From: Leptogranulimonas caecicola | Lineage (GTDB): Bacteria; Actinomycetota; Coriobacteriia; Coriobacteriales; Atopobiaceae | NCBI RefSeq assembly: GCF_023168405.1 | Contig: NZ_AP025285.1 | Coordinates: 1,362,001 to 1,426,000, forward strand | DNA: 64,000 nucleotides | Direction of reading: 5' to 3' | Part shown: positions 1 to 64,000 of the stretch, one piece after another | Position numbering within the stretch: the stretch's first letter is position 1 | How the letters are laid out: every line of letters starts with the position of its first letter | The notes under the pieces: model-generated | Told to the model about the DNA's origin: nothing | The model's database searches: none | Seen by the model: only the letters and a program-made list of their open reading frames with translations | Made by a program: the position numbers and the translations under genes

Positions 1-36
1 GCCGGCAATCTTTGCGACATCTTTGATGGTGGCCAT
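1..36 (-). CDS. LacI-family transcriptional regulator, N-terminal fragment
   Basis: Only the first 12 codons are inside the window. They read MATIKDVAKIAG, the standard opening of the LacI/GalR helix-turn-helix. The ATG lies at 34-36 on the minus strand, preceded by a G-rich ribosome site. The protein would be a ligand-responsive DNA-binding repressor, but the ligand domain lies outside, so its effector cannot be told. Confidence 0.75.
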   Translation of the reverse strand, partial: MATIKDVAKIAG

Positions 37-110
37 AAGGCTGCCCCCTACTCTAGGCAACTCCTTGTGTAATCGTGTACATAATACCTGAACACAGGAG
101 GAACTCCCTA

Positions 111-146
111 GAAAAAGCGCCTCGCAGGCAAGCCTACGAGGCGCTC
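111..146 (-). terminator. Rho-independent terminator of valS
   Basis: A GC-rich inverted repeat with arms of about 13 bases (AGCGCCTCGTAGG pairing with CCTGCGAGGCGCT) is followed on the minus strand by TTTTTC. It sits about 20 bases after the valS stop codon. Confidence 0.85.
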
Positions 147-168
147 GGCAGTCTGACGGAGCGCATTG

Positions 169-2928
169 CTACTCGGAGAGATCCTCAAGCTGTGCGGCAA
201 GGCGACTTAACGTGGCCTCCAGCTCAGCCTTGCGAGTCTGCTTGGCCTCGATGATCTCTGGGGCGGCCTTGGCGATGAAGCCGGGGTTGGACAGGGTCTT
301 CTCGATACCCGCCAGCTCGCCAGTAGCCTTCTTGATCTCCTTCTCCAGGCGTTTGCCCTCGGCGCCAAAGTCGATAAGCCCTTCGAGTTGCACATAGGCC
401 TCGAAGTCTGGGTCTACCAGAGAGACCGAGGAACCAGGCTTTTCCACATGCTCGCCTACGGTGAGCGAAGTGACGAAGCCAACTTTGGAGATGAAGTCGC
501 GCTGAGCTTCCAGACGAGCGGACTCTTGAGGGGCCGCCTTTACCACCACATCCACCGCCTCGCGAGGAGACAGACGATAACGGGCGCGGATGGAGCGCAG
601 GCCAGAGATGAGACGCTTGGCGATGTCGAAATCTGCCTCTGCCTCGTCATTCATGAACTCAGCCACCAGCGAAGGATCGGGCCAGAGGCTCATCATCAAG
701 AATCGGCCCTCATGGGCTGGCTTGAGGGAGGGCTTGTCGGCAGCCTCATAGAGGTCCAAGCCAGAGGCGGGCAGGGCATCCCAAATAGTCTCGGTCACAA
801 AAGGCATGCCGGGGTGCAGCAGGCGCAGCGAGACGTCCAGGGTGTAGACCAGATTGCGCTGGGCGGCCAGGCGCACCTGGGAATCGTCGGAGTTGAGACG
901 GCCTTTGCACAGCTCCACGTACCAGTCGCAGAAGTCGTTCCAGAAGAAGGCTTGCAGGTCGCGGGCATAGTCGCCAAAGCGATACTCGTCTAGCGCACGG
1001 GTGGTAGAGTCCACGATCTTGGCCAGGCGAGAGAGCATCCAGGCATCCTCGGCGGTGGCAGCGGTGGGTTGGCCAGGCTCGTAGCCCTCAAGGTTCATGA
1101 GCACAAAGCGGCTGGCGTTCCAGATCTTGGTCACAAAGCCGCGGGCCTGCTCGGTGCGAGGGCTGCCGGCAAACTCGCCGGTCTTCTTGTCGAACTCGGC
1201 GTCAAAGCGCACGTCCTGGTTGTTGGTGATGAGGGTGAGCAGGTTGTGGCGCATGGCGTCTGCGCCATATTTGGCCATGAGATCCATGGGATCCACGCCG
1301 TTGCCCTTGGACTTGGACATGCGGCTGCCGTCTTTGGCCAGGATTGTGGCGTAGATGACCACGTCCTCGAAGGGGATCTGATCGGTGAAGTAGAGCGAGC
1401 TCATCACCATGCGGGCCACCCAAAGCGCAATGATGTCGCGGGCGGTGACCAGGGCCTTGGTGGGATAATGGCCCTCCATCTCCTCAGGATGCTGCGGCCA
1501 GCCCTGGGTGGCGAAGGGGAACAGCTGCGAGGAGAACCAGGTGTCCAGCACGCTGGGGTCCTGAACCACATGATGGCTGCCGCACTTAGGACATACCTCG
1601 ACATCGTCCATGGAGGCGTCTTCCCAGCCACAGTCCTGGCAGGTGAACACCGGGATCCGATGACCCCACCACAGCTGGCGGGAGATGCACCAGTCTTTGA
1701 CGTTGTCCATCCAGGTGAGGTAGGTCTGCTCCCAACGGGTGGGATGGAAGGTGATGGCACCGGAGGTCACGGCATCTGTAGCCGGACCCTTGAGCTTGTC
1801 CACCGCCACAAACCACTGCTCAGAGAGCCAAGGCTCCAACGTGGTGTCGCAGCGATAGCAGTGCATGACCGAATGCTCGTGGTCTTCCACATGATCCAGC
1901 AGGTCGTGGTCTTCGAACCACGCCAGGATGGCGGTGCGGGCCTCATCGCGGTCCATGCCGGAGAAATCGCCGTAGCCGTCCACCACGCGAGCATGCTCAT
2001 CAAAGATGTTGATCTTCTCCAAGCCATGAGCCTCGCCCATGGCAAAGTCGTTGGGGTCATGGGCGGGGGTGACCTTCACAAAGCCGGTGCCAAAGCCGGC
2101 GTCCACATGCCAATCGGAGAAGATGGGAATCTCACGGCCCACGATGGGCAGCACCACAGTGGCGCCCACGAACTTGGAGGACTCAGGGTCGTCCTGAGAC
2201 ACGGCAATGCCGGTGTCGCCCAGCATGGTCTCAGGACGGGTGGTGGCCACCACGATGTAATCCTTGCCGTCTACCGGCTCTTTGAGGGGGTAGCGCAGGT
2301 ACCAGAGGTGGCCCTTCTCGGTCTTGTACTCAGCCTCGTCGTCAGAGATCGCCGTGGTGCAGGAAGGGCACCAGTTCACGATGCGCTTGCCGCGATAGAC
2401 GAGCCCCGCATGGTACCAGTCGCAAAAGACCTTGCGCACCGCATAGGAAAACTCAGGGCTCATGGTGAACTGCTCGTCCGAGAAGTCTGCCGAACAGCCC
2501 ATGCGCTTGATCTGTTTGATGATGGTGCCGCCGTAGTCGCGGGTCCAGTCCCAGCAGGCATCGATGAACTTCTCGCGGCCCAGCTCCAGCCGAGAAATGC
2601 CTTCGCTCTTGAGCTTTTTGTCCACCTTGGTCTGGGTAGAGATGCCGGAGTGGTCCAAGCCCACGATCCACCGGGTAGAGACGCCCTTCATGCGGTTGTA
2701 GCGGATGAAGGCGTCCTGAATGGTGTCGTCCATGGCATGGCCCATGTGCAGCACGCCGGTCACATTGGGGGGCGGAATCACTACGGTGCAGTCGCCCACA
2801 CCCTTGTTGCGCTGGTAGCATCCACCGTTGATCCAGGCTTCCACGAGCTGCGGCTCGACAGTTTGCGGGTCATAGTTTTTGGGCAGGTCACACACAGCTG
2901 TACCCTTTCGCAAAGTGGCGTTCTCCAT
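169..2928 (-). CDS. valS: Valyl-tRNA synthetase
   Basis: Class I aminoacyl-tRNA synthetase that charges tRNA-Val in the cytoplasm, 919 residues, the usual length. Visible features: HMGH (HIGH box) after PPPNVTG, an editing (CP1) domain with TTRPETMLGDT, several CxxC pairs that may bind zinc (WCPSC, CYRC, CQDC, CPKC), the KMSKS-type loop RMSKSKGNG, and the C-terminal coiled-coil arm typical of ValRS. An upstream-extended reading frame exists, but the ATG at 2928 has an AAAGGA site 6 bases before it and begins where ValRS normally begins. The preceding minus-strand gene ends about 146 bases upstream, and a terminator follows. Confidence 0.97.
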   Translation of the reverse strand: MENATLRKGTAVCDLPKNYDPQTVEPQLVEAWINGGCYQRNKGVGDCTVVIPPPNVTGVLHMGHAMDDTIQDAFIRYNRMKGVSTRWIVGLDHSGISTQTKVDKKLKSEGISRLELGREKFIDACWDWTRDYGGTIIKQIKRMGCSADFSDEQFTMSPEFSYAVRKVFCDWYHAGLVYRGKRIVNWCPSCTTAISDDEAEYKTEKGHLWYLRYPLKEPVDGKDYIVVATTRPETMLGDTGIAVSQDDPESSKFVGATVVLPIVGREIPIFSDWHVDAGFGTGFVKVTPAHDPNDFAMGEAHGLEKINIFDEHARVVDGYGDFSGMDRDEARTAILAWFEDHDLLDHVEDHEHSVMHCYRCDTTLEPWLSEQWFVAVDKLKGPATDAVTSGAITFHPTRWEQTYLTWMDNVKDWCISRQLWWGHRIPVFTCQDCGWEDASMDDVEVCPKCGSHHVVQDPSVLDTWFSSQLFPFATQGWPQHPEEMEGHYPTKALVTARDIIALWVARMVMSSLYFTDQIPFEDVVIYATILAKDGSRMSKSKGNGVDPMDLMAKYGADAMRHNLLTLITNNQDVRFDAEFDKKTGEFAGSPRTEQARGFVTKIWNASRFVLMNLEGYEPGQPTAATAEDAWMLSRLAKIVDSTTRALDEYRFGDYARDLQAFFWNDFCDWYVELCKGRLNSDDSQVRLAAQRNLVYTLDVSLRLLHPGMPFVTETIWDALPASGLDLYEAADKPSLKPAHEGRFLMMSLWPDPSLVAEFMNDEAEADFDIAKRLISGLRSIRARYRLSPREAVDVVVKAAPQESARLEAQRDFISKVGFVTSLTVGEHVEKPGSSVSLVDPDFEAYVQLEGLIDFGAEGKRLEKEIKKATGELAGIEKTLSNPGFIAKAAPEIIEAKQTRKAELEATLSRLAAQLEDLSE

Positions 2929-3074
2929 AGCCGTCCTTTGAGCCTGCGACTCTGAGAACAGCGTGCCTATTGTAGCCCTTGGCAGGCTCGCTCGCCTATT
3001 TCTTGCCGAGAAGCCCCACCCTAAAACATGTTGCACGCACCGGGTGACTCAGGGCCTGCCTTAGAACAGTAACG

Positions 3075-3731
3075 CTAGTAGATGTCGTCCTCATCGGCAG
3101 TGGCGGCCTCGATCATCTGAGAGAAGGCCACAGGGTCTGAGGTCTCCTGTTGGGTGAAGACGCCCTGGTGGCGCTCGTCGTTGCGCACGTCCTCGATGGC
3201 GTCGACGAGGTCGTCGGCCTCAGGGCCGTCTGGGTGCTCGGCAGAGAGCATAACTGCCAGCTCCTCATCATCCATCTCGCTCTCATCGGCAAAACCCAGG
3301 TCGCAGAGGCGCTTGGAGGTCACCTCTTCATCTTCATAGGTGGTCTGGGAGAGCATGGCTTCGCCCCCTGCGATGGCAGCCTTGCACCTCTCGTGGGTGA
3401 GCTGGTCCTCGTCAGCATCGTATTCATAGATGTCAAAGGCAATAACGGCCTTCTGGGCCTCCAGCTGCTCCATAAGCTCGCCGGCCTGAGCCACCGAGAG
3501 CGAGCCGCAGAGGCAGGTGGCCACCTCGTCGTCAAAGCTGTCAGGAGTAGAGCCGCTTATGGTGTAGACTACTTGGCCGTCCTCAGGATCTTGGCCATAG
3601 ACCGAAGTGATGCCCCACTCCAGCTTGTCCTCGTCATAGCTGTCAAGGGCAGCCTGCCAGATGGGCTTGAACTCCAGGTTGTCTGCCAGATCCTCAGAAA
3701 TGCTCATCGTGCCGTAAAACACCGTTGCCAT
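3075..3731 (-). CDS. Acidic protein of unknown function
   Basis: A 218-residue, strongly acidic protein with long Asp/Glu-rich stretches and no signal peptide or membrane segment. I do not recognise the family. The ATG at 3731 has a good GAGGAG site. It lies upstream of valS on the same strand with no clear terminator between, so the two may be cotranscribed. The N-terminal part looks like a folded alpha/beta domain; the C-terminal part (about residues 120-218) looks acidic and helical. Function cannot be inferred from the neighbours. Confidence 0.7.
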   Translation of the reverse strand: MATVFYGTMSISEDLADNLEFKPIWQAALDSYDEDKLEWGITSVYGQDPEDGQVVYTISGSTPDSFDDEVATCLCGSLSVAQAGELMEQLEAQKAVIAFDIYEYDADEDQLTHERCKAAIAGGEAMLSQTTYEDEEVTSKRLCDLGFADESEMDDEELAVMLSAEHPDGPEADDLVDAIEDVRNDERHQGVFTQQETSDPVAFSQMIEAATADEDDIY

Positions 3732-4096
3732 AGCTGCTCCTCAAAACCTTGACTGAAGCCTTGCGGCCCCAGCGACCATCGCTTTTGGGTGCCAGGAGCA
3801 AAAGTCCCTTGCACCATGCCATATCTGCGCTACTAGATACCCACTCACAAGGCCGCCATTGCCCCTGCGCGAGGCCTCCACTATTTGCCTGCGCTTCTCA
3901 TCGCCCGTCTCAACGCCTTGGGCGCGCCGCTGGCCGGATTATTTGGCCGGTGGACCTGCGCGTTTTCCACTGGTTGCCCAATAGAGCCATTATCTCTATC
4001 TTTTGCCATCTTTCTGGCTAGTCTTAAGGCTTAGAATGCCCCCGCTGTGGGATACTCTTACCAACGCTCTACACCCATCTAAAGAAAGGGGGTGGC
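3732..4096. other. Intergenic region between divergent genes
   Basis: 365 bases without a convincing gene. A plus-strand frame (3749-4021) has no ribosome site and no recognisable protein. The region must hold the promoters of the two divergent unknown genes; I see only weak promoter-like boxes near 4000-4035. Confidence 0.4.
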
Positions 4097-4651
4097 ATGA
4101 GCAAAGGCGACGTTTTGGGATTTGATGCCAGTCGAGCTCCCAAAAAAAGTAGCACACTGCGCGATTTTGGCGCTACCAGCGCAGGCATTCAAGCAGTTTT
4201 TGATGCCTGTGACAACCACGATTATTACAACCTCATAGAGGCGCTTGAGCCCTTCTCCCCCTCTGCAGACACGCTGTTGGAGATATCGCTCGCCTTTCGC
4301 ATGAACAATGACAAGCTTCTGCGCACGGCGGTCAACCAAGCTTTGTTCGAGGACGCCCCCAAAAACAAGGGGTCGCGCCTGCGCCGTGAGACGGAAGACA
4401 GCGTCATGCTTCAAGAGGTGCTGCCTACCTGCTTGGTCTACATGCTAGATAAGATGCGCGAGAAAGACTACGCCCCGGTCATCGATACCATCCAGCTGCT
4501 GCTGGACGAGTATGGCAATCCCCGCCAGCGCCGTCGCGCCAACACCGTACGCGATGCCGGAGCTCGCGCCCAGGCAGACCGCGAGATCTCAGAGATCCTC
4601 TCTTCTCAATCTGCCGAGAAGAAACCATCCCCTCAAGGTCCGCCCGCCTAA
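4097..4651 (+). CDS. Conserved-looking cytoplasmic protein of unknown function
   Basis: 184 residues, ATG preceded by AAAGGGGGTGGC. The protein is helical with a basic C-terminus and no membrane segment; I do not recognise a family. A perfect terminator follows at 4677. One TGCCGAGAA word falls inside the last codons, encoding Ala-Glu-Lys. It stands alone between a divergent gene and a convergent tRNA, so it is probably monocistronic. Confidence 0.65.
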   Translation: MSKGDVLGFDASRAPKKSSTLRDFGATSAGIQAVFDACDNHDYYNLIEALEPFSPSADTLLEISLAFRMNNDKLLRTAVNQALFEDAPKNKGSRLRRETEDSVMLQEVLPTCLVYMLDKMREKDYAPVIDTIQLLLDEYGNPRQRRRANTVRDAGARAQADREISEILSSQSAEKKPSPQGPPA

Positions 4652-4676
4652 GGCTCGAGGCATTCGCGCTCATGCA

Positions 4677-4714
4677 AAAGGCAGGTCACCGCATCTTAGG
4701 TGACCTGCCTTTAT
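4677..4714 (+). terminator. Rho-independent terminator
   Basis: The arms AAAGGCAGGTCACC and GGTGACCTGCCTTT form a perfect stem with an 8-base loop, followed by ATT. It can serve the plus-strand gene ending at 4651 and, being symmetrical, the minus-strand tRNA-Arg as well. Confidence 0.85.
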
Positions 4715-4721
4715 TGGTATC

Positions 4722-4797
4722 TGGTGCGCCCGGACAGGATCGAACTGTCAACACTCGGTTTAGAAGACCGATGCTCTATCCATTGAGCTACGGGCGC
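4722..4797 (-). tRNA. tRNA-Arg (anticodon TCT)
   Basis: A complete cloverleaf reads on the minus strand: acceptor GCGCCCG/CGGGCGC, D arm GCTC..GAGC, anticodon arm with loop CTTCTAA, T arm with GTTCGATCC, and an encoded CCA end. The anticodon TCT reads AGA/AGG arginine codons, which are rare in a GC-rich genome. Confidence 0.95.
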
Positions 4798-5007
4798 CTA
4801 TCTGGGAGGCTTTTGACTCTTGGACCGCTTGTCCTGCCGAGAAACGCCTGCCTGGCCGCAGGATAGGCTCTAGATCCTCGTAGGTCCTGCAGCACACTTA
4901 CTTTAGGTCATTTTGACCTGGCCGCCTATCAAGAAATTGCAATTCTTGGCGCCAGGCCACAGACTCGAAGGTGCACGGTGGCTCTGCTCGATGAAGGGCA
5001 GCCTGCG

Positions 5008-6027
5008 CTAAAGGTCTAGCAACAGCTCGGCGATTTGGACGGCGTTGGTGGCGGCTCCCTTGCGGATCTGGTCGCCGCAGCACCAGAAGGTGAGGCCGTG
5101 GGTGCCGGGAGCAGCAGAGAGGTCCTCGCGGATGCGGCCCACATAGACCAGGTCTTGGTCGGTGGTCTCAAGCGGCATGGGGTATTGCTGGGTTCCTGGA
5201 TCGTCCACCACCTTGACTCCAGGGGCTGCTGCGAGAATCTCGCAAGCCTCTGCCGGGGTGAGCGGACGCTCCAGCTCCACCGTGATGGACTCGGAGTGAG
5301 AGCGGGCTACCGGCACGCGCACGCAGGTGCAGTTCACGCGCAGATTGGGATCGTGCATGATCTTGCGGCCCTCGTTTTGCATCTTCATCTCTTCAGAGGT
5401 ATAGCCTGCTCCGTCAAAGCCGCCGATCTGGGGGATCAGGTTGTAGGCCAGCTGATAGGCGAAGGCGCGAGGCTTGGGCATGGGCATGCCCTCCACAATG
5501 GCTTGATTCTCTGTTTGAAGCTCTTCCATGCCGGGAAGGCCGGCGCCAGAGGCCGCCTGATAGGTAGAACAGATGATGCGCGTCACGCCAGCAGCTGCAG
5601 CCAACGGAGCAACGCACACCAAACCGATGATGGTGGCACAGTTGGGGTTGGCGATGATGCCCTGGTTGAGGGCCACGTCTTGAGGGTTGATCTCGGGGAT
5701 CACCAGCGGCACGTCAGGGCCTAGGCGAAAGGCGCTGGAATTGTCCACCACGCAGGCGCCTGCGGCCACCGCGTGAGGCAGAAGGGCCTCGGCCACAGGA
5801 TTGTCTGCAGCGCCCAATACGATGTCTGCCCCTGCAAAGGAGTCGGGTGTGGCCTCCTCCACTCGCACCAGCCGCCCGTTCCAGGCGATGATGGCGCCTG
5901 CCGAGCGCGCGCTGGCCAAAAGGCGCAGCTCGCCTACGGGAAAGTCGCGCTCTTCCAAGCACTGCATCATCTGCTGGCCCACGGCGCCGGTGGCGCCCAG
6001 AATGGTCACGTTTTTTTGATCTGCCAC
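5008..6027 (-). CDS. asd: Aspartate-semialdehyde dehydrogenase
   Basis: Reduces aspartyl phosphate to aspartate semialdehyde with NADPH, the branch point to lysine, threonine and methionine. 339 residues. Visible are the N-terminal dinucleotide motif GATGAVG, the active-site cysteine in NPNCATI and the later substrate-binding region. The start is GTG at 6027 with AAGGGGG 6 bases before it. It is the last gene of the minus-strand run hom, lysC, asd, about 81 bases after lysC, so the three steps are probably one operon. Confidence 0.97.
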   Translation of the reverse strand: MADQKNVTILGATGAVGQQMMQCLEERDFPVGELRLLASARSAGAIIAWNGRLVRVEEATPDSFAGADIVLGAADNPVAEALLPHAVAAGACVVDNSSAFRLGPDVPLVIPEINPQDVALNQGIIANPNCATIIGLVCVAPLAAAAGVTRIICSTYQAASGAGLPGMEELQTENQAIVEGMPMPKPRAFAYQLAYNLIPQIGGFDGAGYTSEEMKMQNEGRKIMHDPNLRVNCTCVRVPVARSHSESITVELERPLTPAEACEILAAAPGVKVVDDPGTQQYPMPLETTDQDLVYVGRIREDLSAAPGTHGLTFWCCGDQIRKGAATNAVQIAELLLDL

Positions 6028-6108
6028 GAGATCCCCCTTAAAGATCTTGGGTTTCTACCTACGATGGGCGGGTTTCTCGGCAGCCAAAAGGCCGCCAAAA
6101 GGCCGCCG

Positions 6109-7419
6109 CTACTCGATGAAGGCGTCGTAGACTGCCTGGACGGTGCGCTCGAAATCCTCGTTGTTCACACCGATGATGATGTTGATCTCTTGGGAGCTCT
6201 GGGTGATCATGCGCACGTTGATGCCTTCGTTGCCAAGCACGCCCAAAAGCTTGCCCGAGGAACCGGGCCTGGAGCTCATGGACCGGCCAACCACGCTCAC
6301 CAGAGCCAAGGTGTCGATGACCTTGACGGTGTCCGGCTTTACTTCGCGCTGAATGTCGGCCACGATAGAATAGATGGAGTCCTTCACGTCACGTCCGTTC
6401 ACCACTACCGAGAAGGAATCGATCCCCGTGGGCACATGCTCGATGGAGACGTGGTAGCGCTCAAAGATGGAGAGCACCTGGCGCATGAAGCCCACCGCGT
6501 CGCTCATGTGGGTCTTGGCGATGTAGACCGAGAGAAAATCCTTGCGACCGGCGATGCCGGTGATCACCGGATCGTCAGGGGTGGCCTCCACGCGTTCGCG
6601 GATGATGGTGCCACCCTCCTCGGGCGCGTTGGTGTTCAGGATGGCGATGGGAATGTTGGCCTCGCGCACCGGGAAGATAGCCTCCTCATGGAGCACGTTG
6701 GCGCCCATGTAGGAGAGCTCGCGCATCTCGTCGAAGGTTATGGACTCGATGGTGCGGGGCCTGTCCACGATGCGGGGGTCGGCAGAGAGGAAGCCCGAGA
6801 CGTCCGTCCAGTTCTCATAAAGATCTGCCGAGAGGGCGTTGGCCAAGATGGAGCCGGTGATGTCTCCGCCGCCGCGATCCAACAGCTTGATCTCGCCGTC
6901 GGTGGTGGCGCCGTAGAAGCCCGGCATCACAAAGTGGCCCACCCGCACCACCAGCTCATGGACACGGTCAGCGGTGCGCTCCAGATCCAGCGACCCGTCG
7001 TGGTGAAAGACGATGGCGTCGGCGGCATCCACAAAGGGAAGCCCCAGGTACTCGGCCATGAGGTGGGCGGTGAACCACTCGCCGCGGCTCACAATGTATT
7101 CCGGGGAGTCAGAGGCCAGGCCCGCCCTGAAGTCGGCGAACTTCTGGGCCACCGGCCAGCTGAGTCCCAGATCCTCCTTGATATCGACGAAGCGCTGCTC
7201 GATGTCGTCCAGAAGCGCCGTGCAGTCGACGTTGTACTCTCGGTGGGCGTTCACCAGATAGAGCAGGTCGGTGACCTTGTTGTCGCCAGAAAAGCGCTTG
7301 CCTGCCGCGGAGACCACCACAAAGCGGCGGGCGTCGTCTGCGGCGATGATGGACTTGACTTTGCGAAACTGCTCGGCCGAGGCAACCGAGGAGCCGCCAA
7401 ACTTTGTGATCTTGAGCAT
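6109..7419 (-). CDS. lysC: Aspartate kinase
   Basis: Phosphorylates aspartate, the first committed step of the aspartate family. 436 residues. The N-terminal kinase motif KFGGSSVA starts at residue 4, the catalytic region includes DRGGGDITG, and the C-terminal quarter carries two ACT-like regulatory domains (for example near SSRPGSSGKL and INVRMITQSSQ), so lysine and/or threonine feedback is likely. The start chosen is the ATG at 7419 with GAGGGAG before it; the longer upstream frame lacks a site. It lies 89 bases downstream of hom. Confidence 0.97.
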   Translation of the reverse strand: MLKITKFGGSSVASAEQFRKVKSIIAADDARRFVVVSAAGKRFSGDNKVTDLLYLVNAHREYNVDCTALLDDIEQRFVDIKEDLGLSWPVAQKFADFRAGLASDSPEYIVSRGEWFTAHLMAEYLGLPFVDAADAIVFHHDGSLDLERTADRVHELVVRVGHFVMPGFYGATTDGEIKLLDRGGGDITGSILANALSADLYENWTDVSGFLSADPRIVDRPRTIESITFDEMRELSYMGANVLHEEAIFPVREANIPIAILNTNAPEEGGTIIRERVEATPDDPVITGIAGRKDFLSVYIAKTHMSDAVGFMRQVLSIFERYHVSIEHVPTGIDSFSVVVNGRDVKDSIYSIVADIQREVKPDTVKVIDTLALVSVVGRSMSSRPGSSGKLLGVLGNEGINVRMITQSSQEINIIIGVNNEDFERTVQAVYDAFIE

Positions 7420-7508
7420 GGGGTCTCCCTCATGTAGGTGGCGCGATGAGACAAGGACGGGGGCGCAGGGCATGCAAGCTGCCGAGAAACACGTACCCTC
7501 AAGGGCCG

Positions 7509-8648
7509 TTAGTCTTGGGTGGCGAGCGCAGCCATGAAAGTGGTCGGGTCTTGGGACAGAAGCTTCTGGCAAAGCCCTGCGGCCGCTACGGCTGTGAGGC
7601 CATCCAACAGGACCAGGCCGCTCTCTTGGACTTGAGCGCCCTCGGGAAGAAGGTCTTGTGCCTGGGTGCGCACCAGGTAGCTGGAGGTGAGCAGCTCAGG
7701 CTTCCAGGCCAAGCGCTCCTCGCGGGGATAGACGGGCTTTTGGCCCGCGGCGCAGTCCAGAAGGTCCTGAACGATGGCGTCGCCGGTGGGCAGGGCTCCT
7801 GCGCCCTGGCCAAAGAACTTGAGGGGGCCCACGAAGTTTCCTACCAGCGTGGCCAGGTTGAAGTTGTCAGGCACGTTGGCCTCCAGAGAGGCAGCAGGCA
7901 CCAGCACGGGCTCCACCGCCGCCGCATAGCCTTGGCCGTCCTGGGTGGCACGAGCCATAAGGCGCACGCCATAGCCCATGGCGCCGAAGGCCTCTAGATC
8001 CTCTTTGGCAAGGTTGCGGATGCCCATAACGGGAATATCGCGGCGGCAAAGGGTGTTGAAAGCCAGGGTGGTGCTGATGATGCACTTGTTGACCACGTCG
8101 ATGCCGTCGATGTCCGCGGAGGGATCGGCCTCTGCATAGCCCAGCGCCTGAGCCTCTTTGAGCACCTCGTCAAAGGAGGCGCCCAGGGTGGCCATGCGAT
8201 AGATGATGTAGTTGGAAGTGCCGTTCAGAATGCCGGAGATCTGGGTGATGGTATCGGTGCGGCGGGCCTTCTCGATAGCGGCGATCCAAGGAATGCCGCC
8301 GCCCGAGCTGGCCTCTACAAAGAAGCCCACCCCTGCTTTGGAAGCCGCCTGGCTGAACTCCGGCAGATAGGCGGCCACCACGGCCTTGTTGGCGGTGACT
8401 ACCGACTTGCCTGCGTTCAGGCACCGCATAATGAAGCTGTGAGCGGGCTCAAGGCCGCCCATGGCCTCCACCACGCAGTCGATGGTGGGGTCTTCCACGA
8501 TGTCTTTGATGTCGTAGGTTACGCGAGGGTCCTCATAGGTATTGGGTAGCGTAAGGATTTTGACGACCTCCAATGAGGGCACGGCGCTGTCTACGATCTC
8601 GATGACGCCGCCACCAACGGTGCCTGCGCCGAGAAGGGCGATCCTCAT
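7509..8648 (-). CDS. hom: Homoserine dehydrogenase
   Basis: Reduces aspartate semialdehyde to homoserine. 379 residues. The Rossmann motif GAGTVGGGV is at the N-terminus, followed by TANKAVVA and the catalytic region with GILNGTSNYI. The C-terminus is short and lacks a clear full ACT domain, so allosteric control may differ from the usual long form. The ATG at 8648 matches the family start although its ribosome site is weak. It is the first gene of hom-lysC-asd and diverges from thrC, with 104 bases between start codons. Confidence 0.95.
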   Translation of the reverse strand: MRIALLGAGTVGGGVIEIVDSAVPSLEVVKILTLPNTYEDPRVTYDIKDIVEDPTIDCVVEAMGGLEPAHSFIMRCLNAGKSVVTANKAVVAAYLPEFSQAASKAGVGFFVEASSGGGIPWIAAIEKARRTDTITQISGILNGTSNYIIYRMATLGASFDEVLKEAQALGYAEADPSADIDGIDVVNKCIISTTLAFNTLCRRDIPVMGIRNLAKEDLEAFGAMGYGVRLMARATQDGQGYAAAVEPVLVPAASLEANVPDNFNLATLVGNFVGPLKFFGQGAGALPTGDAIVQDLLDCAAGQKPVYPREERLAWKPELLTSSYLVRTQAQDLLPEGAQVQESGLVLLDGLTAVAAAGLCQKLLSQDPTTFMAALATQD

Positions 8649-8752
8649 GTTTGTTAATCCAATCTTTCCGTTGGCCGCGCGTCTTATAGCCGGCCGCGTC
8701 CTTAGGTACCATGGGAGAGACGCATCCAACGAACCCTAAGGGAGTCGTCTCG

Positions 8753-10303
8753 ATGAAATCGTTCTACCACAGCACTCGCTCCTTCTCGCAACCCGTAACA
8801 AGCAAGCAAGCAATTCTTGAGGGTATAGCGCCCGACGGAGGCCTTTTCGTGTCCGATGGCGCCTTCGACGACCTCGTTGAGCTCTCAGATATGTTGGCGG
8901 GCACCTATGAGGAGCACGCTGCAGAGATCTTGGGAAGACTGCTGTGCGATTTCTCGGCACAGGAGCTTTCGGGCTGCGTGCGCCGCGCCTATGGGTCCAC
9001 CTTTGCAAGCCCTGCAGTGACCCCGGTGACTCCTGTGGGAGATGACTTCTTGCTGGAGCTCTATCACGGCCCCACCAGCGCCTTCAAAGACGTGGCGCTC
9101 CAAATGCTGCCCCAGCTCATGGGCGTGGCGCGCCAAGGTGACGGGCGAGACATCATGATCGTGTGCGCCACCTCGGGCGATACCGGCAAGGCGGCGCTGG
9201 CTGGCTTTGCGGGAGTCGAGGGCTGCGGCGTCACCGTGTTTTACCCCCATGGCAAAGTGAGCGACGTCCAGCAGCTGCAGATGGCCACCCAGACCGGCCA
9301 TAACGTGGAGGTCTGCGCGGTAGAGGGCAACTTCGACGATGCCCAAAGCGAAGTCAAGCGCATCTTTGGCGACCGTCAGCTGGCAGGGCGCCTGGAGGCC
9401 CAGGGCTGCGTGCTCTCCAGCGCCAACTCCATCAACATCGGCAGGCTGGCGCCTCAGGTGGTCTACTACTTTGACGCCTATGGCCAGCTGGCAAAAGAGG
9501 GCGCTCTAAAGCTGGGCGATCCTGTGGACTTCTATGTGCCCACGGGCAACTTTGGCGACGTGCTGGCAGGCTACTATGCCAAGCGCCTGGGGCTTCCGGT
9601 AGGCCGCCTCTACGTGTGCTCCAATGCCAACGACGTCCTTTGCGACTTCTTGGAGACCGGCGTCTACGATCGCCGCCGCGACTTCCACAAGACCATCTCT
9701 CCCTCCATGGATATCCTCATCTCGTCCAATCTGGAGCGCCTGCTCTACTATGCTTCCGACAGCGACGTGGAGCTGGTCTCCTCCCTCATGGACTCTTTGG
9801 CAAAAGACGGCGTCTACCAGGTGCCCCAGCCTGTCATGGACACCATCCGCGAGACCTTCAGCGGCGGCAAGGCCACCGACCAGGAGACCCGCGCCACCAT
9901 TGCGCGCACCTGGAATGAGACCGGCGTGCTCATAGACCCCCACACCGCTGTGGCCAAGACCGTGCTTGACGCCACCGAGCCTGAGGGCCGCGTACGTGTG
10001 GTCCTCTCCACCGCCAGCCCCTACAAGTTCTCCGCCGAGGTCTTGCGCGCCCTGGACCCCGCTGCCACCTTTGCCGACGGCTTCAAGGCCATGGATCGGC
10101 TGGCAGCCCTCACCCATACCCAACCGCCCGCACAGCTCTCGGGCCTGCGCTCCCTGCCCGTGCGCTTCACCCAGGTGGTGGAGCGCCCTGCCATGACCCA
10201 GGTGGTGGAGCACGCTTGCCAGTCCGTCTTCGATCTTTCCGATGCCGAGAAACCCATAGCCCCTGAGGCCGGGTCCTTCTCGGCAACAGAGAGCCAGGAG
10301 TAG
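8753..10303 (+). CDS. thrC: Threonine synthase
   Basis: PLP enzyme converting O-phosphohomoserine to threonine, 516 residues. The PLP lysine lies in SAFKDVALQM, and the phosphate-binding region CATSGDTGKAAL and the later SSANSINIGR match the family. The ATG at 8753 has AAGGGAG 8 bases upstream. thrB follows after 2 bases. The last 30 codons contain two TGCCGAGAA words in opposite orientation (10244 and 10277), which could fold the 3' end of the message into a hairpin. Confidence 0.97.
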   Translation: MKSFYHSTRSFSQPVTSKQAILEGIAPDGGLFVSDGAFDDLVELSDMLAGTYEEHAAEILGRLLCDFSAQELSGCVRRAYGSTFASPAVTPVTPVGDDFLLELYHGPTSAFKDVALQMLPQLMGVARQGDGRDIMIVCATSGDTGKAALAGFAGVEGCGVTVFYPHGKVSDVQQLQMATQTGHNVEVCAVEGNFDDAQSEVKRIFGDRQLAGRLEAQGCVLSSANSINIGRLAPQVVYYFDAYGQLAKEGALKLGDPVDFYVPTGNFGDVLAGYYAKRLGLPVGRLYVCSNANDVLCDFLETGVYDRRRDFHKTISPSMDILISSNLERLLYYASDSDVELVSSLMDSLAKDGVYQVPQPVMDTIRETFSGGKATDQETRATIARTWNETGVLIDPHTAVAKTVLDATEPEGRVRVVLSTASPYKFSAEVLRALDPAATFADGFKAMDRLAALTHTQPPAQLSGLRSLPVRFTQVVERPAMTQVVEHACQSVFDLSDAEKPIAPEAGSFSATESQE

Positions 10304-10305
10304 CC

Positions 10306-11259
10306 GTGAGCGCCTCAGACCTCATCCTGGACGCAGGGGCACCGGCGACACGTGCGCGGGTGAGGGTGCCCGCGACCTCGGCAAATCTGGGCTGTGGCTT
10401 CGACTCTCTGGGCATGGCGCTCACCCTTTACAACGAGTTTCTGTTTGAGGCGGCGCCCCAGCTCTCCTTTGAGGGCTGCGAGGCCCGCTTTGCCAACGAC
10501 CATCACCTGGCCTACACCACCTGGCGGCGCACGCTGCGCTCGCTGGCCGATGAATCCCGAGGGTCTGCGGCCTTGTGCGACCCTGCCAAAGTGCATCTGT
10601 CCTGCGCCAGTCAAGTGCCGCTCTCGGGCGGGCTGGGATCGAGCTCCACCTGCATTGTGGCAGGCATCGTGGCCGCCTATGCCATGGCCGGCGTGGCCCT
10701 TGCTCGCGAGGAGCTGCTGGAGAGGGCCACCCGAGCAGAAGGCCACCCAGACAACGTGGCTCCTGCCAGCCTAGGAGGCCTCACTTGCTCCTTCATCGCA
10801 CCAGAGGGCCAGGTGGTGAGCCTTGAGAACCCGGTAGACAAGCGCTGGCGCTTCGTGGCGCTATCCCCTGCCTATGAGGTGCGCACCTCCGAAGCCAGGC
10901 GGGTGCTTCCACCCTCGGTGCCCTTGGAAGATGCGGTGTGGTGTTTGGGCCGCTGCCAAGGGACCATTCGAGCCTTGGAAACCGGCGACGGCGCGCTTTT
11001 GCGAGCCGCCTGCACAGACAGGCTTCATGAGCCCTATCGCAAGACGCTCATCCCTGATTACGAGCCTCTCAAAGAACTGGCTTTGCGCCTCGGCGCCGCT
11101 GCCTTTTGGATCTCCGGCTCAGGCTCCACTATGATAGCCGCCTGCTTGGACGAGCAGACGGCTGCCGACCTCTGCGAGGCTGTGCGGCAGCTCTCCCCCA
11201 CGGTGGCCGCCCACATTCTCATGGCAGACAACCAAGGGGTTATCCTCTGCGAGCGCTAG
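10306..11259 (+). CDS. thrB: Homoserine kinase
   Basis: GHMP-family kinase that phosphorylates homoserine, the substrate supplier for thrC. 317 residues, starting with GTG 2 bases after the thrC stop, so translation is probably coupled. Visible are the N-terminal PATSANLGCGFDS, the ATP loop PLSGGLGSSS and the C-terminal GHMP motif ISGSGSTM. It overlaps the end of the convergent VanZ-like gene by 4 bases. Confidence 0.97.
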   Translation: MSASDLILDAGAPATRARVRVPATSANLGCGFDSLGMALTLYNEFLFEAAPQLSFEGCEARFANDHHLAYTTWRRTLRSLADESRGSAALCDPAKVHLSCASQVPLSGGLGSSSTCIVAGIVAAYAMAGVALAREELLERATRAEGHPDNVAPASLGGLTCSFIAPEGQVVSLENPVDKRWRFVALSPAYEVRTSEARRVLPPSVPLEDAVWCLGRCQGTIRALETGDGALLRAACTDRLHEPYRKTLIPDYEPLKELALRLGAAAFWISGSGSTMIAACLDEQTAADLCEAVRQLSPTVAAHILMADNQGVILCER

Positions 11260-11813
11260 CGGGCGCTTTTGCGGGAGCGCCTGTGCGACGTCAGCCGCTG
11301 GATGAGCAAGGCTGCCAAAAGACCGCAGGCAGCACCCGCAATATCGATGGCCACGTCGCGCAGCGCCCCCTCGCGCAGGGGCACAAAGAGCTGCAGCGTC
11401 TCGTCGAGGGCAGGAACCGTGCAGAGAAGTATCGCTTGGATCCAGCGCTGGCGCCTGGTATGAGGCGCTGGATGCAGCTGTGTGAGCGCGCCCAGCACAA
11501 AGTACTCTGTGAAGTGTCCCAACTTGCGCACCACAAACTGCTGGGCGTCCAACGATGTGAGACCCAACGCCTCCAGGCAGGGGGCCACCAGGTTCACCAC
11601 TCGCAGGCTCTCATGACTCGAAGCTGCGCCGGGCACCAGCGAGCGACTCCAAATGAAGAGGACCCACCCAGCCACAAGTCCCCATTTCGCCCAGCGGCGC
11701 CAAGAGTGGCGGGGGCGTTTCTCGGAAGGGGATGTGGTAGGAGCCTGCCTCGGCGAAGAGACAGGCTCCTGGGCAGAAGGACCAGTGGGCGAAGAGATGC
11801 GATGGTTGGTCAC
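11256..11813 (-). CDS. VanZ-like membrane protein
   Basis: 185 residues. A Ser/Pro-rich N-terminal tail is followed by hydrophobic segments near residues 45-60 and the VanZ signature region with KLGHFTEYFVLGAL, then DETLQLFVPLREGALRDVAIDIAGA. VanZ-domain proteins sit in the membrane; some affect glycopeptide tolerance, but the role of most is unknown. It follows the large anchored protein gene by 6 bases, so the two are probably one transcript. The start is GTG at 11813; a start slightly inside is possible. Confidence 0.8.
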   Translation of the reverse strand: MTNHRISSPTGPSAQEPVSSPRQAPTTSPSEKRPRHSWRRWAKWGLVAGWVLFIWSRSLVPGAASSHESLRVVNLVAPCLEALGLTSLDAQQFVVRKLGHFTEYFVLGALTQLHPAPHTRRQRWIQAILLCTVPALDETLQLFVPLREGALRDVAIDIAGAACGLLAALLIQRLTSHRRSRKSAR

Positions 11814-11819
11814 GCAGGC

Positions 11820-13670
11820 CTACACCACCTGACGGGCAGCGGTGCCGTCCTGGAAGTAGCGGCGGGCGCGGTCGCGCACCACCTGGCTGGAATTGCCCTC
11901 CATCTCGTGCTCCACCAAATAGTTGATATAGCTGTTGGTGTCTTGGACCTCGGGGTGGCCTGCAGGGGTGCGGAAGGTCAAGAACTGGGTGTCGGGCTCA
12001 AGACCGTCGGGCTCATCCAGGGTGTCGGCGCCGCCGATGAGGTCGAAGAAGTCGCCTTTGACCGGCTCGGGAGCGCTGGAGTGGATCTTGACGGAGACGC
12101 GGCGAGAGCCCGACACCAGGTTGTCGTCAAAGCGCACGTCCATGGCGTCCAGCGCCTCTTGCCAGACGTCCTCCGAAGGATCCATAGCAAGCTCGGTCTC
12201 TGGGAAGATCTCCGAGCTGGCCACCGGCGCCTGGGCCGGCACTTTGGAGGTGTAGCCCACCTGGGCGAGGAAGGCGTCGGTATCAAAGATGGACGAGGAA
12301 CTCTGGGGCGCCTCAGAGGCGGCAGGCTGGGCTTGAGCAGCCGCGCTCGCGCTGGCAGGCTGGGCGCTCTTCTCGGCAGGGGCGCCGTAGCGCTCGGCGG
12401 CGAAGGAGAAGGGCTTTTGGAAGCTGGCCGTGGCACTCACCGCGCTGACGGCCTCCTCGGCAGTCTCCAGCACCGTACCGCTATCAAAGAGGCCGTCCAG
12501 CTCCACGCCTAGGTCGCGAGAGATTTCCAGGTCGTTGGCTTGGGCTGCGGCCTCCCACCAGGAGGTGCCTAGGTCGGCCACCGTGCCGTCGGCCCGCTGG
12601 ATCATGGGCAGATCGTCCATCATGTCGCCGCCCAGACGCTCAGCAAGCACGCGCGAGACGCCCTTGGAAAGGGCTAGCATACGATTCTTGAAACTCTTGC
12701 GATCCAAATATTCCGAGGCCACCCGCTCATAGTCCACGCTGGCTGCCGCGTGGATTCCGTCATGACCTTCGGATGCCTCCGGAACCTGCGAGGCTGCAGG
12801 CACAGGCTCGCTTTCCAGCTCGGGCAGATGGGGGATCCTCTTCCCTGCCGAGAAGCCCTGAACCTCAGGGGCCGAAGCTTGCTCGAAGGGTTCCGAGGCC
12901 TCAGGAGCTGCTACCGGCTCGGAGGTTTTTGGGACCTCTGGAGTCGCTGTGGCAGCACTCTGTCGAACAGCATCCACAGGGGACTCTCCAGCGTCTTCGG
13001 GAGACTGCACTCTGATAGCGCGTTCGGCTTGCCAGCGAGCCAACAGCTCATCTACCGAGAAGCTCTCGTCTGGGCTCTTGACGTGCTTGCTGCAGTACCC
13101 AGACATCTGGGGCTCAGGAGCCTCTGCTGCCAGCTTGGGCAGCGAGCCGCTTTTGTCGGGGAAATGCAGCAAGCCGCCGGCATCGACTTTGGGGGCGAAA
13201 GGTCCGACTTTGGATGGTGCGGACTTCTCGGCAGCAGACGCCCCCTCGGCCTCTGGCGACTGGGCTTCTGGGGCAGCCGGTTCTTCTGCTGGGAAGAGAA
13301 GCTGGGCGCTCTGATCTGCGGGCTCGTAGGAAGCGGCGCCTTGGGTGGGAGCAAACTGGGTGGAAGCGTCGGCGTACTCGTCCCAGGGATCTGCCGGGAT
13401 GACCTGAGTGCCTGCTGCCTGTGCGGCAACCTGGGCCTCCAGCAGGCGGATGCGTGCTTCTAGCGCCTCAGACTGGGCCTTATGAGTGCGATGGCTCACC
13501 ATGGCCACCCAGGCTGCGCCTACTGCAAAGCCCGCAGCAGCAGAAGCCCCTGCCACCAAAGTGGAATCGGCAGCAGCGGGCGCCGCCATAGCCATGGTAG
13601 GCACCGACCACAACGCAGCAGCACCGGCAAGGCCGGCGAACACTGCGCGGGATGTGTGTGATGAAACCAT
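11820..13670 (-). CDS. Membrane-anchored Ala/Pro/Glu-rich protein of unknown function
   Basis: 616 residues. The N-terminus has a signal-like hydrophobic stretch ending near MAMAAPAA and a second hydrophobic segment around residues 38-58, then a basic stretch SHRTHKA and a coiled-coil-like segment. The middle (about 90-360) is low complexity, rich in Ala, Pro, Glu and Ser. The C-terminal third has more ordered stretches such as YLDRKSFKNRMLALSKG. I do not recognise a family. Topology suggests a protein held in the membrane with a long flexible domain. The ATG at 13670 has AAGGGG before it. Several TGCCGAGAA words lie inside the low-complexity part. Confidence 0.65.
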   Translation of the reverse strand: MVSSHTSRAVFAGLAGAAALWSVPTMAMAAPAAADSTLVAGASAAAGFAVGAAWVAMVSHRTHKAQSEALEARIRLLEAQVAAQAAGTQVIPADPWDEYADASTQFAPTQGAASYEPADQSAQLLFPAEEPAAPEAQSPEAEGASAAEKSAPSKVGPFAPKVDAGGLLHFPDKSGSLPKLAAEAPEPQMSGYCSKHVKSPDESFSVDELLARWQAERAIRVQSPEDAGESPVDAVRQSAATATPEVPKTSEPVAAPEASEPFEQASAPEVQGFSAGKRIPHLPELESEPVPAASQVPEASEGHDGIHAAASVDYERVASEYLDRKSFKNRMLALSKGVSRVLAERLGGDMMDDLPMIQRADGTVADLGTSWWEAAAQANDLEISRDLGVELDGLFDSGTVLETAEEAVSAVSATASFQKPFSFAAERYGAPAEKSAQPASASAAAQAQPAASEAPQSSSSIFDTDAFLAQVGYTSKVPAQAPVASSEIFPETELAMDPSEDVWQEALDAMDVRFDDNLVSGSRRVSVKIHSSAPEPVKGDFFDLIGGADTLDEPDGLEPDTQFLTFRTPAGHPEVQDTNSYINYLVEHEMEGNSSQVVRDRARRYFQDGTAARQVV

Positions 13671-14240
13671 AAGGACCCCTTCGCGCCAAGCACCGATACG
13701 TCTTATGACGGCGCGAAACCTAGATCCCTCGGTAAGGTAATAAAACTTTAAGCGATGAAGCTCTACAGGCGCCCCAAGGGAGCACGGCTGCAAGATCTTC
13801 AGGGCAACGGCGAGGTGTGTTTATTGGCTGCGTGTACCGTCGCGTACCTATGAATGGTTCCCATCATAGACGATCCGTTAACCTTCTTGCGAGCACATTT
13901 TTGGAAAAGTGCAGGCAGATCCTTCATTTTTTACTTCTCTACAGGAAACCTAGAACCCTAACGACTTCTCTAGCTGCCATTTTTGGCGCATTATGGCCTT
14001 ACATAGATCAAGAGCGCTCAAAAACCTCTGCTGCCGCTCGCCGCTCCCCCACCCCAAGCCACCTGCCACCGATGCAAATATGATGACATGGCCTCTTGTC
14101 GCCTTCTAAGCCCCAGGCTAGGGGGTATGTGCTCTTAATACCAAGAGTCCAGCCGCGCCCTGCGGCTGACACCACCTGCCCACGCCCTTTGGGGCGCCCA
14201 TTCTTTAGACGCATTCCCGCGCACCTCTAGAGGAGGACCT
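13671..14240. other. Intergenic region
   Basis: 570 bases between divergent genes. A plus-strand frame at 13817-14083 lacks a ribosome site and resembles no protein. An AT-richer stretch at about 13730-13760 and 13900-13990 probably carries the promoters. No RNA gene or repeat was recognised. Confidence 0.4.
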
Positions 14241-15035
14241 ATGAAACACATCGCCATAGTTACTGGCGGCTCTTCGGGTTTAGGCAAAGAGTTCGTCAAG
14301 CTCCTAGATCGCGGAGCCGGCGGACCCCTGCAAGAGATCTGGCTTATCGCCCGCGACATCTCCAAGCTCGACAAGGTGGCCGCCACCCTCAAGACGCCCG
14401 TAAAGTGCCTGGCACTCGATCTCACCGACAGCTCCAGCTTCGCCGCCCTCGACGCCGCCCTTGCTGCCGAGAAAGACCTCAACGTCCAATGGCTTGTCAA
14501 CTGCGCCGGTTTTGGCAAGTTTGGCCCCTTTACCTCTATCGGAGCAGTAGCCAACGGCAACATGGTGAAGCTCAACTGCCTGGCGGTAGTGGAGCTTTGT
14601 TACAGCTGCCTGCTCTATATGCATGCAGGCTCTCGCATCATCAATATCGCAAGTCTGGCTGCTTTGGTGCCCCAGCCTGGTTTGGCGGTCTATAGCGCCA
14701 CCAAGCGCTTTGTGCTGGACTTCTCCTATGCCCTCGATGGAGAGCTGGGCAGTGCAGGCATTCATGTGAGCGCCCTGTGCCCCAAGTTCATGGACACCCA
14801 CTTCTTAGACAAGCCCGGCAATGCCCAAACCTTGAAGCGCCTGGAGTGGGTGGGCTTTGAAGACCCTGCAGCCTGTGCAGCGAAAGCACTCAGGCAGTCG
14901 GTGGCAGGCAAGGTGTGCATTATCACCTCGCCCTCGGTGAAGGTATTTCATTTCTTTTCTAAGCTCCTGCCCACCCCTGCGGTGATGAAGGCCCAAAGCC
15001 TGGTGAGCGATCTGGCTGAGCGGTTGGGAAAGTAG
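14241..15035 (+). CDS. Short-chain dehydrogenase/reductase
   Basis: 264-residue NAD(P)-dependent oxidoreductase of the SDR family. The cofactor motif TGGSSGLG is at residues 9-16, NCAG near residue 91, and the catalytic Ser plus YSATK (Tyr/Lys) near residues 150-160. The substrate is not evident. The ATG is preceded by GAGGAGGACCT. A two-way terminator follows at 15084. It stands alone, convergent with rho. Confidence 0.9.
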   Translation: MKHIAIVTGGSSGLGKEFVKLLDRGAGGPLQEIWLIARDISKLDKVAATLKTPVKCLALDLTDSSSFAALDAALAAEKDLNVQWLVNCAGFGKFGPFTSIGAVANGNMVKLNCLAVVELCYSCLLYMHAGSRIINIASLAALVPQPGLAVYSATKRFVLDFSYALDGELGSAGIHVSALCPKFMDTHFLDKPGNAQTLKRLEWVGFEDPAACAAKALRQSVAGKVCIITSPSVKVFHFFSKLLPTPAVMKAQSLVSDLAERLGK

Positions 15036-15083
15036 CACGTTCGCGTTTTAGGGCGTCGCTTTCCCCACGAGCCAGCCAAACCA

Positions 15084-15121
15084 AAACGCCCAGTCTCATG
15101 TAAAGAGGCTGGGCGTTCCTT
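15084..15121. terminator. Terminator between the dehydrogenase gene and rho
   Basis: The inverted repeat AACGCCCAG / CTGGGCGTT with an inner GTCTC/GAG extension is flanked by T-rich bases on the plus strand (TTCCTTTC) and by TTTTGG on the minus strand. It can end both convergent transcripts. Confidence 0.75.
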
Positions 15122-15161
15122 TCAATTCGCCTTGCGTCCTGCAAGCCGTCTCGCACAATCT

Positions 15162-16589
15162 TTAGGCGATGTAGTCTGTCTGAGCGGCTTTTTTTGCCGA
15201 GCGAATGAGGAAGTCCTCATTGGACTTGGTTTGGCGCAGACCTTTGATAAGAGAGGCTTCGGCACGCTCGATGTTGTTGAGGTTTGCCAGCACGCGGCGC
15301 AGGCCCCACACCAACGGCTGCATGTCGGGGGTAATGAGCAGGTCCTCGTTGCGCGTGCCGGACTGCACAGGATCGATTGCCGGGAAGATGCGCTTGTCGG
15401 CCAGCTCGCGGTCCAGCTTGAGCTCCATATTGCCGGTACCCTTGAACTCCTCGAAGATGACCTCGTCCATCTTGGAGCCGGTATCCACCAGCGCAGAGGC
15501 CAGAATAGTAAGGGAGCCGCCGTTCTCGATATTGCGGGCGGCGCCCAAGAAGCGTTTGGGCGGGTAAAGCGCGGCGGAATCCACGCCGCCAGAAAGGATG
15601 CGACCGCTGGCAGGAGCGGCCAGGTTGTAGGCACGAGCCAAGCGAGTGATGGAGTCGAGCACTACCACTACATCTTCGCCCTCTTCTACCAGGCGCTTGG
15701 CACGCTCAATCACCAGCTCTGCCACGTGGGTGTGGTTATCGGCAGGCATGTCAAAGGTCGAAGCCACCACGTCACCCTTGATGGAACGCTCCATATCGGT
15801 GACTTCCTCCGGGCGCTCGTCCACCAGAAGGCAGATGAGGTGCACCTCGGGGTTGTTGGCCGCAATGGACTGGCAGATGTGCTTGAGCACCGTGGTCTTA
15901 CCTGCCTTGGGAGGCGACACGATGAGGCCACGCTGGCCTTTGCCAATGGGAGCCACCAAGTCGATGGCGCGGCCGGTGATGGAGTCTTTGCCATGCTCCA
16001 TGTAGAGGCGCTCATTGGGATAGATGGGAGTGAGATCGCGGAAGCGCGGGCGCTTAAGTGCCAGCTCAGGGTCTTTGCCGTTGATGGAAGTGATGGTAGC
16101 TACCGGCGGGAACTTGTTGCTGGAGTTACCCGGGCGCACCGTGCCCTCGATAAGGTCGCCGCGGCGAAGGCCATAGGTACGAATGGTGATCTGCTGCACG
16201 AAGGCGTCTTCATCGCCCTGCATGAAATTGTTGGTACGCACAAACCCGTAGTTCTCATTGGTGATCTCGAGAATGCCTTTGACCGTGCGATAACCCTCTT
16301 TAATGGAGGACTGCACAATGGCATCTACCAGCTCGCTTTTGCGCATGCCCTGGAAGGGGATCTCCAGCAGGCCGGCACGCTCGCGCAGGGCCGGGAGCTT
16401 CAACAGCTCGAGCTCCTCCCGAGGCAGCGGGGGCAACGGTTGCGGTTTTTTAGGATGACGGTTAAACCTACCAGGCCTATCTTGATTGTTTTTGTAGCTC
16501 TTAGGAGCCGATTCTTGATGGCGGCCCGGACGGCCCTGACGCTCATAGCGCCCATTGTACGACGAATTACCAGAATCTTTGCCAGACAC
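15162..16589 (-). CDS. rho: Transcription termination factor Rho
   Basis: Hexameric RNA-dependent ATPase that ends transcription. 475 residues from the chosen start. An N-terminal basic/Asn-rich extension (about 1-50) precedes the Rho N domain with RKSELV, the RNA-binding cold-shock fold (ENYGFVRTNN), Walker A SPPKAGKTT, Walker B VVVVLDSITRLAR and the Q/R-loop region. A GTG at 16616 is also in frame, but the GTG at 16589 has AAGGAG 9 bases before it, whereas the longer form has none. The upstream leader of several hundred bases could allow autogenous control. Confidence 0.96.
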   Translation of the reverse strand: MSGKDSGNSSYNGRYERQGRPGRHQESAPKSYKNNQDRPGRFNRHPKKPQPLPPLPREELELLKLPALRERAGLLEIPFQGMRKSELVDAIVQSSIKEGYRTVKGILEITNENYGFVRTNNFMQGDEDAFVQQITIRTYGLRRGDLIEGTVRPGNSSNKFPPVATITSINGKDPELALKRPRFRDLTPIYPNERLYMEHGKDSITGRAIDLVAPIGKGQRGLIVSPPKAGKTTVLKHICQSIAANNPEVHLICLLVDERPEEVTDMERSIKGDVVASTFDMPADNHTHVAELVIERAKRLVEEGEDVVVVLDSITRLARAYNLAAPASGRILSGGVDSAALYPPKRFLGAARNIENGGSLTILASALVDTGSKMDEVIFEEFKGTGNMELKLDRELADKRIFPAIDPVQSGTRNEDLLITPDMQPLVWGLRRVLANLNNIERAEASLIKGLRQTKSNEDFLIRSAKKAAQTDYIA

Positions 16590-16616
16590 CGTTTTGTACT
16601 CCTTGTCGACCGGCAC

Positions 16617-17124
16617 AGTCTATGATTGCCCAGAAGGCATATGCATACATGGAAGACCCCTGGGATCAAGCGGCGATGGATTAAGAAATAATGCCGATCA
16701 CAGGGTAATAAGCGGGATCAAAGCCCTTACAGCAAAGCCCCAAAACATGGCACCACTAAGGGTTGCACGGGTCTTGACTATAGCACACTCAAAAATATAT
16801 CCGCATCCGCAACAGAGCCCATCGGTAAATTAACAAGACTCCCTAGAGCATGAAAGCTAACTTAATCGATCTGCTCCGAGGTCAGGTGGTTCCTCCTGCC
16901 AAAAAAATCCCCCGCAGAAAGAAGCGTTTTGCCTATCTTTCTGCGGGGTTAAGCTTGGGAACATGCAGGCGAAGCGCTGCGAAAGCCAACGGGAGCAGCA
17001 CTTCATCTCGCCGCCGAGAAGGTCTCGCCCTTCCGTCCGGACCCTCGTTGCTCCTTGGGGATCAGGCACGCGGTTCGAGGAGTGAGGCGCAAGGGTTTCT
17101 CGGCAGGCAAAGGAGGCAGAAGGC
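16617..17124. other. rho leader and intergenic region
   Basis: About 500 bases holding the rho promoter and leader (minus strand), the terminator at 16904-16948 and an inverted pair of TGCCGAGAA-type words at 17013 and 17097. No protein gene with a ribosome site was found. Confidence 0.5.
16901..16948 (-). terminator. Rho-independent terminator
   Basis: CCCCGCAGAAAGA and TCTTTCTGCGGGG form a perfect 13-base stem; on the minus strand it is followed by ATTTTTTT. It lies about 175 bases after the MarR-type gene and upstream of rho, and would separate the two minus-strand units. Confidence 0.9.
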
Positions 17125-17829
17125 CTACTCGGAAGCGGTCTCCTCTTCCTCATTGCGGCCACGGCGATTGCGGCGTACGACGATCTTGTTGACCTCGGCA
17201 GTGAGCTCTAGGGCACGCGCCTTGCCCTCGGGAGTGAGACCCACCTGCAGGGTGCGGGTGGCATCAGGGGTGGCGCGGTTGCGGCTTACCAGACCGCGGT
17301 CTACCAGGCTGGAGACCGACATGGACACCGTGGGCTGCAGAAGGCCCAGGGTGCGTACGATCTGAGAGACGCTCATGGAGTCATCGCCGGAGAGCTGGAG
17401 AGCCAAAAGCACCAGGTCGCCGGACATGCAGAACATGGTGCCCATGGCATCCACGAACTTGCAAATGCGCTCAGGGCTGGAGCGGTGAAGAGGAGCGCCG
17501 TTTTGGATGTTATTGCATACCTCTGCGCAGAGCTGATCTTTGACCTCGATGCCCTTCTCAGAGATCTTGCAGCATACGTTGCGGCGGTCAGACTCGCCCT
17601 CGTGGCGGGTAATGAGGCCCAAGCGCGCCAAGTGGTTGGTGCGATGGGTCATGGTAGGACGCAATACGCCCTGATAATCGGCGATCTCGGAAGTACGCAA
17701 TTCTTCGCCGGCCTCATAAAGGTGACAGAGAATAGCGAACTCATCGAAGGTCAGGCGCTCCTTGGCCGGAGTCTTCTGCCTTACGACGTTGCACGCACAA
17801 CGTACTGACATGTATTCCTTAAGATCCAT
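17125..17829 (-). CDS. MarR-type regulator with two winged-helix domains
   Basis: 234 residues with two successive winged-helix DNA-binding regions: about 25-105 (TSEIADYQGVLRPTMTHR, then a wing with ESDRRNV) and about 135-215 (VSQIVRTLGLLQPTVSMSV, wing with TPDATRT). Ordinary MarR proteins have one such domain per chain and act as dimers, so this looks like a fused pseudo-dimer. The ATG at 17829 has GGGAGG 6 bases upstream. The C-terminal tail is very charged (RRNRRGRNEEEE). A perfect palindrome 34 bases upstream could be its own operator. Regulated genes cannot be named. Confidence 0.75.
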   Translation of the reverse strand: MDLKEYMSVRCACNVVRQKTPAKERLTFDEFAILCHLYEAGEELRTSEIADYQGVLRPTMTHRTNHLARLGLITRHEGESDRRNVCCKISEKGIEVKDQLCAEVCNNIQNGAPLHRSSPERICKFVDAMGTMFCMSGDLVLLALQLSGDDSMSVSQIVRTLGLLQPTVSMSVSSLVDRGLVSRNRATPDATRTLQVGLTPEGKARALELTAEVNKIVVRRNRRGRNEEEETASE

Positions 17830-17862
17830 TCCGTGCCTCCCGTATCCCAATAGCTCCTTTTA

Positions 17863-17881
17863 GCGGCGCAATTTGCGCCGC
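17863..17881. promoter_or_regulatory. Palindrome upstream of the MarR-type gene
   Basis: A 19-base perfect palindrome with arms GCGGCGCAA and TTGCGCCGC around one T. It lies 34 bases upstream of the regulator start, a usual place for an autoregulatory operator of a dimeric winged-helix protein. Its role is inferred. Confidence 0.5.
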
Positions 17882-18164
17882 CCTCGCACCTAATGCGAGA
17901 ACAGATTGCTTATATACAGGTACATAGTACAACCAAAAGAGCGAGATTACTCCTTCTATTTATTAGAAAAGTAAAATTGGATAGGTCAGTATCTGTTCAA
18001 TTACCTCAGTAATTTTAGTTTATTGTGTAACTATTATTCATTTGTTAGAACTAATTATTTATAATTATTTTTGTATTATTACCTGTAATTATGTATAGTT
18101 ATAGTGAAATTTAGGGAGGTCTTTTTTAGATACATTTTGTATCTATATTACATCTACAAATCGC

Positions 18165-18212
18165 AGGTTATAAAAAGATAACGACGCAGGTTATCACCTG
18201 CGCCGCCACAGA
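18165..18212 (-). terminator. Probable argS terminator
   Basis: On the minus strand GCAGGT-GATA-ACCTGC is followed after a short spacer by TCTTTTTATAA. The stem is short (6-7 pairs with flanking pairs), so it is less certain than the other terminators here. Confidence 0.5.
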
Positions 18213-18223
18213 ATCGTTACGAT

Positions 18224-20095
18224 TTATGCCTCTTGGGGCTCTTCGTTGCGATACATCTTGTGAGGAGCTGAAACTCCAATGAGCTTGAGAGCCACTTCCA
18301 GGTTGATGCGCACCGCATCGCAGACTGCCAAACGGGCGCGGGTAAGCTCGGGGTCTACCGGGTTGTTCTCAGAGGGCAGGATCTGACACTCGTTGTAGAA
18401 GCGATGGAAGTTGGAAGCCAGCTCCTGCACGTAGTGGGTGATCCGGAAGGGTGCACGGTCACGGGCACAACCTGCGATAAGGTCGGTGAACTTGGACATA
18501 GTACGGGCCAGCTCGGCCTCAGCAGGGTTGGTGAGCAGAGAGAGGTTGGGATCCTCGCCAATAGCCTTTTGAGCTACGGCTTCCATGCCCATCTTCTCTG
18601 CCTCCTCATAGGTCACGCCTGCAGCGCGACGCAGGATGGAGCAGATGCGGGCATGGGCGTACTGCACATAGTAGACAGGATTGGAGCTGTCCTGACGGCG
18701 TACCGCCTCAATGTCAAAGTCGATGGTCTGGTTGGAGCTGCGGGAGATGAGGGTGTAGCGAGTGGCGTCAGGGCCGGCCTCTTCGATGAGCTCGTCGAAG
18801 CTCACCATGGTGCCGCGGCGCTTGGACATGCGCACGGGCTCGCCATTGCGAAGCAGATTCACAAACTGGCCCAGCAGCACCTCGTACTTACCGGGGAAGC
18901 CCAAGGCGGCAGCCGCAGCTTGCACACGCTTGATGTAGCCGTGGTGGTCTGCGCCCAGAATGTTGATCTCATAGTCATACTCGGTGAGCTTGTCCCAGGT
19001 ATAGGCTACGTCGGAGGCAAAGTAGGTGTACTCGCCGTTGGACTTGACCACTACGCGGTCTTTGTCATCACCAAAGTCAGTGGTGCGGAGCCATAGGGCG
19101 CCGTCATCGGTGCGGTAGAGAAGGCCCTTGTCCTCCATCATCTTGAAGGTGCGGCTGATGGGACTCTCGCCGTTCTCGTCTTCCACATAGAAGGCACGCT
19201 CGCTCTTCCAGTTATCAAAGTGGCAGCGCACCGAATCGCAGGTCTCTTTGATGGCAGCCAGCTGACGCTGGTAGGCGCGCTCGCGGAACTCAGGGGCGCG
19301 TACGGACTCGTCCACATCCACCCACTTGTCGCCATCCACTTCGTAGAAGTGCTTGGCGATCTTGATGATGTAGTCTCCGCCGTAGGAGTTGCCGCCCAGC
19401 GCCTCATTGAAGGCGTCCATGTAGGGGTGAGTCTCAGGATGAGAATCGTCCTCGTCCTCGATGTAGTTCTCGCGGTCTTGGATGAGGTAGTCCACCGCGC
19501 CCTGAGCATCCAGGACAAACTTCTCCATGACCTCCACCAGCTGGAGGTAACGCTGGGCCACGGACTCGCCAAAGACGTCCATCTGAGAACCGTGATCATT
19601 GATGTAATACTCACGCTGCACATCGTAACCAGCGAAGTCCAGTACGTTGCACAGGGAATCGCCAATGGCAGCCCAGCGGCCATGGCCCACATGGAGAGGG
19701 CCGGTGGGATTGGCAGAAATGAACTCTACCTGGACCTTTTCACCATGTCCGATATCCGAGCGGCCAAAGTCGGGGCCCTCAGCGCGGGCCTCGGCGAAGA
19801 TCTCGTTATGAGCAGCGGTGTTGAGATAGAAGTTGATAAAGCCAGGGCCGGCGATCTCCACTTTCTCAATCTCGTCAGAGGCAGGCAGGTATTCTACGAT
19901 GGCCGCAGCGATCTTAGGAGGAGCCATGCGGGCCAAGCGGGCAGAGCGCAGTGCCACCGTAGAGGTCCACTCGCCATGCGAGGTGTCTGCCGGGCGCTCG
20001 ACACCTGCGTCCTCCACCACAAACTCAGGCAGCACACCGGCTTCCTGAGCTGCAGCAATGGCCTGTTTTACAAGCTCCTCGATGGTTTCGGGCAT
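18224..20095 (-). CDS. argS: Arginyl-tRNA synthetase
   Basis: Class I synthetase that charges tRNA-Arg, 623 residues. The N-terminal Add-1 domain is followed by the HIGH box GPLHVGHGRW, the family-typical NDHGSQ region and the KMSKS-like loop RMSKRRGTMVS, then the C-terminal anticodon-binding helical domain. It has a large acidic insertion (DRENYIEDEDD). The ATG at 20095 has AAAGGAT before it; the frame extends further upstream without a ribosome site. Confidence 0.96.
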   Translation of the reverse strand: MPETIEELVKQAIAAAQEAGVLPEFVVEDAGVERPADTSHGEWTSTVALRSARLARMAPPKIAAAIVEYLPASDEIEKVEIAGPGFINFYLNTAAHNEIFAEARAEGPDFGRSDIGHGEKVQVEFISANPTGPLHVGHGRWAAIGDSLCNVLDFAGYDVQREYYINDHGSQMDVFGESVAQRYLQLVEVMEKFVLDAQGAVDYLIQDRENYIEDEDDSHPETHPYMDAFNEALGGNSYGGDYIIKIAKHFYEVDGDKWVDVDESVRAPEFRERAYQRQLAAIKETCDSVRCHFDNWKSERAFYVEDENGESPISRTFKMMEDKGLLYRTDDGALWLRTTDFGDDKDRVVVKSNGEYTYFASDVAYTWDKLTEYDYEINILGADHHGYIKRVQAAAAALGFPGKYEVLLGQFVNLLRNGEPVRMSKRRGTMVSFDELIEEAGPDATRYTLISRSSNQTIDFDIEAVRRQDSSNPVYYVQYAHARICSILRRAAGVTYEEAEKMGMEAVAQKAIGEDPNLSLLTNPAEAELARTMSKFTDLIAGCARDRAPFRITHYVQELASNFHRFYNECQILPSENNPVDPELTRARLAVCDAVRINLEVALKLIGVSAPHKMYRNEEPQEA

Positions 20096-20267
20096 GGGGA
20101 TATCCTTTCTTCTCAAAAGAGCAATCACAAGATACGCGATCTCATAAAGTAAGCGATTTTATCCAAAACAAACCATAGCATCCTGAGACACGCCCCCGGC
20201 AGCAGGTTCTATTGGGCGCCGGGTCTTTGCACATTGAAGCATCTAGGGGCAAAAGGCGAGCCCAGGG

Positions 20268-21764
20268 CTAGATTCGTCGCTCGCTATGGCTGGCACGCTC
20301 GCGCTCCTCGCGGGCCAGTTGGCTGCGAAGAGAAGAGAGACCGGGCTCGAGCCCTACAGGATAGAGCTGCGGATTGAGGAAGCGGCGGGTGGCCGCATCC
20401 AAATACATCATCGCGTCGCGGCAGCGCTGACGCGCTTGGGCAATGGTGCCGTTTTCACCGGCACCCTTGCCGCCCAGCACCATGGGCACCAGGACGTCTG
20501 AGGCCTCTGCGCCGCGAAAGTCATAGACCGTGTCTGCGTCGAGGACATTGACGGCAAAGCCGTCTTGGGAGGGATCGCGATACTCGTCATCAATAATCAC
20601 GTCGCCAATGGGCACGCCAGCGGCGTCGCGGTAGCGCACCAGTCGCTGGACGCCTGGGATAGTGCGCTTATAGGCCATCTCAGAGAGCTTCATGGTGGGC
20701 TGCCACTGACTTTGACCTGCGCTCTTGTAGGCGGAGAGCTTGTAGACACCGCCCAAAGAGGGCTGCGGATCGCAGGTGGCCAGCTTAGTACCTACCCCAA
20801 AGGAGTCGATGGGGGCGCCCTGGGCAAAGAGGGACTGAATGGTGTATTCATCCAAGTCATTGGATGCGCTGATCTTTACGTAGTCCAGGCCCTCTTCGTC
20901 AAAACGCGCACGGGCCATCTTGGAGAGCTTCGCCAGATCCCCAGAGTCGATGCGCACGGCAGCCAGACGCTCGCCTGCAGCCTCCATCTCCTTGGCCACC
21001 ACGATGGCGTTCTCTATGCCCTGCACCACGTCATAGGTATCGAGCAGCAGCACGCAGTTCTTGGGAAATGACTTGGCGAACGCACGAAAGGCGTCTATCT
21101 CTTTAGGAAAGGCCATGACCCAGCTATGGGCATGGGTGCCAAAGACCGGAATGCCGTATATCTTTCCTGCGAGCACATTGGAAGTGGAACTGGCGCCACC
21201 AATATAGCTGGCACGTGCCACAGCCAAGCCGCCATCAGGACCTTGAGCACGACGAAGGCCAAAGTCGCTTACTGCGTGACCTTCGGCTGCCTGTACCACG
21301 CGGGCGGTCTTGGTAGCCACCAGGGATTGGAAATTCACCAGGTTGAGCAGCGCAGTTTCGATAAGCTGGCAGGCAATGATGGGCCCTTGGACGCGTACCA
21401 AAGGCTCTCGAGGAAATACGATGTCGCCTTCTTGCACCGCATAGATGTCCAGATCTATGGAGAAGCCGGCCAAATAGTCCAAGAACTCTTCCTTGAACAT
21501 AGGGCCGCCGCCGGGGGCCTCAAGGGAGCGCAGGTACTCAATGGAGTCTGGCGCGAACTTGAAGTTCTCTACCAGGTCTGCGATTTGGCCCGTACCGCAG
21601 GCTATGGTATAACCCCCGCCAAAGGGATTCTCGCGAAAGAACACCGTGAAGGCACCGTGGGTGTCTGTCATGCCGGCCTCCCAAAACCCCTGAGCCATAG
21701 TGAGCTCATAGAGGTCTGTGTTGAGAGCCACGTCGGTAGGTACGGTGCGATCAGTGAGGGACAT
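20268..21764 (-). CDS. pncB: Nicotinate phosphoribosyltransferase
   Basis: Makes nicotinate mononucleotide from nicotinate and PRPP in the NAD salvage pathway. 498 residues, start ATG with CTGGAGGACC upstream. The N-terminal LNTDLYELTMAQ, the region YIGGASSTSN, the HAHSWVMAF catalytic histidine region and IDSGDLAKLSK are family hallmarks. It stands as a single minus-strand gene, downstream of a terminator. Confidence 0.95.
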   Translation of the reverse strand: MSLTDRTVPTDVALNTDLYELTMAQGFWEAGMTDTHGAFTVFFRENPFGGGYTIACGTGQIADLVENFKFAPDSIEYLRSLEAPGGGPMFKEEFLDYLAGFSIDLDIYAVQEGDIVFPREPLVRVQGPIIACQLIETALLNLVNFQSLVATKTARVVQAAEGHAVSDFGLRRAQGPDGGLAVARASYIGGASSTSNVLAGKIYGIPVFGTHAHSWVMAFPKEIDAFRAFAKSFPKNCVLLLDTYDVVQGIENAIVVAKEMEAAGERLAAVRIDSGDLAKLSKMARARFDEEGLDYVKISASNDLDEYTIQSLFAQGAPIDSFGVGTKLATCDPQPSLGGVYKLSAYKSAGQSQWQPTMKLSEMAYKRTIPGVQRLVRYRDAAGVPIGDVIIDDEYRDPSQDGFAVNVLDADTVYDFRGAEASDVLVPMVLGGKGAGENGTIAQARQRCRDAMMYLDAATRRFLNPQLYPVGLEPGLSSLRSQLAREERERASHSERRI

Positions 21765-21854
21765 TGGTCCTCCAGTCAGAAAGCTTGAAAGCGCAAGGCC
21801 TTAGAAAGGCATGAATGCCTTCCATAGTAACGCGCTTGCGCAATTGTTACGGCC

Positions 21855-21950
21855 CTAAGTATCAAGCGGACATAGGGTTGCAATTAAATCAGCGTCTCGT
21901 TTAAGGGACCGGAGCCACTGCGCAACGGCTGCTTCAGAGATGTCGGCCAT
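21855..21950 (-). CDS. Possible 31-residue peptide upstream of pncB
   Basis: A short frame starts with ATG at 21950, preceded by GGGAGCAGCATCG, and ends before pncB. The peptide begins MADISEAAVAQWLRSLK and resembles an amphipathic helix. It could be a leader peptide or a chance frame; there is no other support. Confidence 0.25.
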   Translation of the reverse strand: MADISEAAVAQWLRSLKRDADLIATLCPLDT

Positions 21951-21969
21951 CGATGCTGCTCCCTTCTAC

Positions 21970-22010
21970 AAAAAAAGCGCCAAGGCACTCATAGGGAGTG
22001 CCTTGGCGCA
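21970..22010 (-). terminator. Rho-independent terminator
   Basis: GCGCCAAGGCACTC and GAGTGCCTTGGCGC make a perfect 14-base stem followed on the minus strand by TTTTTTT. It ends the small coiled-coil operon (22034-22884). Confidence 0.92.
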
Positions 22011-22033
22011 AAGCCCGCAGCTTATAGCAAAGC

Positions 22034-22339
22034 CTACTTTGGGGCGGTAACTACATAGATGATGCCGGCGATAAGCAATACAAAACAAATGGCCAGCACG
22101 ATCTTTTGAGCCACTGGCATACGCAGATCATCGTCTGGCTCCATACGCTGACGTGCCTGTTCGAGCTGAGCGTCTTCCGCGGCTCGCTGAGCCTGCTGGA
22201 CCTTCTCGGCACGCAGCTGCTCTAGCTCGGCACGCTCCCTTTGAGCAGCTTCCTGCTCCTGGCGGGCGGCCTTCTCGGCACGCAGCTGCTCTAGCTCGGC
22301 ACGCTCTTGATCAGTGAGCGAGTTGTTCTGATCTGCCAT
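22034..22339 (-). CDS. Small coiled-coil protein with C-terminal membrane anchor
   Basis: 101 residues. A Glu/Gln/Arg-rich coiled coil contains the repeat RAELEQLRAEK twice, encoded by two near-identical DNA copies of about 38 bases (22200-22237 and 22270-22307). One hydrophobic helix follows (about residues 78-97), then a short tail. This is a tail-anchored helix with the coiled coil in the cytoplasm. Family unknown. It is the last gene of a three-gene unit of small charged proteins with 27- and 56-base spacings. Confidence 0.65.
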   Translation of the reverse strand: MADQNNSLTDQERAELEQLRAEKAARQEQEAAQRERAELEQLRAEKVQQAQRAAEDAQLEQARQRMEPDDDLRMPVAQKIVLAICFVLLIAGIIYVVTAPK

Positions 22340-22366
22340 AGGTCTCCCAATCTGTTGAGGTCGAGG

Positions 22367-22585
22367 CTACTTGTCCTCAGCCTCCATCTCGGCGACCAGG
22401 ACATCCTTGGCTGCTTTGGCCTCGGCCTTATCGGCCTCGCGCTCAGATTCAAGGCTATGCTCGAGCTTGCCCTCGTGCTCCTCGAGCTGCTCGTGCTCGG
22501 CCTTGACGGCCTCTTCGCGCTCCATCTTTTCTTTGCCGCCAATACCAGAACGGTTGTTAAGCGGCTCATCATAGATATATGCCAT
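22367..22585 (-). CDS. Small acidic coiled-coil protein
   Basis: 72 residues, almost entirely Glu/Lys/Ala-rich helix, no membrane segment. The ATG is preceded by GTGAGGAGCCAAC. Family not recognised. It is the middle gene of the three-gene unit; all three encode charged helices and may act together, which is only an inference from arrangement. Confidence 0.6.
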   Translation of the reverse strand: MAYIYDEPLNNRSGIGGKEKMEREEAVKAEHEQLEEHEGKLEHSLESEREADKAEAKAAKDVLVAEMEAEDK

Positions 22586-22641
22586 GTTGGCTCCTCACAA
22601 AAGAGGGCGCGCACAAGTGGGCGCCCTGCCGACAGTTGAGG

Positions 22642-22884
22642 CTAACGGCCGATCTCCTCATCGCGCGTGGTCTCATAGTCAGAGTCGTACTGCGTTTGAC
22701 GAAGATAACCCTTCTCCTCGTTCTCGATCATGTCTGCCCGAGCGGCGTTGAGCGTCTCGCGGTGCTTCTTGGCAGCCTCGTGGCGGTTGTCAAGCGCCTC
22801 CTGCTCAGCCTCGGTCATCTCTTGGGGACGGTCGAGATTCTTGGATTCTTGAGTCTCTTGGTCACGGTCGAAGTAATCGAACAT
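22642..22884 (-). CDS. Small charged protein
   Basis: 80 residues, start MFDYFDRDQE with AGGAGGAGAC directly upstream, which decides the start against a longer frame. Rich in Glu, Asp, Arg and Gln; helical, no membrane segment. It is the first gene of the unit with 22367 and 22034. Function unknown. Confidence 0.6.
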   Translation of the reverse strand: MFDYFDRDQETQESKNLDRPQEMTEAEQEALDNRHEAAKKHRETLNAARADMIENEEKGYLRQTQYDSDYETTRDEEIGR

Positions 22885-23069
22885 GTCTCCTCCTAAGATG
22901 CCAGACACGATCATCTGGCGTGGTCTATACCCTGAAGCCTGATGGACAAAAGGGCTTTACCCAATCTCTGGAAAACTCGGAGACGTAAATGAGGGATTCG
23001 TTCATAAATCAACGGTCTGCGGCAGGTAAACATATCTATGTTGGGTCCCCCGACGGAAGGCTTTTGAGA

Positions 23070-24011
23070 CTACAGCTCCGGGCCCTCCACTCCCGTGGTG
23101 TCGAAAGAGGGCACGAAACTCTCTGACACCGTGCCGCCTTGTTGCCACCACAGGCGCTCAAATCCCAGGTCGTCGGCATGATCGAGCACCAGTTCGTACT
23201 CTTCTGAACTCACTGTGAGCGCCAGCTCGTCCTCGCGGGCCCGACATCGCTCGTTGGGGGTGTACTGGTTCATGACCGAAAGATCGCAATCGTTGCCGCA
23301 AATCTCCCATACGCGGTCAAGCACCGTGCAGGAATCCTGGGCGTGACCGGGCATCACTAGATGGCGCACCACAATGCCTTGAGCAAGCGTGCCGTCCTCG
23401 CGCTCCACTCGCCCTCCTTTGGCAGCCGTCACTTCATGCATGGCGCGCAATGCGGCTGTTGCCACCTCGGGATAGGTTGGGGCTGCCGAGAAACGCTGAG
23501 CCACCTGGCTTGAGGCGTATTTGAAGTCAGGAAGCCAGATGTCGATGTAGGGTTCCAACTCATAGATAAGCTGGGGATCCTCAAAACCCGAGCTATTGCA
23601 AAGGATGGGCAGCATGAGCCCGGCCTCTTTGGCCCGTGCGATTGCCGCAGCCACCGTGGGTGCAAAGTGAAGGGCGGTAACCAGATTGATGTTGAGCGCT
23701 CCTTGGGCTTGCAGCTCGATCATTATGGCTGCCAAGCGCCCCTCGCTTATCTCAACCCCAAAGCCACCAGAGCTGATCTCATGGTTTTGACAAAAGACGC
23801 AGCCCATGGGGCATCCTGAGAAGAAGATGGCTCCAGAGCCGGCCTCTCCCGAGATGGGAGGCTCCTCCCAATAATGAAGTGCCGCACGCGCCACTTTGAG
23901 CTGGGACGTCATGCCGCAAAGACCGCGTTGACCTGCCGTGCGGTCAACGCCGCACCTGCGAGGGCACAGGGTGCATTGGCGATAGAGAGCGGGGTCGAGA
24001 AGCTGCGCCAT
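23070..24011 (-). CDS. Radical SAM protein, PflA/COG1313 type
   Basis: 313 residues. A cysteine-rich N-terminus (CTLCPRRC..) precedes the radical SAM cluster motif seen as GCPMGCVFCQN, then a TIM-barrel-like body. The family resembles pyruvate formate-lyase activases; the target protein of this branch is not known. The four-cysteine N-terminus suggests an extra metal site. The start is ATG at 24011. It lies downstream of tRNA-Ala on the same strand, separated by a terminator. Confidence 0.85.
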   Translation of the reverse strand: MAQLLDPALYRQCTLCPRRCGVDRTAGQRGLCGMTSQLKVARAALHYWEEPPISGEAGSGAIFFSGCPMGCVFCQNHEISSGGFGVEISEGRLAAIMIELQAQGALNINLVTALHFAPTVAAAIARAKEAGLMLPILCNSSGFEDPQLIYELEPYIDIWLPDFKYASSQVAQRFSAAPTYPEVATAALRAMHEVTAAKGGRVEREDGTLAQGIVVRHLVMPGHAQDSCTVLDRVWEICGNDCDLSVMNQYTPNERCRAREDELALTVSSEEYELVLDHADDLGFERLWWQQGGTVSESFVPSFDTTGVEGPEL

Positions 24012-24025
24012 AGGGGCTCCAAACT

Positions 24026-24060
24026 AAAAAAGGACGCTCTGCTCAAGCGTCCTCTTAAAA
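24026..24060 (-). terminator. Terminator after tRNA-Ala
   Basis: AGGACGCT and AGCGTCCT form a stem with a 7-base loop and, on the minus strand, are followed by TTTTTTAG. It lies 23 bases beyond the tRNA 3' end. Confidence 0.85.
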
Positions 24061-24082
24061 AGGCATTGCGCCTTGAAGTATG

Positions 24083-24158
24083 TGGTGGAGACGAAGGGAA
24101 TCGAACCCTCGGCCTCTGCCATGCGACGGCAGCGCTCTCCCAGCTGAGCTACGTCCCC
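24083..24158 (-). tRNA. tRNA-Ala (anticodon CGC)
   Basis: A full cloverleaf on the minus strand: acceptor GGGGACG with CGTCTCC, D arm GCTC..GAGC, anticodon arm CTGCC-GTCGCAT-GGCAG giving anticodon CGC, T arm GAGGGTTCGATTCCCTTC, encoded CCA. It reads GCG codons. Confidence 0.95.
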
Positions 24159-24212
24159 TTGGGAAGTGCATCGCTGAGTATGGCAGACCACAGGCAAAGC
24201 TGTCAATGTAAA

Positions 24213-24246
24213 AGGCCAGGATGCTAAAAAGAATGCATCCTGGCCT
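24213..24246 (-). terminator. Terminator of the 6S-like RNA
   Basis: AGGCCAGGATGC and GCATCCTGGCCT form a perfect 12-base stem with a 10-base loop, followed by TTTTAC on the minus strand. No protein gene precedes it on that strand, which points to a non-coding transcript. Confidence 0.85.
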
Positions 24247-24257
24247 GGTAATTGCTA

Positions 24258-24417
24258 GTCGACCTCGCGGGACGATAATGAACCCACCTCTCACAGGTGG
24301 GTGTCCTCGTCGTCGGTTCCAGCTTCCTCATCAACGGAGGATACCTGTACTGAGATCGAGATGCGGACTCCCTGAAAAAACTTGTCGGTTCACCCAGTTT
24401 GTACCGCGAAGATCGAC
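24258..24417 (-). ncRNA. Probable 6S RNA (ssrS-like)
   Basis: On the minus strand a roughly 160-base transcript is closed by a long terminal helix: GTCGATCTTCGCGG near the 5' end pairs with CCCGCGAGGTCGAC near the 3' end. Inside are a large unpaired central region, a distal helix, and near the 3' end a hairpin CCCACCT..AGGTGGG followed by TTCA, a layout typical of 6S RNA, which mimics an open promoter and binds RNA polymerase. A strong terminator follows 11 bases later and there is no open frame. The assignment is from structure; a covariance search would settle it. Confidence 0.6.
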
Positions 24418-24637
24418 AACCTCATCTTACCCAACCCTTATTTTTTAGTCACGAGCACGCTCCAGAAGACCGCAAACGCTACCATTTCTGCGGAAAACGG
24501 CATCTGGATGCCCAGGCGGGCCTTTACGAGCTCGCAAGGTCTGTGGGGGCATTTGGGGAAGAAGCTCGCCTGACGTACACTAAGAGCTCCAAGACAATGA
24601 CAGGCGCGCCCAAGCAGCGCCCTAGAAAGGAGCACAG

Positions 24638-25810
24638 GTGGCCCTACTATCGTGGTTTCCCTATGCCTGTGTCTTTCTGGCCGCGCTTTTGGGTTGCGTG
24701 ATCACCACCCCAATCGCTCGCAGGATTGCCGTACGCGCAGGCGCCATCGATGTGCCCTCGCGCAGGCGCGTCAACACGCATCCCATCCCCCGCATGGGCG
24801 GCATCTCCATCTTTCTCGGCTTGGCTGCTGCAGCTGTCGTGCAATGGCTTGGGACTACCTACCTGAGCTGGCCCGTCGTGCTTATCCCTAGCCCCAAGCT
24901 GTCTGTCACCTACCATGGCATCGTGGCCTCTATGATCTGCATCTTTGCGGTAGGCCTGGTGGATGACGCGAAATCCCTCAGGCCTCTCCCCAAGCTTGTT
25001 GGTCAAATCCTGGCAGCCACCATCGCTGCCGCCAGCGGCCTTTTGATTGGCGACATCGTGAACCCCTTTGGCGGCCCTGAGATTGCCTTGGGCCCTCTGG
25101 CCTACCCGGTCACCGTCATCTACCTGGTAGCCTTCGCCAACATCGTCAACCTTATCGATGGCTTAGATGGGCTTGCGGCAGGCATCACTTGTATTTCCAG
25201 CTTCACCATGTTCATCTTGTCCGTGCTCTGCGGGCGGGTTGACGCTGCCACCTTCGCGTTGGCCCTGTGTGGTGCCACCCTGGGCTTTTTGCGTTACAAC
25301 TTCTCCCCCGCCTGCATCTTCATGGGTGATTCCGGCTCGCTTTTGCTGGGCTTTACTCTAGGATGCATCTCACTGCTCTCGGTCACGCGCGTAGCCGGCA
25401 TCACCACCCTGCTTTTGCCTTTGGTGCTCGCCGGTATCCCCATTATCGATACCTTCTCAGCCATCGTCCGGCGCAAGCGCGCCCATATCTCTGTGGGCCA
25501 AGCCGATCGCGGCCACATCCACCACCGCCTCATCGCCGAAGGCTTCGACCAGCGTCAGGCGGTAGTCCTCATCTACCTCTGGACCGCTGCCCTCTGCCTA
25601 GGCGCCGTCATCATGACCCAGGTGGAAGTAGGTCCCCGCATCGTGGTCTTTTGCCTGTTGGTGGCCATGTCTGCCGTCTTTGTGATCAAGCTCAAGCTTT
25701 TCCAGCCGGTGCTGCTTCACCATTATGACGATCAGGGCAACGACGAGCTCATTGGGCCCGACGACCCCAGCTTCAAAGAAGAGGCCCATCGCCAGCACAT
25801 GGATTCCTAG
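24638..25810 (+). CDS. WecA/TagO-type undecaprenyl-phosphate sugar-1-phosphate transferase
   Basis: 390-residue polytopic membrane enzyme that transfers a HexNAc-1-phosphate from UDP to undecaprenyl phosphate, the first step of teichoic-acid-like or surface polysaccharide synthesis. Motifs: GLVDDAKSL (metal-binding Asp pair), NLIDGLDGLA, FMGDSGSLLLGF and the histidine motif HIHHRL typical of WecA/TagO rather than MraY. About ten membrane helices. The start is GTG at 24638 with AGAAAGGAG before it. The C-terminus has a hydrophilic tail. No neighbouring glycosyltransferases are present. Confidence 0.9.
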   Translation: MALLSWFPYACVFLAALLGCVITTPIARRIAVRAGAIDVPSRRRVNTHPIPRMGGISIFLGLAAAAVVQWLGTTYLSWPVVLIPSPKLSVTYHGIVASMICIFAVGLVDDAKSLRPLPKLVGQILAATIAAASGLLIGDIVNPFGGPEIALGPLAYPVTVIYLVAFANIVNLIDGLDGLAAGITCISSFTMFILSVLCGRVDAATFALALCGATLGFLRYNFSPACIFMGDSGSLLLGFTLGCISLLSVTRVAGITTLLLPLVLAGIPIIDTFSAIVRRKRAHISVGQADRGHIHHRLIAEGFDQRQAVVLIYLWTAALCLGAVIMTQVEVGPRIVVFCLLVAMSAVFVIKLKLFQPVLLHHYDDQGNDELIGPDDPSFKEEAHRQHMDS

Positions 25811-26182
25811 CAAGATTATTGAAGGGGCGAGGCCTATCTTGCCCAGCGAGTTCTTCGCGCAGCGAAGAGGTTTGAAGATGGAAGGGATAGACCCCACCTC
25901 TTCCATGGCCGTCGGGCAAGACAGATGGGCCTATAGGACAGATAGCGTGCGGTGATAAGGGATGGTGGCCTGCGTCAGACCTGCCTCAACGCCCCTAACC
26001 TGTAGGCCAAATTTACCTTCATGATTTACAAGTGCTCTTTGCGGCTAGAAGAGGGGCAGTGTGAAAGCAGGGCCGCTTTCACACTGCAAAACCCCGGCTA
26101 AATAACGGAAGTTCAAAAGCAGACCTGCCTGTGAGATGGGAACGCAGGACAGATGAGGTTTGGACTGGGCGCCGCTTCATGC

Positions 26183-26358
26183 CTACTAAGTACCATTTCG
26201 CGCCTACTAAGTACTTAGTAGGCCGATTTCGCCCAAAATCTGCGTCTTATTTTATTTAAGTATTACATCACCCAAGCTCACAAAGTTGGTTTCATATTAA
26301 ATTGTACTTAGTAGGCGCCTGCTGGAGGAAATGTACGGAGGAAATGTACTTAGTAGGC
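26183..26358. repeat. Five copies of a 13-base word GCCTACTAAGTAC
   Basis: Copies read forward at 26183-26195 and 26204-26216 and in reverse at 26213-26225, 26304-26316 and 26346-26358. The second and third overlap into a perfect 22-base palindrome. Between them is an AT-rich stretch. The arrangement suggests protein-binding sites or a degraded mobile element end; neither is proven. Confidence 0.75.
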
Positions 26359-26418
26359 CCCAGCGTTGTCTCTCTTCTGCATCTTGGTCCTGCAGGCCTC
26401 ACAGACCACCTTTTTCAT
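26350..26418 (-). CDS. Possible 22-residue CxxC peptide
   Basis: Starts ATG at 26418 after AGGAGGGCTCG, encodes MKKVVCEACRTKMQKRDN and four more residues, and stops within a GCCTACTAAGTAC repeat. The CxxC and basic character look like a fragment of a zinc ribbon. It could be real or a remnant. Confidence 0.3.
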   Translation of the reverse strand: MKKVVCEACRTKMQKRDNAGAY

Positions 26419-26450
26419 CGAGCCCTCCTACCACTAGGATGTAACGGCCC

Positions 26451-26498
26451 GATTCTGCAGCCTTTAGCTGGGGCGATTCTGCAGCCTTTAGCTGGGGC
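26451..26498. repeat. 24-base tandem duplication
   Basis: Two identical adjacent 24-base units beginning GATTCTGCAGCC and ending TTTAGCTGGGGC, at 26451-26474 and 26475-26498. No coding frame spans them. Confidence 0.9.
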
Positions 26499-26580
26499 AC
26501 TACTGCATTGGATAGCGCACTTTCTGTCCGGGTCCCTTAAGCCGAAATATGCTCCAACCTTGGGCGGCAGGGTTTCTCGG

Positions 26581-26625
26581 CATAAAAAACGGCCCTGCAC
26601 CCAAAGAGATGCAGGGCCGATTGGC
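26581..26625 (-). terminator. Terminator of infC-rpmI-rplT
   Basis: CGGCCCTGCA and TGCAGGGCCG form a stem around CCCAAAGAGA and are followed by TTTTTTATG on the minus strand, 10 bases after the rplT stop. Confidence 0.85.
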
Positions 26626-26634
26626 AATGCGAGG

Positions 26635-26994
26635 TTACTGGGCCAGGGCCTTCTTGGCGACCTCGGCCAGCTGGGCGAAGGTGGCCTCGTCCTCGTAGGC
26701 GATCTGGGCGAGCACCTTGCGGTCCAGCTCGATGCCGGCGAGCTTCAAGCCGTGCATGAAGTTGGAGTAGTTGAGCTCGTTCATGCGGGCAGCGGCGTTG
26801 ATGCGCTGGATCCAGAGCTTGCGGATGTCGCGCTTCTTGTTGCGACGATCGCGGTACTGGTACTGCATGGAGTGGCGGCTCTGCTCCTTCATGCCGCGCA
26901 GGGTGCGCGAAGAAGTGCCGTAGTAGCCCTTGGTGCGCTCTTGAAGAGTGTGACGACGCTTTTTGGCGTTAACGGCGCGCTTGACTCGTGCCAT
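26635..26994 (-). CDS. rplT: Ribosomal protein L20
   Basis: 119 residues beginning [14 protein letters not shown], the standard L20 start, very basic and helical; binds 23S rRNA early in 50S assembly. The ATG at 26994 follows AGGAGTTGATTTTC. It is the last gene of the infC-rpmI-rplT operon. L20 often represses its own operon by binding the leader in other bacteria; whether this happens here is not visible. Confidence 0.97.
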
Positions 26995-27084
26995 GAAAAT
27001 CAACTCCTAACAGGGGCCGCAAGATGCGGCGCAAAGGACCACGCAACGCGGTCAAAGACATGAGTGGGACGGGAAAAGCGCGAG

Positions 27085-27279
27085 CTACTTGCCCATGCGC
27101 TGGGAGACGACCTTGGCGTCGCAGGGCTCCAGGAGCTCCTCTTTGCGGAAGCTGCGGATACGCTTGGGCGACTTCTTGGTGAGGATGTGGCTCTTGAAGG
27201 CCTTGGCGTGCATGATCTTGCCGGTGCCGGTGCGACGGAAGCGCTTGGCGGTGCCCTTGTGGGTCTTCATCTTAGGCAT
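27085..27279 (-). CDS. rpmI: Ribosomal protein L35
   Basis: 64 residues starting [14 protein letters not shown], a small basic 50S protein of standard length. The ATG at 27279 has GAAGGAGAACTAGT upstream, inside the end of infC; only one base separates it from the infC stop, so coupling is likely. Confidence 0.97.
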
Positions 27280-27280
27280 A

Positions 27281-27847
27281 CTAGTTCTCCTTCTTATCCT
27301 GGGAGTCTTCGGGGGTCTTCTCGTCGAAGGCGCCCTTGATGGGAGCAACCAGCATGTGCATGTTGCGGCCTTCCATCTTGGGCTGAGACTCTACGGTGGC
27401 ATAGGGCTTGAGGTCGTCGGCGAGGCGCTCGAGCACGTTGAGACCCTGCTCGGGATGCGCCATCTCGCGACCGCGGAACATGATGGTGATTTTTACGCGC
27501 GCGCCCTTCTTGAGGAAACGCAGCACGTGACCTTTTTTGGTCTCATAGTCGCCGGTGTCGATCTTGGGACGGAACTTCATCTCTTTGATCTCGACCTTTT
27601 GCTGGTTCTTGCGAGCGGCCTTTTGTTTGATAGCCTGCTCGTACTTGTACTTGCCGTAGTCCATCACCTTGCATACGGGGGGCTCGGCATTGGGAGCGAT
27701 CTCTACCAGGTCGAGGTTTTGCTCGTCTGCGATGCGCTGGGCATCGCGAATGCCAAAGAGGCCGAGCTGCGAGCCATCGACGCCAATGAGACGGCAGGTA
27801 CGGGCGTTGATTTGGCCATTGATGAGAGGTCCATCGTTCTTGGCTAT
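27281..27847 (-). CDS. infC: Translation initiation factor IF-3
   Basis: IF-3 prevents premature subunit joining and checks the start codon. 188 residues from the proposed start; the typical KNDGPLING opening, the linker with YGKYKYEQ and the C-terminal domain with [25 protein letters not shown] are present. The best ribosome site, AAAGGTAGG, lies 9 bases before an ATA codon at 27847, while the upstream ATG at 27880 has no good site. infC commonly uses AUU or other rare starts for autoregulation, so a non-AUG start is probable. The alternative 199-residue form starts at 27880. Confidence 0.92.
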
Positions 27848-27927
27848 GTTAAAACACCTACCTTTCTGGGCGATTTGCATCGCCTGTCACTACGTCGCGA
27901 GGATGCGAGGCACCACATCGACGCATA

Positions 27928-27960
27928 GAAAAACCGGAGGCTCCACAGGGGCGCCGCCGG
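27928..27960 (-). terminator. Attenuator-like hairpin in the infC leader
   Basis: On the minus strand CCGGCGGC pairs with GCCTCCGG and is followed by TTTTTC, about 80 bases before infC. In many bacteria this operon is controlled by premature termination in its leader, so this hairpin may be regulatory rather than the end of an upstream gene. Confidence 0.55.
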
Positions 27961-28374
27961 TCCACAGACAAATCTTGTGAGCCCATAAAGGGCGAAAGAT
28001 GCGTTTGTAAGAACCAGCCAGCAGCCTAAAGGCGCCGATCAGGTGGGGACGCAAGGTCCCACTTAGCTGCAGAGGTTTCTGCGCAGTGACAAATACTACT
28101 GCATGCCGAGAAGATCCGCCACCCCAAGGGCTACAACCTTTGGACGACACAAAGAATCTCCACAGCTTTTGGCGCTGGATGCCCAGGGACGAGGAAGATG
28201 ATACCGCCTGGGAAGATGCGAGCTTCTCGGCAAGGCAAAGGTTTTTAGCAAGATACTCCATGGTATTCTAGGACTAGGTCGAGACGCCGGCACTCTTAGG
28301 GTGGCTGCAGCCGGCCGAGCGAGATTGGGACAACCGTCGAACTCGGTCTTTGCAGGCCGAGAAGGGAGTGCGTC
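27961..28374. other. Leader and promoter region of infC and the divergent B3/B4 gene
   Basis: About 410 bases with no convincing gene. A minus-strand frame from 28261 has no recognisable product. Three TGCCGAGAA-type words occur here (28105, 28224 in reverse, 28356), the first two as an inverted pair 112 bases apart. Confidence 0.4.
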
Positions 28375-29100
28375 ATGCAGTCTTTTGTGATCGAACCATC
28401 ATTTTGGGATCTTTTTCCAGAAGCCTCAGTAGGATGTATAGTCGTGCGCGACATGAAGTCGGCCCACGAGGTGAGCCAGGAAGACCGCGCGCGTATCGCC
28501 ACGCTGTTGAGCCAGGCAAACACCCAGGCAACACGCCACCTGGACTCGCCTGCCCTCTCTGAGAATGCGCCCATCAAGGTATGGCGCGACGCCTATAAGA
28601 AGTTCAAGACCAAGCGTGGGGCCCGCTGCTCGGTGGAGAACCTCTTTCGCCGCGTGCTCAAAGACAAGCCGGTGGAGCCCATCACGCCTTCGGTGGATCT
28701 GTACAACATCGTGAGCCTGCGCCACGCCTTCCCGGTGGGCGGCGAGGACGTCAACGCCTTCGTGGGCGATCTGCGTTTAGGCGTCACAGAGGGCGGCGAC
28801 GCATTTTTGCCCCTAGGCGAAGATGCTGAGGATCCCACGCTGGCGGGTGAGGTGTGCTATCGAGACGACGCGGGCGCGGTATGCCGATGCCTCAACTGGA
28901 GAGACGGCCAGCGCACCGCCCTCACCGACGACTCCCACGACGCCTTTCTAGTCATCGAGAACGTGGATCCGGCACGCTCCCAGGATCTCGAAGCAGCCTT
29001 GGCCGACCTAGGGTCCTTGATTGGCGAGTTCCTTGGGGGCACAGTGACCGCTCAAGACATCCTCACTGCCGAGAAGCCCCGGCTCACCCTAGTTGAATAG
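28375..29100 (+). CDS. B3/B4 tRNA-binding domain protein
   Basis: 241 residues matching the free-standing B3/B4 domain (the editing-like module of the phenylalanyl-tRNA synthetase beta chain, COG3382). Segments such as RGARCSVENLFRRVL and LYNIVSLRHAFPVGGEDV are characteristic. Some relatives remove wrongly attached amino acids from tRNA; the substrate here is not known. The ATG follows GGGAGTGCGTC. It stands alone on the plus strand. Confidence 0.85.
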   Translation: MQSFVIEPSFWDLFPEASVGCIVVRDMKSAHEVSQEDRARIATLLSQANTQATRHLDSPALSENAPIKVWRDAYKKFKTKRGARCSVENLFRRVLKDKPVEPITPSVDLYNIVSLRHAFPVGGEDVNAFVGDLRLGVTEGGDAFLPLGEDAEDPTLAGEVCYRDDAGAVCRCLNWRDGQRTALTDDSHDAFLVIENVDPARSQDLEAALADLGSLIGEFLGGTVTAQDILTAEKPRLTLVE

Positions 29101-29205
29101 CCCGAGATGGGTTCCTGCCTTTGATGAGTTGCAACGCTGGAGAGCGCCTGTGGGAGGCTTCATTCCCGCAGGCGCTCCTCTGAAACCCGATGGGCTCTGG
29201 ACACC

Positions 29206-30180
29206 TCAGCCTTCTGCCACAAAGGCTGAAGTGAGATTGCTGGCCACTCCGCACAGCAGGCCGCCGATAGGCCAGGCCAACCAGAAATAGGGGGTTGCAT
29301 AGCCCGGTACGAAGAGCATGACCAGCCCTGCGATGGTGGCGATGAGCATGATGGCGCCGCAGAGACCTCCGGCGATGCGATCGCGGCGGCCTTTGGGCGT
29401 GAGGCCACCATCGTTGGCCACAGGGATTTCTGCAAACTCCGCCGATTGGGAGTTGTAGGAATCGATATCCATACCGCCCCTGAGCATCGAGCCGTAGATG
29501 ATGGACCATACTCCTAGAGCCACGCAGCCCAACAGCAAACCCGCACCTAGCGTGTCTTTGGCCAGGAGACTCTCGATGAGTATGCAGATGCCCACCCCTG
29601 CCAAGATGAGCAAGATGCCTCCCACCAGGTGGCGAATGAAGCTCTCTTGACATTGCTCGCGCTCTTGAGCCGTGTAGAAGTCTTCGATGTAGGGATGATC
29701 CTTCACAAAGGCGGCATGCCTCATGCTTGCAGGAATGATGAGCGCCAAGCCCACTGCCACCAGTGCGAGCAGCCCTATGGCACCCGCTGTCTCAGAGGTT
29801 TTGGCGGCTATTCCCAATACATCGCCAGCGGATTGGATCAGGCACAGCAGCGCCGGCCCCAGAATGAAGCAGCCCACGCCCAGCGAGATGCTCCAGGCAA
29901 AGCCGGTGCGCTCCTCATCGTAGCCGCAAAGGTCTGCAGGCTCTAAGGCCTCGGGTTGGGAGGGCTGGGTTTCTCGGCCGGAAAGATCGCCGCAAACCAG
30001 CTCATCCAAGGTGCATGAGAAGATCTCGCAGAGCTTTAAGAGCTTGTCCATCTCAGGCGTAGACTTGCCGGACTCCCACTTGGTCACCGACTGCCGAGAA
30101 ACCCCCAACAACATGGCCAGTTGCTCTTGGGTCATGGATCGGCTCATGCGCAGGTAGGAGAGGTTGGTACGAAAGCTCAT
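29206..30180 (-). CDS. Membrane-bound Xre-type HTH regulator
   Basis: 324 residues. An Xre-type helix-turn-helix at residues 7-60 (TQEQLAMLLGVSRQSVTKWESGKSTP) is joined to a C-terminal part with about six to eight hydrophobic segments. Such HTH-membrane proteins may sense the envelope or sequester at the membrane. The ATG at 30180 follows GAAAGGCACATT. It is monocistronic and is the last host gene before the prophage. Confidence 0.85.
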   Translation of the reverse strand: MSFRTNLSYLRMSRSMTQEQLAMLLGVSRQSVTKWESGKSTPEMDKLLKLCEIFSCTLDELVCGDLSGRETQPSQPEALEPADLCGYDEERTGFAWSISLGVGCFILGPALLCLIQSAGDVLGIAAKTSETAGAIGLLALVAVGLALIIPASMRHAAFVKDHPYIEDFYTAQEREQCQESFIRHLVGGILLILAGVGICILIESLLAKDTLGAGLLLGCVALGVWSIIYGSMLRGGMDIDSYNSQSAEFAEIPVANDGGLTPKGRRDRIAGGLCGAIMLIATIAGLVMLFVPGYATPYFWLAWPIGGLLCGVASNLTSAFVAEG

Positions 30181-30216
30181 AATGTGCCTTTCAGAGGTTG
30201 GACGAGCAGTGCACAT

Positions 30217-30613
30217 GCTTCCGGCCTGGGCTGTGCACAGGCCATCTGGGGAAGAACGCTGGCTTCACTATGCAGGTGCAAGGGTGCTCATTCTACCAAC
30301 CGGCGGCTTCATTTTGGACTTATTTCAGGCGCCCGTTGGTTGCTAGGCGCAGGTAGATGACCTGGTTGGGGAACTATAGCCCCTACCTATTCGCCCTATT
30401 CTCCATATCCTCACTAATAAGCTGTGGTGGAGATGCCCCAAATGCTCCTATTCGCGTTATTAGAGCATTATCGGCAATGGGCACACGCGTTGCCCATTGC
30501 AGCCACGCCTCTTATGGCGTGAATTTTTCATAGTTGATGCACTTCGCGCACCTTCACAAATGCCTTGCGACCCAGTGCGGCGCTTCAGCCGATTTTGCAT
30601 AATCAAATAAGAA
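30217..30613. other. Host intergenic region before the attachment site
   Basis: About 400 bases with no gene. It includes a perfect inverted repeat (GCAATGGGC at 30474, GCCCATTGC at 30492) and a weak plus-strand hairpin CACGCC/GGCGTG followed by AATTTTT near 30504-30528. Confidence 0.4.
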
Positions 30614-30650
30614 AACAGGCCACCGCCAAACTTGGCGATGACCTGCATGT
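30612..30650 (-). terminator. Terminator downstream of the tRNA-Leu 3' end
   Basis: CAGGTCATCGCC and GGCGGTGGCCTG pair with a few mismatches and are followed on the minus strand by TTTTC. This is the original terminator of the tRNA gene interrupted by the prophage. Confidence 0.65.
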
Positions 30651-30655
30651 TTTCC

Positions 30656-30710
30656 TGGTGCCCGAGGTGAGATTCGAACTCACATGAGCGCGAGCTCAGA
30701 GGTTTTTGAG
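30656..30710 (-). other. Attachment site: 3' half of a tRNA-Leu(CAA) gene
   Basis: On the minus strand the bases from the anticodon loop CTCAAAA through ACCTC, the long variable arm TGAGC-TCGC-GCTCA, the T arm GTGAGTTCGAATCTCAC, the acceptor CTCGGGC and CCA are those of a class II leucine tRNA. The 5' half (which should start GCCCGAG) is absent; phage DNA follows instead. Phages commonly integrate at this position, so this is the attachment end beside the integrase. The intact tRNA should be at the far end, beyond 64 kb. Confidence 0.85.
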
Positions 30711-30828
30711 TTGGCATTAGGTGCAGGCATATTGGCTTGTTACCTGCGCATTCTCAATAACGATGTATAGAAATACTCCCAGTTTTAGCCCATTTTCCTA
30801 CCATCTTGCGAACCCTTGTGTCTGCACG

Positions 30829-31947
30829 TTAATGCAACGACTCTCCTATCCTCTTCGATGCCTGCTCCATAGCTGAGAGTGCCGGGCGGTAGTAGTTTCG
30901 ATAAGTGCTCGTATGCTCGGATCGTCCATGCATCTTGTCCACAAGATCAGGCGCTACGCCTGCATCCAATGCAAGCGTGTCGGATGTGTGCCTAAGCGTT
31001 CCTGGCGGAACAGGTCGCAATCCATTGCGGGCGATCCAGTCTTTCCACCGCTTGTTAAGCTTCCACTCGGTGACGTTGACCATACGCTCTTGAGGGTCAC
31101 ACTGCTTGGCGATCTCCATAAGACGCTGGCGACAGGGGCTAAAGACGGGCACAGACCTCGCTCGGTGATCGTTCTTCATCTCATCCCTAAAACCATTGAC
31201 CTCATTGAAAGTGCAGCGCACAGTGACAGTCATGGTCTCAGTCTCTTTTCCGGTCATGAAGTCGTAAAGACGTGTGACCGAGAGGTCGCAGGGACGGGCG
31301 CCCATAGCCTCGCTCTTGGACAACGTCGAGAGTCCTAGGCAGAAATAGGCTTGCACCTCAATGGGCGCATCGTCGAGCACGTCCATCGCCTGGATGATCT
31401 CGTGGGCATCCCATGGCTGGATAGGCTCTTTGTGCTTTTGGACTACGTTGACTCGGCGCTCGAGCGGCTTCTCTGTGAGATAGCCGTCATCATAGGCGGC
31501 CCTGAGCACGGTGCGGAGCACCGCCTTACATTGCCTGGGAGATGCCGACTCGCGAATGATGGCTGCAGCTTTGTCATGGGTGATGCGGTCGAGCCGTAAG
31601 CCGCCGATCTTAGGCAGAACATAGGCTTTCATTACATAGTCATAGCCCTTGAGGGTGGTTGGAGCCCTGGGCTTTCCTCGATTGCTTGGCGCATCCCTAA
31701 AGAAGGACCAGTAGTAGGTCGAAAGGGTCATCGAGTCGCCGGTGAAGTCTGATGCACCGAGCTGCTTGGCCATGCGCACAACTTCTGCCTCTGCCTCATC
31801 GCTTGTCACGTTGTGCAGTGTCTTGGTAAGCACGCGACGCTTGCCGTCGCTCCTATAGCCACGCGACACTCTGATTTTGCAGCTCTTGCCATCGTCAGAC
31901 CACTGAATGTTGCCCATCTTCCGATAATTGGTTTTCCGCTTGGCCAT
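30829..31947 (-). CDS. Tyrosine recombinase (phage integrase 1), atypical catalytic residues
   Basis: 372 residues with the layout of a phage integrase: N-terminal arm-binding part, core-binding helical region (about 75-170) and a catalytic domain ending TYRNYYRP. It lies 118 bases from the tRNA-Leu attachment site and reads toward it, the usual position. The conserved first arginine (GLR-x-GE) appears here as LSKSE, that is Ser, and the box III region reads MHGRS instead of a GH pair; the box II LRHT and the tyrosine remain. It may be a divergent or impaired enzyme. The ATG at 31947 follows GGCGGGTGCC, close behind hicB. Confidence 0.85.
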   Translation of the reverse strand: MAKRKTNYRKMGNIQWSDDGKSCKIRVSRGYRSDGKRRVLTKTLHNVTSDEAEAEVVRMAKQLGASDFTGDSMTLSTYYWSFFRDAPSNRGKPRAPTTLKGYDYVMKAYVLPKIGGLRLDRITHDKAAAIIRESASPRQCKAVLRTVLRAAYDDGYLTEKPLERRVNVVQKHKEPIQPWDAHEIIQAMDVLDDAPIEVQAYFCLGLSTLSKSEAMGARPCDLSVTRLYDFMTGKETETMTVTVRCTFNEVNGFRDEMKNDHRARSVPVFSPCRQRLMEIAKQCDPQERMVNVTEWKLNKRWKDWIARNGLRPVPPGTLRHTSDTLALDAGVAPDLVDKMHGRSEHTSTYRNYYRPALSAMEQASKRIGESLH

Positions 31948-31961
31948 GGCACCCGCCTCTT

Positions 31962-32372
31962 TTACCGATCGCTCTTACGAGCCTCCACCGACGCCACAGA
32001 CACCATCCTGGTGGCGCCTACTCGCCAGGATTCAAGCAGCCCAGCATCGCAAAGCTGGGCCACGCGCTGACGAGAGAGACCCAGTGCCCTGGCTGCCTCG
32101 GCGGAAGACATAGCCGGCACGTCTGCCAAAGAGGTATCCACCGACACCACCAGGATGGAGCCGCCCTGTCTTGGCTCATTTCCAAGAGGAAGGCTGGGCA
32201 TAGGCTCATCGCGCATAAGGAAGTCCTGGGCATAGCCGCGCACGTAGTCCACGCACATGGCGACGGCGTCGGCACGGCTTAGGCCTTCAGTGCCGGCACC
32301 GAGCCCAAAGGCATAGCAGACACAGCGGCCTTCCTCATGAACCATTTCAAACTCGCATGTAAGGGTAGCCAT
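31962..32372 (-). CDS. hicB: HicB-type antitoxin with C-terminal HTH
   Basis: 136 residues. The N-terminal part is a HicB-like fold (MATLTCEFEMVHEEGRCVC...) and the C-terminal part is a helix-turn-helix of the excisionase/MerR kind (SAEAARALGLSRQRVAQLCDAGLLE). It would neutralise HicA and repress the operon. The ATG follows AAAGGAGCCACT, 45 bases after hicA, in the usual toxin-first order. The HTH is of a type also used by excisionases, and the gene is next to the integrase, so a second role in excision cannot be excluded. Confidence 0.75.
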   Translation of the reverse strand: MATLTCEFEMVHEEGRCVCYAFGLGAGTEGLSRADAVAMCVDYVRGYAQDFLMRDEPMPSLPLGNEPRQGGSILVVSVDTSLADVPAMSSAEAARALGLSRQRVAQLCDAGLLESWRVGATRMVSVASVEARKSDR

Positions 32373-32417
32373 AGTGGCTCCTTTCTATTGATAACGGACG
32401 GCCCGAGGGCCGGGCCC

Positions 32418-32591
32418 CTAGCGGAGCCCGGCTTGTCTGAGGATCCTATTCGCAAGTCCCTCACCGATGTCCTTGTGAGCCGGAACCATCACGGTGACGT
32501 TTCCCTTGCGAAACTTGAGGTGGCCTCTTTGGCCGATGTAGACGAACCCGGCCGCCTCAAGCTTGCGGATGATCTCTCTTTGCTTGGCCAT
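32418..32591 (-). CDS. hicA: HicA-type mRNA interferase toxin
   Basis: 57 residues: MAKQREIIRKLEAAGF, then GQRGHLKFRKGNVTVMVPAHKD, the double-stranded-RNA-binding-like fold of HicA with the catalytic histidine in RGHLKF. Cuts mRNA when not held by HicB. The ATG at 32591 is set by GGAGGTACGG directly upstream. Part of a prophage addiction/defence pair. Confidence 0.85.
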   Translation of the reverse strand: MAKQREIIRKLEAAGFVYIGQRGHLKFRKGNVTVMVPAHKDIGEGLANRILRQAGLR

Positions 32592-32612
32592 CCGTACCTC
32601 CTTTCCATGTCT

Positions 32613-32647
32613 ATATATTGACACTGTCTATTGTCGTTGTCAATACT
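32613..32647 (-). promoter_or_regulatory. hicAB promoter with inverted repeat
   Basis: On the minus strand TTGACA and CAATAT are 17 bases apart. The same bases form an inverted repeat ATTGACA..TGTCAAT, a likely operator for HicB autorepression. The ribosome site of hicA lies just downstream. Confidence 0.6.
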
Positions 32648-32729
32648 AGAAAGGAGGTATTTTAGTTTGAAAAGGCATTGCGTTAGGTTGAACAAAGTAT
32701 TCATAGGGAGTCATTTTAAAAACGCTGTT

Positions 32730-33623
32730 TTAAATTGGTTTGTCCAGAATTCCCATTATCTTCATCACTTTTGTTTTCAACCCAGAATCAGAGGAGAGCC
32801 TGCCAAGTACTTGATCTATCTGATTAACTATTAGTCCCTGATATTCTCCATCCGTCATCACGAGCTTCAATTTTTGACATAACTCTGCGTATCTAACGTC
32901 TTTATTTCTGCCAAACCTGGCACAGAATAGTCTTTCTCCATGAGCACAGGTGTTTCTAAAGTTGTTGGCAGTTTCATAGACTCTGCTTACCTTCTTTTGC
33001 AAAACCCTTTTGCCAACAGCTTCTGATAGATACTGTGCAGTTCTAATCTGATCTGCAGTGGTCATAAGGTTATAAAAATTTGACATGACACCAAATGTAA
33101 GACAACCGCTAACCACCCAAAGGGGAACACCGTGCTCCCTATTCATATAGTGCTTTATATAGTCTTTCCTTCTGTTGTCTTTTGCGGTCTCTAAAGAATG
33201 TATTAATTTACCTAAATTCTTTTGATAATCTCTACCCTGCGGGTATTGATCTACTGTTCTGTAATTACTTTGATCTAAGTAGTCTTCTACTCCCCTGTGG
33301 CTATAACAGAAAGCATGAACAGTAGCTGTTTTCAAGCGGCTTTCCACTACCAGAATTGCATCTAAGGTTCTATTGCGAAGCTCTCGATCAAAGTTATAAA
33401 GAGTAGTTAGCTGCTCAAAAGTGCATCCTTGGACATAGATTTCATGACCTCTAGTACTCCGGCCTCTATCTAAGAACAATTCCTTATATCCATTGACCAC
33501 TCGGTAATAATTGTTGCTGAGCAAGAATCTCTTGGCCATTTCTTTATCAGATACGACCATCCCTCGGTCTTCCAGTTTAGCAATTTGCTCTTCTATGGTC
33601 GTAAAGGGGTGGACATCTCCCAT
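32730..33623 (-). CDS. Abi_2 (AbiD/AbiF) family abortive-infection protein
   Basis: 297 residues. The N-terminal TTIEEQIAKLEDRGM, the middle LYNFDRELRNRTLDAILVVES and the C-terminal RNTCAHGERLF (an R-x4-H HEPN nuclease motif) fit the Abi_2 family, which gives abortive infection against phages and is thought to cut RNA. The ATG at 33623 follows AAAAGGATTGTT; the upstream in-frame codon has no site. A structured leader lies just upstream. The gene is AT-rich compared with the neighbours, suggesting separate acquisition. Confidence 0.88.
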   Translation of the reverse strand: MGDVHPFTTIEEQIAKLEDRGMVVSDKEMAKRFLLSNNYYRVVNGYKELFLDRGRSTRGHEIYVQGCTFEQLTTLYNFDRELRNRTLDAILVVESRLKTATVHAFCYSHRGVEDYLDQSNYRTVDQYPQGRDYQKNLGKLIHSLETAKDNRRKDYIKHYMNREHGVPLWVVSGCLTFGVMSNFYNLMTTADQIRTAQYLSEAVGKRVLQKKVSRVYETANNFRNTCAHGERLFCARFGRNKDVRYAELCQKLKLVMTDGEYQGLIVNQIDQVLGRLSSDSGLKTKVMKIMGILDKPI

Positions 33624-33639
33624 AACAATCCTTTTCGAC

Positions 33640-33725
33640 AACAAGAAAGGGGCCGTACCCGAAGGCGCGCACCCCTTTCCAGATGTCAGCCGAACGAAGT
33701 GCTGACACCAGATCCGTGATGACAG
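33640..33725 (-). ncRNA. Structured leader of the Abi_2 gene, abiF-RNA-like
   Basis: On the minus strand two hairpins lie between the upstream region and the Abi_2 ribosome site: TGTCAGC..GCTGACA (33685-33708) and AAAGGGG with an inner GCC-TTCG-GGT loop closing on CCCCTTT (33646-33680). A conserved RNA motif called abiF RNA is known upstream of AbiF genes; position and two-hairpin form agree with it. The match to that family was not tested here. Confidence 0.55.
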
Positions 33726-34008
33726 TCTATCCTACAAGAGAATTATTATTTATAACAATCCGAGATATATCACCGAATGGGCTACGTAAACACTATGATC
33801 TGTGCACTTAAGCGTAGTGCACAGATCAATGATGGTGTCCAAAGGACAAAAACTGGGCATCGGACCAATTGGCATCAATAGTGATTCTGCAATTCCCGCT
33901 CCCATTTGTATTCCGAAATCAAAAAACACGAGAACACGTCCCTTAAGCCAGTCTCGGTAATTTTGCGGGTGATTAATCACTTAACATTGGAGGCCATTGG
34001 AACATGTC
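33726..34008. other. Region between the Abi_2 leader and the next gene
   Basis: About 280 bases. A minus-strand frame of 76 codons starting GTG (33750-33980) lacks a good ribosome site and has no recognisable relatives. It may be a decayed or chance frame. Confidence 0.35.
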
Positions 34009-34905
34009 TCAATCAATGGGGAGCGTTCGCTCGTCAGAGGCTGGCTTCGTCGAATATACGTGCTCTACCGTCGATGCCGTTTGGATTCCTTTTGGTCCAC
34101 GCCTGGCAACAGACCGCATCCTGACGTGGTAGATGGAGCCTGGTCCGCAGTCAACGGTTGGATCTCGTGCGATCACCCTGTCCAAGAACTCTTGATCGTC
34201 CATCTTGGCAAGGAAGTTTAATCCATTGAGGTCGGAGAACTGCCATTCGCGCCTATTCTTTTCATAGACTGGGCTGATAAGAAACAGCGTGCGGTCACAC
34301 ACCTCCTCTAAATCGGAGGTAAGAGGTGGCAGGTTCGCGTCTTCGAATCCGCTAAACTCTCCCCTCTCCATGACAAAAGGATCGTCCTTAGCATCAGGCA
34401 CAGATACTCTCATTCCGGTGACCCCCTCGCACTGGTCCACTGCCTCCACCATTCTCCTCATTGACTTCTGGGCTATCGGATCAGAACAAAAGTTGTATTG
34501 GTTGATTGTCGTGATCACTGTAGATCCGTCGCCTGTGGATATGTTGACGGAGTCACCCTGCTGCTTCGCTTCCTTGGCCCCTCCCCGCTCGGAGAGTTCC
34601 TGGCGAAGTTTGAGGCCTGAGAGGGCCAGTTGTACAGAGCTATTGAGAAGCGACACCACTTCCACGCTCGACCCAGCAAGAAGCTGGCCAAGACTGACAA
34701 CTACCCCGAGCATCGCGTCAAGACACCCGTCATCAACACTCTTGATGACAGTATTGACCTCGATGCCGGGCATAGCGTGAGCCGATGCGATCTTGATGAG
34801 GTTTGAATAGTCGATGATTGCCTTTGAAAAGTTGACGGCATCCACTCCATCGAACTCACCGTTGAATTTAAATGAGACCGTCAGGCCGCGACGCACGATA
34901 TCCAT
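34009..34905 (-). CDS. Prophage protein of unknown function
   Basis: 298 residues. The start is the ATG at 34905, after AAGGAGGCCT, not the longer frame. The N-terminal part (FKFNGEFDGVDAVNF...) leads into a hydrophobic helix region with LLAGSSVEVVSLLNSSVQ, then a polar middle, and a C-terminal beta-rich part. I do not recognise the family. It lies in the minus-strand cargo block between the Abi_2 gene and the exonuclease-BRCT gene, where accessory and defence genes gather. Confidence 0.7.
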   Translation of the reverse strand: MDIVRRGLTVSFKFNGEFDGVDAVNFSKAIIDYSNLIKIASAHAMPGIEVNTVIKSVDDGCLDAMLGVVVSLGQLLAGSSVEVVSLLNSSVQLALSGLKLRQELSERGGAKEAKQQGDSVNISTGDGSTVITTINQYNFCSDPIAQKSMRRMVEAVDQCEGVTGMRVSVPDAKDDPFVMERGEFSGFEDANLPPLTSDLEEVCDRTLFLISPVYEKNRREWQFSDLNGLNFLAKMDDQEFLDRVIARDPTVDCGPGSIYHVRMRSVARRGPKGIQTASTVEHVYSTKPASDERTLPID

Positions 34906-35005
34906 AGGCCTCCTTCCATCCACATTAATGAGACCATTCTACCGATTGTGTGTCCCCTCCAACTAGGCTCCCATACCCGGTCGCCACAGCCTACGAGGTG
35001 AAAGG

Positions 35006-35206
35006 CTATGTAGTTAGGTCTTGGAGGCGGATCCACTCTTCCCAGTCGTCGGGAGCTTGGAAGTGAAACACTGTGCCCAGGACTCGGATGGGGCCGTCCT
35101 CCCAACGAAGCACGATGTCCTCGATGTCGGCATCGAAGGAGTCGGGAGAGAGCACGAGGGTGCGGCCCGTGGAATACCATCGTCGCATGAGGGCGCTGTA
35201 GCTCAC
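35006..35206 (-). CDS. Small protein of unknown function
   Basis: 66 residues with acidic patches (DSFDADIEDIVLRWEDG). The start is GTG 17 bases after the preceding gene's stop; translation may be coupled. No family recognised, no membrane segment. It may form a pair with the exonuclease-BRCT protein. Confidence 0.45.
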   Translation of the reverse strand: MSYSALMRRWYSTGRTLVLSPDSFDADIEDIVLRWEDGPIRVLGTVFHFQAPDDWEEWIRLQDLTT

Positions 35207-35224
35207 GACCAGCGAAGGAGTCGA

Positions 35225-36316
35225 TCATTTTTTACCGAATAGAAGAGCAAGCACGATCAAGATTGCCACAATAATCGGCCACCATGTCACCAATGCATAG
35301 ATGGCAAGCGCTACCAGAGCAACAATTAGTACAATCTTTACCAATGGCCAAATGTTTGTACTCTCCCCAGCAGCATCTCCCAATGACCCTTTGCTATGGC
35401 TCGCAGAACCGCCGGTTGAGCCAGCGGCTTCATTGGTAGGCAGCTCCAGCATATCCTGATGCACCACCTTGAATGGCTGCTGCCTGCCCAGGCCTCTGAC
35501 CATGTTTTCCGCATAGTCATCGTAGGGGACGATTTCGACGTTGGTGCGACTCTTATACTCCTGGGCCTTCTTGATTTTCGAATCTCCGGGGTTATCAAGC
35601 ACGACCAGGTGCGTGGTCTTGAGAGTAACTCGATCTTGGAGCGCTGCACCAAGTTGGTGAGCCTGCATCATAAGGTCATGCACACTGGGTGACTGGAACC
35701 GCCCAGTGAAGACTATCGAGCAACCGGTAAGGGGACCATCATGCGGAGTTCCAAACACAGCAGCTCTCTCGGTCGTTGCAATGATGTTCTTTCTCATTGC
35801 CTCTAAACAGAGCCAAGTCGCACGGGCGTCCGCCAGGGCATCGTGGCCGCCGGGGGAAATGCCATAGTCATGACAAAGATCTTTAAGCTTCCTGCGATAT
35901 CCAAACATTGATTTTGCGACACTCATACAATCGAACGCTTTCCATTCGGGAAGCTTGACGCCATGTCTCCTTGCATTGCTTTGGAGCATGGGTACATCGA
36001 AGCTGTCGGAATTGTATCCGACAATGGGAAAATCGCCCACAAAGTCTATGAACCGACGAATCGCTTCGTCGGTTTTTGGGCTACCGGAGACCATCGACCG
36101 AGTAATCCCATTGACTCTTTGCGCTTCTGGAGATAACGGCACGTCAGTGTCCACATAGGTTGCAAACGACTGTTCTTCCAACCCATCAACAATGCGAATA
36201 GCGCCGATCTGGAGAATGCCGTCACTCTCGCAAGACAGCCCTGTGGTCTCGAGGTCGAATACGACATATGAAGTTGGATACTTTTCTATAGGAAACTGGC
36301 TTGAGCCATACGACAT
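35225..36316 (-). CDS. DnaQ-like exonuclease with BRCT domain and C-terminal membrane helix
   Basis: 363 residues. A DEDDh 3'-5' exonuclease fold (about 12-180) shows VVFDLETTGL, GYNSDSFDVPML and HDALADA; a BRCT-like domain follows (about 190-270, GCSIVFTGRF...); a polar linker then leads to hydrophobic segments at the C-terminus (LVKIVLIVALVALAIYALV and IIVAILIVLALLFG). Exonuclease plus BRCT is common; anchoring it in the membrane is not. The ATG at 36316 has AAGGAAG upstream. It follows the repressor gene closely on the same strand and may be expressed in the lysogen. Confidence 0.82.
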   Translation of the reverse strand: MSYGSSQFPIEKYPTSYVVFDLETTGLSCESDGILQIGAIRIVDGLEEQSFATYVDTDVPLSPEAQRVNGITRSMVSGSPKTDEAIRRFIDFVGDFPIVGYNSDSFDVPMLQSNARRHGVKLPEWKAFDCMSVAKSMFGYRRKLKDLCHDYGISPGGHDALADARATWLCLEAMRKNIIATTERAAVFGTPHDGPLTGCSIVFTGRFQSPSVHDLMMQAHQLGAALQDRVTLKTTHLVVLDNPGDSKIKKAQEYKSRTNVEIVPYDDYAENMVRGLGRQQPFKVVHQDMLELPTNEAAGSTGGSASHSKGSLGDAAGESTNIWPLVKIVLIVALVALAIYALVTWWPIIVAILIVLALLFGKK

Positions 36317-36370
36317 ATGAATTCTTCCTTCATCTATCGAAGCTTTACGTTCCAACGCTCGTTAGAAAAC

Positions 36371-37018
36371 TCAGAACTTCCAGTTATAGGTGGGCATAAA
36401 CCAGACCACACGCCCGATGATGGTTATTTCCTCAGTACCATCCTCGCCATAGTCGTAGATCTTCGGCTTGTAGGTTGGATCGGTGGAGTCAGGCGACAGC
36501 TCGAAGCCGTTTGCTAAAACGTTAACCCGCTTGACAGTCGCATCAAATCCGTTGACACACACTGCATAAGGCTGCCCTGGGTAGTCCACCTCGTTGCATG
36601 GGTCTATGAGGGCAAGACAGCCGTCAGGCAGTATGCGATTCATGGACGTACCTCTGACTCGTAAGAAAAAGGCCTTCGGCCAATGGCGCTTTACGCCACC
36701 AGGGACACTCACAAGCTCATCGACAGGAATCATCTCTATAGGGATACCAGCAGCTATGGACCCGTAGACAGGGATCTCTGCTTCATCGTCATTCAGGACT
36801 TCTATCGGAGTTGGATCATCAGAGACGCCCATCAGGAATGGCACTGATACTCCCAAAAGGTCGGCTAGCGTCTTTATCTCGTCGGCCCTGATTTTTCGAG
36901 CACCAGACTCATATCTCTGGATCGTTGCCTGCTGAACGCCATAGGCATCTGCCAGCTTTTCTTGGCTCCAACCCTTAAGTGCACGAGCCTCAGAAAGCCT
37001 CTGCCTAATCTCGGCCAT
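36371..37018 (-). CDS. CI-type phage repressor (HTH plus S24 peptidase)
   Basis: 215 residues from the ATG at 37018 (AGGAGG upstream). Residues 1-60 are an Xre-type helix-turn-helix (SQEKLADAYGVQQATIQRYESG); the C-terminal half is a LexA/S24 auto-cleavage domain with VRGTSMNRILPDG (Ser) and AVCVNGFDATVKRV (Lys). It maintains lysogeny and would be cleaved after DNA damage. Divergent from Cro with three operator-like sites between. Confidence 0.93.
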   Translation of the reverse strand: MAEIRQRLSEARALKGWSQEKLADAYGVQQATIQRYESGARKIRADEIKTLADLLGVSVPFLMGVSDDPTPIEVLNDDEAEIPVYGSIAAGIPIEMIPVDELVSVPGGVKRHWPKAFFLRVRGTSMNRILPDGCLALIDPCNEVDYPGQPYAVCVNGFDATVKRVNVLANGFELSPDSTDPTYKPKIYDYGEDGTEEITIIGRVVWFMPTYNWKF

Positions 37019-37146
37019 CTCAATGCGCCTCCTGAACTGAATACAACTTAAGTGAGATTTTTTCATACCAAAGTGGTTTACAGCTAATCCATTTCGGTAT
37101 ATAGTCTCAATTGAATTGAAACCGTTTTGGTATATAAGAGGTGCAT
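37019..37146. promoter_or_regulatory. CI/Cro divergent operator region
   Basis: Three related 15-base sites occur: AAACCGTTTTGGTAT at 37119-37133, AATCCATTTCGGTAT at 37086-37100, and an inverted copy ATACCAAAGTGGTTT at 37065-37079. Spacing and number resemble a lambda-type right operator. Sites lie across the presumed promoters of both genes. Confidence 0.75.
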
Positions 37147-37359
37147 ATGCGACGCGCAAATCTTGCTGCAGAACGAGCACGCCGAGGTTGGACGCTTGCC
37201 GAGGCAGCATTCCGTATCGGTGTTTCCACAAACACATACATGGAATGGGAGAAGGGATCCGGCTCAATCCGATCCGAAAACCTCGAACGGCTCCATGACT
37301 TGTACGGGCGACCAATCGAGTACCTGCTCAAGCGAGAGTCAGATCAAACCACCGACTAA
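37147..37359 (+). CDS. Cro-like HTH protein
   Basis: 70 residues with a helix-turn-helix (GWTLAEAAFRIGVSTNTYMEWEKG). It starts at the ATG 6 bases after AGAGG. Divergent from the repressor and first in the plus-strand early run; would favour lytic development by competing at the shared operators. Confidence 0.85.
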   Translation: MRRANLAAERARRGWTLAEAAFRIGVSTNTYMEWEKGSGSIRSENLERLHDLYGRPIEYLLKRESDQTTD

Positions 37360-37383
37360 CAAACACGACTTAAGGAGAACCAC

Positions 37384-37680
37384 ATGTCAAAAAAGGTCGA
37401 AATCAAAGAGCTAGAAGGTTTCGCTGACCACGTCGTCGGCGCCATCAGCCACATCGAAACTCGTGCCACGCCTAAAGATGACAGCAAAAAGGCCAAGCGC
37501 AAGGCCGCTGCTGCCCAGGCGTTCGCTTCTGGCTACAAGAACGGCTTTGTAGAAGCCATCTACCTCATCACCGTTGCGGCTCGTCAAGGCATTCCCAAAG
37601 ACCTCGGTTCTAAAGAAAGCGCCAAGGCACTCTACCTCTCCATGCTCGACGACGCTATCGGCGAATTTCTCGGCGAGTAG
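37384..37680 (+). CDS. Early protein of unknown function
   Basis: 98 residues, Ala/Lys-rich and helical, with no recognised domain. The ATG follows AAGGAGAACCAC. Between Cro and the antirepressor. Probably a small early regulatory protein, by position only. Confidence 0.6.
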   Translation: MSKKVEIKELEGFADHVVGAISHIETRATPKDDSKKAKRKAAAAQAFASGYKNGFVEAIYLITVAARQGIPKDLGSKESAKALYLSMLDDAIGEFLGE

Positions 37681-37722
37681 TACCTGGCCACCCGACTATC
37701 TCAGCTGCAAAGAAGGTGAACC

Positions 37723-38478
37723 ATGCAAGACATCCAGACCCATTCAAACGAAGCGTTAGGCGCGAATATCCGCACCATGATCGACTCGGATGGAAACACC
37801 CGCTTTTGCGCCAAGGATTCTGCAGTAGCGCTGGGATATTCCGATCCCACGAACGCAATTAAGCGCCACTGCCGTGGGGTGTCGTTTCGCCACCCCATCG
37901 TGGACGCGCTGGGCCGTACCCAGGAGGCCGTGTTCATCACCGAACCGGATCTCTACCGCCTCATTTCTCATTCCAAACTTCCCGCCGCCGAGCGCTTTGA
38001 GGCATGGATCTATGAGGAGGTCCTGCCCTCCATCCGTCGTCGCGGAGGCTACATGGTGGCGGCAACAGAGGAGACTCCAGAAGAGACCATGGCCCGCGCC
38101 CTCCTCATCGCCAACGACGCCCTCAAGCGCAAGGATGCCCGCATCGCAGAGCTGGAGCCCAAAGCCCTTTTCGCCGATGCCGTGGCTGCCAGCGACGGCA
38201 CATGCCTGGTGGGAGAGCTGGCCAAGATGATGCGCCAGAACGGCGTCGAGATCGGGCAGAACCGCCTCTTCGACCTTCTCCGTGAAGAAGGCTACCTGGG
38301 GAAGTGCGGCTCCAACCGCAACGTGCCCACCCAACGTGCCATGGAGATGGGCCTCTTCCGCATCAAAGAGACTGCCGTCACCCATTCCGACGGCCACGTC
38401 ACCATCAACCGCACTCCCAAAGTCACCGGCAAAGGCCAGTCCTACTTCATCACGCGCTACTGCAAGGACGCCTCATGA
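37723..38478 (+). CDS. Phage antirepressor (BRO-N plus KilAC)
   Basis: 251 residues. An N-terminal BRO-N domain (DGNTRFCAKDSAVALGYSDPTNAI) and a C-terminal KilA-C type domain (KMMRQNGVEIGQNRLFDLLREEGYL). It counteracts the repressor and promotes induction. The ATG follows AAGGTGAACC. It overlaps the next gene by 4 bases (ATGA), so translation is coupled. Confidence 0.9.
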   Translation: MQDIQTHSNEALGANIRTMIDSDGNTRFCAKDSAVALGYSDPTNAIKRHCRGVSFRHPIVDALGRTQEAVFITEPDLYRLISHSKLPAAERFEAWIYEEVLPSIRRRGGYMVAATEETPEETMARALLIANDALKRKDARIAELEPKALFADAVAASDGTCLVGELAKMMRQNGVEIGQNRLFDLLREEGYLGKCGSNRNVPTQRAMEMGLFRIKETAVTHSDGHVTINRTPKVTGKGQSYFITRYCKDAS

Positions 38479-38819
38479 GCCCGCGAACCCGGATCTCCCA
38501 GGTAGATCTTCTCGGCATCCCCTATAGGGTCCAGTACGTAGAGACGGTCTCTCGCGAGGATGCCTTGGACGGACTAATCTGCCCCGATGATCGCACCATC
38601 CGCATTTATCAGGGGCTTTTGGAAGACGAGGCCACCGAGGTGCTGATCCATGAGGTGATCCATGGCCTCCTGATGCGCCTCGGACGCATGGAAGAAGCCG
38701 ATGACGAGTGCCTTGTGCAAGGACTCGCCATCGGGCTTCACCAGGCGATCAAGAGCGTCAGTGCTTGCGTGCCTTGTGATCTGCCAAGGTCTTCCCCGCC
38801 TTGCTCTTTTGAGGCTTAA
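38475..38819 (+). CDS. Zinc metalloprotease-like (HExxH) phage protein
   Basis: 114 residues. HEVIHGLL is a HExxH zinc motif at about residues 55-60, with acidic residues following (EEADDE). Such small prophage zincins resemble ImmA-type proteins that remove repressors. It starts inside the antirepressor stop codon. Its last ~20 codons lie opposite the gene at 38758-38883. Confidence 0.72.
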   Translation: MSPRTRISQVDLLGIPYRVQYVETVSREDALDGLICPDDRTIRIYQGLLEDEATEVLIHEVIHGLLMRLGRMEEADDECLVQGLAIGLHQAIKSVSACVPCDLPRSSPPCSFEA

Positions 38820-38883
38820 GCGTGCTTTTGGTTGCGAGCTTCTTTGCAGCCGCCCCCGTCTTACCACCGTGATGAACCGCCAT
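38758..38883 (-). CDS. Small Lys-rich phage protein on the opposite strand
   Basis: 41 residues, beginning MAVHHGGKTGAAAKKLA and ending HKARKH: short, very basic, with a KAGKTLADHK segment of a kind found in small prophage proteins. The ATG at 38883 has the strong site AGGAGGTGAGAAGG. It overlaps the metalloprotease gene end by 62 bases on the opposite strand. Function unknown; probably nucleic-acid binding. Confidence 0.6.
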   Translation of the reverse strand: MAVHHGGKTGAAAKKLATKSTLKPQKSKAGKTLADHKARKH

Positions 38884-38924
38884 CCTTCTCACCTCCTCTC
38901 ATAACTCAAGTTAGGAGACCTCCC

Positions 38925-39125
38925 ATGACCCAAAAGACCTGTTTAGAAGGAGCTTGCCCTTCATTAGAGCCTCAACCGGAAATAGGCGTCGATGTCCCGT
39001 ACACCTCATACCTGGTCCATGAGCTCCAGAACAGAGACAGCGTCATCACTCTGGACGTGGCCCCAGAGGAGAGAGCGACGCTTACCGTTCCTGGGCCGGC
39101 GAAGGTGCTGATCGTCCTGGATTAG
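38925..39125 (+). CDS. Small early protein of unknown function
   Basis: 66 residues starting MTQKTCLEGACPSLEPQ, with GGAG before the ATG. No recognised domain; the C-terminal part is beta-rich. Confidence 0.5.
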   Translation: MTQKTCLEGACPSLEPQPEIGVDVPYTSYLVHELQNRDSVITLDVAPEERATLTVPGPAKVLIVLD

Positions 39126-39328
39126 CGAATGCGAATCGACGGCCACTTCCCTTGGATGAACTGCCGATAAAACCGTCCTTTCGAAGCGGCATAGAAGAAC
39201 TGGCTCGCAATGTTTTCTGGCACGCCGAAATACCGATAGGTACCTCCCTGGCGAAATGCGACATAGAGCGAGCCAACTTCGTAGCCGATTGCTGCGATGG
39301 CCGTCGAAGCGACAGGAATCATCTGCAT
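39122..39328 (-). CDS. KTSC-domain protein
   Basis: 68 residues matching the KTSC fold: VASTAIAAIGYEVGSLYVAFRQGGTYRYFGVP, then AASKGRFYRQFIQGK. Found in phages and bacteria, role unclear. The ATG follows ATAGGAGGTTGCA on the minus strand, opposite to its neighbours, and its stop codon overlaps that of the plus-strand gene by 4 bases. Opposite orientation suggests an independently acquired gene expressed in the lysogen. Confidence 0.8.
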   Translation of the reverse strand: MQMIPVASTAIAAIGYEVGSLYVAFRQGGTYRYFGVPENIASQFFYAASKGRFYRQFIQGKWPSIRIR

Positions 39329-39407
39329 TGCAACCTCCTATCTAATTTTTATTTAGATACTACCAGATATTGCATAGGACATTAGCTAGAGACACTAGGA
39401 GTTGAGC

Positions 39408-39605
39408 ATGAAGTCGCTTTTGAAGGTCCGCCTGGCAGAGAGGCGCATGACTCAGAGGGAGTTAGCGCACCGCTGTGAGGTGGACGAGAACACCGTCTGG
39501 GTCTGGACCACAGACAAAGGAGCCGAGGGGCTTTCTTTGAGGCGCCTAGAGCAGATCGCCAAGGCTCTTAGCTGCAAGATCACAGAACTGTTTGAAGAGG
39601 AGTAG
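39408..39605 (+). CDS. Small Xre-type HTH protein
   Basis: 65 residues: MKSLLKVRLAERRMTQRELAHRC then a second helix region and SLRRLEQIAKALSCKITELF. A Cro/CI-type DNA-binding domain without a peptidase domain. AGGAG lies 7 bases before the ATG. Possibly a second early regulator. Confidence 0.8.
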   Translation: MKSLLKVRLAERRMTQRELAHRCEVDENTVWVWTTDKGAEGLSLRRLEQIAKALSCKITELFEEE

Positions 39606-39607
39606 CC

Positions 39608-39853
39608 ATGACCGCTAAAGTGCTCGGCCCCGTGCCTCGTGAGTGGCTGAACATCACCGAGGCTGCCCAATATGTACGCAGCCGCCCAGAAAACATCCGC
39701 GAGCTTATCAACCTTGGACTTATCGACACCTATGAGACGGTGGTCAACTCCTTGCATCCAGAAAACCATGTGGCCCGTACCCGTCGTGTCCTCATCGCTC
39801 GCACCGACCTGGATGCCTACATGCGAAGCAATCCTGCTCGCGAGGTGCGTTGA
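39608..39853 (+). CDS. Small excisionase/MerR-like DNA-binding protein
   Basis: 81 residues: NITEAAQYVRSRPENIRELINLGLI is an excisionase-type HTH, ending TDLDAYMRSN. It follows the HTH gene by 2 bases. Could be the excisionase of the phage or an early regulator. Confidence 0.6.
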   Translation: MTAKVLGPVPREWLNITEAAQYVRSRPENIRELINLGLIDTYETVVNSLHPENHVARTRRVLIARTDLDAYMRSNPAREVR

Positions 39854-39904
39854 GCATCGAAGGCTGTTTCTCCTCGTCTCTTAGATCGTCTAAGGAGGTG
39901 TCTT

Positions 39905-40093
39905 ATGACACTGAGCAAACTCACCGCCATGGACGTCTTCGCGGCCCTCATGGCCCTCTGCCTCATCGCTTGGGTTGTCGCCGACTGGCTGCCGGATCCT
40001 CCGCTGAATGTGCCCTCTCAGGCGCCCGTCACCCAGAGCGCCGATGCCATCGCCGCCACTGAAGCTGCACGCCAATGGTGGGATCACGACTAA
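39905..40093 (+). CDS. Small single-span membrane protein
   Basis: 62 residues with a hydrophobic helix (FAALMALCLIAWVVADWL) near the N-terminus and a polar tail. TAAGGAGGTGTCTT before the ATG is a strong site. No family recognised. Confidence 0.6.
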   Translation: MTLSKLTAMDVFAALMALCLIAWVVADWLPDPPLNVPSQAPVTQSADAIAATEAARQWWDHD

Positions 40094-40156
40094 AAGAGCA
40101 TCCGCCTATGTGCCCTGGAAAGCCAGACGGATGCCCCAAAGAAAGGAGGGTCATAG

Positions 40157-40408
40157 ATGACCCCTATTGACCATTCTACCAGCGTTAAAAAGGCGAAGCT
40201 GCGCCAGGAGATCTTCGATCGTGCTCGCTTTGGCGACGACGTATCCGAAGAGGAGCTGCAGCTTCTGACCGTCGCGCAACTGCGCGAGCTCTGCAAGGAG
40301 CCGCTGATCTACTTCGGCACCTACGGGGACTGCCTGTCCAAGCGCGATTTCGTGATCCATGTGCTCGGCGGAATCAGGCGCTATCGCCGGAAAGCAGGTC
40401 TTGCATGA
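40157..40408 (+). CDS. Early protein of unknown function
   Basis: 83 residues, charged, predicted helical with a basic C-terminus (RRYRRKAGLA). The ATG follows AAAGGAGGGTCATAG. It overlaps the next gene by 4 bases. Confidence 0.55.
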   Translation: MTPIDHSTSVKKAKLRQEIFDRARFGDDVSEEELQLLTVAQLRELCKEPLIYFGTYGDCLSKRDFVIHVLGGIRRYRRKAGLA

Positions 40409-40674
40409 CGCCCAGAAAACACTCCAAAGACGTGGCAGGTCGTCTTGCAAAAGAGCGTTCCCTGTCAAAGCTCAAGATCCACCCTCGCGACCTTGCAGAC
40501 CTGGTCCACATGCAAGCCATGCGCTTGGCATACCTAGCGGTCCTCTGCGACAGCTGCTCGGCTTGCCAATCCTACGACGGACCTGCACTGCGAGAGATGG
40601 CCGGTTGCCTAGACACCCTGGACGATCGTCTGAGAAAGCACCCTCATAAGAAGGAGACCCATGGAAACCGCTAA
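40405..40674 (+). CDS. Early protein of unknown function
   Basis: 89 residues with a basic N-terminus and a cysteine-containing middle (CDSCSACQS). It starts in the ATGA overlap with the upstream gene and its end overlaps the next gene by 14 bases. No recognised family. Confidence 0.5.
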   Translation: MTPRKHSKDVAGRLAKERSLSKLKIHPRDLADLVHMQAMRLAYLAVLCDSCSACQSYDGPALREMAGCLDTLDDRLRKHPHKKETHGNR

Positions 40675-41005
40675 CAAGCCCATGTCAGAAGAGTTTTACG
40701 CCACCGAAGATGCTGGCATGTTCACCACAGCCATCAACAGCCAAAAGGCTGCCATAGAAGAGGCTGCCTTTAACCTCGTCGAGCAAGCCGAGGCGCTTAT
40801 CAAGGCCATTGAAGATGGAGACCTGTTGGGAGCCAACAGTGCCGCTTGCTTTGCAGCAGCGGCCTCTGACGACATGATCTATGGAGCCGAGGCACTCACC
40901 TATATCTTCTCCCAAACAGATACCTGGGCGCTGAGAGTGGCTTCCGATGCCATGAAGCACGCTCTGGCAGACCATCCCCTGTTCCCCTCATGTCAGGGCA
41001 ACTGA
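40661..41005 (+). CDS. Early protein of unknown function
   Basis: 114 residues, acidic and Ala-rich helical. The ATG follows AAGGAGACCC. Tightly packed with both neighbours (14- and 16-base overlaps). Confidence 0.55.
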   Translation: METANKPMSEEFYATEDAGMFTTAINSQKAAIEEAAFNLVEQAEALIKAIEDGDLLGANSAACFAAAASDDMIYGAEALTYIFSQTDTWALRVASDAMKHALADHPLFPSCQGN

Positions 41006-41223
41006 AGCCCCCAGGAACGCTTCTGACCTCTCATGGGTTCCATCTGGTACGCCGTTTAGGGACCCATGACGTCTATGACGTGCGCTCCTGGGACAACACT
41101 TACCACTGCTTCAACCGGCGCTTGCTAGGAAGCTACCAGAGCTTCGCTGGAGCCGCCACAGCGTTTTTCGCCTGGGTCGACACCGTGGATCCAGTCTTAG
41201 AGATTGAGGATGACTATGAGTAA
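40990..41223 (+). CDS. Early protein of unknown function
   Basis: 77 residues, compact alpha/beta with aromatic residues. Overlaps the preceding gene by 16 bases and the next by 8 (ATGAGTAA). Confidence 0.5.
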   Translation: MSGQLKPPGTLLTSHGFHLVRRLGTHDVYDVRSWDNTYHCFNRRLLGSYQSFAGAATAFFAWVDTVDPVLEIEDDYE

Positions 41224-41977
41224 GGTCGCTATTCAAGGCGATATGTGGGAGGCATCCTGCCACCTGCCGCCTGAGCAGCAAAAAGCATTCATCTTCGCCC
41301 TGGTGCAATACGGCATGGACGGCACCGAGCCTGATACCGACGAGCCCTGGTACATGGCCTGGGTCTGTTGCCGCGATCGTGTGGCCATGAGCGCAGAGCG
41401 CAGCCGTAAAGGCCAAGACGCCGCCAATCGCCAATGGGCAAACAAGAAACCCTCTCGCCAGCCTGCAAAGGACGATGAAGCCGACTCCCAGCACATCCAG
41501 CAAGGGTCAGATGAGAAACCCATTTTGGACACCCATAATGGGTCTGATTCACAACCCATTATGGGTAGTGCGAATGCTGAGATGAGTAGAGATGAGATGA
41601 GAGGAGAAGAGATATTGTCCGGCGAGCCGGACGATCTCGACCAATTCGACGAAGCTGTCAAAGCCGTTGCAGACAACGTCATCTCTCGGCTCAACGACCT
41701 TACCCACCAGAGCTTCAGATCGAGAAGCAAGAAGGCCCTGCGGCCCATCGCTGCCCGATTGCGCGAGGGCTACAGCGAAGCCGATCTTATCCAGGTGGTC
41801 GAAAACCAATGCCACCTATGGCTCCGCGACCAGCGAATGCGGGTCTACCTGCGCCCAGAGACCCTGTTTGGCCCCAAATGCGAGGGCTACCTCAATGCCG
41901 CAAAGATGAGCCCAGGAGGTGTAAGCCATGCCGATGCAGCCGCCTATGACGCAGGAATCAGCCTCGTCGCCTACTAA
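41216..41977 (+). CDS. Phage replisome organiser-type protein (DUF6291 plus Phg_2220_C)
   Basis: 253 residues from the ATG at 41216. The N-terminal region GDMWEASCHLPPEQQKAFIFALVQ resembles DUF6291; the C-terminal region RLNDLTHQSFRSRSKKALRPI and LRPETLFGPKCEGYLN matches the conserved phage C-terminal domain. Such proteins recruit the helicase loader to the phage origin. It is followed directly by the DnaC-like gene, a usual pair. Confidence 0.8.
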   Translation: MSKVAIQGDMWEASCHLPPEQQKAFIFALVQYGMDGTEPDTDEPWYMAWVCCRDRVAMSAERSRKGQDAANRQWANKKPSRQPAKDDEADSQHIQQGSDEKPILDTHNGSDSQPIMGSANAEMSRDEMRGEEILSGEPDDLDQFDEAVKAVADNVISRLNDLTHQSFRSRSKKALRPIAARLREGYSEADLIQVVENQCHLWLRDQRMRVYLRPETLFGPKCEGYLNAAKMSPGGVSHADAAAYDAGISLVAY

Positions 41978-42785
41978 GCACCAAGCTCCCCTTTGTCCCT
42001 TCTGTGGCAGGGAATTAGCCCGGGTAACCCGTGGTCAGTACGGCTTTTGGGCGCCTTGCGACTGCCCAGATGCCCAGGCCCACGACAAAGTTCGCAAGGC
42101 CGAAGAGGAACGTGCCATAGCTGCTGAGCTGGAAGAGGCTAGACTCCGCCGTTATCGCAAGGCAGGGATTCCTGAACGTTGGTACGTCGAGCTGAGAAAT
42201 CCCAGCTTGCACGCCGCAACGGGAAGTCGCTACGACCCTGGCGCCCTTTCCATCTGCAACGCAGCCATGCGAGGTCAAGGCACCTGGCTTATCGGAGATG
42301 TAGGTCTGGGCAAGACCAGGGCAGCCATGGGGGCTGCCATGGCTTACATGGACCAGCGAACCATCTCAGTGGGCCAAGGACTCTCTCGCGTGGAGGTAAC
42401 CATGGCCAAGGTGCGCTGCATCACCGAGGAAGACATCCTGGCGGCAGCCGGAAGCCGCTTTGGCAAAGGCTCAACAGACGAGGCAGCCCTTGCAGGCTTC
42501 AAAGAGTGCGCCCTGCTTATCCTGGATGACCTGGGCAAGGCAAAGCCCACGGCTTGGGCCGTCTCCCAGATCTTTGCGGTGATTGATGCCCGCTACTCTT
42601 CCCGATTGCCCCTGGTGGTCACCAGCCAGTACGGCCCTTCAGACCTTCTCGCTCGACTCTCCGAGGAGGGCGAGGCAAAGACTGCCAAATCCCTGGTGAG
42701 CCGCCTGTGTTCCATGTGCGACCGCAAGCAGATGCAAGGATACGACCACCGACTGGCAGGTGATGCCCATGTGGCAGGGGACTAA
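41928..42785 (+). CDS. DnaC-like helicase loader
   Basis: 285 residues. An N-terminal zinc-like motif (CPFCGREL... CDC) precedes an AAA+ domain with Walker A GDVGLGKTR, Walker B LLILDDLG and sensor region. It would load the host DnaB helicase at the phage origin. It overlaps the upstream gene by 50 bases; the internal ATG at 41946 is another possible start. Confidence 0.88.
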   Translation: MPMQPPMTQESASSPTKHQAPLCPFCGRELARVTRGQYGFWAPCDCPDAQAHDKVRKAEEERAIAAELEEARLRRYRKAGIPERWYVELRNPSLHAATGSRYDPGALSICNAAMRGQGTWLIGDVGLGKTRAAMGAAMAYMDQRTISVGQGLSRVEVTMAKVRCITEEDILAAAGSRFGKGSTDEAALAGFKECALLILDDLGKAKPTAWAVSQIFAVIDARYSSRLPLVVTSQYGPSDLLARLSEEGEAKTAKSLVSRLCSMCDRKQMQGYDHRLAGDAHVAGD

Positions 42786-43038
42786 TGCCGAGCTTTGCCG
42801 AACCCTCAAGGATCAGCTCGTCGACGCTCGCCAGGAAGCCGCCGAGGCTTGGCGAGACAGGGATGCCTGGTACGACAAGGCAGATGAACTTTCCTGCGCC
42901 CTCGCGGAGAAGAGCCAGCAGCTCTCTCAGGCCAAAGACAATATCTGCCTGACCCTCTGGGCTTGTGAGAAGTTCGACGACCTTACTCGAGACGAGCTCG
43001 CCATCATGGTCGAGGCCTGCTTGGGGAAGTGGGGCTGA
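42769..43038 (+). CDS. Small coiled-coil early protein
   Basis: 89 residues, a Glu/Ala/Gln-rich helix (RQEAAEAWRDRDAWYDKADELS). An AGGTGAT site precedes the ATG at 42769, inside the end of the loader gene. Its TGA overlaps the integrase ATG. No recognised function. Confidence 0.5.
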   Translation: MWQGTNAELCRTLKDQLVDARQEAAEAWRDRDAWYDKADELSCALAEKSQQLSQAKDNICLTLWACEKFDDLTRDELAIMVEACLGKWG

Positions 43039-44183
43039 TGGCGCCGAAACCCACCCTCACCCTCGAGCCGGACGGCATCTGGAGCGCCAGGGTCTACCTG
43101 GGCACCTCTCCCAACGGCAGGCGAATACGCCCTTATCGGCGGTTCCCGGAGGCCAGAGATCGCAAGCAGGCCCAAGCCTTGGCCAAGGCCTGGGCGGACG
43201 ATCTCACCGCCCATGGCCATGTGAAAAGCCAACGGATGCGCGACGTGTTGGCCGAGCGCATCTCCAACCTGGAGAAGGCCAAAGCCAGCCCTCACACCTT
43301 GAGGACTTACCGGCTCTATGCCAAGCGCTACGTGAATCCCCGCTTGGGTTCCCGGCTGGCGCCCAGCGTAAGCCCTCAAGACATCGAGGCGCTCCAGGAC
43401 GACCTTTTGGAGCACGGTGGCGAGGGAGGTGCTCCCCTATCGGTAGGTACCGTGCTTGGAGTGCGCGAGATGCTCTCTGGGGTCTTCAAGTGGCTGCTGA
43501 AGATTGGGGTTATCGACACCAATCCGGTGACTCTCTCCACCTCCATCACGCCTGAGCGCCGAGAAGCCCGATCGCTCTCAGGGCACGACTTGAAGCTGCT
43601 GGAGGATGCCCTGCAAACTGCCATGGCATCAGAGGATCCAGCTGAGATGGATTTTAGCCGAGGGGTGTGGCTGGCGCTCAGAACCGGCCTTCGTGTGGGC
43701 GAGGTCTGCGCCTTGAGAGAAGCAGACCTGCGGCCTCTCACCCAAGAGATCCATGTGGGCGGCACAGTGGTCGAGATCGACGGCATTTGGAGAAAGCCCA
43801 GCCCCAAAAGCGCCAAATCCCAGCGCAACGTGGCGATGACGCCTATGGACTTCGACAAAGTGCGTTCCTGGCAAACAGGAGATCCCGCAGCCCCGTTGAT
43901 CTCAGAGGATGGCTCCTGGATGCGCCCTTCCGAGCTCTCAGGGTGGTTTCGGACGCTCAAGGTTCGCTTGGGCTTGGATCCTTCCCTGACGTTTCATAGC
44001 CTGCGCCACACCTATGCCACCACTCTGCTTATGGCAGGGGCAGATCCTAAGAGCGTGAGCGAGCAGATGGGCCACGCCGACGTTGCCATCACGCTGCGTA
44101 TCTACGGCCATGTGATACCGGGGCGCGGCGCCCAGCTGGCATCCATGGCGTCGGATGCCTATGAACAAATGAGAAGAGGATGA
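43038..44183 (+). CDS. Tyrosine recombinase (integrase 2)
   Basis: 381 residues with complete catalytic signatures: first arginine in TGLRVGEVCAL, box II HSLRHTYATTL, QMGHADVAITLRIY with His and the tyrosine. N-terminal arm-binding and SAM-like core-binding domains are visible. It starts at the ATG overlapping the previous stop. Unusually it lies in the replication module, about 12 kb from the attachment site, and in the opposite direction to integrase 1. It could be the working enzyme, a recombinase for another target, or a leftover from a second element. Confidence 0.93.
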   Translation: MAPKPTLTLEPDGIWSARVYLGTSPNGRRIRPYRRFPEARDRKQAQALAKAWADDLTAHGHVKSQRMRDVLAERISNLEKAKASPHTLRTYRLYAKRYVNPRLGSRLAPSVSPQDIEALQDDLLEHGGEGGAPLSVGTVLGVREMLSGVFKWLLKIGVIDTNPVTLSTSITPERREARSLSGHDLKLLEDALQTAMASEDPAEMDFSRGVWLALRTGLRVGEVCALREADLRPLTQEIHVGGTVVEIDGIWRKPSPKSAKSQRNVAMTPMDFDKVRSWQTGDPAAPLISEDGSWMRPSELSGWFRTLKVRLGLDPSLTFHSLRHTYATTLLMAGADPKSVSEQMGHADVAITLRIYGHVIPGRGAQLASMASDAYEQMRRG

Positions 44184-44186
44184 ACT

Positions 44187-44624
44187 ATGGAAGAGAAAGA
44201 ACGGATCTGGATCGTGAGCGCCTGCAGGCGCGAGGTCGATGAAGGCGAGCAGGTCGAGGTCTGGCCTGCCATGGCATTCAAAGATGCTGAGGCCGCAAGC
44301 CTGTGGATCAAGGACAAGGATACAGAAGGCAGTCCCTTCTTTTACCGGCTGCAATGGAGCTGCCTGCTTGACGTTGATATGGCCAGCTCGCCAGCACGCA
44401 ATCCTTCCCACTATGAGCGAGGAGGTCTTCGCTGCGACCAAGTGATGGGCGCCATGCTCTCCCATGAAGAGCAGGTCGGCTATTGGTATGGGTGTGCGAT
44501 GAAGTATGTCTGGCGTTGGCCCAGCAAATATGAGGACAAAGATCGCCAGATTGAAGACATCGACAAGGCAATCGAGTGCCTCTCTCGCCTTAAGGCGGTG
44601 GTTGGCCATGGCAATTCCCGGTGA
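44187..44624 (+). CDS. DUF3310 protein
   Basis: 145 residues. The C-terminal half, with HYERGGLRCDQVMGAML, YWYGCAMKYVWRW and DIDKAIECLSRL, is the DUF3310 phage domain, often next to replication or nucleotide-metabolism genes. The N-terminal half is a variable region. Three bases after integrase 2. The true function of the family is not known. Confidence 0.82.
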   Translation: MEEKERIWIVSACRREVDEGEQVEVWPAMAFKDAEAASLWIKDKDTEGSPFFYRLQWSCLLDVDMASSPARNPSHYERGGLRCDQVMGAMLSHEEQVGYWYGCAMKYVWRWPSKYEDKDRQIEDIDKAIECLSRLKAVVGHGNSR

Positions 44625-44814
44625 GGCCTGGCGTTGGATATGCGCCCGCTCTTGGGAGGACGTGGAGGGAGACCTTCACTGCGGCAGAGATGGAAGCCCG
44701 ATCCCGCCTAGGGACGAGATTTTGAGAGCTCAGCATTGCGGCTGCTTTCTAAGCCTAGCGGACAAGGAGGAGAAAAAGGATGCAAAAGACCCTGAAACGC
44801 AGCCCTCTTCGTGA
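44608..44814 (+). CDS. Small protein of unknown function
   Basis: 68 residues starting MAIPGEAWRWICARS, with some cysteines and an acidic, Lys-rich end. It overlaps the upstream gene by 17 bases and the downstream one by 35. No recognised family. Confidence 0.4.
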   Translation: MAIPGEAWRWICARSWEDVEGDLHCGRDGSPIPPRDEILRAQHCGCFLSLADKEEKKDAKDPETQPSS

Positions 44815-44986
44815 TCGCTGGCGGCGCTGGAAGGCTTCCGGCATCCCGATGACCGTGCGTCTATCCTGGGCGTTGGAAGACGCCTCTGTCACCCATCCGG
44901 TGCTTACAGCCTTATTCCTGGCAATCCTTGTGGCAGCTGCAGGATGGCTTTTGGTCACTCTGGTCATGATCCTAAGGCATCCCTAG
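44780..44986 (+). CDS. Small membrane protein
   Basis: 68 residues: a very basic N-terminus (KRSPLRDRWRRWK), then a hydrophobic helix LTALFLAILVAAAGWLLVTLVMIL. AAGGAGGAGAAAAAGG before the ATG is strong. Possibly a holin-like or anchoring peptide; nothing decides. A terminator follows. Confidence 0.6.
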   Translation: MQKTLKRSPLRDRWRRWKASGIPMTVRLSWALEDASVTHPVLTALFLAILVAAAGWLLVTLVMILRHP

Positions 44987-45001
44987 ATTCTCGATGTGCA
45001 A

Positions 45002-45031
45002 GCCCTGGCATTTGGCTAGGGCATATTTTTA
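45002..45031 (+). terminator. Terminator of the early operon
   Basis: GCCCTGGC..GCTAGGGC followed by ATATTTTT, 16 bases after the small membrane protein. It separates the early operon from the ATPase/RloB pair. Confidence 0.7.
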
Positions 45032-45175
45032 TGGCTCGTATGTTACTGCAAATTGACGTAATATCTACCCTGTACTCTTATATTTTGCATTTTTTTGCGG
45101 AATACTAAGTTATAGGAATATATAATTGCCGGGAATGAACTGTAAACACCGAATGCAAGCAGGAAAGGCACTGAC
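45032..45175 (+). promoter_or_regulatory. AT-rich promoter region of the ATPase/RloB pair
   Basis: About 140 AT-rich bases (TTGACG near 45053, TATATTTTG and TATAGGAATATATAAT further on) between the terminator and the ATPase start. A separate promoter is inferred; exact boxes are uncertain. Confidence 0.45.
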
Positions 45176-46540
45176 ATGCTGCGCGACTTCAGCTTCGCAA
45201 ATTTCAGAAGCTTCCGAGATGAACAGTACTTCTCAATGACCCGCACAAAAGCTGCCATGAAGCGTCAGACAACCAAATGGCCGATCTCAGATATATCTTG
45301 CATTGCTAGTGTCTATGGTTCTAATGCTTCCGGAAAGACGGCATTCTGCAATGCTCTCCCCTATCTCGCCTTATTTATAGAGCGCGGCTTTTCCCAGGAG
45401 CATCCATTATCGCTTTTCAAACCGTTTCTCCTAAACAGTCATTCAAAGACCGATCCTATGTCATTTCTTGTTGATTTCTCGATATCAGGCAATCGATACC
45501 GCTATGAGATCGACCTGACTGCCGGTAGCGTATCCTTTGAGTCTCTAAGGAGGTACAACGGCCCCACAAATCGCACGCAGAGGGTATTCGAAAGGGCTTT
45601 GAAAGAAGATCGCTCCTTCAAGTTTTTGTACGGGAAAAACTTCAAAGGCCAGAAAAGGGCGGCTGAGGCAATGACGAGAAATGACGTCGCGTACCTCTCT
45701 GTCCTTCATAAGACGAATTGTAAAAGTGTCGAAGAGGCCTACTCCTTCTTTAGTGACCAAGTAGTCTTTCTCGATGCCTTGTTCTATGAGAGAGAGCTAG
45801 ATCAAATCGCTGAGCGCCTCTCCGACGATGCTTGGTACGCGAACGCCCTCTCGACGATCGTTTCTCAGGCAGACCTTGGTATCAGTGTTATGGAAACAAA
45901 AGGCTTCTTTGATGCGATCCGATCGCGAGACGGAGAAGCTTTCGATGGCTTCGCCAAGGGGGTAGCAGGAATTACGGGCCCCAATGCCACAGCCGCCGAG
46001 CGTGAAAAGCGCACCCAAGAAATATGCGAACTTCTCACGCAACCAGTCAAGGAACTAGTGTTCACTCATAGGGGAGCAGACGGTTATACGGCAGAGTTCT
46101 CTCGAGACGACGAGTCGAACGGCACTCTGTCGATGCTCGCCTTCTTCTCGATTGCCCTAAAACTTCTGGCTGTACCTACTGTCGCCTTTGTTGACGAGAT
46201 TGATACCAGTCTCCATCCCACCTACGTAGAGGAGCTCGTAAGACTTTATAAAGACCCGGCAACGAATCCTTGCCAATCCCAGTTAATATTCACCACCCAT
46301 GATGTCTCGCTGATCACCAAGTCAGGCGCCGATGAGCCTGTCATCGATCCAGATCAGATCTGGTTTGTCGAGAAAACCTCCGAGGGCGCTTCAGAGCTCT
46401 TCCCAGCTACATCGCTCAATCCTAGGTGGGAAGAGAACTTCGGACGCAATTATCTTCATGGCGTCTACGGCGCCATACCTCGACCCGACTTTCATAGCGC
46501 CTTTGCTCGTGCCCTTCAATGCGAGGATACCCGACAATGA
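45176..46540 (+). CDS. AAA/ABC-type ATPase of an AbiL/RloA-like defence pair
   Basis: 454 residues. N-terminal FSFANFRSFRDEQYFSM is typical of OLD/RloA-like ATPases; Walker A is GSNASGKTAF near residue 47; Walker B is VAFVDEIDTSLHP with a downstream HDVSL switch histidine. GGAAAGG precedes the ATG. The stop overlaps the next start (ATGA). Paired ATPase and RloB-type genes are known as anti-phage systems (AbiL, and the related PARIS pair with a different partner). A prophage location suggests superinfection defence. Confidence 0.85.
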   Translation: MLRDFSFANFRSFRDEQYFSMTRTKAAMKRQTTKWPISDISCIASVYGSNASGKTAFCNALPYLALFIERGFSQEHPLSLFKPFLLNSHSKTDPMSFLVDFSISGNRYRYEIDLTAGSVSFESLRRYNGPTNRTQRVFERALKEDRSFKFLYGKNFKGQKRAAEAMTRNDVAYLSVLHKTNCKSVEEAYSFFSDQVVFLDALFYERELDQIAERLSDDAWYANALSTIVSQADLGISVMETKGFFDAIRSRDGEAFDGFAKGVAGITGPNATAAEREKRTQEICELLTQPVKELVFTHRGADGYTAEFSRDDESNGTLSMLAFFSIALKLLAVPTVAFVDEIDTSLHPTYVEELVRLYKDPATNPCQSQLIFTTHDVSLITKSGADEPVIDPDQIWFVEKTSEGASELFPATSLNPRWEENFGRNYLHGVYGAIPRPDFHSAFARALQCEDTRQ

Positions 46541-47172
46541 GCAGAAAAAGGCTGGAACGTGGTCGAGAGCAAAACAGGAAAAGGGCACGTATCCCTCGAG
46601 CCCTTGCTGTTGTATGCGGCGAGGTTACAGAGAAGGAGTATTTCGACCAGCTTGGAAAAGAACTCGGGGTGGTAATCTCTGTCAAGTCACAAGGGCTAGA
46701 TCCAATTGCTCTTGCGACTTACGCTGCCGAGCTATGCCGCCGAGAGAGGAGCGAAATCAGAGCCTCCAGTGATGACGGCTTTAAAGTCGTCCTGGTTGTG
46801 GCTGATGTTGATGATTACAGCCCAGATCAGTTGAGAGAGGCTGCAAGGATATGCAAACAGAAAGGCATGGTGCTCGTTCTGTCCAACCCATGTTTCGAGG
46901 TCTGGCTTATAGATCACTTGGAGCCATGCCCAGATTCTATTTGCACGGCACGTTCGGCACAACAGCGGGCGTTATCCAATAGAATCCTCTGCGGCAAAGG
47001 CAACAAAAACATTGTCAAAGAAACCATTGAGGGTAATCTTGACATCGCTCTGCAGAATGCTTGGAAACACAACACTGCCGAGCGAGAAGACAGGCGCAGG
47101 CGCCTCGACACCACAGACTTCGGCCCTTGGACCGACATGCCTACTGCCGTTGAAGCCCTGCGCCTGCTCTGA
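46537..47172 (+). CDS. RloB-like protein (TOPRIM-type effector)
   Basis: 211 residues. A basic N-terminus precedes ALAVVCGEVTEKEYFDQL, the Toprim-like acidic motif of RloB; later motifs are VVADVDDYS and NPCFEVWLIDH. The start codon overlaps the ATPase stop, so the two proteins are made together. It is the presumed nuclease effector of the AbiL/RloAB-like pair. A terminator follows immediately. Confidence 0.85.
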   Translation: MSRKRLERGREQNRKRARIPRALAVVCGEVTEKEYFDQLGKELGVVISVKSQGLDPIALATYAAELCRRERSEIRASSDDGFKVVLVVADVDDYSPDQLREAARICKQKGMVLVLSNPCFEVWLIDHLEPCPDSICTARSAQQRALSNRILCGKGNKNIVKETIEGNLDIALQNAWKHNTAEREDRRRRLDTTDFGPWTDMPTAVEALRLL

Positions 47173-47182
47173 TGCAGCTCGA

Positions 47183-47211
47183 CCAGCCCCGACCCTACGT
47201 TGGGGCTTTTC
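47183..47211 (+). terminator. Terminator of the defence pair
   Basis: AGCCCC and GGGGCT with an 11-base loop followed by TTTT, 13 bases after the RloB stop. Confidence 0.75.
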
Positions 47212-47556
47212 CATGGTCCAGCACCGTGCTTCAGATAAGCTTATGTGCTGCGATGTCCATGTGCCAGAAATGTGCCAGATAAACCTTTGATATTGAACCC
47301 TAAAGAAGCCATAAACTCCCAGCACAAAGCAGCAAAACTAAGCACTTGGCTGACTGCACCGTTGGATAACGTCTACTTATACAAAAATACCCCGAAACAC
47401 ATAGATGCTCAAACTTGTTCAATTGCTGCGCAGGAGTTTGGACGTCTCTCACATTTAAGGTTTGGATGATTAAGAGAAGCAAATACGTTGGAGTTTTTTA
47501 CCTGGGGTTATAATGAGTTTTCAACAAATGCATAGGGTCAGTGTCTGAGGAGGACC
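47212..47556 (+). promoter_or_regulatory. Non-coding region upstream of the late operon
   Basis: About 340 bases without a gene. A direct repeat ATGTGCCAGA(A/T)A occurs twice near 47260-47285. Near the end TTGGAG (47488) and TATAAT (47509) are 15 bases apart, a weak candidate promoter for the next gene. Confidence 0.4.
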
Positions 47557-48048
47557 ATGGGTCGAGAGTGCCACATCCTAAGCAAATCCCGAGACTATTT
47601 TGCTGAGGTACGAAACGCTGCTTTAGAGCTAGAGCGCACTCAACTCCAACTTGAGGCTCTCGACGTCCATAAGAAAGATCGTCCTGGCGATCCCTACGCT
47701 CCGCACGTGGCCTCCAGCAGGGGTGACGTCAATGGCACCTCCCGCCTCATTGCAGGGCTCGATCGCGCCAAGCTTCTGCACGACCGAGAAAAGCGCTGTC
47801 AGCAAAAGCTCCAGGCGGCTTCTTGGGTGCTCTATGGCCAGGATGGAGAGGGCGGTGTGGCCCAAGCTCTCTCAAACCTAGATGCCGATGTGGTGTGGCA
47901 TCGCTGCGCCAGGGCTTACACCTGGCGTGGCGTAGAGGCAGCCACCATGTGCTCTGCCAGCGTGTGCCGCCAGCGCTATGAAGCCGTCATGAACTATATA
48001 GACGATGGCGGACTTATCGATGACATAGGCTCTATAACGGCAGGTTAA
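47557..48048 (+). CDS. Phage late regulator-like protein (possible ArpU/sigma-like HTH)
   Basis: 163 residues. The C-terminal part VWHRCARAYTWRGVEAATMCSASVCRQRYEAVMNYIDD looks like a region-4-type helix-turn-helix. The N-terminal two-thirds are charged helix. Position just before the late genes suggests a late transcription activator; this is inferred from position. The ATG follows GAGGAGGACC. Confidence 0.55.
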   Translation: MGRECHILSKSRDYFAEVRNAALELERTQLQLEALDVHKKDRPGDPYAPHVASSRGDVNGTSRLIAGLDRAKLLHDREKRCQQKLQAASWVLYGQDGEGGVAQALSNLDADVVWHRCARAYTWRGVEAATMCSASVCRQRYEAVMNYIDDGGLIDDIGSITAG

Positions 48049-48092
48049 AGACCATTTTTACCTAATAATTCCTCCTAATTCTGCTTGCAATT

Positions 48093-48112
48093 GTATAACA
48101 TGGATGTTATAC
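48093..48112. promoter_or_regulatory. Palindrome upstream of a small membrane peptide
   Basis: Perfect 9-base arms GTATAACAT and ATGTTATAC around GG. It lies about 37 bases before the small peptide start and may be an operator overlapping its promoter. Confidence 0.6.
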
Positions 48113-48148
48113 TTATAACCATAAGCAGCCGAGAGAAAGGAGGACATT

Positions 48149-48262
48149 ATGAGCGACAGAGAATTTCAAGTGCTACTTGCAGTCATCGGAATTGCGTACC
48201 CCTTTGTACTGCAAGTAGCCTGGGACATCATCAAGTGGTATCTGCAAAACCACGACCGATGA
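48149..48262 (+). CDS. 37-residue membrane peptide, Fst-toxin-like
   Basis: Begins MSDREFQVLLAVIG, one hydrophobic helix, then DIIKWYLQNHDR. A short N-terminus, a single helix and a polar tail ending in charged residues are like the Fst/Txp type I toxins, but also like other small membrane peptides. AAAGGAGGACATT before the ATG is strong. An RNA antitoxin is not visible. Confidence 0.5.
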   Translation: MSDREFQVLLAVIGIAYPFVLQVAWDIIKWYLQNHDR

Positions 48263-48345
48263 TGTAAGAGTGGGAACCGACCTCGCGGCTACGGGGTCGG
48301 GACTCGCTTATAGATTACCATCAACCATCCTCAAGGAGGTTCATC

Positions 48346-48453
48346 ATGCCGTTGCACTACATACTCTTCTTGCTGATCGCCGCTCCCATAGGCATGTGGG
48401 CAGGGCATCGCTTCTTCGTGAGCCGTATCCGCCCCTGGCTGGAGGAGCGCTAA
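48346..48453 (+). CDS. 35-residue membrane peptide
   Basis: Begins MPLHYILFLLIAAPIGMW, then a basic tail RIRPWLEER. One predicted membrane helix; CAAGGAGGTTCATC precedes the ATG. Two bases before the next gene. Unknown function. Confidence 0.5.
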   Translation: MPLHYILFLLIAAPIGMWAGHRFFVSRIRPWLEER

Positions 48454-48455
48454 CC

Positions 48456-48653
48456 ATGACAGACACCGAGGCCCAACGCCGTGCCAAGGCCAAGTACGCC
48501 AGGGAGAAGGTCAAGGCCTTGCGCCTGGCCTTCTACCGCAACAATCCCGAAGATGCCGAGCTGCTTGCTTGGATGGAGTCTCAACCCAACATGACCGGTT
48601 ATCTCAAGCAGTTGATACGCCAGGATATGGAAAGGTCTCAGGACAACTCCTAG
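48456..48653 (+). CDS. Small basic/acidic helical protein
   Basis: 65 residues, helical, with EAQRRAKAKYAREKVKALRL and a tail GYLKQLIRQDMERSQ typical of small ribbon-helix-helix-like phage proteins. Unproven. A tandem repeat region begins at its stop codon. Confidence 0.5.
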   Translation: MTDTEAQRRAKAKYAREKVKALRLAFYRNNPEDAELLAWMESQPNMTGYLKQLIRQDMERSQDNS

Positions 48654-48733
48654 CAGCCCCCGGCACACCTCGGCAGCTCTCGGCACATAAAAGCAGCCAC
48701 CGGCACCTAAAAGCAACTCCCGGCAGGCTGCGC
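48654..48733 (+). repeat. 20-base tandem repeats, about four units
   Basis: Degenerate units at 48654, 48674, 48694 and 48714, with consensus CAGCYMYCGGCACMTAAAAG. Directly upstream of the HNH gene of the packaging cluster. May be binding sites for terminase or a partition/replication protein. Confidence 0.7.
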
Positions 48734-48823
48734 ACAAGATTCGCGTGGTATCACTATGCTGCGCACCAAAGCAGTCCACATCAGATGGGCTGCTTTTCTT
48801 GTTCGGGTGGGGGTGGTTTTGCC

Positions 48824-49150
48824 ATGGCCTCCGGCAAAGACCGACCCTCCTATGATCCACGCCAATCCAATGGCGCCGCTCGCAGGGCTGTGCGCAAATG
48901 GCTCCGCGACCAGCGGCTGCCCTGTGCCATCTGCGGCCAGCCCATCGACTACTCTCTGCCTGCCGGAGACCCTTGGAGCTTCGAGTGCGACGAGATCGTC
49001 CCAGTGTCTTTGGGCGGCTCGCCATTCGACCGCGATAACGTGCAGGCAACCCATCGCATCTGCAATCAGAAACGCGGTAACAAGACCATGGCTGAGCTGC
49101 GAGGACAAGGCTCAAGATCCTTGTCTGTGCGCCGCAGCGGACGCTGGTGA
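48824..49150 (+). CDS. HNH endonuclease of the packaging module
   Basis: 108 residues. A CAICG-type cysteine pair, ECDEIVPVSLGGSPFDRDNVQATHRICNQKRGNK form the HNH metal-finger domain seen next to terminases of HK97-type cos phages, where it helps cut the genome ends. The chosen start has GGGGGTGG before it; 48785 is an alternative. Confidence 0.85.
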   Translation: MASGKDRPSYDPRQSNGAARRAVRKWLRDQRLPCAICGQPIDYSLPAGDPWSFECDEIVPVSLGGSPFDRDNVQATHRICNQKRGNKTMAELRGQGSRSLSVRRSGRW

Positions 49151-49299
49151 TTATCACTAACGTTTTATGTTGATTTTATAGATATGGGGGTATGACCCCT
49201 CCCCCGCCCCCGGGCTGTACCTCCGCGCCGACAGCCTTTTTCTCTCCGGAGGGACCAAATGGGCGGCCCAAATGAAGCGACCAGTTGGAAGGGGGCCAA
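49151..49299 (+). other. Non-coding region, candidate cos site
   Basis: A run of C/G near 49193-49215 (CCCCTCCCCCGCCCCCGGG) next to an AT-rich stretch, between the HNH and terminase genes, where cohesive ends of such phages usually lie. The cut site cannot be located from sequence alone. Confidence 0.4.
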
Positions 49300-49716
49300 A
49301 TGGCTCGAATGAGAGCCCTCTCCATCGAGGATGAAGCCGATCTTTGCGACCTTTGGCCAAAGCTCGGCACCAAGAGGTGCGCCGAGCATTTCGGCTGCTC
49401 CCAAAACACTATCAAGCGAGCGGTGACGCGTCTAGGGCTGAGAGATGGACCTAGGCCCCGCACCCCTCGCAAGAAGCCCAAAACCCAAGAGGCTCCTGCT
49501 CCAGAGGAAGAGGAGGCCGGACGTCTTCCCAAGCTCCACAAGCTAGAGGCGCTCTTGAGCCAGCAGCTCACAGAAGCTCCTCCTGGGGCTGTGGCGGCCC
49601 TTTCCAAAGAATACCGGGCGGTGCTTACCGAGATAGAGCAGGAAGAGGACGGAGGCGACGATGACGACCCCTTCGAGCTGCTCGCAGCATCCATCGCCTC
49701 CAAGCTGCACTCCTAA
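49300..49716 (+). CDS. Terminase small subunit
   Basis: 138 residues: N-terminal helix-turn-helix (KRCAEHFGCSQNTIKRAVTRLGL), a Pro/Lys-rich linker, then an acidic C-terminus. Recognises phage DNA for packaging. GGAAGGGGGCCAA precedes the ATG. Its end overlaps the large subunit by 56 bases. Confidence 0.85.
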   Translation: MARMRALSIEDEADLCDLWPKLGTKRCAEHFGCSQNTIKRAVTRLGLRDGPRPRTPRKKPKTQEAPAPEEEEAGRLPKLHKLEALLSQQLTEAPPGAVAALSKEYRAVLTEIEQEEDGGDDDDPFELLAASIASKLHS

Positions 49717-51121
49717 GCTCCATCTGGCCCAGCCCTATGAGTCCCATCTGGCAGAAGAGGCTGCCCAGGTGGGAAAGATGGCAGGCTACGAGCTTCTGCC
49801 TTGGCAAAGAAACCGCCTGGAGGACTGGAGCGCCATTGGGCCTGACGGCAAATGGGTCCACAAGCGCATCGGCGATTCGGTACCCCGCCAGTCAGGCAAA
49901 TCGGTGGACGGCATCATCTGGGCCACCTTCGCCGCCAGCGCCATGGGCTACAAGGTGCTCTGGACAGACCACAACTACTCGACCACCTGCGAGATGCTCA
50001 GGCGCTTCCAGGAGATCTTCGGCAAGCGGCCTAGAGACCCGGACGCCAAATACAAGCGCTTCAACAAGCTGGTGAAACGCACCAACAACAAGACCGCCCA
50101 GGAGTTCATCGAGCTGAAGAACGGCGGGGTCATAGGCTTTTCCACCCGCACCAACTCGGCTGCCCTGGGGTTCTCCTACGACATCGTCATCTTCGACGAG
50201 GCCCAAGAGCTCACAGACGCCCAAGCCCAAGCCATCCTTCCCACCACCTCCTCCTGCACCAGCCAGAACCCTCAAGTGATCTATCTGGGAACGCCTACCC
50301 GTGCCGGGTCTTTGGCCGACAAGTTCCAGGACTTGAGGAAGGAGGCGTGGGACCGCAAGGCCGACGACCTCACCTGGTGCGAGTACGGCATCGACGACTA
50401 CGCCAAAGCAGAGGACGAGGCCTATTGGTACGAAGCCAATCCCTCCCTAGGCCTCATCACCACCGTGGACGCCATCAAGATCGGGCGAGGCGGCCTCTCA
50501 GATTTGGCCTTCGCCCAAGAGTATCTGGGCTACTGGCTTCCCAAAGAGGCCAACACCATCATCTCCCCCGCCCAGTGGCAGGCCTGCCTCATCGGCGAGG
50601 ACGCCATCCCTCAAGGCCGCGAAGCCTACGGCGTCAAGTTCTCCCCCGACGGGGAGCTGGTGGCCTTGGCCGTGGCGGTTCATCCTCCAGAAGGCCCTGA
50701 ATACGTGGAGCTACTGGAGCTGCAGCCCAGAAGCCGCGGTATCGGCTGGCTGGCCGAATGGCTGGCCTATCACGCCAAGCAGGGCTGCTGCGTGGCCATA
50801 GACGGGCTTTCTGGCACAGGGGACCTCTGCGACCGCTTAGAGCACCTCAAGGCCCCTCGTGGCTATGTGGTAAGAGCCAAAAGCTCAGAGGTCATCACCG
50901 CCGCCACCATGCTGGAAGGCGCCATCACCACCAAAGCCGTCACCCATATCGAGAGCCCCGCCCTAGATGCCTCGGTGCTCACTTCCACCCGCCGTACCAT
51001 CGGCCAGAACGGCGGTTGGGGCTGGGGCGGCGACTCCTGTGCCGTGGAGGCTGCAAGCTTGGCCCTTTGGGCCGTGAGAACCACCAAGAGAAACCCAGCG
51101 AGAAAGCAGGTGCTGTGGTGA
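49661..51121 (+). CDS. Terminase large subunit
   Basis: 486 residues. Packaging ATPase and nuclease. Walker A-like VPRQSGKS, Walker B DIVIFDEAQE, the coupling motif region TPTRAGS, and C-terminal nuclease residues near GVKFSPDG and VAIDGLSGTGD. GGAGGCGACG precedes the ATG. The portal start overlaps its stop. Confidence 0.95.
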   Translation: MTTPSSCSQHPSPPSCTPKLHLAQPYESHLAEEAAQVGKMAGYELLPWQRNRLEDWSAIGPDGKWVHKRIGDSVPRQSGKSVDGIIWATFAASAMGYKVLWTDHNYSTTCEMLRRFQEIFGKRPRDPDAKYKRFNKLVKRTNNKTAQEFIELKNGGVIGFSTRTNSAALGFSYDIVIFDEAQELTDAQAQAILPTTSSCTSQNPQVIYLGTPTRAGSLADKFQDLRKEAWDRKADDLTWCEYGIDDYAKAEDEAYWYEANPSLGLITTVDAIKIGRGGLSDLAFAQEYLGYWLPKEANTIISPAQWQACLIGEDAIPQGREAYGVKFSPDGELVALAVAVHPPEGPEYVELLELQPRSRGIGWLAEWLAYHAKQGCCVAIDGLSGTGDLCDRLEHLKAPRGYVVRAKSSEVITAATMLEGAITTKAVTHIESPALDASVLTSTRRTIGQNGGWGWGGDSCAVEAASLALWAVRTTKRNPARKQVLW

Positions 51122-52587
51122 CAGAGCAGATCGATATTCCTCAGAGCTTGGCTTCTGCAGAAGGCCTCACTTTCGACGAGGGCCTTCTGGTGTCAAAGCT
51201 CACCTCCATTTGGCTGGAGCATGTGGCATCGAACCGGCGGAACGAGTCCTTCTATGAAGGCACCTATCCCATCGAGCCTCTGGGCATCGCCATCGATCCC
51301 AAGAAGGCCTCTGTGTTCGAGGAGCGTGTGGACTGGGCTAGGAAGGCCGTAGACTACATCGCCAACCGCAGCCAATTCGACGGCTTTTCTGCTGGAGACG
51401 ACGAGGCTGCCGTTTCATGGCTCAGGCGCTGGTCTGCCGACAACGACATCGCCAACGCCTATGCGGGAGCCATCACAAGCACCCTCACCCATTCCTGCGC
51501 CTTTGCCACCGTAACCACCCAAGAGCACCATGACCCGCTGCTACGCTTCTATCCTGCCACCGCCGCCGCAGCTCTCTGGGACCGGCGGGCCGGAAGGCTT
51601 GGGGCAGGCCTGGTAGTGGCAGACATGGCAGAGATCGAAGGCCAATCAGTCCCTACCCTGGTGGACGTGTTCACTCCCACAGAGCTCATCGAGCTTTCCT
51701 ACAAGCGCGATGGCTGGGTGGCCCAGACCACCCCTCATCGCCTGGGGCGCTGCCACATGGTGGCCATCGCCAACCGCCCCTCACTTCGCTATCCCTTCGG
51801 CCGCTCCAAGATCGGCCCTGGCATGCGCTCGCTTGTGGGAGAGGCTTCAGAGGTAATGGCTTTGATGAAGCTGGCAGTACAGTTTGCCGCAGCCCCTCAG
51901 ACTTATGCCTTAGGCCTGGATCCCGAGACTATGGAGACCAAAAGCCCCTTCAAAAGCTATATGGACCGCATGTGGGCGGTCTCCCGAGACGAGAACGGCG
52001 ATGTTCCCCAGTTCGGCCAGCTGACCCAGCTCACCATGGAACCGCTGCTGTCCACCATGAGGACGCTTTCTTCCATGGCAGCAGCCGATGCAGGGGTGCC
52101 TGCATCCACCTTCGGAGTGGTCACCGACAACCCCAGCTCTGCCGAGGCCATCAATGCCGCCCGTGAGGATGCCGTCATCGAAGTGACCCGACTGAACCGC
52201 CAGGCATCATCGGCCCTTGCTGACGCCGCCCATATAGCCTTGGCCATCCGAGACGACATCACCTTCGATGAGTCTTTAGAGGCCTATCCGGAGGTAGCTG
52301 TGAAGTTCAGGCCCGCCTCCATGCCCTCCGAGGCATCTTTGGCAGACTCCATGCTCAAGCAGTCCCAGATCATCGAGTGGCTGGCCGACTCCGACGTGCT
52401 GCTCAAACGCCTGGGCTACACCGACGAGGAGATCGCCAGCCTAGAACAGACCAAGCGTGACTACCGCAGCCGCCAGACCATGGAAACCCTTTCCGCCTTG
52501 CCAGAGGTAGTCCAGGCGCCCGGATCGGGCATAGCCGAGGAGGTCGTTGCCCATGAGGATGAGCCGCCAGAGCCTGCTGGCCTATGA
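51118..52587 (+). CDS. Portal protein
   Basis: 489 residues from the GTG overlapping the terminase stop. Features of the SPP1/gp6-like portal family: NRSQFDGF, then a large body and an acidic tail. It forms the dodecameric DNA channel of the head. It overlaps the next gene by 35 bases. Confidence 0.92.
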   Translation: MTEQIDIPQSLASAEGLTFDEGLLVSKLTSIWLEHVASNRRNESFYEGTYPIEPLGIAIDPKKASVFEERVDWARKAVDYIANRSQFDGFSAGDDEAAVSWLRRWSADNDIANAYAGAITSTLTHSCAFATVTTQEHHDPLLRFYPATAAAALWDRRAGRLGAGLVVADMAEIEGQSVPTLVDVFTPTELIELSYKRDGWVAQTTPHRLGRCHMVAIANRPSLRYPFGRSKIGPGMRSLVGEASEVMALMKLAVQFAAAPQTYALGLDPETMETKSPFKSYMDRMWAVSRDENGDVPQFGQLTQLTMEPLLSTMRTLSSMAAADAGVPASTFGVVTDNPSSAEAINAAREDAVIEVTRLNRQASSALADAAHIALAIRDDITFDESLEAYPEVAVKFRPASMPSEASLADSMLKQSQIIEWLADSDVLLKRLGYTDEEIASLEQTKRDYRSRQTMETLSALPEVVQAPGSGIAEEVVAHEDEPPEPAGL

Positions 52588-53749
52588 CCGACTGGTGGGA
52601 GCCGCAGGGGAAAGGGCTGCCACGGCCTACGAACGGCTGCTTTCGCTCTGGCTTTCCAACAACCCTCAGGCCACAGAAAACGAGATCATCGACGCTGCAG
52701 CCTACTTCGCCTGCACCACTCTCAACACCTATGGAGAAGCCGCCGCCACCGCGGCAGACGAGCTCTGCCGCCAGTTGGCAGCCCAAGACAAGATCTCCGG
52801 CACCACTCACACCGACTATGCCCCAGACAGAAAAGAGATCGGCAAGATCCTAGGGAGCCAAAAAAGCCGAGAACCCCTTACTCAAGGAGATCGGTCTAAA
52901 TTCGTTGCCCTCTCATCTGACCGTGTGAAAGATGAGTGCCACAGAGCTGCCAACAAGCAGATGCTCAAGAGCGCTAAGGCCTTGGGTTGCAAACGCTATG
53001 CCCGAGTGCCCGTAGGCGACTCCAAGACCTGCGAATTCTGCGTCAGCATTGCTGCCAACGGCTTTCATGGGCTCACCGAGGAAGGAGCCAAGAAGCTCAC
53101 TCGCCTCCATGACAATTGCCGCTGCAAGGTGATCCCTGGCTTTGGCAGAAGCCCGTCTGTAGAGGACTACGACCCCGAGGAGTACAAGGAGGCCTACGAG
53201 CTCCGTCAGAGGCTGGAACAAGAAGGCTATTCGGTATCTCAGATCCAACGGGCTATGGCAGGAGAGCCGGTGGAAAGTCTAGGCGCTCCCAACAGCGGCA
53301 AGGGCGGGAGGCAAAAGTTACATACTTTGGATGATCCTGCGCGCGATTATTACGGCTCCGCAGAATCGTCTAATCCCAAAGAGCTGGCAGCTCTAAAAGA
53401 GTCTCTCATTTCGAGAGGCTTTGAACTAATAGATAAAACGGAGTCCGCTCATGGAAAAGATGCCATCGGATATGGACCAAACCCAAATGCTGGAAGACCA
53501 GGGCAACTCCACTACATTCAAGGCATGAGCTACTCAGCGTGGCTTCATGAGGCTGACCATGCAGCCTATGATGAAAACTTAGGTTTTCCAGGACTATCCC
53601 ATTATCTAAAAGATCAAGCTCTTTGGGCAAATATGGAACGTCACGCATATACAATAGAGGTTGACCGAGCAAAAGCCCAAGGGAATCACGAACTCGTTGC
53701 AAGACTCGAAACGTTGATGAGAGAGGAGTTGAACAAGCATTATGGATAA
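52553..53749 (+). CDS. MuF-type minor head protein with C-terminal metallopeptidase-like toxin domain
   Basis: 398 residues. The N-terminal two-thirds (1-240) is a phage minor head/MuF protein with the zinc-like motif SKTCEFC..LHDNCRC. From about residue 245 the DNA becomes AT-richer and the protein changes to an unrelated domain: GYGPNPNAGRPGQLHYIQGM, then WLHEADHAAYDEN with a HExxH motif, then MERHAYTIE. Polymorphic MuF toxins with swapped C-termini are known in prophages. A neighbouring gene starts 8 bases before the stop. GAGGAGGTCG precedes the ATG. Confidence 0.82.
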   Translation: MRMSRQSLLAYDRLVGAAGERAATAYERLLSLWLSNNPQATENEIIDAAAYFACTTLNTYGEAAATAADELCRQLAAQDKISGTTHTDYAPDRKEIGKILGSQKSREPLTQGDRSKFVALSSDRVKDECHRAANKQMLKSAKALGCKRYARVPVGDSKTCEFCVSIAANGFHGLTEEGAKKLTRLHDNCRCKVIPGFGRSPSVEDYDPEEYKEAYELRQRLEQEGYSVSQIQRAMAGEPVESLGAPNSGKGGRQKLHTLDDPARDYYGSAESSNPKELAALKESLISRGFELIDKTESAHGKDAIGYGPNPNAGRPGQLHYIQGMSYSAWLHEADHAAYDENLGFPGLSHYLKDQALWANMERHAYTIEVDRAKAQGNHELVARLETLMREELNKHYG

Positions 53750-54050
53750 CAAGAATACCCAGCAAATAGTCACTCCTCCTGTCGATGAAATAAGGACTCT
53801 TCTCCAATCCAATAAATCTGGATTGCAGGCAAATGCCATCGCTCTTCTTATAGAAAATCGTATTTATAATCATGAGTTTTTGCAGGCCGTCGGAATGCTT
53901 ATCGACAGCCCCGAGAAGATAGGATTTGGTTTGCCTCTGTCAGATTTAGCATCTATTTATGTTGCGCTGGCAACAGACCAGCCGTATAAATCTGAATATA
54001 AATGCTTCGAGCAACTTTACGAAGATTACAAGTCGCGTTTTTCGATTTAA
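53742..54050 (+). CDS. Putative immunity protein for the MuF toxin domain
   Basis: 102 residues, acidic, helical, no signal peptide. It starts 8 bases inside the MuF gene end (ATGGATAA). AT-rich like the toxin part. No family recognised. Immunity is inferred from position, size and shared base composition. Confidence 0.55.
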   Translation: MDNKNTQQIVTPPVDEIRTLLQSNKSGLQANAIALLIENRIYNHEFLQAVGMLIDSPEKIGFGLPLSDLASIYVALATDQPYKSEYKCFEQLYEDYKSRFSI

Positions 54051-54095
54051 CGCTGTTTAACGCATCCGTGCTATTGAAAGGCTGCCAGTGATCCC

Positions 54096-54443
54096 ATGGG
54101 GGTGATTACATTGGCCACAGATGACATGCAGGTGATCATCTATAAGATCCTCGCCTACCTCTACAGCTGCATGAAAAACGGCATCAAGCCTGACCGCGAC
54201 AGATACTCTCACGTGGCTTTTGGAATCCCCGAATCCTATTGGAACTCCATCATGCTCGAACTTCATGAGCATGGTTATGTACGAGGACTGGTTATAGCCA
54301 ATGACTTTGGGGGTGACCTGATAGTGGCTGGCTGCGATCCCACTATCACCTTTGAGGGCATCCAATACTTGCAAGAAAACTCATTGATGCAAAAGACCAA
54401 GAGGTTTCTTCAAGACACCAAATCAATCATCCCTGGCATCTAA
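54096..54443 (+). CDS. YjcQ-family protein
   Basis: 115 residues: VIIYKILAYLYSCM, YVRGLVIANDFGGDLIVAGCDPTITFEGIQYLQENSLMQK match the YjcQ winged-helix-like family of phage and plasmid origin. A TTG start at 54111 with GGGGGTG is also possible. A terminator follows. Confidence 0.8.
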   Translation: MGVITLATDDMQVIIYKILAYLYSCMKNGIKPDRDRYSHVAFGIPESYWNSIMLELHEHGYVRGLVIANDFGGDLIVAGCDPTITFEGIQYLQENSLMQKTKRFLQDTKSIIPGI

Positions 54444-54476
54444 ACAGCCAATCATCCAATCTGCTTTGTTCACCTA

Positions 54477-54499
54477 AGCGCCCTTAAGGGGCGCTTTTT
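54477..54499 (+). terminator. Terminator after the YjcQ gene
   Basis: AGCGCCC and GGGCGCT around TTAAG, followed by TTTTT. Similar in sequence to the next terminator at 54811. Confidence 0.75.
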
Positions 54500-54516
54500 C
54501 GTAGGAAGGGGCACCC

Positions 54517-54768
54517 ATGGCCTACATCAACAAGACCTTCCTCAAGTGCGACCGATGCGGAGAGGCCCGCGAAGTAGCTTTCGAGGAGAGGTCTACCTCC
54601 ATGAAGTGGAGGGCTGATCGCTCCGCTGAGGATGAAGGCTGGTGCGAAACTAGCCAAAACCATCATCTGTGCCCCCGCTGCGCAGCTCCTTACCTAGCCA
54701 AAAAGCGCGAGCTAGAGACAGAGCTTGAGCGTCTTTCCGGAGAGATAAGTGTGCAGGTTACCTTGTAG
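54517..54768 (+). CDS. Small zinc-ribbon protein
   Basis: 83 residues: two CxxC pairs (CDRCGEA and CPRCAAP) bracket a middle with charged residues, then a coiled-coil end. GTAGGAAGGGGCACCC precedes the ATG. Its own terminators on both sides mark it as an independent transcription unit in the head operon. Confidence 0.65.
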   Translation: MAYINKTFLKCDRCGEAREVAFEERSTSMKWRADRSAEDEGWCETSQNHHLCPRCAAPYLAKKRELETELERLSGEISVQVTL

Positions 54769-54810
54769 CCATCTCCCTACCAGCATCCCACTCCACAATC
54801 TCGTTGAATC

Positions 54811-54834
54811 AAGCGCCTTAAGGGCGCTTTTTTC
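54811..54834 (+). terminator. Terminator after the zinc-ribbon gene
   Basis: AAGCGCC-TTAAG-GGCGCTT followed by TTTT. Nearly the same stem as at 54477. Confidence 0.75.
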
Positions 54835-54936
54835 ATAGCTACGCAGCCTTGGGCGGCAACCAAGGCACCCACCTCGCTGGCAGGGAAAGCCAGCTCGACC
54901 ACGTCTGAGCAGACGGACCCACAAGAAAGGACAGCC

Positions 54937-55386
54937 ATGGAATTCACTCCCATCAACACCCAAGAGGACTTCGACGCCGCCATCAAGGATCGCTTGACCC
55001 GCGAGCGCAAGAAGATGGCCGAGAAGTACGGCGACTACGAAGAGCTCAAAGTCCAGGCAGAGGCCGCCAAGGAAGCCCAGGCCCAGATGGAAGAGCTTCG
55101 TCGCAAGGCCGATGAGGCAGAAGGGGCTCTAAGCCGTATGACCCAGGAGCGCGAGACCGAGCAGCTGCGCCAGAAGGTTTCCGAGGAGACTGGTGTTCCT
55201 GCCCGCCTTATCGCTGGCGTCGACGAAGAGGCCATGCGCGCCTCGGCCAAAGACTTAGCCGAGTGGGCCAAGCCCAAAAGCGGCGTGAGCACTTCTCGGC
55301 CAGGTTATTTTGCTGATGGAGCCAAGCCCAAGAAGGCCACCCGCGACCAGTTCGCTGAATCCATGGAACCTGTCCTGAATCACTAG
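54937..55386 (+). CDS. Phage scaffold-like protein
   Basis: 149 residues, a long charged coiled coil (EELKVQAEAAKEAQAQMEEL) with a short C-terminal part. Position right before the capsid gene and the DUF4355-like style fit a scaffold. AAAGGACAGCC precedes the ATG. Confidence 0.75.
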   Translation: MEFTPINTQEDFDAAIKDRLTRERKKMAEKYGDYEELKVQAEAAKEAQAQMEELRRKADEAEGALSRMTQERETEQLRQKVSEETGVPARLIAGVDEEAMRASAKDLAEWAKPKSGVSTSRPGYFADGAKPKKATRDQFAESMEPVLNH

Positions 55387-55403
55387 CAGAAAGGAAGATC
55401 GAA

Positions 55404-56336
55404 ATGGCCATTACCACTCCCATCGACATGTCCACCGGCACCACCGGCGTGGTGCTTCCCAAGGACGTATCCTCCGAGATCCTTGCCAAGGCCCAGGAGG
55501 CCAGCGCCGTCATGAGCCTGGCTACCCCTATCACCCTGCCTGGCCCAGGCCTTACCATCCCGGTCATCACCGGCGACCCTGAGGCCAGCTGGGTAGGCGA
55601 GACCGAGGCTGCCCCGGTAAGCAAGTCCTCCATCTCCTCCAAGTACATGAAGAGCTACAAGCTCTCCCTGATCGAGCTCTTCTCCCGAGAATTCACCCGC
55701 GACCTTCCCGCCCTCTACGACGAGCTCATCGCCCGCCTGCCCGGCTCCATGGGCAAGAAGTTCGACGAGACGATCTTTACCGGCACCACTCCCGGCACCG
55801 GCTTCGACGTGCTCTCCGACGCCACCCAGACGGTCAAGATCACCGACAACGCCGCCGGCAAGACCTACGACGCCTTCCTGGACGCCGACGAGCTGGTGGC
55901 TGCCGCCGACGGCCAGGTGAACGCCTATGTGCTCTCGCCCAAGGGCCGCACCACGGTGCTCAAGTGCAAAGACACCAACAACCGCCCCTACTTCCTGGGT
56001 TCCCCCATGGACGGCACTGGCACCATGTCCATCCTGGACAAGGCCGTGAAGCTCACCAACCGCGTCCACAAGGCTGGCGTCAAGAAGGGCACCAGCGACA
56101 ACGGCACCCCTGAGCAGCTGGGCATCGCCGGTGACTGGTCCGGCGCCCGCTACGGCATCGTGGACAACGTCACGGTGACCCCCTCCACCGAGGCCACGGT
56201 CTTCGACGCCGACGGCAACGCCATCTCCCTCTACCAGCGCCAGATGGTGGCCATGATGGTCTCCTTCGAGGTGGGCTTCATCGTCCGCGACAAGAACCAG
56301 TTCGTGCGCCTCGTAGGCGACGTTCCCACTGCCTAA
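55404..56336 (+). CDS. Major capsid protein, HK97 fold
   Basis: 310 residues: an N-terminal arm, VVLPKDVSSEI, WVGETEAAPVS (E-loop region), VSFEVGFIVRDKNQFVRL (C-terminal P-domain signature). Forms the icosahedral head. The last base of its stop codon (TAA) overlaps the next ATG. Confidence 0.93.
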   Translation: MAITTPIDMSTGTTGVVLPKDVSSEILAKAQEASAVMSLATPITLPGPGLTIPVITGDPEASWVGETEAAPVSKSSISSKYMKSYKLSLIELFSREFTRDLPALYDELIARLPGSMGKKFDETIFTGTTPGTGFDVLSDATQTVKITDNAAGKTYDAFLDADELVAAADGQVNAYVLSPKGRTTVLKCKDTNNRPYFLGSPMDGTGTMSILDKAVKLTNRVHKAGVKKGTSDNGTPEQLGIAGDWSGARYGIVDNVTVTPSTEATVFDADGNAISLYQRQMVAMMVSFEVGFIVRDKNQFVRLVGDVPTA

Positions 56337-56707
56337 TGGCCGATGAGAGCACGCCCCTGGCTACAGTGGACGACTTGCGAGATGCAGGTGTTGACATAGG
56401 TCCAGCAGACGAGGGGCGCGCCTCCTTCGTGCTGGACCTTGCCAGCGCCCTTATCCGCTCAGAGGAAGGGCCGGATGCAAGCCCTGACACCGAGCGATTG
56501 GTGTGCATCTCTGTGAGCCGTCGTGCCTTGGGGGCCGTGGCTGACGGCGTCACCCAACAGAGCCAGACCACAGGGCCGTTCACCGAGTCCTTCACCTTTG
56601 GAAACCCCTACGGCGACCTGTTTCTGACCAAGGCCGAGCGAACCATGCTGGGAGCCCACAAGGTCGCCTGTGGTTCCATCTCTAGGATCGGAGGTGCCGA
56701 TGAGTGA
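56336..56707 (+). CDS. Head-tail connector protein
   Basis: 123 residues, helical, starting MADESTPLATVDDLRDAG, typical of adaptor (gp6/gp15-like) proteins. It overlaps the capsid stop and the next gene start. Confidence 0.75.
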   Translation: MADESTPLATVDDLRDAGVDIGPADEGRASFVLDLASALIRSEEGPDASPDTERLVCISVSRRALGAVADGVTQQSQTTGPFTESFTFGNPYGDLFLTKAERTMLGAHKVACGSISRIGGADE

Positions 56708-57044
56708 CTTCATGGCAGGCCAGCAAGTAACGGTCGTCCCCCGCAAAGCTCAGGCCTCTGACATCCATGGAGATCCGATCATGGCTGGCGGGAAGCCCTT
56801 CTCCGTAGCAGGTGCCTTGGTAGCTCCCGGAGACCCCGAGGCCTCGTCCATCGAGTGGGATCCCGAAGGCGCCCAGGTGGACGTGACGGTCTACTTTCCC
56901 AAGGGCACCGATGTCGCTGCCTTGGACGGGGCCGACGTGAAGGTGAATAAAGACACCTACCGCTGTGTTGGCAGGCCCGCCGTCTGGCCAGAGAGCGCTC
57001 CCGGATCTCGAAACATCGTCTGGAAGGGGACCCGCATTGGCTGA
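56700..57044 (+). CDS. Head closure (stopper)-like protein
   Basis: 114 residues, beta-rich with VTVYFPKGTDVAALDGADV and a C-terminal VWKGTRIG. GGAGGTGCCG precedes the ATG at 56700. Position fits a stopper protein. Confidence 0.7.
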   Translation: MSDFMAGQQVTVVPRKAQASDIHGDPIMAGGKPFSVAGALVAPGDPEASSIEWDPEGAQVDVTVYFPKGTDVAALDGADVKVNKDTYRCVGRPAVWPESAPGSRNIVWKGTRIG

Positions 57045-57333
57045 CAAAACCTTCGTGAAAGACGAGGCGGGCATCGTCGAGATGCTCACCTCTACCGTGG
57101 CCCCCGCCGTCCAGCAGGCAGCACAAATCGGGGCCGACAAGATGCGAGGCATGGGCTTCGAGGCCGAGGTGGAGCCTGCTGGCGGCAAGGACCGCTGCGG
57201 CTTCAAGTATGGCCTCACCTTAGACGTGAGGCCTAAGAGCCGGGCCGACTGGCACACGGTGAACCACCGTCATGAGCCTCGAGGCCTAGAGAAGCTCCGA
57301 CGGCTCCAAGAGGCTGCAAAGGAGACCTTATGA
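57037..57333 (+). CDS. HK97 gp10-like tail completion protein
   Basis: 98 residues, start TTG after GGAAGGGGACCCGCA. LTLDVRPKSRADWHTVNH resembles the gp10-like family. It overlaps both neighbours by a few bases. Confidence 0.65.
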   Translation: MADKTFVKDEAGIVEMLTSTVAPAVQQAAQIGADKMRGMGFEAEVEPAGGKDRCGFKYGLTLDVRPKSRADWHTVNHRHEPRGLEKLRRLQEAAKETL

Positions 57334-57683
57334 TCGACGCCATCGCCATCGTGAAAGAGGCCTTGAAAGCCCATGTGCCAGAGGTCCCCTTCTCCACGGT
57401 GCTGCCAGACCCGGCTCCCACCTCTGCCCATGTGCTGGGCTGGGTGCAGTCTGCCACAGACACCGACTTTCTGTATAGGCCCCAGGTGGCTCTGGTGTGC
57501 TGGGGCACTTCCGACGCCTCCGCCATGGCCTTGGCCATGGATTGCGCCAGGGCAGTGGAGCTGGCAGCCCAGACCCATCCCAGGCTCTCTGCAGCCTCTG
57601 TGGCATCCCTTTCCCGAGACACCTTTACTCCTGGCGGCTGCGCTCGCTACCGCCTATTGCTCAATCTCATCATCAACAAATAA
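57330..57683 (+). CDS. Tail terminator-like protein
   Basis: 117 residues in the usual position before the tail tube gene. Compact alpha/beta; no strong motif. GGAGACC precedes the ATG. Confidence 0.65.
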   Translation: MIDAIAIVKEALKAHVPEVPFSTVLPDPAPTSAHVLGWVQSATDTDFLYRPQVALVCWGTSDASAMALAMDCARAVELAAQTHPRLSAASVASLSRDTFTPGGCARYRLLLNLIINK

Positions 57684-57694
57684 GGAGGAATCCC

Positions 57695-58324
57695 ATGGCT
57701 GAAAACGACTCCGAGGTAACCCAGACCGACAGCCAGACCGAGTCTGCCGTCACCCCCGCCGCATCCAACGATTCCCGCTACGTATCCACCACTCGCGGCG
57801 TCCAGGGCGGCTATCTCTTCGTAGCCCCGGTTGGCACCACCCTTCCCACCGACTACTCTTCCACTTTGGCAGCAGAGTTCGTCAACGCTGGCTATATCGG
57901 CGAGGACGGCTTCACCGAGGGCACCGACTCTGACAGCTCCGACTTCAAGGACATCAACGGAGACATCGTCGACTCCAGCTCGGCAGGCACCTCTGAGACC
58001 TTGGTACTGAAACTCTTGAACATGGATGCCCCTGCCCTCAAGGTGCAGTACGGCTCTGCCAACGTCACCAGCGATGCCACCAAGGGCTTGGAAGTAAAGC
58101 ATCGCTGGTCCAAGGCCAACGATACCTGGTCCTGCGTGCTGGAGCTGGTGCTCAAAGACGGGCGCCGCTGGCGCAAGGTGATCCCCTCCGGCAAGGTCAC
58201 CGAACTCGGCGAGTTCACCGGCTCTTCCTCGGAGCTGGCAGGCCGAGAAGTGACCCTCACCTACATCACCGACTCCGACGGCGTCGGTTGCTTCGACTAC
58301 ATCGCTCCTGTCGCTTCCAACTAA
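57695..58324 (+). CDS. Major tail (tube) protein
   Basis: 209 residues, beta-rich; N-terminal low-complexity TQTDSQTESAVTPAAS then RGVQGGYLFVAPVGTTLP. TAAGGAGGAATCCC precedes the ATG. Forms the tail tube. The position and length fit a siphophage. Confidence 0.88.
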   Translation: MAENDSEVTQTDSQTESAVTPAASNDSRYVSTTRGVQGGYLFVAPVGTTLPTDYSSTLAAEFVNAGYIGEDGFTEGTDSDSSDFKDINGDIVDSSSAGTSETLVLKLLNMDAPALKVQYGSANVTSDATKGLEVKHRWSKANDTWSCVLELVLKDGRRWRKVIPSGKVTELGEFTGSSSELAGREVTLTYITDSDGVGCFDYIAPVASN

Positions 58325-58345
58325 GACTTTCGAGAGGATCAGCCC

Positions 58346-58615
58346 ATGAGCTCTAAACGTGACCAGAAAGCCACCTTTGCCTACGAAGGCCTGGAGATCA
58401 CCTACAACCCTGCTTGCATCACTGACTGGGCTTGGCAGCACACCATGGCCAAAGGCCCCCTGGAGCAAATGAACGCCTTCGACGAGCTGTTCTGCGGCAA
58501 ATCCGACGAGGTGGCCGCAGCCCTCGACGAAGCTGGCCTTGCTTCTGAGGGCACCATGAGCGCCATGGACAACCTCATCCAAGCGCTGCTGAAAAAGGTG
58601 GGTCCAAAAAACTAG
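58346..58615 (+). CDS. Tail assembly chaperone, zero-frame (gpG-type) product
   Basis: 89 residues ending VGPKN. It carries a slippery heptamer AAAAAAC at 58606-58612 (codons ..A AAA AAC) just before the stop TAG at 58613. Acts on the tape measure during tail assembly. GAGAGGATCAGCCC precedes the ATG. Confidence 0.88.
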   Translation: MSSKRDQKATFAYEGLEITYNPACITDWAWQHTMAKGPLEQMNAFDELFCGKSDEVAAALDEAGLASEGTMSAMDNLIQALLKKVGPKN

Positions 58616-59019
58616 CGCTTCTGGCCTGGGCCTGGGAAAACCATCGCGACGAGCTGATAGCCGACTTCCAAGAGACCTACCAGCTCAATGCCTACGACTT
58701 CGACCTCGACGGTGGGGGATGTCAGATCGATAGGGCCGCAGCCCTTCTCGCTCAACTCCCCTCATCGTCGAGGCTTGCTTTGATCCAGGAACCCGACGGC
58801 GCCTGGGACGAGCGAGCACGGCTCCTCTGGCAGATCGAGTACGACCTGCGCTGCATCAGCTGGAGCCTGGGGAGGGGCAAAGGCAAAAAGCCGAAGCCTC
58901 TCAAGACCCCTGGCGAGGCCAAGCGTCAAGACGAGCATTTGAAAGCCTCCCTGGCTTCCAAGGCCAAGGTAGACGAGATATTGGCATCGGTCATCCCAGA
59001 CCTTGCCAAGAGTTCATAA
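58612..59019 (+). CDS. Tail assembly chaperone, -1 frameshift extension (gpGT-type)
   Basis: Reading resumes in the -1 frame at CTA (58612) and runs to the stop at 59019, adding 135 residues to the 89 of the zero-frame product. The extension reads LALLAWAWENHRDELIADF and later RLLWQIEYDLRCISWSL, ending PDLAKSS. No ATG with a ribosome site starts it, so it is expected only as a fusion. This is the classical G/GT arrangement before the tape measure. Confidence 0.85.
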   Translation, partial: LALLAWAWENHRDELIADFQETYQLNAYDFDLDGGGCQIDRAAALLAQLPSSSRLALIQEPDGAWDERARLLWQIEYDLRCISWSLGRGKGKKPKPLKTPGEAKRQDEHLKASLASKAKVDEILASVIPDLAKSS

Positions 59020-59032
59020 AGGAGGTGAGAAG

Positions 59033-59598
59033 ATGGCTGGATATGTAGGCACTGCCTATGTGCGTGTGGTTCCTGCCGCCAAGGGCTTCGTGAAGAGCCT
59101 TGCCGGAGAATCCTCCAAGGCAGGTACTGAGGGCGGCAAGGCCTTTGGAGGCGCTTTTGGCAGCTCTCTAGGCCCTCTCAACGGAGCCTTAGGAGCTGTC
59201 AAAGGAGCTGTCTCTGGCGTGGTGAAAGCCACCGTTGCCGGAGGGGCCGCAATGGCAGGCGCCTTTGGCGTAGCCGCCAAGAGTGCCCTAGATGCCTATG
59301 CCACCTACGAGCAGGTGAAGGGTGGCGTAGAAACCCTCTTCAAAGACGCGGCTCCGGCTGTGATCCAAAACGCCCAAGCGGCTTACAAGAGTGCTGGCAT
59401 GAGCGCCAATGCGTACATGACCACGGTGACGGGCTTCTCGGCATCGCTGCTCAAAAGCCTGGGAGGCGACACTGCCAAGGCCGCAGGCTATGCCGATCGC
59501 GCCGTGCGCGACATGAGCGACAACGCCAACAAGATGGGCACCAATATCGTCGATATTCAAAATGCTTATCAGGGCTTTGCCAAGCAAAACTATACGAT
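59033..59598 (+). CDS. Tape measure protein, exon 1
   Basis: First part of the tail tape measure gene, start ATG after AAAGGAGGTGAGAAG (strong). Gly/Ala-rich then ALDAYATYEQVKGGVETLF, ending YQGFAKQNYT plus two bases of a methionine codon. The frame is broken shortly after by an in-frame stop, but continues after the intron, where the family sequence LDNLKLGYGGT resumes. Exons together: 3399 bases, 1132 residues. Confidence 0.9.
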
Positions 59599-60381
59599 AG
59601 ATCTAATGTCTGCTGCCTAGGTGACTATGCAGTAAGCGTGGGTGAACCTTACCAGGGGTGTGGGCTGAGAAGGCCTGCTAACGGTGAAACTCTAAACGCC
59701 TAGAAGCGCATGACAACACCGTGCTAAGACAAAGCTATAAGCAACAGTACAATGGTTTTGTAAAGTGTAGAGACTATGGGTTCGTCACCCAGTACTCTGC
59801 CTATCGGTACGGCAGAGGAAGTGCCCACCAACTTCTTGAAGGAATCAATGGAGCAGTGGAAACCTATCAGCGACCTTCCTGGTTATTCCATTAGCAACGA
59901 AGGAAGAGTTCGCAGAGATACAGACGGTCATATTATGAAGCTTGGAACCAATAACGGTTATCAGCGCATTGTTGTTGCCAAGCATGTCCACCGCCTTGTG
60001 GCAGAGGCATTTTTGCCCGAGCCGGAAGATGGCACAAAGCGATGGGTCGACCATATTGATGGCAATAGGTCGAACAACAATGTCGAAAATCTTCGTTGGG
60101 TTACACCAAGTGAGAATTGCCTGGCTTATGGATACAAAAACCGTATCCAGAATAAAAAGAGACCAGTTCAGGCCACGAACACATTGACCAATGAGGTCTT
60201 GGTATTTGAGTCCAGGCAAGCGGCCGCAGAGTACTTCCATTGCCATGATTCGCAAATATCCTACGGCTACGTCTACAAAAAAGGACGCAAGCGAAACTGG
60301 ATTTTCGAGAAGCTGAAGAGATAGTCCAATCCCGCTGTTGTAAGCAGCGTTAAAGTATTGGGAAACCAAGGGTATTTAATG
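59599..60381 (+). ncRNA. Group I intron in the tape measure gene
   Basis: 783 bases. The conserved R and S elements are seen: GTAGAGACTATGG at 59767-59779 and AGAGATAGTCCAA at 60317-60329, which pair as P7 (GACTAT with ATAGTC). A P9-type hairpin GCTG..GCAGC follows and the intron ends in G. Removing 59599-60381 joins ..ACGAT and GTTAG, giving the family consensus YT-M-LDNLKLGYGG. Splice sites are inferred from the reading frame and a U/G pair and could shift by a few bases. A homing endonuclease is encoded inside. Confidence 0.88.
59848..60324 (+). CDS. HNH homing endonuclease (NUMOD4-HNH) within the intron
   Basis: 158 residues from the ATG at 59848 (GAAGGAATCA upstream). N-terminal NUMOD4 ([20 protein letters not shown]), then HNH with HRLVAEAFL.. 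[21 protein letters not shown], and a C-terminal NUMOD-like DNA-binding helix. Its TAG stop lies inside the intron S element. A longer frame from 59776 overlaps P7 and is less likely. Cuts intron-less genes so the intron can spread. Confidence 0.88.
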
Positions 60382-63214
60382 GTTAGATAACTTAAAGCTT
60401 GGCTATGGCGGCACCCAGTCCGAGATGCAGAAGCTCATCGCCGATGCATCCAAGATGACTGACGTGCAAAAAGCACTCGGCGTCACTGTGGATTCCAGCT
60501 CTCTGAGCTTCGACAACATCGTGAACGCCATCTCTGTGGTGCAAACCTCCCTAGGCATCACCGGTACCACATCTCAAGAGGCCGCTGACACCATCGAAGG
60601 CTCCGTGAACTCGATGAAGGCTGCCTGGGAAAACCTGCTCACCTCCGTCGCCGCAGAAGACTGGGACGTCTTCAACGTGGGAGCGCTGCAGGGCACTGCA
60701 GCCCAGTTCATGGGCACCGTGGAAAACGTCTGTCGAAACGTCGCCAAACGGGCGGCCATCATTGTGCCCACCATGGTGTCGGTGCTGGCTGAGGCCTGGC
60801 CAGACCTCTTCCTCGCAGTGCAAACCGGCATCGCCGACGGCCTGCCAGAAGCCATGAGACAGCCTTTCTTGGACGCCACCAACGGTCTTTTCGACTTTGT
60901 GGCGGGCCTCTTCGACGGCTTTGGCTCTGCCTTCGATCTCTCTAGCCTCACAGGAGCCTTCACGGGTCTAAAAGACGCCTTCTTTGGAGCCTTTGGCGCC
61001 GATGCTACCAGTGCAGGCACCAACTTCGGCACTGCCTTGGGCTCCATCGCCCAGGCAGCCACCAACCTGCTTGTCGCAGCCACTCCTTTGGCTGCCATGG
61101 CAGGAGCGCTGGCTTCTGTGGCCCTGCCCTTGCTTGCCAACGCCCTAGGCTTTCTGGCCGAGCACATGGACGTCATCGTTCCTGCAGTGGGGCTTCTTGT
61201 GGCAGGCTTCATCCTCTTCAAGGCCGTCATGGCGGGCATGGCCATTGTCCAGACGGTCTCTGGATTTTTCGCAGGTCTCGGTGGAGCCGTCACGGCGTCT
61301 GCCGCCCCCATGGCCGCCTCGGTGCCCCAGATCCTTGCCATGGCCGCAGCCTGCGTGGCCCTAGGAGCCGGAGTCCTCATGGCCTCCGCTGGCCTTGCCC
61401 TGCTGGTGCAGTCAGCCATCTCCATCGCCACTGCGGGCCCAGGAGCAGCTTTGGCTCTCGTAGGCCTTGTGGCGGCAGTGGCAGCCTTAGCGGCAGGGGC
61501 TGCCCTTCTCGGCCCCGCCTTGACGGCAGGAGCTGTGGGTATTGCAGCTTTTGGCTTGGCAGTGCTTGCAGTGGGCGCCGGGATGCTTCTGGCAGGAGTA
61601 GGCATCACTTTGCTGGCAACCCAGTTGCCGGTGATCGCTGCCTCGGGCATTCAGGCCTCTGTAGCCCTAATTGTGCTGGCGGCAGGGGTGGCAGTGATTG
61701 GCGCCGCATCTCTCATTGGTGCTGTGGGCATCGCCGCCCTAGGGGTGGCTGTGGCTGCCGCTGCCATTGGCTTGGCGGCTGCTGCTATCGCCACCGCCGC
61801 CTTGGCGGCAGCCGTGGTGATTCTGGGAGCGGGAGCGCTTCTGGCAGGAGTAGGCATCACTTTGCTGGCAACCCAGTTGACGGTGATCGCTGCCTCGGGC
61901 ATTCAGGCCTCTGTAGCCCTAATTGTGCTGGCGGCAGGGGTGGCAGTGATGGGCGCCGCATCTCTCATTGGTGCTGTGGGCATCGCCGCCCTAGGGGTGG
62001 CTGTGGCTGCCGCTGCCATTGGCTTGGCGGCTGCTGCTATCGCCACCGCCGCCTTGGCGGCAGCCGTGGTGATTCTGGGAGCGGGAGCGCTTCTGGCAGG
62101 GATGGGCATGAGCGTGCTTGCTGCAGCTCTGCCTGTGGTGGCAGCCTCTGGAGTGTCTGGGGCCGCTGCCCTGGTGGCTCTGTCGGCGGGGCTTCTAGCC
62201 CTGTCGGCAGGGGCATTGGCAGCAGGCGCCGGAATTCTTGTCATGACTGCGGGCCTTGTGGCCCTTACCGTAGGCCTTGCCGCCTGTGCGGTGGCCTCAG
62301 CCGCCCTGGCTCTTGCCATGACGGCTATGGGGGCTGCAGTGATCTTGAGTTCTGTGGGCCTTCTGATGATGGCCCCGTCGGTGCTCATGATTGCCACAGC
62401 CATGCCTTTGCTGGCAGCCTCTTCGCTGGCGGCAGCCCCGGCCATCGCCGCTCTAGGTGTGGCGGCTGCAGCGGCTGGAGCAGCCCTTCTTCTAGCCGCT
62501 CCTGGCTTTGCGGCCTTTGCTGGGGCTGCAGGGCCTGCAGCAGACTCGGTGGTGAAGCTGGCCTCTGCTTCCAAGCAGATCGCTTCCTCCAGCTCGGCGG
62601 GAGCCTCTGGCCTCAACCGCATGGGCTCTGCAGCAAAGGCTGTCTCTAGCGCCTTAGGGCTGGTATCCACGGCTGGCATGGCTATGGCCACCTCTATGGG
62701 CTCCGCCACCTCCAACGTGAGTGCCAACTGCGAGCGTATGGGTTCCAGCTTTGCGGCCCTGGTGACAAAAGCTCAGCTGGCTGCCCTGCAAATCCAAGCA
62801 GCCTTCTCTTCCATGAGGCTCCATATCCCGAGCCCCACCTTAGGGCCGCTACCCCACTTCTCCATGAGCGGCAGGTTCGACCCTGCCACAGGAGCGGTGC
62901 CTGCCATCGATGTGTCCTGGTACGCTTCCGGCGCCGTCTTTGCCTCGCCCTCCATCGTGGGCGTAGGCGACGCCTCCACCCCTGAGATCGTCACTCCCGA
63001 GGCGCTCATGCGCTCGGTGGTAGACGACGCCCTTCAAGACAACTCCAGCGGCGATGTGACCGCCAGGATCATCTCCGCCTTTGTGGCCGCCCTAGAGCAG
63101 GCCCACATCACCGCCGATGCCTACATCGACGGCCAGTTGGCATCAGAGCAGCTGGCGCCCTACATGGACCGCCAGCTGGGACGGCGCCAGCGCCTGGTGG
63201 AAAGGGGGCTATAA
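60382..63214 (+). CDS. Tape measure protein, exon 2
   Basis: Continuation of the tail length-determining protein. LDNLKLGYGGTQSEMQ, then a long, extremely Ala/Val/Gly-rich hydrophobic region (about 60950-62550) which can form several membrane segments, and a C-terminal globular part. Two identical-looking 84-residue units are tandem at 61591-62094. The opposite strand shows long open frames here because of the composition; they are not genes. Confidence 0.92.
61591..62094 (+). repeat. 252-base tandem duplication in the tape measure gene
   Basis: Units 61591-61842 and 61843-62094 differ at very few bases (for example TTGCCGGTG versus TTGACGGTG and GTGATTGGC versus GTGATGGGC). Each encodes 84 residues, so the frame is kept. 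Confidence 0.9.
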
Positions 63215-64000
63215 ATGGCCTATCGCCAAGACCGCAGAAACTGCCACATCTTGATAGGCACCAAAGACACCCAAGAGCTCGGACTCAAGCTGCTCTGGGA
63301 GATCGAGTGCGATCCCCCAGAGCCCAAGCTTTCCTTAATCGAGGTGCCTGGAGGAGATGGCTATATCGACGCCACCTCTGTGGATGGGGATGTGCGCTAT
63401 GGCCCTCGCCAACTGAAGTTCCAAGTGCTTGCAAAGAGCCCCGAAGCCTATGAGGGGGCAGTGGCCTACCTCCATGGGCGCACTTATCCCTTCCAGCTCT
63501 CCTGGGACGTAGGCTACACCTACGAGGACGGCCGCTTTGTCATCTCCGGCTATGACTGGCACACAGGCACGTTCGACCTGGATGTCACCTGCCAACCCTG
63601 GAGATATGGCGGCAAGCGCACCTGGAGGGTCAACGGAGCCGGTGGCGTCACGCTCAACCTCCCTTCGGGGCGCAGGCCTACCTGTCCCGTGATCGAGGTT
63701 GATGCCCCTACTCTGGTGGGCTATGAGGGCAACTCCTGGACCATCTTCCCTGGAGCCAACAAGATCACCGACCTCTGGCTCAAAGACGGCAACAACGCCC
63801 TCTACATAAACACTCGCCCTAGCTACGACGTGTCGACTCTGTCTATCTGGGAGACAGCCCAGCTCTCTTCTATTGCCACCAAGCTTCTAAGCGACCTCTG
63901 CCAAGCCGACGGGCCTCTCCAAGAAACCTTGGTTTTGTCGAAAATCGAGCTTTACACACTTAACCGATTGGCTTCCATGCGACTTATTGAGCTGAGCCAT
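63215..64000 (+). CDS. Distal tail protein, 5' part
   Basis: Open to the window end, 262 codons. It begins MAYRQDRRNCHILIGTKDT; middle WDVGYTYEDGRFVISGYDW and NLPSGRRPTCPVIEV resemble distal tail (Dit-type) baseplate proteins. AAAGGGGGCTATAA precedes the ATG, one base after the tape measure stop. Confidence 0.75.
   Translation, partial: MAYRQDRRNCHILIGTKDTQELGLKLLWEIECDPPEPKLSLIEVPGGDGYIDATSVDGDVRYGPRQLKFQVLAKSPEAYEGAVAYLHGRTYPFQLSWDVGYTYEDGRFVISGYDWHTGTFDLDVTCQPWRYGGKRTWRVNGAGGVTLNLPSGRRPTCPVIEVDAPTLVGYEGNSWTIFPGANKITDLWLKDGNNALYINTRPSYDVSTLSIWETAQLSSIATKLLSDLCQADGPLQETLVLSKIELYTLNRLASMRLIELSH

Follow-up and report, generated by a model that had tools for sequence, protein, structure and literature searches.

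The window, meaning the whole 64,000-nucleotide stretch of DNA analysed here, belongs to a 2.0 Mb host genome in one contig and contains a prophage whose repressor region encodes a DEDDh exonuclease fused to a BRCT domain and a predicted membrane anchor. The features of the locus are as follows:

30829–31947 (−): tyrosine integrase at the prophage edge (PHROG 1 integrase, 1e-24)
32730–33644 (−): AbiD / Abi_2 abortive-infection gene in the repressor–integrase slot (PADLOC AbiD, 1.4e-49; Pfam Abi_2, 1.1e-38)
34009–34905 (−): LAPAL_fam / PDC-S42 candidate defence gene in the repressor–integrase slot (NF053583, 3.2e-26; PADLOC PDC-S42, 4.9e-14)
35006–35206 (−): "66-codon gene", the 3' stump of a displaced S24 repressor (homology at 34992–35201)
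35202–37364 (unstranded): immunity cassette of cro, repressor and exonuclease, missing from the sister phage L017 (blastn breakpoints 37365 and 35201, junction sequences)
35225–36316 (−): exonuclease gene; protein of 363 aa with DEDDh exonuclease, BRCT and C-terminal hydrophobic tail (Pfam, translation, AlphaFold2 mean pLDDT 83.9)
35231–35344 (−): C-terminal hydrophobic tail, residues 325–362, a predicted membrane anchor ending in GKK
35546–35743 (−): BRCT domain, Pfam residues 192–257 (PF00533, E 2.5e-8)
35816–36265 (−): DEDDh 3'-5' exonuclease domain, residues 18–167 (PF00929 RNase_T, E 1.6e-29)
36322–36331 (−): Shine-Dalgarno-like GAAGGAAGAA ahead of the exonuclease ATG at 36316
36371–37018 (−): S24/HTH prophage repressor, 215 aa, directly upstream of the exonuclease (Pfam HTH_3, 4.5e-14; Peptidase_S24, 3.2e-17)
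37141–37359 (+): Cro-like HTH gene, divergent, within the swapped cassette (Pfam HTH_3, 5.3e-11)

The integrase, an excisionase-like gene, AbiD, the PDC-S42/LAPAL gene, the exonuclease and the repressor all lie on one strand. The cro-like gene follows beyond the repressor, then a KilAC antirepressor and, at a greater distance, genes for terminase, portal, head and tail; phage genes continue to the right end of the window. A search for att sites, comparing 28–31.5 kb with 50–64 kb, returned only one 14-base chance match. The repressor and exonuclease genes are 54 nt apart with no terminator-like site between them, and GAAGGAAGAA stops 5 nt ahead of the exonuclease ATG.

Two other parts of the prophage deserve a remark. 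NCBIfam describes the LAPAL_fam entry matched by the gene at 34009–34905 (−) as a putative phage structural protein; because this gene occupies the repressor–integrase slot and matches PADLOC PDC-S42, the "structural" label is doubtful. Further along, a tape-measure match covers only a 205-aa ORF (59003–59620), after which come ORFs of 182 and 929 aa, and this region (window 59003–63214) may be split or unusual.

The first-pass annotation had proposed that a DEDDh exonuclease and a BRCT domain are joined in one protein, and the Pfam matches listed above bear this out. The catalytic residues D21, E23, D107, H158 and D163 are invariant across all 29 aligned rows, and the same holds for T204 and G205 in the BRCT domain. 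With an RNase_T domain and the complete D-E-D-H-D set, the window protein is a member of the DEDDh / RNase_T exonuclease superfamily; the closest PDB folds for its exonuclease domain are the exonuclease domains of DnaQ, PolC and DinG. An NCBIfam search additionally matched the NAD-ligase model dnlj to residues 178–255 (E 1.2e-7). AlphaFold2 modelled the exonuclease with confidence (pLDDT >90 in most blocks), and the BRCT domain as well.

The same annotation had described C-terminal hydrophobic helices. The hydrophobic tail itself is clear: it comprises two 19-residue Kyte–Doolittle stretches, 325–343 (2.92) and 344–362 (2.08), and shuffling the protein placed two such stretches within the last 45 residues in only 3 of 20,000 cases. 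The plural is less secure, as AlphaFold2 predicts a single continuous helix (323–360) after a disordered linker (277–319), and the tail may form one helix or two. Single-protein scans of viral and genome contigs returned no close relative of the exonuclease with the same tail.

The 66-codon ORF, previously taken for a small partner gene, proved not to be an independent gene. Its GTG start has no ribosome-binding site ahead of it, and searches of Pfam, PADLOC, PHROGs and NCBIfam gave no family match for the product. When viral contigs were scanned, one relative came up, L017: residues 3–66 of the ORF are 100% identical to the C-terminus of the 234-aa L017 repressor (HTH_26 and Peptidase_S24), and at the DNA level the two agree at 99.5% over 210 bases. 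On both sides L017 and the window prophage run colinear, with L017 23–5064 corresponding to window 42439–37365 (94.8%), 6000–6209 to 35201–34992 (99.5%) and 8419–9122 to 32665–31962 (96.6%). Given this identity and colinearity, the ORF is the C-terminal stump of a displaced repressor, and a role as partner, toxin or antitoxin was rejected on the strength of the 64 identical residues.

Between the two breakpoints, at window 37364–35202, the cro-like gene and the repressor differ from those of L017, which has a pair of its own there, and the exonuclease is present in the window but not at the corresponding site of L017. Read from the DNA alignments, this comparison shows that the exonuclease came in with the new cro and repressor genes as one exchanged unit. 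We infer the direction of the exchange, with the cassette entering the window prophage, from the repressor stump. The same slot of L017 (6244–9122) holds other cargo: in place of the exonuclease, LAPAL and AbiD, an ORF reading found small HTH and HicA-like genes resembling toxin–antitoxin pairs.

Repressors also have exo-BRCT genes next to them in Streptococcus phage Javan549, Campylobacter CJIE4-2 and Moraxella Mcat9, as they do in records of human gut phages and on a plasmid of Pediococcus. To quantify this association, two alignment-based scans of IMG/VR were combined, giving 160 loci that fell into 120 clusters when dereplicated at 70% identity; the counts exclude 6 clusters with 600 bases or less upstream, and a repressor-type HTH was scored when it lay on the same strand no more than 1.5 kb upstream. 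The HTH calls were made with a small home-made HMM, applied identically to the controls, which misses some true repressors (the L163 cluster, L255), so that the fractions are lower bounds. With all seeds taken from repressor-adjacent loci and with related phages still present among the clusters, an upstream HTH was found in 32 of 43 BRCT-fused clusters versus 4 of 59 other DEDDh clusters (Fisher 5.6e-13), and in 9 of 12 anchored BRCT-less clusters versus the same 4 of 59 (Fisher 1.8e-6; anchor labels were judged by eye with the context known, not blind). An integrase lay within 4 kb downstream in 16/43 BRCT-fused, 7/12 anchored and 3/59 remaining clusters. In the first scan, before dereplication, the HTH was seen at 11/13 BRCT-fused loci versus 2/61, and in the second scan alone at 42/54 BRCT-fused and 15/25 BRCT-less loci.

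The window protein belongs to this group of DEDDh-BRCT fusions in the temperate-phage repressor slot, with a BRCT domain behind the exonuclease and a same-strand repressor directly upstream. It also falls, by prediction, among the membrane-anchored DEDDh exonucleases of the slot, having a putative transmembrane segment in the same polypeptide. Tethering is not essential to the slot, since an anchor within the protein is lacking in the majority of repressor-linked exo-BRCT proteins (44 of the 120 clusters have the BRCT fusion but no anchor). Outside it, phage contig L146 (4311–5849) encodes a 512-aa DEDDh protein with a C-terminal SAP-like stretch.

Predicted anchors are of several kinds. N-terminal helices are predicted in the BRCT-less proteins of L149, L236, L259, L269, L271, L273, L295, L297 and L307, TM2 anchors at the N-terminus in L261 and at the C-terminus in L277, and a DUF4236 plus a helix in L255; L276 counts as anchored solely because it clusters with L273 and L275. 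In most anchored relatives an RBS-like sequence precedes the start codon that takes in the anchor, and most N-terminal anchors have basic residues behind them, the arrangement expected for an exonuclease on the cytoplasmic side. Other candidate anchors were rejected: in L242, L249, L287, L292 and L293 the hydrophobic stretch precedes the likely start codon, in L281 the frame has no exonuclease motif, and in L178, L185, L207 and L208 it is within the exonuclease fold or adjoins it. When 67 exonuclease domains, 13 of them from anchored proteins, were placed on a tree, 6 anchor changes were needed (bootstrap 6–8), and the starred branches alone force at least 2. The window protein groups with the Coriobacteriia exo-BRCT proteins on a branch with 91/75 support and no star, its exact position being unsure.

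Within the bacterial family, 14 of the 140 genomes searched gave an exo-BRCT match over both domains, and a class-wide search found a match at E 1e-50 or better in 13 of 396 genomes. Among the family exo-BRCT genes read, none has an anchor apart from that of the window and that of G103, a genome from another genus of the family. The G103 prophage (L056), whose exonuclease recurs identically in viral contig L064, has a gene order comparable to that of the window: antirepressor, cro-like gene, repressor, exo-BRCT, integrase. Its exo-BRCT protein of 342 aa is 33% identical to that of the window over 265 positions, with the predicted anchor at the N-terminus, and its repressor is 48% identical over 212 positions; a scan with the window repressor returned two distant relatives only. 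The cro-like gene of L056/L064 is similar to that of the window as well. That two prophages with related repressors carry their anchors at opposite ends of the protein suggests selection for tethering itself.

Other architectures were also met during these searches. In L057 (G162:C2, 8300–16700), the exo-BRCT frame is broken by a stop codon just before an apparent Cas9 gene split over two frames, which is accompanied by Cas1/Cas2-like genes and an array of CRISPR-like repeats. L061 (G114:C44) / L038 carries a tandem exo-BRCT pair on one contig with long extra C-terminal parts, and L010, L011 and L041, from the same order, encode a Cas2-like N-terminus fused to DEDDh, resembling the Cas2-DEDDh type.

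We consider it roughly an even chance (probability about 0.5) that the window protein is a lysogen-expressed, membrane-tethered DNA exonuclease acting against other incoming phages, as superinfection exclusion or prophage-borne defence. The exonuclease would be transcribed with the repressor or just behind it, and so be made during prophage silence. The C-terminal tail would hold the enzyme at the inner membrane face through a flexible linker of ~43 residues, the DNA-ligase-type BRCT domain would bind free ends of DNA (probably their 5'-phosphates), and strands would be digested from a 3' end by the DEDDh domain. Linear injected DNA could thus be attacked before circularising, and the closed chromosome of the host, not being at the membrane, would be spared. 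Linear ends mark injected DNA as against the closed chromosome, and such DNA appears at the membrane. What the analysis shows is the domain make-up, the complete catalytic set, the hydrophobic tail, the position behind the repressor and the recurrence of both the slot and different anchors. That the gene is co-transcribed with the repressor, and that the protein enters the membrane in the orientation given, binds DNA ends, degrades DNA and acts against phages, we infer. BRCT end binding is known for RFC and LigA, and by analogy the ligase-type BRCT of the window protein plausibly binds DNA ends. In one review, DNA-end sensing and membrane localisation are separate recognised specificity principles (PMC12904381); the window protein appears to unite the two. 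The earlier proposal of a membrane nuclease expressed with the repressor retains contextual support from the repressor slot, from AbiD and PDC-S42 downstream and from anchored same-slot relatives, whereas its small partner is refuted.

A role in lysogeny control seems unlikely. Here the exonuclease-BRCT protein would sense or process DNA ends and damage and either contribute to inactivating the repressor, in other phages together with ImmA/IrrE proteases, or delay induction. The fixed position beside the repressor would fit such a role, and ImmA/IrrE-type genes adjoin the exonuclease genes of L021, L144, L145, L156 and L255 and lie downstream in L152. However, the window repressor is of the S24 type, for which ImmA is not needed, the slot behind CI usually houses cargo genes, and the membrane anchors are left unexplained. 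Quite unlikely is a host-derived repair or recombination exonuclease, engaged in end trimming or in mismatch or fork processing, with an incidental tail. Phage copies are strongly linked to the repressor slot and have repeatedly gained anchors that a nucleoid repair enzyme would not need, although tail-less exo-BRCT genes do occur on chromosomes in the same bacterial family and nearby, and the BRCT match is of the LigA type.

We regard as very unlikely the clean-up of small DNA fragments left by other defences, in the manner of the diDNase branch of DEDD nucleases. The DEDD fold is shared, AbiD and PDC-S42 are neighbours, and diDNases are described from genomic islands and prophages of Gram-positives with a suggested role in superinfection resistance (PMC11706625). 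Yet that description includes neither a BRCT domain nor an anchor, the words "BRCT" and "transmembrane" being absent from the text of that paper (PMC11706625), and the best-matching folds, the DnaQ, PolC and DinG exonuclease domains, act on long strands. The least probable alternative, a soluble protein whose tail is an oligomerisation or partner-binding helix, could draw on the single 38-residue helix without a hairpin in the AlphaFold2 model and on the want of relatives sharing the tail in viral and genome contig scans, but it sits poorly with a mean hydropathy of 2.92 across 19 residues almost free of charge and with the clear predicted anchors, Pfam TM2 domains among them, of same-slot relatives.

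Extending the reading of a tethered anti-phage exonuclease beyond the window is more tentative. At somewhat less than even odds, in our judgement, there is an as yet unnamed class of temperate-phage "gate" exonucleases in several bacterial groups: lysogen-expressed DEDDh enzymes that travel with the repressor in the immunity cassette and are specific for incoming linear DNA by virtue of a BRCT end-binding domain, a membrane anchor or, as in the window, both, with anchors gained several times and at either end. If true, the immunity cassette would have two layers, a repressor against relatives and a nuclease against strangers, which would show that it can bear a broad DNA-entry barrier together with a specific repressor. 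Our literature search, covering titles and abstract openings with few subscription papers, found no published account of a prophage BRCT-exonuclease or of a membrane-anchored DEDDh exonuclease in phage defence.

PADLOC did not call the window exonuclease as a known system. Its DEDDh part matches positions 5–168 of the 411-position profile of PDC-S48, a candidate single-gene defence (E 1.2e-29). PDC-S48 has profiles of 411 and 512 positions; the best stretch of the match takes in the DEDDh part only, a second stretch being reported without coordinates, and we found no paper under the name PDC-S48. The protein resembles Cas2-DEDDh (PDB 8fy9; L010, L011, L041) through a DEDDh sequence match at residues 12–167 (3.1e-16); identity with that type was rejected, as Pfam gives no Cas2 match and the RNase_T match begins at residue 18. 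A fold match was also obtained to PDB 9mrd, "TREX1 homolog Plex9.1" (E 1.4e-9), on which the literature yielded nothing useful.

Mammalian TREX1 is a DEDDh 3'-5' DNA exonuclease of the eukaryotic ER, with a C-terminal membrane tail and no known BRCT domain, that clears stray DNA. It has only the general layout in common with the window protein. The superinfection-exclusion factors Sie2009 and TP-J34 Ltp of lactic phages are membrane proteins or lipoproteins encoded in the repressor slot and are not known to carry a nuclease domain. They share the genetic slot and the membrane location (predicted for the window protein) with the present system.

The nearest comparison is SNIPE, described in 2026 as a membrane-bound nuclease that cuts phage DNA during injection (PMC13190303). 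A version of SNIPE without its anchor was toxic (PMC13190303), and a similar hazard would explain the need for a tether here. In SNIPE, membrane anchor and nuclease are likewise united in a single protein, the SNIPE nuclease is cytoplasmic and its homologues vary in their anchors (PMC13190303). In contrast, SNIPE has an N-terminal helix, DUF4041 and GIY-YIG, whereas the window has DEDDh, BRCT, a C-terminal tail and a repressor cassette. That the window protein is itself SNIPE was rejected, since no DUF4041 or GIY-YIG Pfam match was found up to E 0.1. If the wider reading is true, the "gate" exonucleases would be to prophages what SNIPE is among defences and would parallel TREX1 in bacteria. 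The present results point to a second architecture, unrelated to SNIPE, that extends across dozens of temperate-phage clusters and is often fixed beside the repressor. On the best reading, and by analogy, the window system is comparable to SNIPE in principle, while its parts are unrelated.

Follow-up and report, generated by a model that had tools for sequence, protein, structure and literature searches.

The tape measure (TMP) gene of a prophage in the 64,000-nucleotide stretch of Leptogranulimonas caecicola DNA analyzed here (the window) almost certainly contains a mobile, td-like group I intron of the IA type, for which sequence comparison lets us predict splicing, nuclease activity, and homing. 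The intron is a 783-nt insert at positions 59599-60381 of the forward strand, within a TMP gene that spans 59033-63214. An earlier note on this DNA had proposed a group I intron with an HNH endonuclease at these coordinates in a TMP gene, and every part of that proposal held: the intron through same-site relatives, empty sites, and covariation, the endonuclease through its NUMOD4 and HNH_3 domains, the host gene through matches to TMP families, and the coordinates exactly to the base. At the level of sequence, the insert is confirmed as a real group I intron, far beyond chance, because 11 relatives aligned across the whole insert have its precise ends and its conserved blocks in common and because the core helices covary strongly.

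The 5' exon ends in ...TATACGAT (59598) and the 3' exon starts with GTTAGATAAC (60382), and the insert between them starts with AGATC and finishes with TTTAATG. With the insert kept, the TMP frame hits a stop codon at 59618-59620; joining the two exons gives a single open frame of 1132 codons, in which the junction reads GFAKQNYTM/LDNLKLGYGG and the exons together give the motif NYTMLDNLKLGYGG, as in uninterrupted TMP relatives. Excision restores both the host reading frame and the family motif; the restored consensus and the terminal G to which the earlier note had pointed are both seen. In group I introns, U is expected immediately before the 5' splice site, as is seen at 59598, and we therefore rejected the alternative of splicing after ATA, which would have the intron end in GG; the uninterrupted relatives likewise read ATG.

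The spliced product matches the tape measure families PHROG 6900/3981 over residues 42-279, and the PHROGs recognize integrase, terminase, portal, protease, major head protein, TMP, and Dit genes nearby; the neighborhood of the intron is a prophage. The intron is present once in the 2.0-Mb single-contig chromosome, and its G+C content is 47%, versus 59-64% in the exons. Exon 2 also holds a 252-base unit in two tandem copies that are 99% alike (61585-62100), an in-frame duplication of 84 codons that would lengthen the tape measure.

In about two dozen relatives, the TMP gene is interrupted by this intron at exactly this nucleotide, and the bearers include phages or prophages of Streptococcus, Lactococcus, Companilactobacillus, Ileibacterium, Gemmiger, and Clostridium. 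The HNH open reading frame (ORF) matches nine viral contigs (L003-L011; 58-63% identity in the best segment) and Streptococcus phage Javan271, and in all of these, as in phages 38502 and Str-PAP-1, the insertion point is identical to the nucleotide, with ACGAT before it and GTTR after it, and the intron ends are shared. A 27-base pattern conserved in the 5' part of the intron brought up more copies in viral contigs, and the HNH profile brought up others in genomes named Gemmiger sp., Ileibacterium valens, Clostridium sp., and Companilactobacillus nodensis. Of 298 genomes from the same class, the window's genome alone has a closely matching HNH. The ACGAT/GTTR flanks are present in 24/24 distinct aligned copies versus 4/95 uninterrupted sites, a count whose 3' half is biased by the search expression; such enrichment would follow from a need for P1 and P10 to pair, or from co-conversion of the flanks. 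A further copy, from Gemmiger (L125), has a GCTC flank and a matching change in the guide, with one P10 pair changed on both sides.

The earlier note had proposed surveying relatives for the intron-less site. When we took the 80 best TMP relatives, fetched regardless of whether they had the intron, 78 proved uninterrupted at this site and two (L065 and L096) carried it; L093, counted among the 78, bears another insert at a point 22 nt farther downstream. The Lactococcus phages 38502, with the intron, and phiLC3, with an empty site, are 97.6% identical up to the junction, and the insert of 38502 falls exactly between the exons with a few changes adjacent to it, as co-conversion would leave.

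The ribozyme fold was assessed in an alignment of 25 copies from which the ORF had been removed, and since some contigs are repeated (e.g., L006/L126 and L008/Javan271), all counts rest on the 24 distinct sequences (Table 1). Standard pairs fill 97-100% of the cells in P2, P3, P4, P7.1, P7.2, P8, and P9.2. Two-sided changes occur at 41 base pairs in total, and P2, P3, P3.1, P3.2, P4, P7.1, P7.2, P8, and P9.2 each surpass all of 500 column shuffles, in counts that somewhat favor these helices because they were drawn on the same alignment. Sliding the helices by one or two columns lowered the score of all except the two-pair P5, for which the register drawn first was wrong; in the +1 register, P5 is paired in 48/48 cells. 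Within the insertion between P3 and P4, P3.1 is paired in 91/93 cells and P3.2 in 132/135, with two-sided changes in 2/4 and 5/6 pairs, respectively. P5a is paired in 66/72 cells, and P6 is seen in the window's own fold only.

Table 1. Coordinates of the interrupted TMP gene, its intron, and the elements of the intron (window positions; cell counts are for 24 distinct copies).
Feature	Position	Strand	Remarks
TMP exon 1	59033..59598	+	188 codons plus AT of codon 189; joined frame
TMP exon 2	60382..63214	+	Joined frame
Group I intron, subgroup IA type	59599..60381	+	783 nt; P7.1 and P7.2 present
P1	59596-59599 with 59607-59610	+	Pairs in all 24 distinct copies; invariant
P10 guide strand CUAAU	59603..59607	+	Pairs with GUUAG 60382-60386 in exon 2; 118/120 cells
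P2 hairpin, GUGA loop	59613..59632	+	190/192 cells; two-sided change in 7/8 pairs
P3	GUGGGU 59638..59643 with GCCCAC 59823-59828	+	144/144 cells; two-sided change in 4 pairs
Two-hairpin insertion between P3 and P4 (P3.1, P3.2)	59647..59676	+	98% paired
P4 (ACGGU/ACCGU) enclosing P5 and P5a	59681..59722	+	P4 120/120 cells; two-sided change in 3 pairs
P7 5' strand GACUAU (guanosine-binding helix, element R)	59772..59777	+	144/144 cells; invariant
P7.1 and P7.2 hairpins	59778..59817	+	72/72 and 167/168 cells; two-sided changes
P8	59829..59838 with 60306-60315	+	187/192 cells; two-sided change in 5 pairs; ORF fills loop
HNH homing endonuclease ORF (predicted)	59848..60324	+	158 aa; NUMOD4, HNH_3, and weak NUMOD1
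P7 3' strand AUAGUC (element S)	60321..60326	+	Holds ORF stop TAG 60322-60324
P9.2 hairpin UUGG-GAAA-CCAA	60358..60369	+	96/96 cells; two-sided change in 4/4 pairs
Terminal intron G	60381..60381	+	Base before exon 2

The features by which group I introns are recognized are present: a U.G pair in P1 at the 5' splice site (U59598.G59608), G as the final base of the intron, covariation in the core helices P3, P4, and P8, and the P7 pairing, which the earlier note had also picked out and which forms in 24/24 copies. P7 and the short P1 (4 bp) pair in every copy and are invariant, so they lie outside the reach of covariation. The copy in the window has one C.U mismatch in P2 and one mismatch in P8. 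Two other pairings were considered and rejected. A P3 strand GGUGUG (about 59656-59662) is invariant while its 3' strand varies, and the GUGGGU strand covaries; for a longer P1 using exon CUAU, covariation was absent by eye.

P7.1 and P7.2 lie between P7 and P3 and both covary, which therefore assigns the intron to subgroup IA. Within IA we tentatively take it to be IA2, with a P7.1/P7.2 and P4 region presumably resembling that of T4 td (group IA2), although it differs from td in its host gene and in the extra two-hairpin insertion between P3 and P4. The generic group I model of Rfam (RF00028) scores 15.2 bits against a gathering cut-off of 50, which is a database threshold and not a defining feature, and it reaches the cut-off in 0/5 related loci; because those five also miss it, the model is insensitive to the present intron family. 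A scan of the sequence collection with a P7.1/P7.2 pattern whose gap lengths were probably mis-set gave no match, and the folding energy of the 5' part of the intron alone (z of -1.4) was uninformative.

The product of the intron ORF is a predicted homing endonuclease of the I-HmuI kind. Its NUMOD4 and HNH_3 domains exceed the Pfam cut-offs, with NUMOD1 just under, it matches PHROG 59, and its profile has a sole match among solved structures, I-HmuI of SPO1 (1u3e; E 3.4e-13), which comes from a different host gene. AAGGA lies a few nucleotides upstream of the start at 59848, and we rejected an earlier ATG at 59776 because 59848 has this ribosome-binding site and the starts of homologues in its favor. 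The ORF sits in the P8 loop, and its last codons enter P8, the P8-P7 junction, and P7. Two relatives keep the ribozyme with the ORF absent, namely L119 (278 nt), in which the P8 loop is closed directly, and L111 (312 nt), and in three others (L113, L115, and L116) the ribozyme is retained with at most a remnant of the ORF. Gain and loss of the ORF is the usual cycle of homing genes.

TMPs of this sort are annotated as two genes in databases, and a split ribonucleotide reductase is known to function as two peptides (PMC10448857), which would fit a free-standing HNH gene having divided the TMP into two separately translated, working proteins with no splicing at all. We consider this extremely improbable, given that a covarying ribozyme with conserved ends encloses the ORF, that ORF-less versions occupy the same site, and that a start codon for exon 2 is absent at the junction, the first in-frame ATG lying at 60425. 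That the insert descends from a group I intron but has lost splicing in the resident prophage, leaving the TMP gene dead, also strikes us as very unlikely. The core helices all persist, the two exons and the HNH ORF have uninterrupted reading frames, and the prophage has portal, terminase, protease, and capsid genes, although the single mismatches in P2 and in P8 would be in keeping with decay, and a same-genus genome has a weak TMP match only, which leaves no close relative by which to judge it.

If the insert is instead a mobile intron that still splices, as we favor, the late transcript would fold from P1 to P10, and an external guanosine bound at P7 would attack after U59598. The freed end of exon 1 would then attack after G60381, giving an uninterrupted mRNA for a 1132-aa tape measure. 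The HNH protein encoded in the P8 loop would, in a mixed infection, cut copies of this conserved TMP block that lack the intron, probably by nicking, as I-HmuI does, and repair of the cut TMP would copy the intron in.

The earlier note had regarded TMP genes as an unusual home for introns, and in this it was mistaken, since introns of this kind are already known there. The TMP gene is listed among frequently interrupted phage genes, and that of Vibrio phage ICP1 has three introns whose splicing was proven by RNA-seq and RT-PCR (PMC10448857); in mycobacteriophages of Cluster J, capsid and tail genes contain introns that are spliced (PMC3706429). HNH genes also lie within the TMP genes of r1t, Javan520, 38502, and Str-PAP-1. 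Like the window, ICP1 has HNH-3 genes in its TMP introns, but its host is unrelated and its introns are three. The TMP site and the ribozyme are the same in Javan271 (a prophage of S. iniae SF1), whose HNH is 60% identical and whose record carries the annotation "Phage intron," and in Lactococcus phage 38502 and Streptococcus phage Str-PAP-1, although the HNH proteins of the latter two are merely about 43% identical. Lactococcus phage r1t (ORF40/41/42) has an insert with an HNH gene in this conserved block of TMP, but the insert lies 22 nt downstream and has another ribozyme sequence, with the ORF before P7 and not in P8. The 1996 r1t paper reportedly placed one ORF inside a group I intron.

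Unlike the window, Javan271 has a second intron 22 nt downstream of the first. In this phage (L001:2996-4208; also L008), a first TMP intron of 893 nt is followed by a 22-nt exon (GTTAGATAACTTAAAACTGGGT) and then by a 298-nt insert that lacks an ORF and agrees with the r1t intron at both its start and its end. The first five bases of the 22-nt exon may serve P10 of the first intron, and its last ones P1 of the second. TMP inserts at the r1t-type site are also found in L151 and L152, which belong to the same family as the window's host; the former is 287 nt long without an ORF, and the latter 895 nt with an HNH ORF.

We lean toward a picture in which one intron lineage, marked by the two hairpins between P3 and P4, has specialized on a single codon of a conserved TMP block and spread with it between phages of Bacillota and those of an apparently actinobacterial host, in which a second lineage has its target in this block too, 22 nt away, and in which both introns occur together in some phages, where the two ribozymes share a 22-nt exon. 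For the prophage itself, the gene model is corrected to one TMP in place of two proteins and an HNH gene, which adds to a recognized, under-annotated habit of phages, namely the carriage of selfish introns by their tape measure genes. The 24-copy alignment would yield a family model able to catch introns that the generic Rfam model misses, and the double-intron allele would make it simple to test, in a natural setting, how a very short exon serves two group I introns at once.
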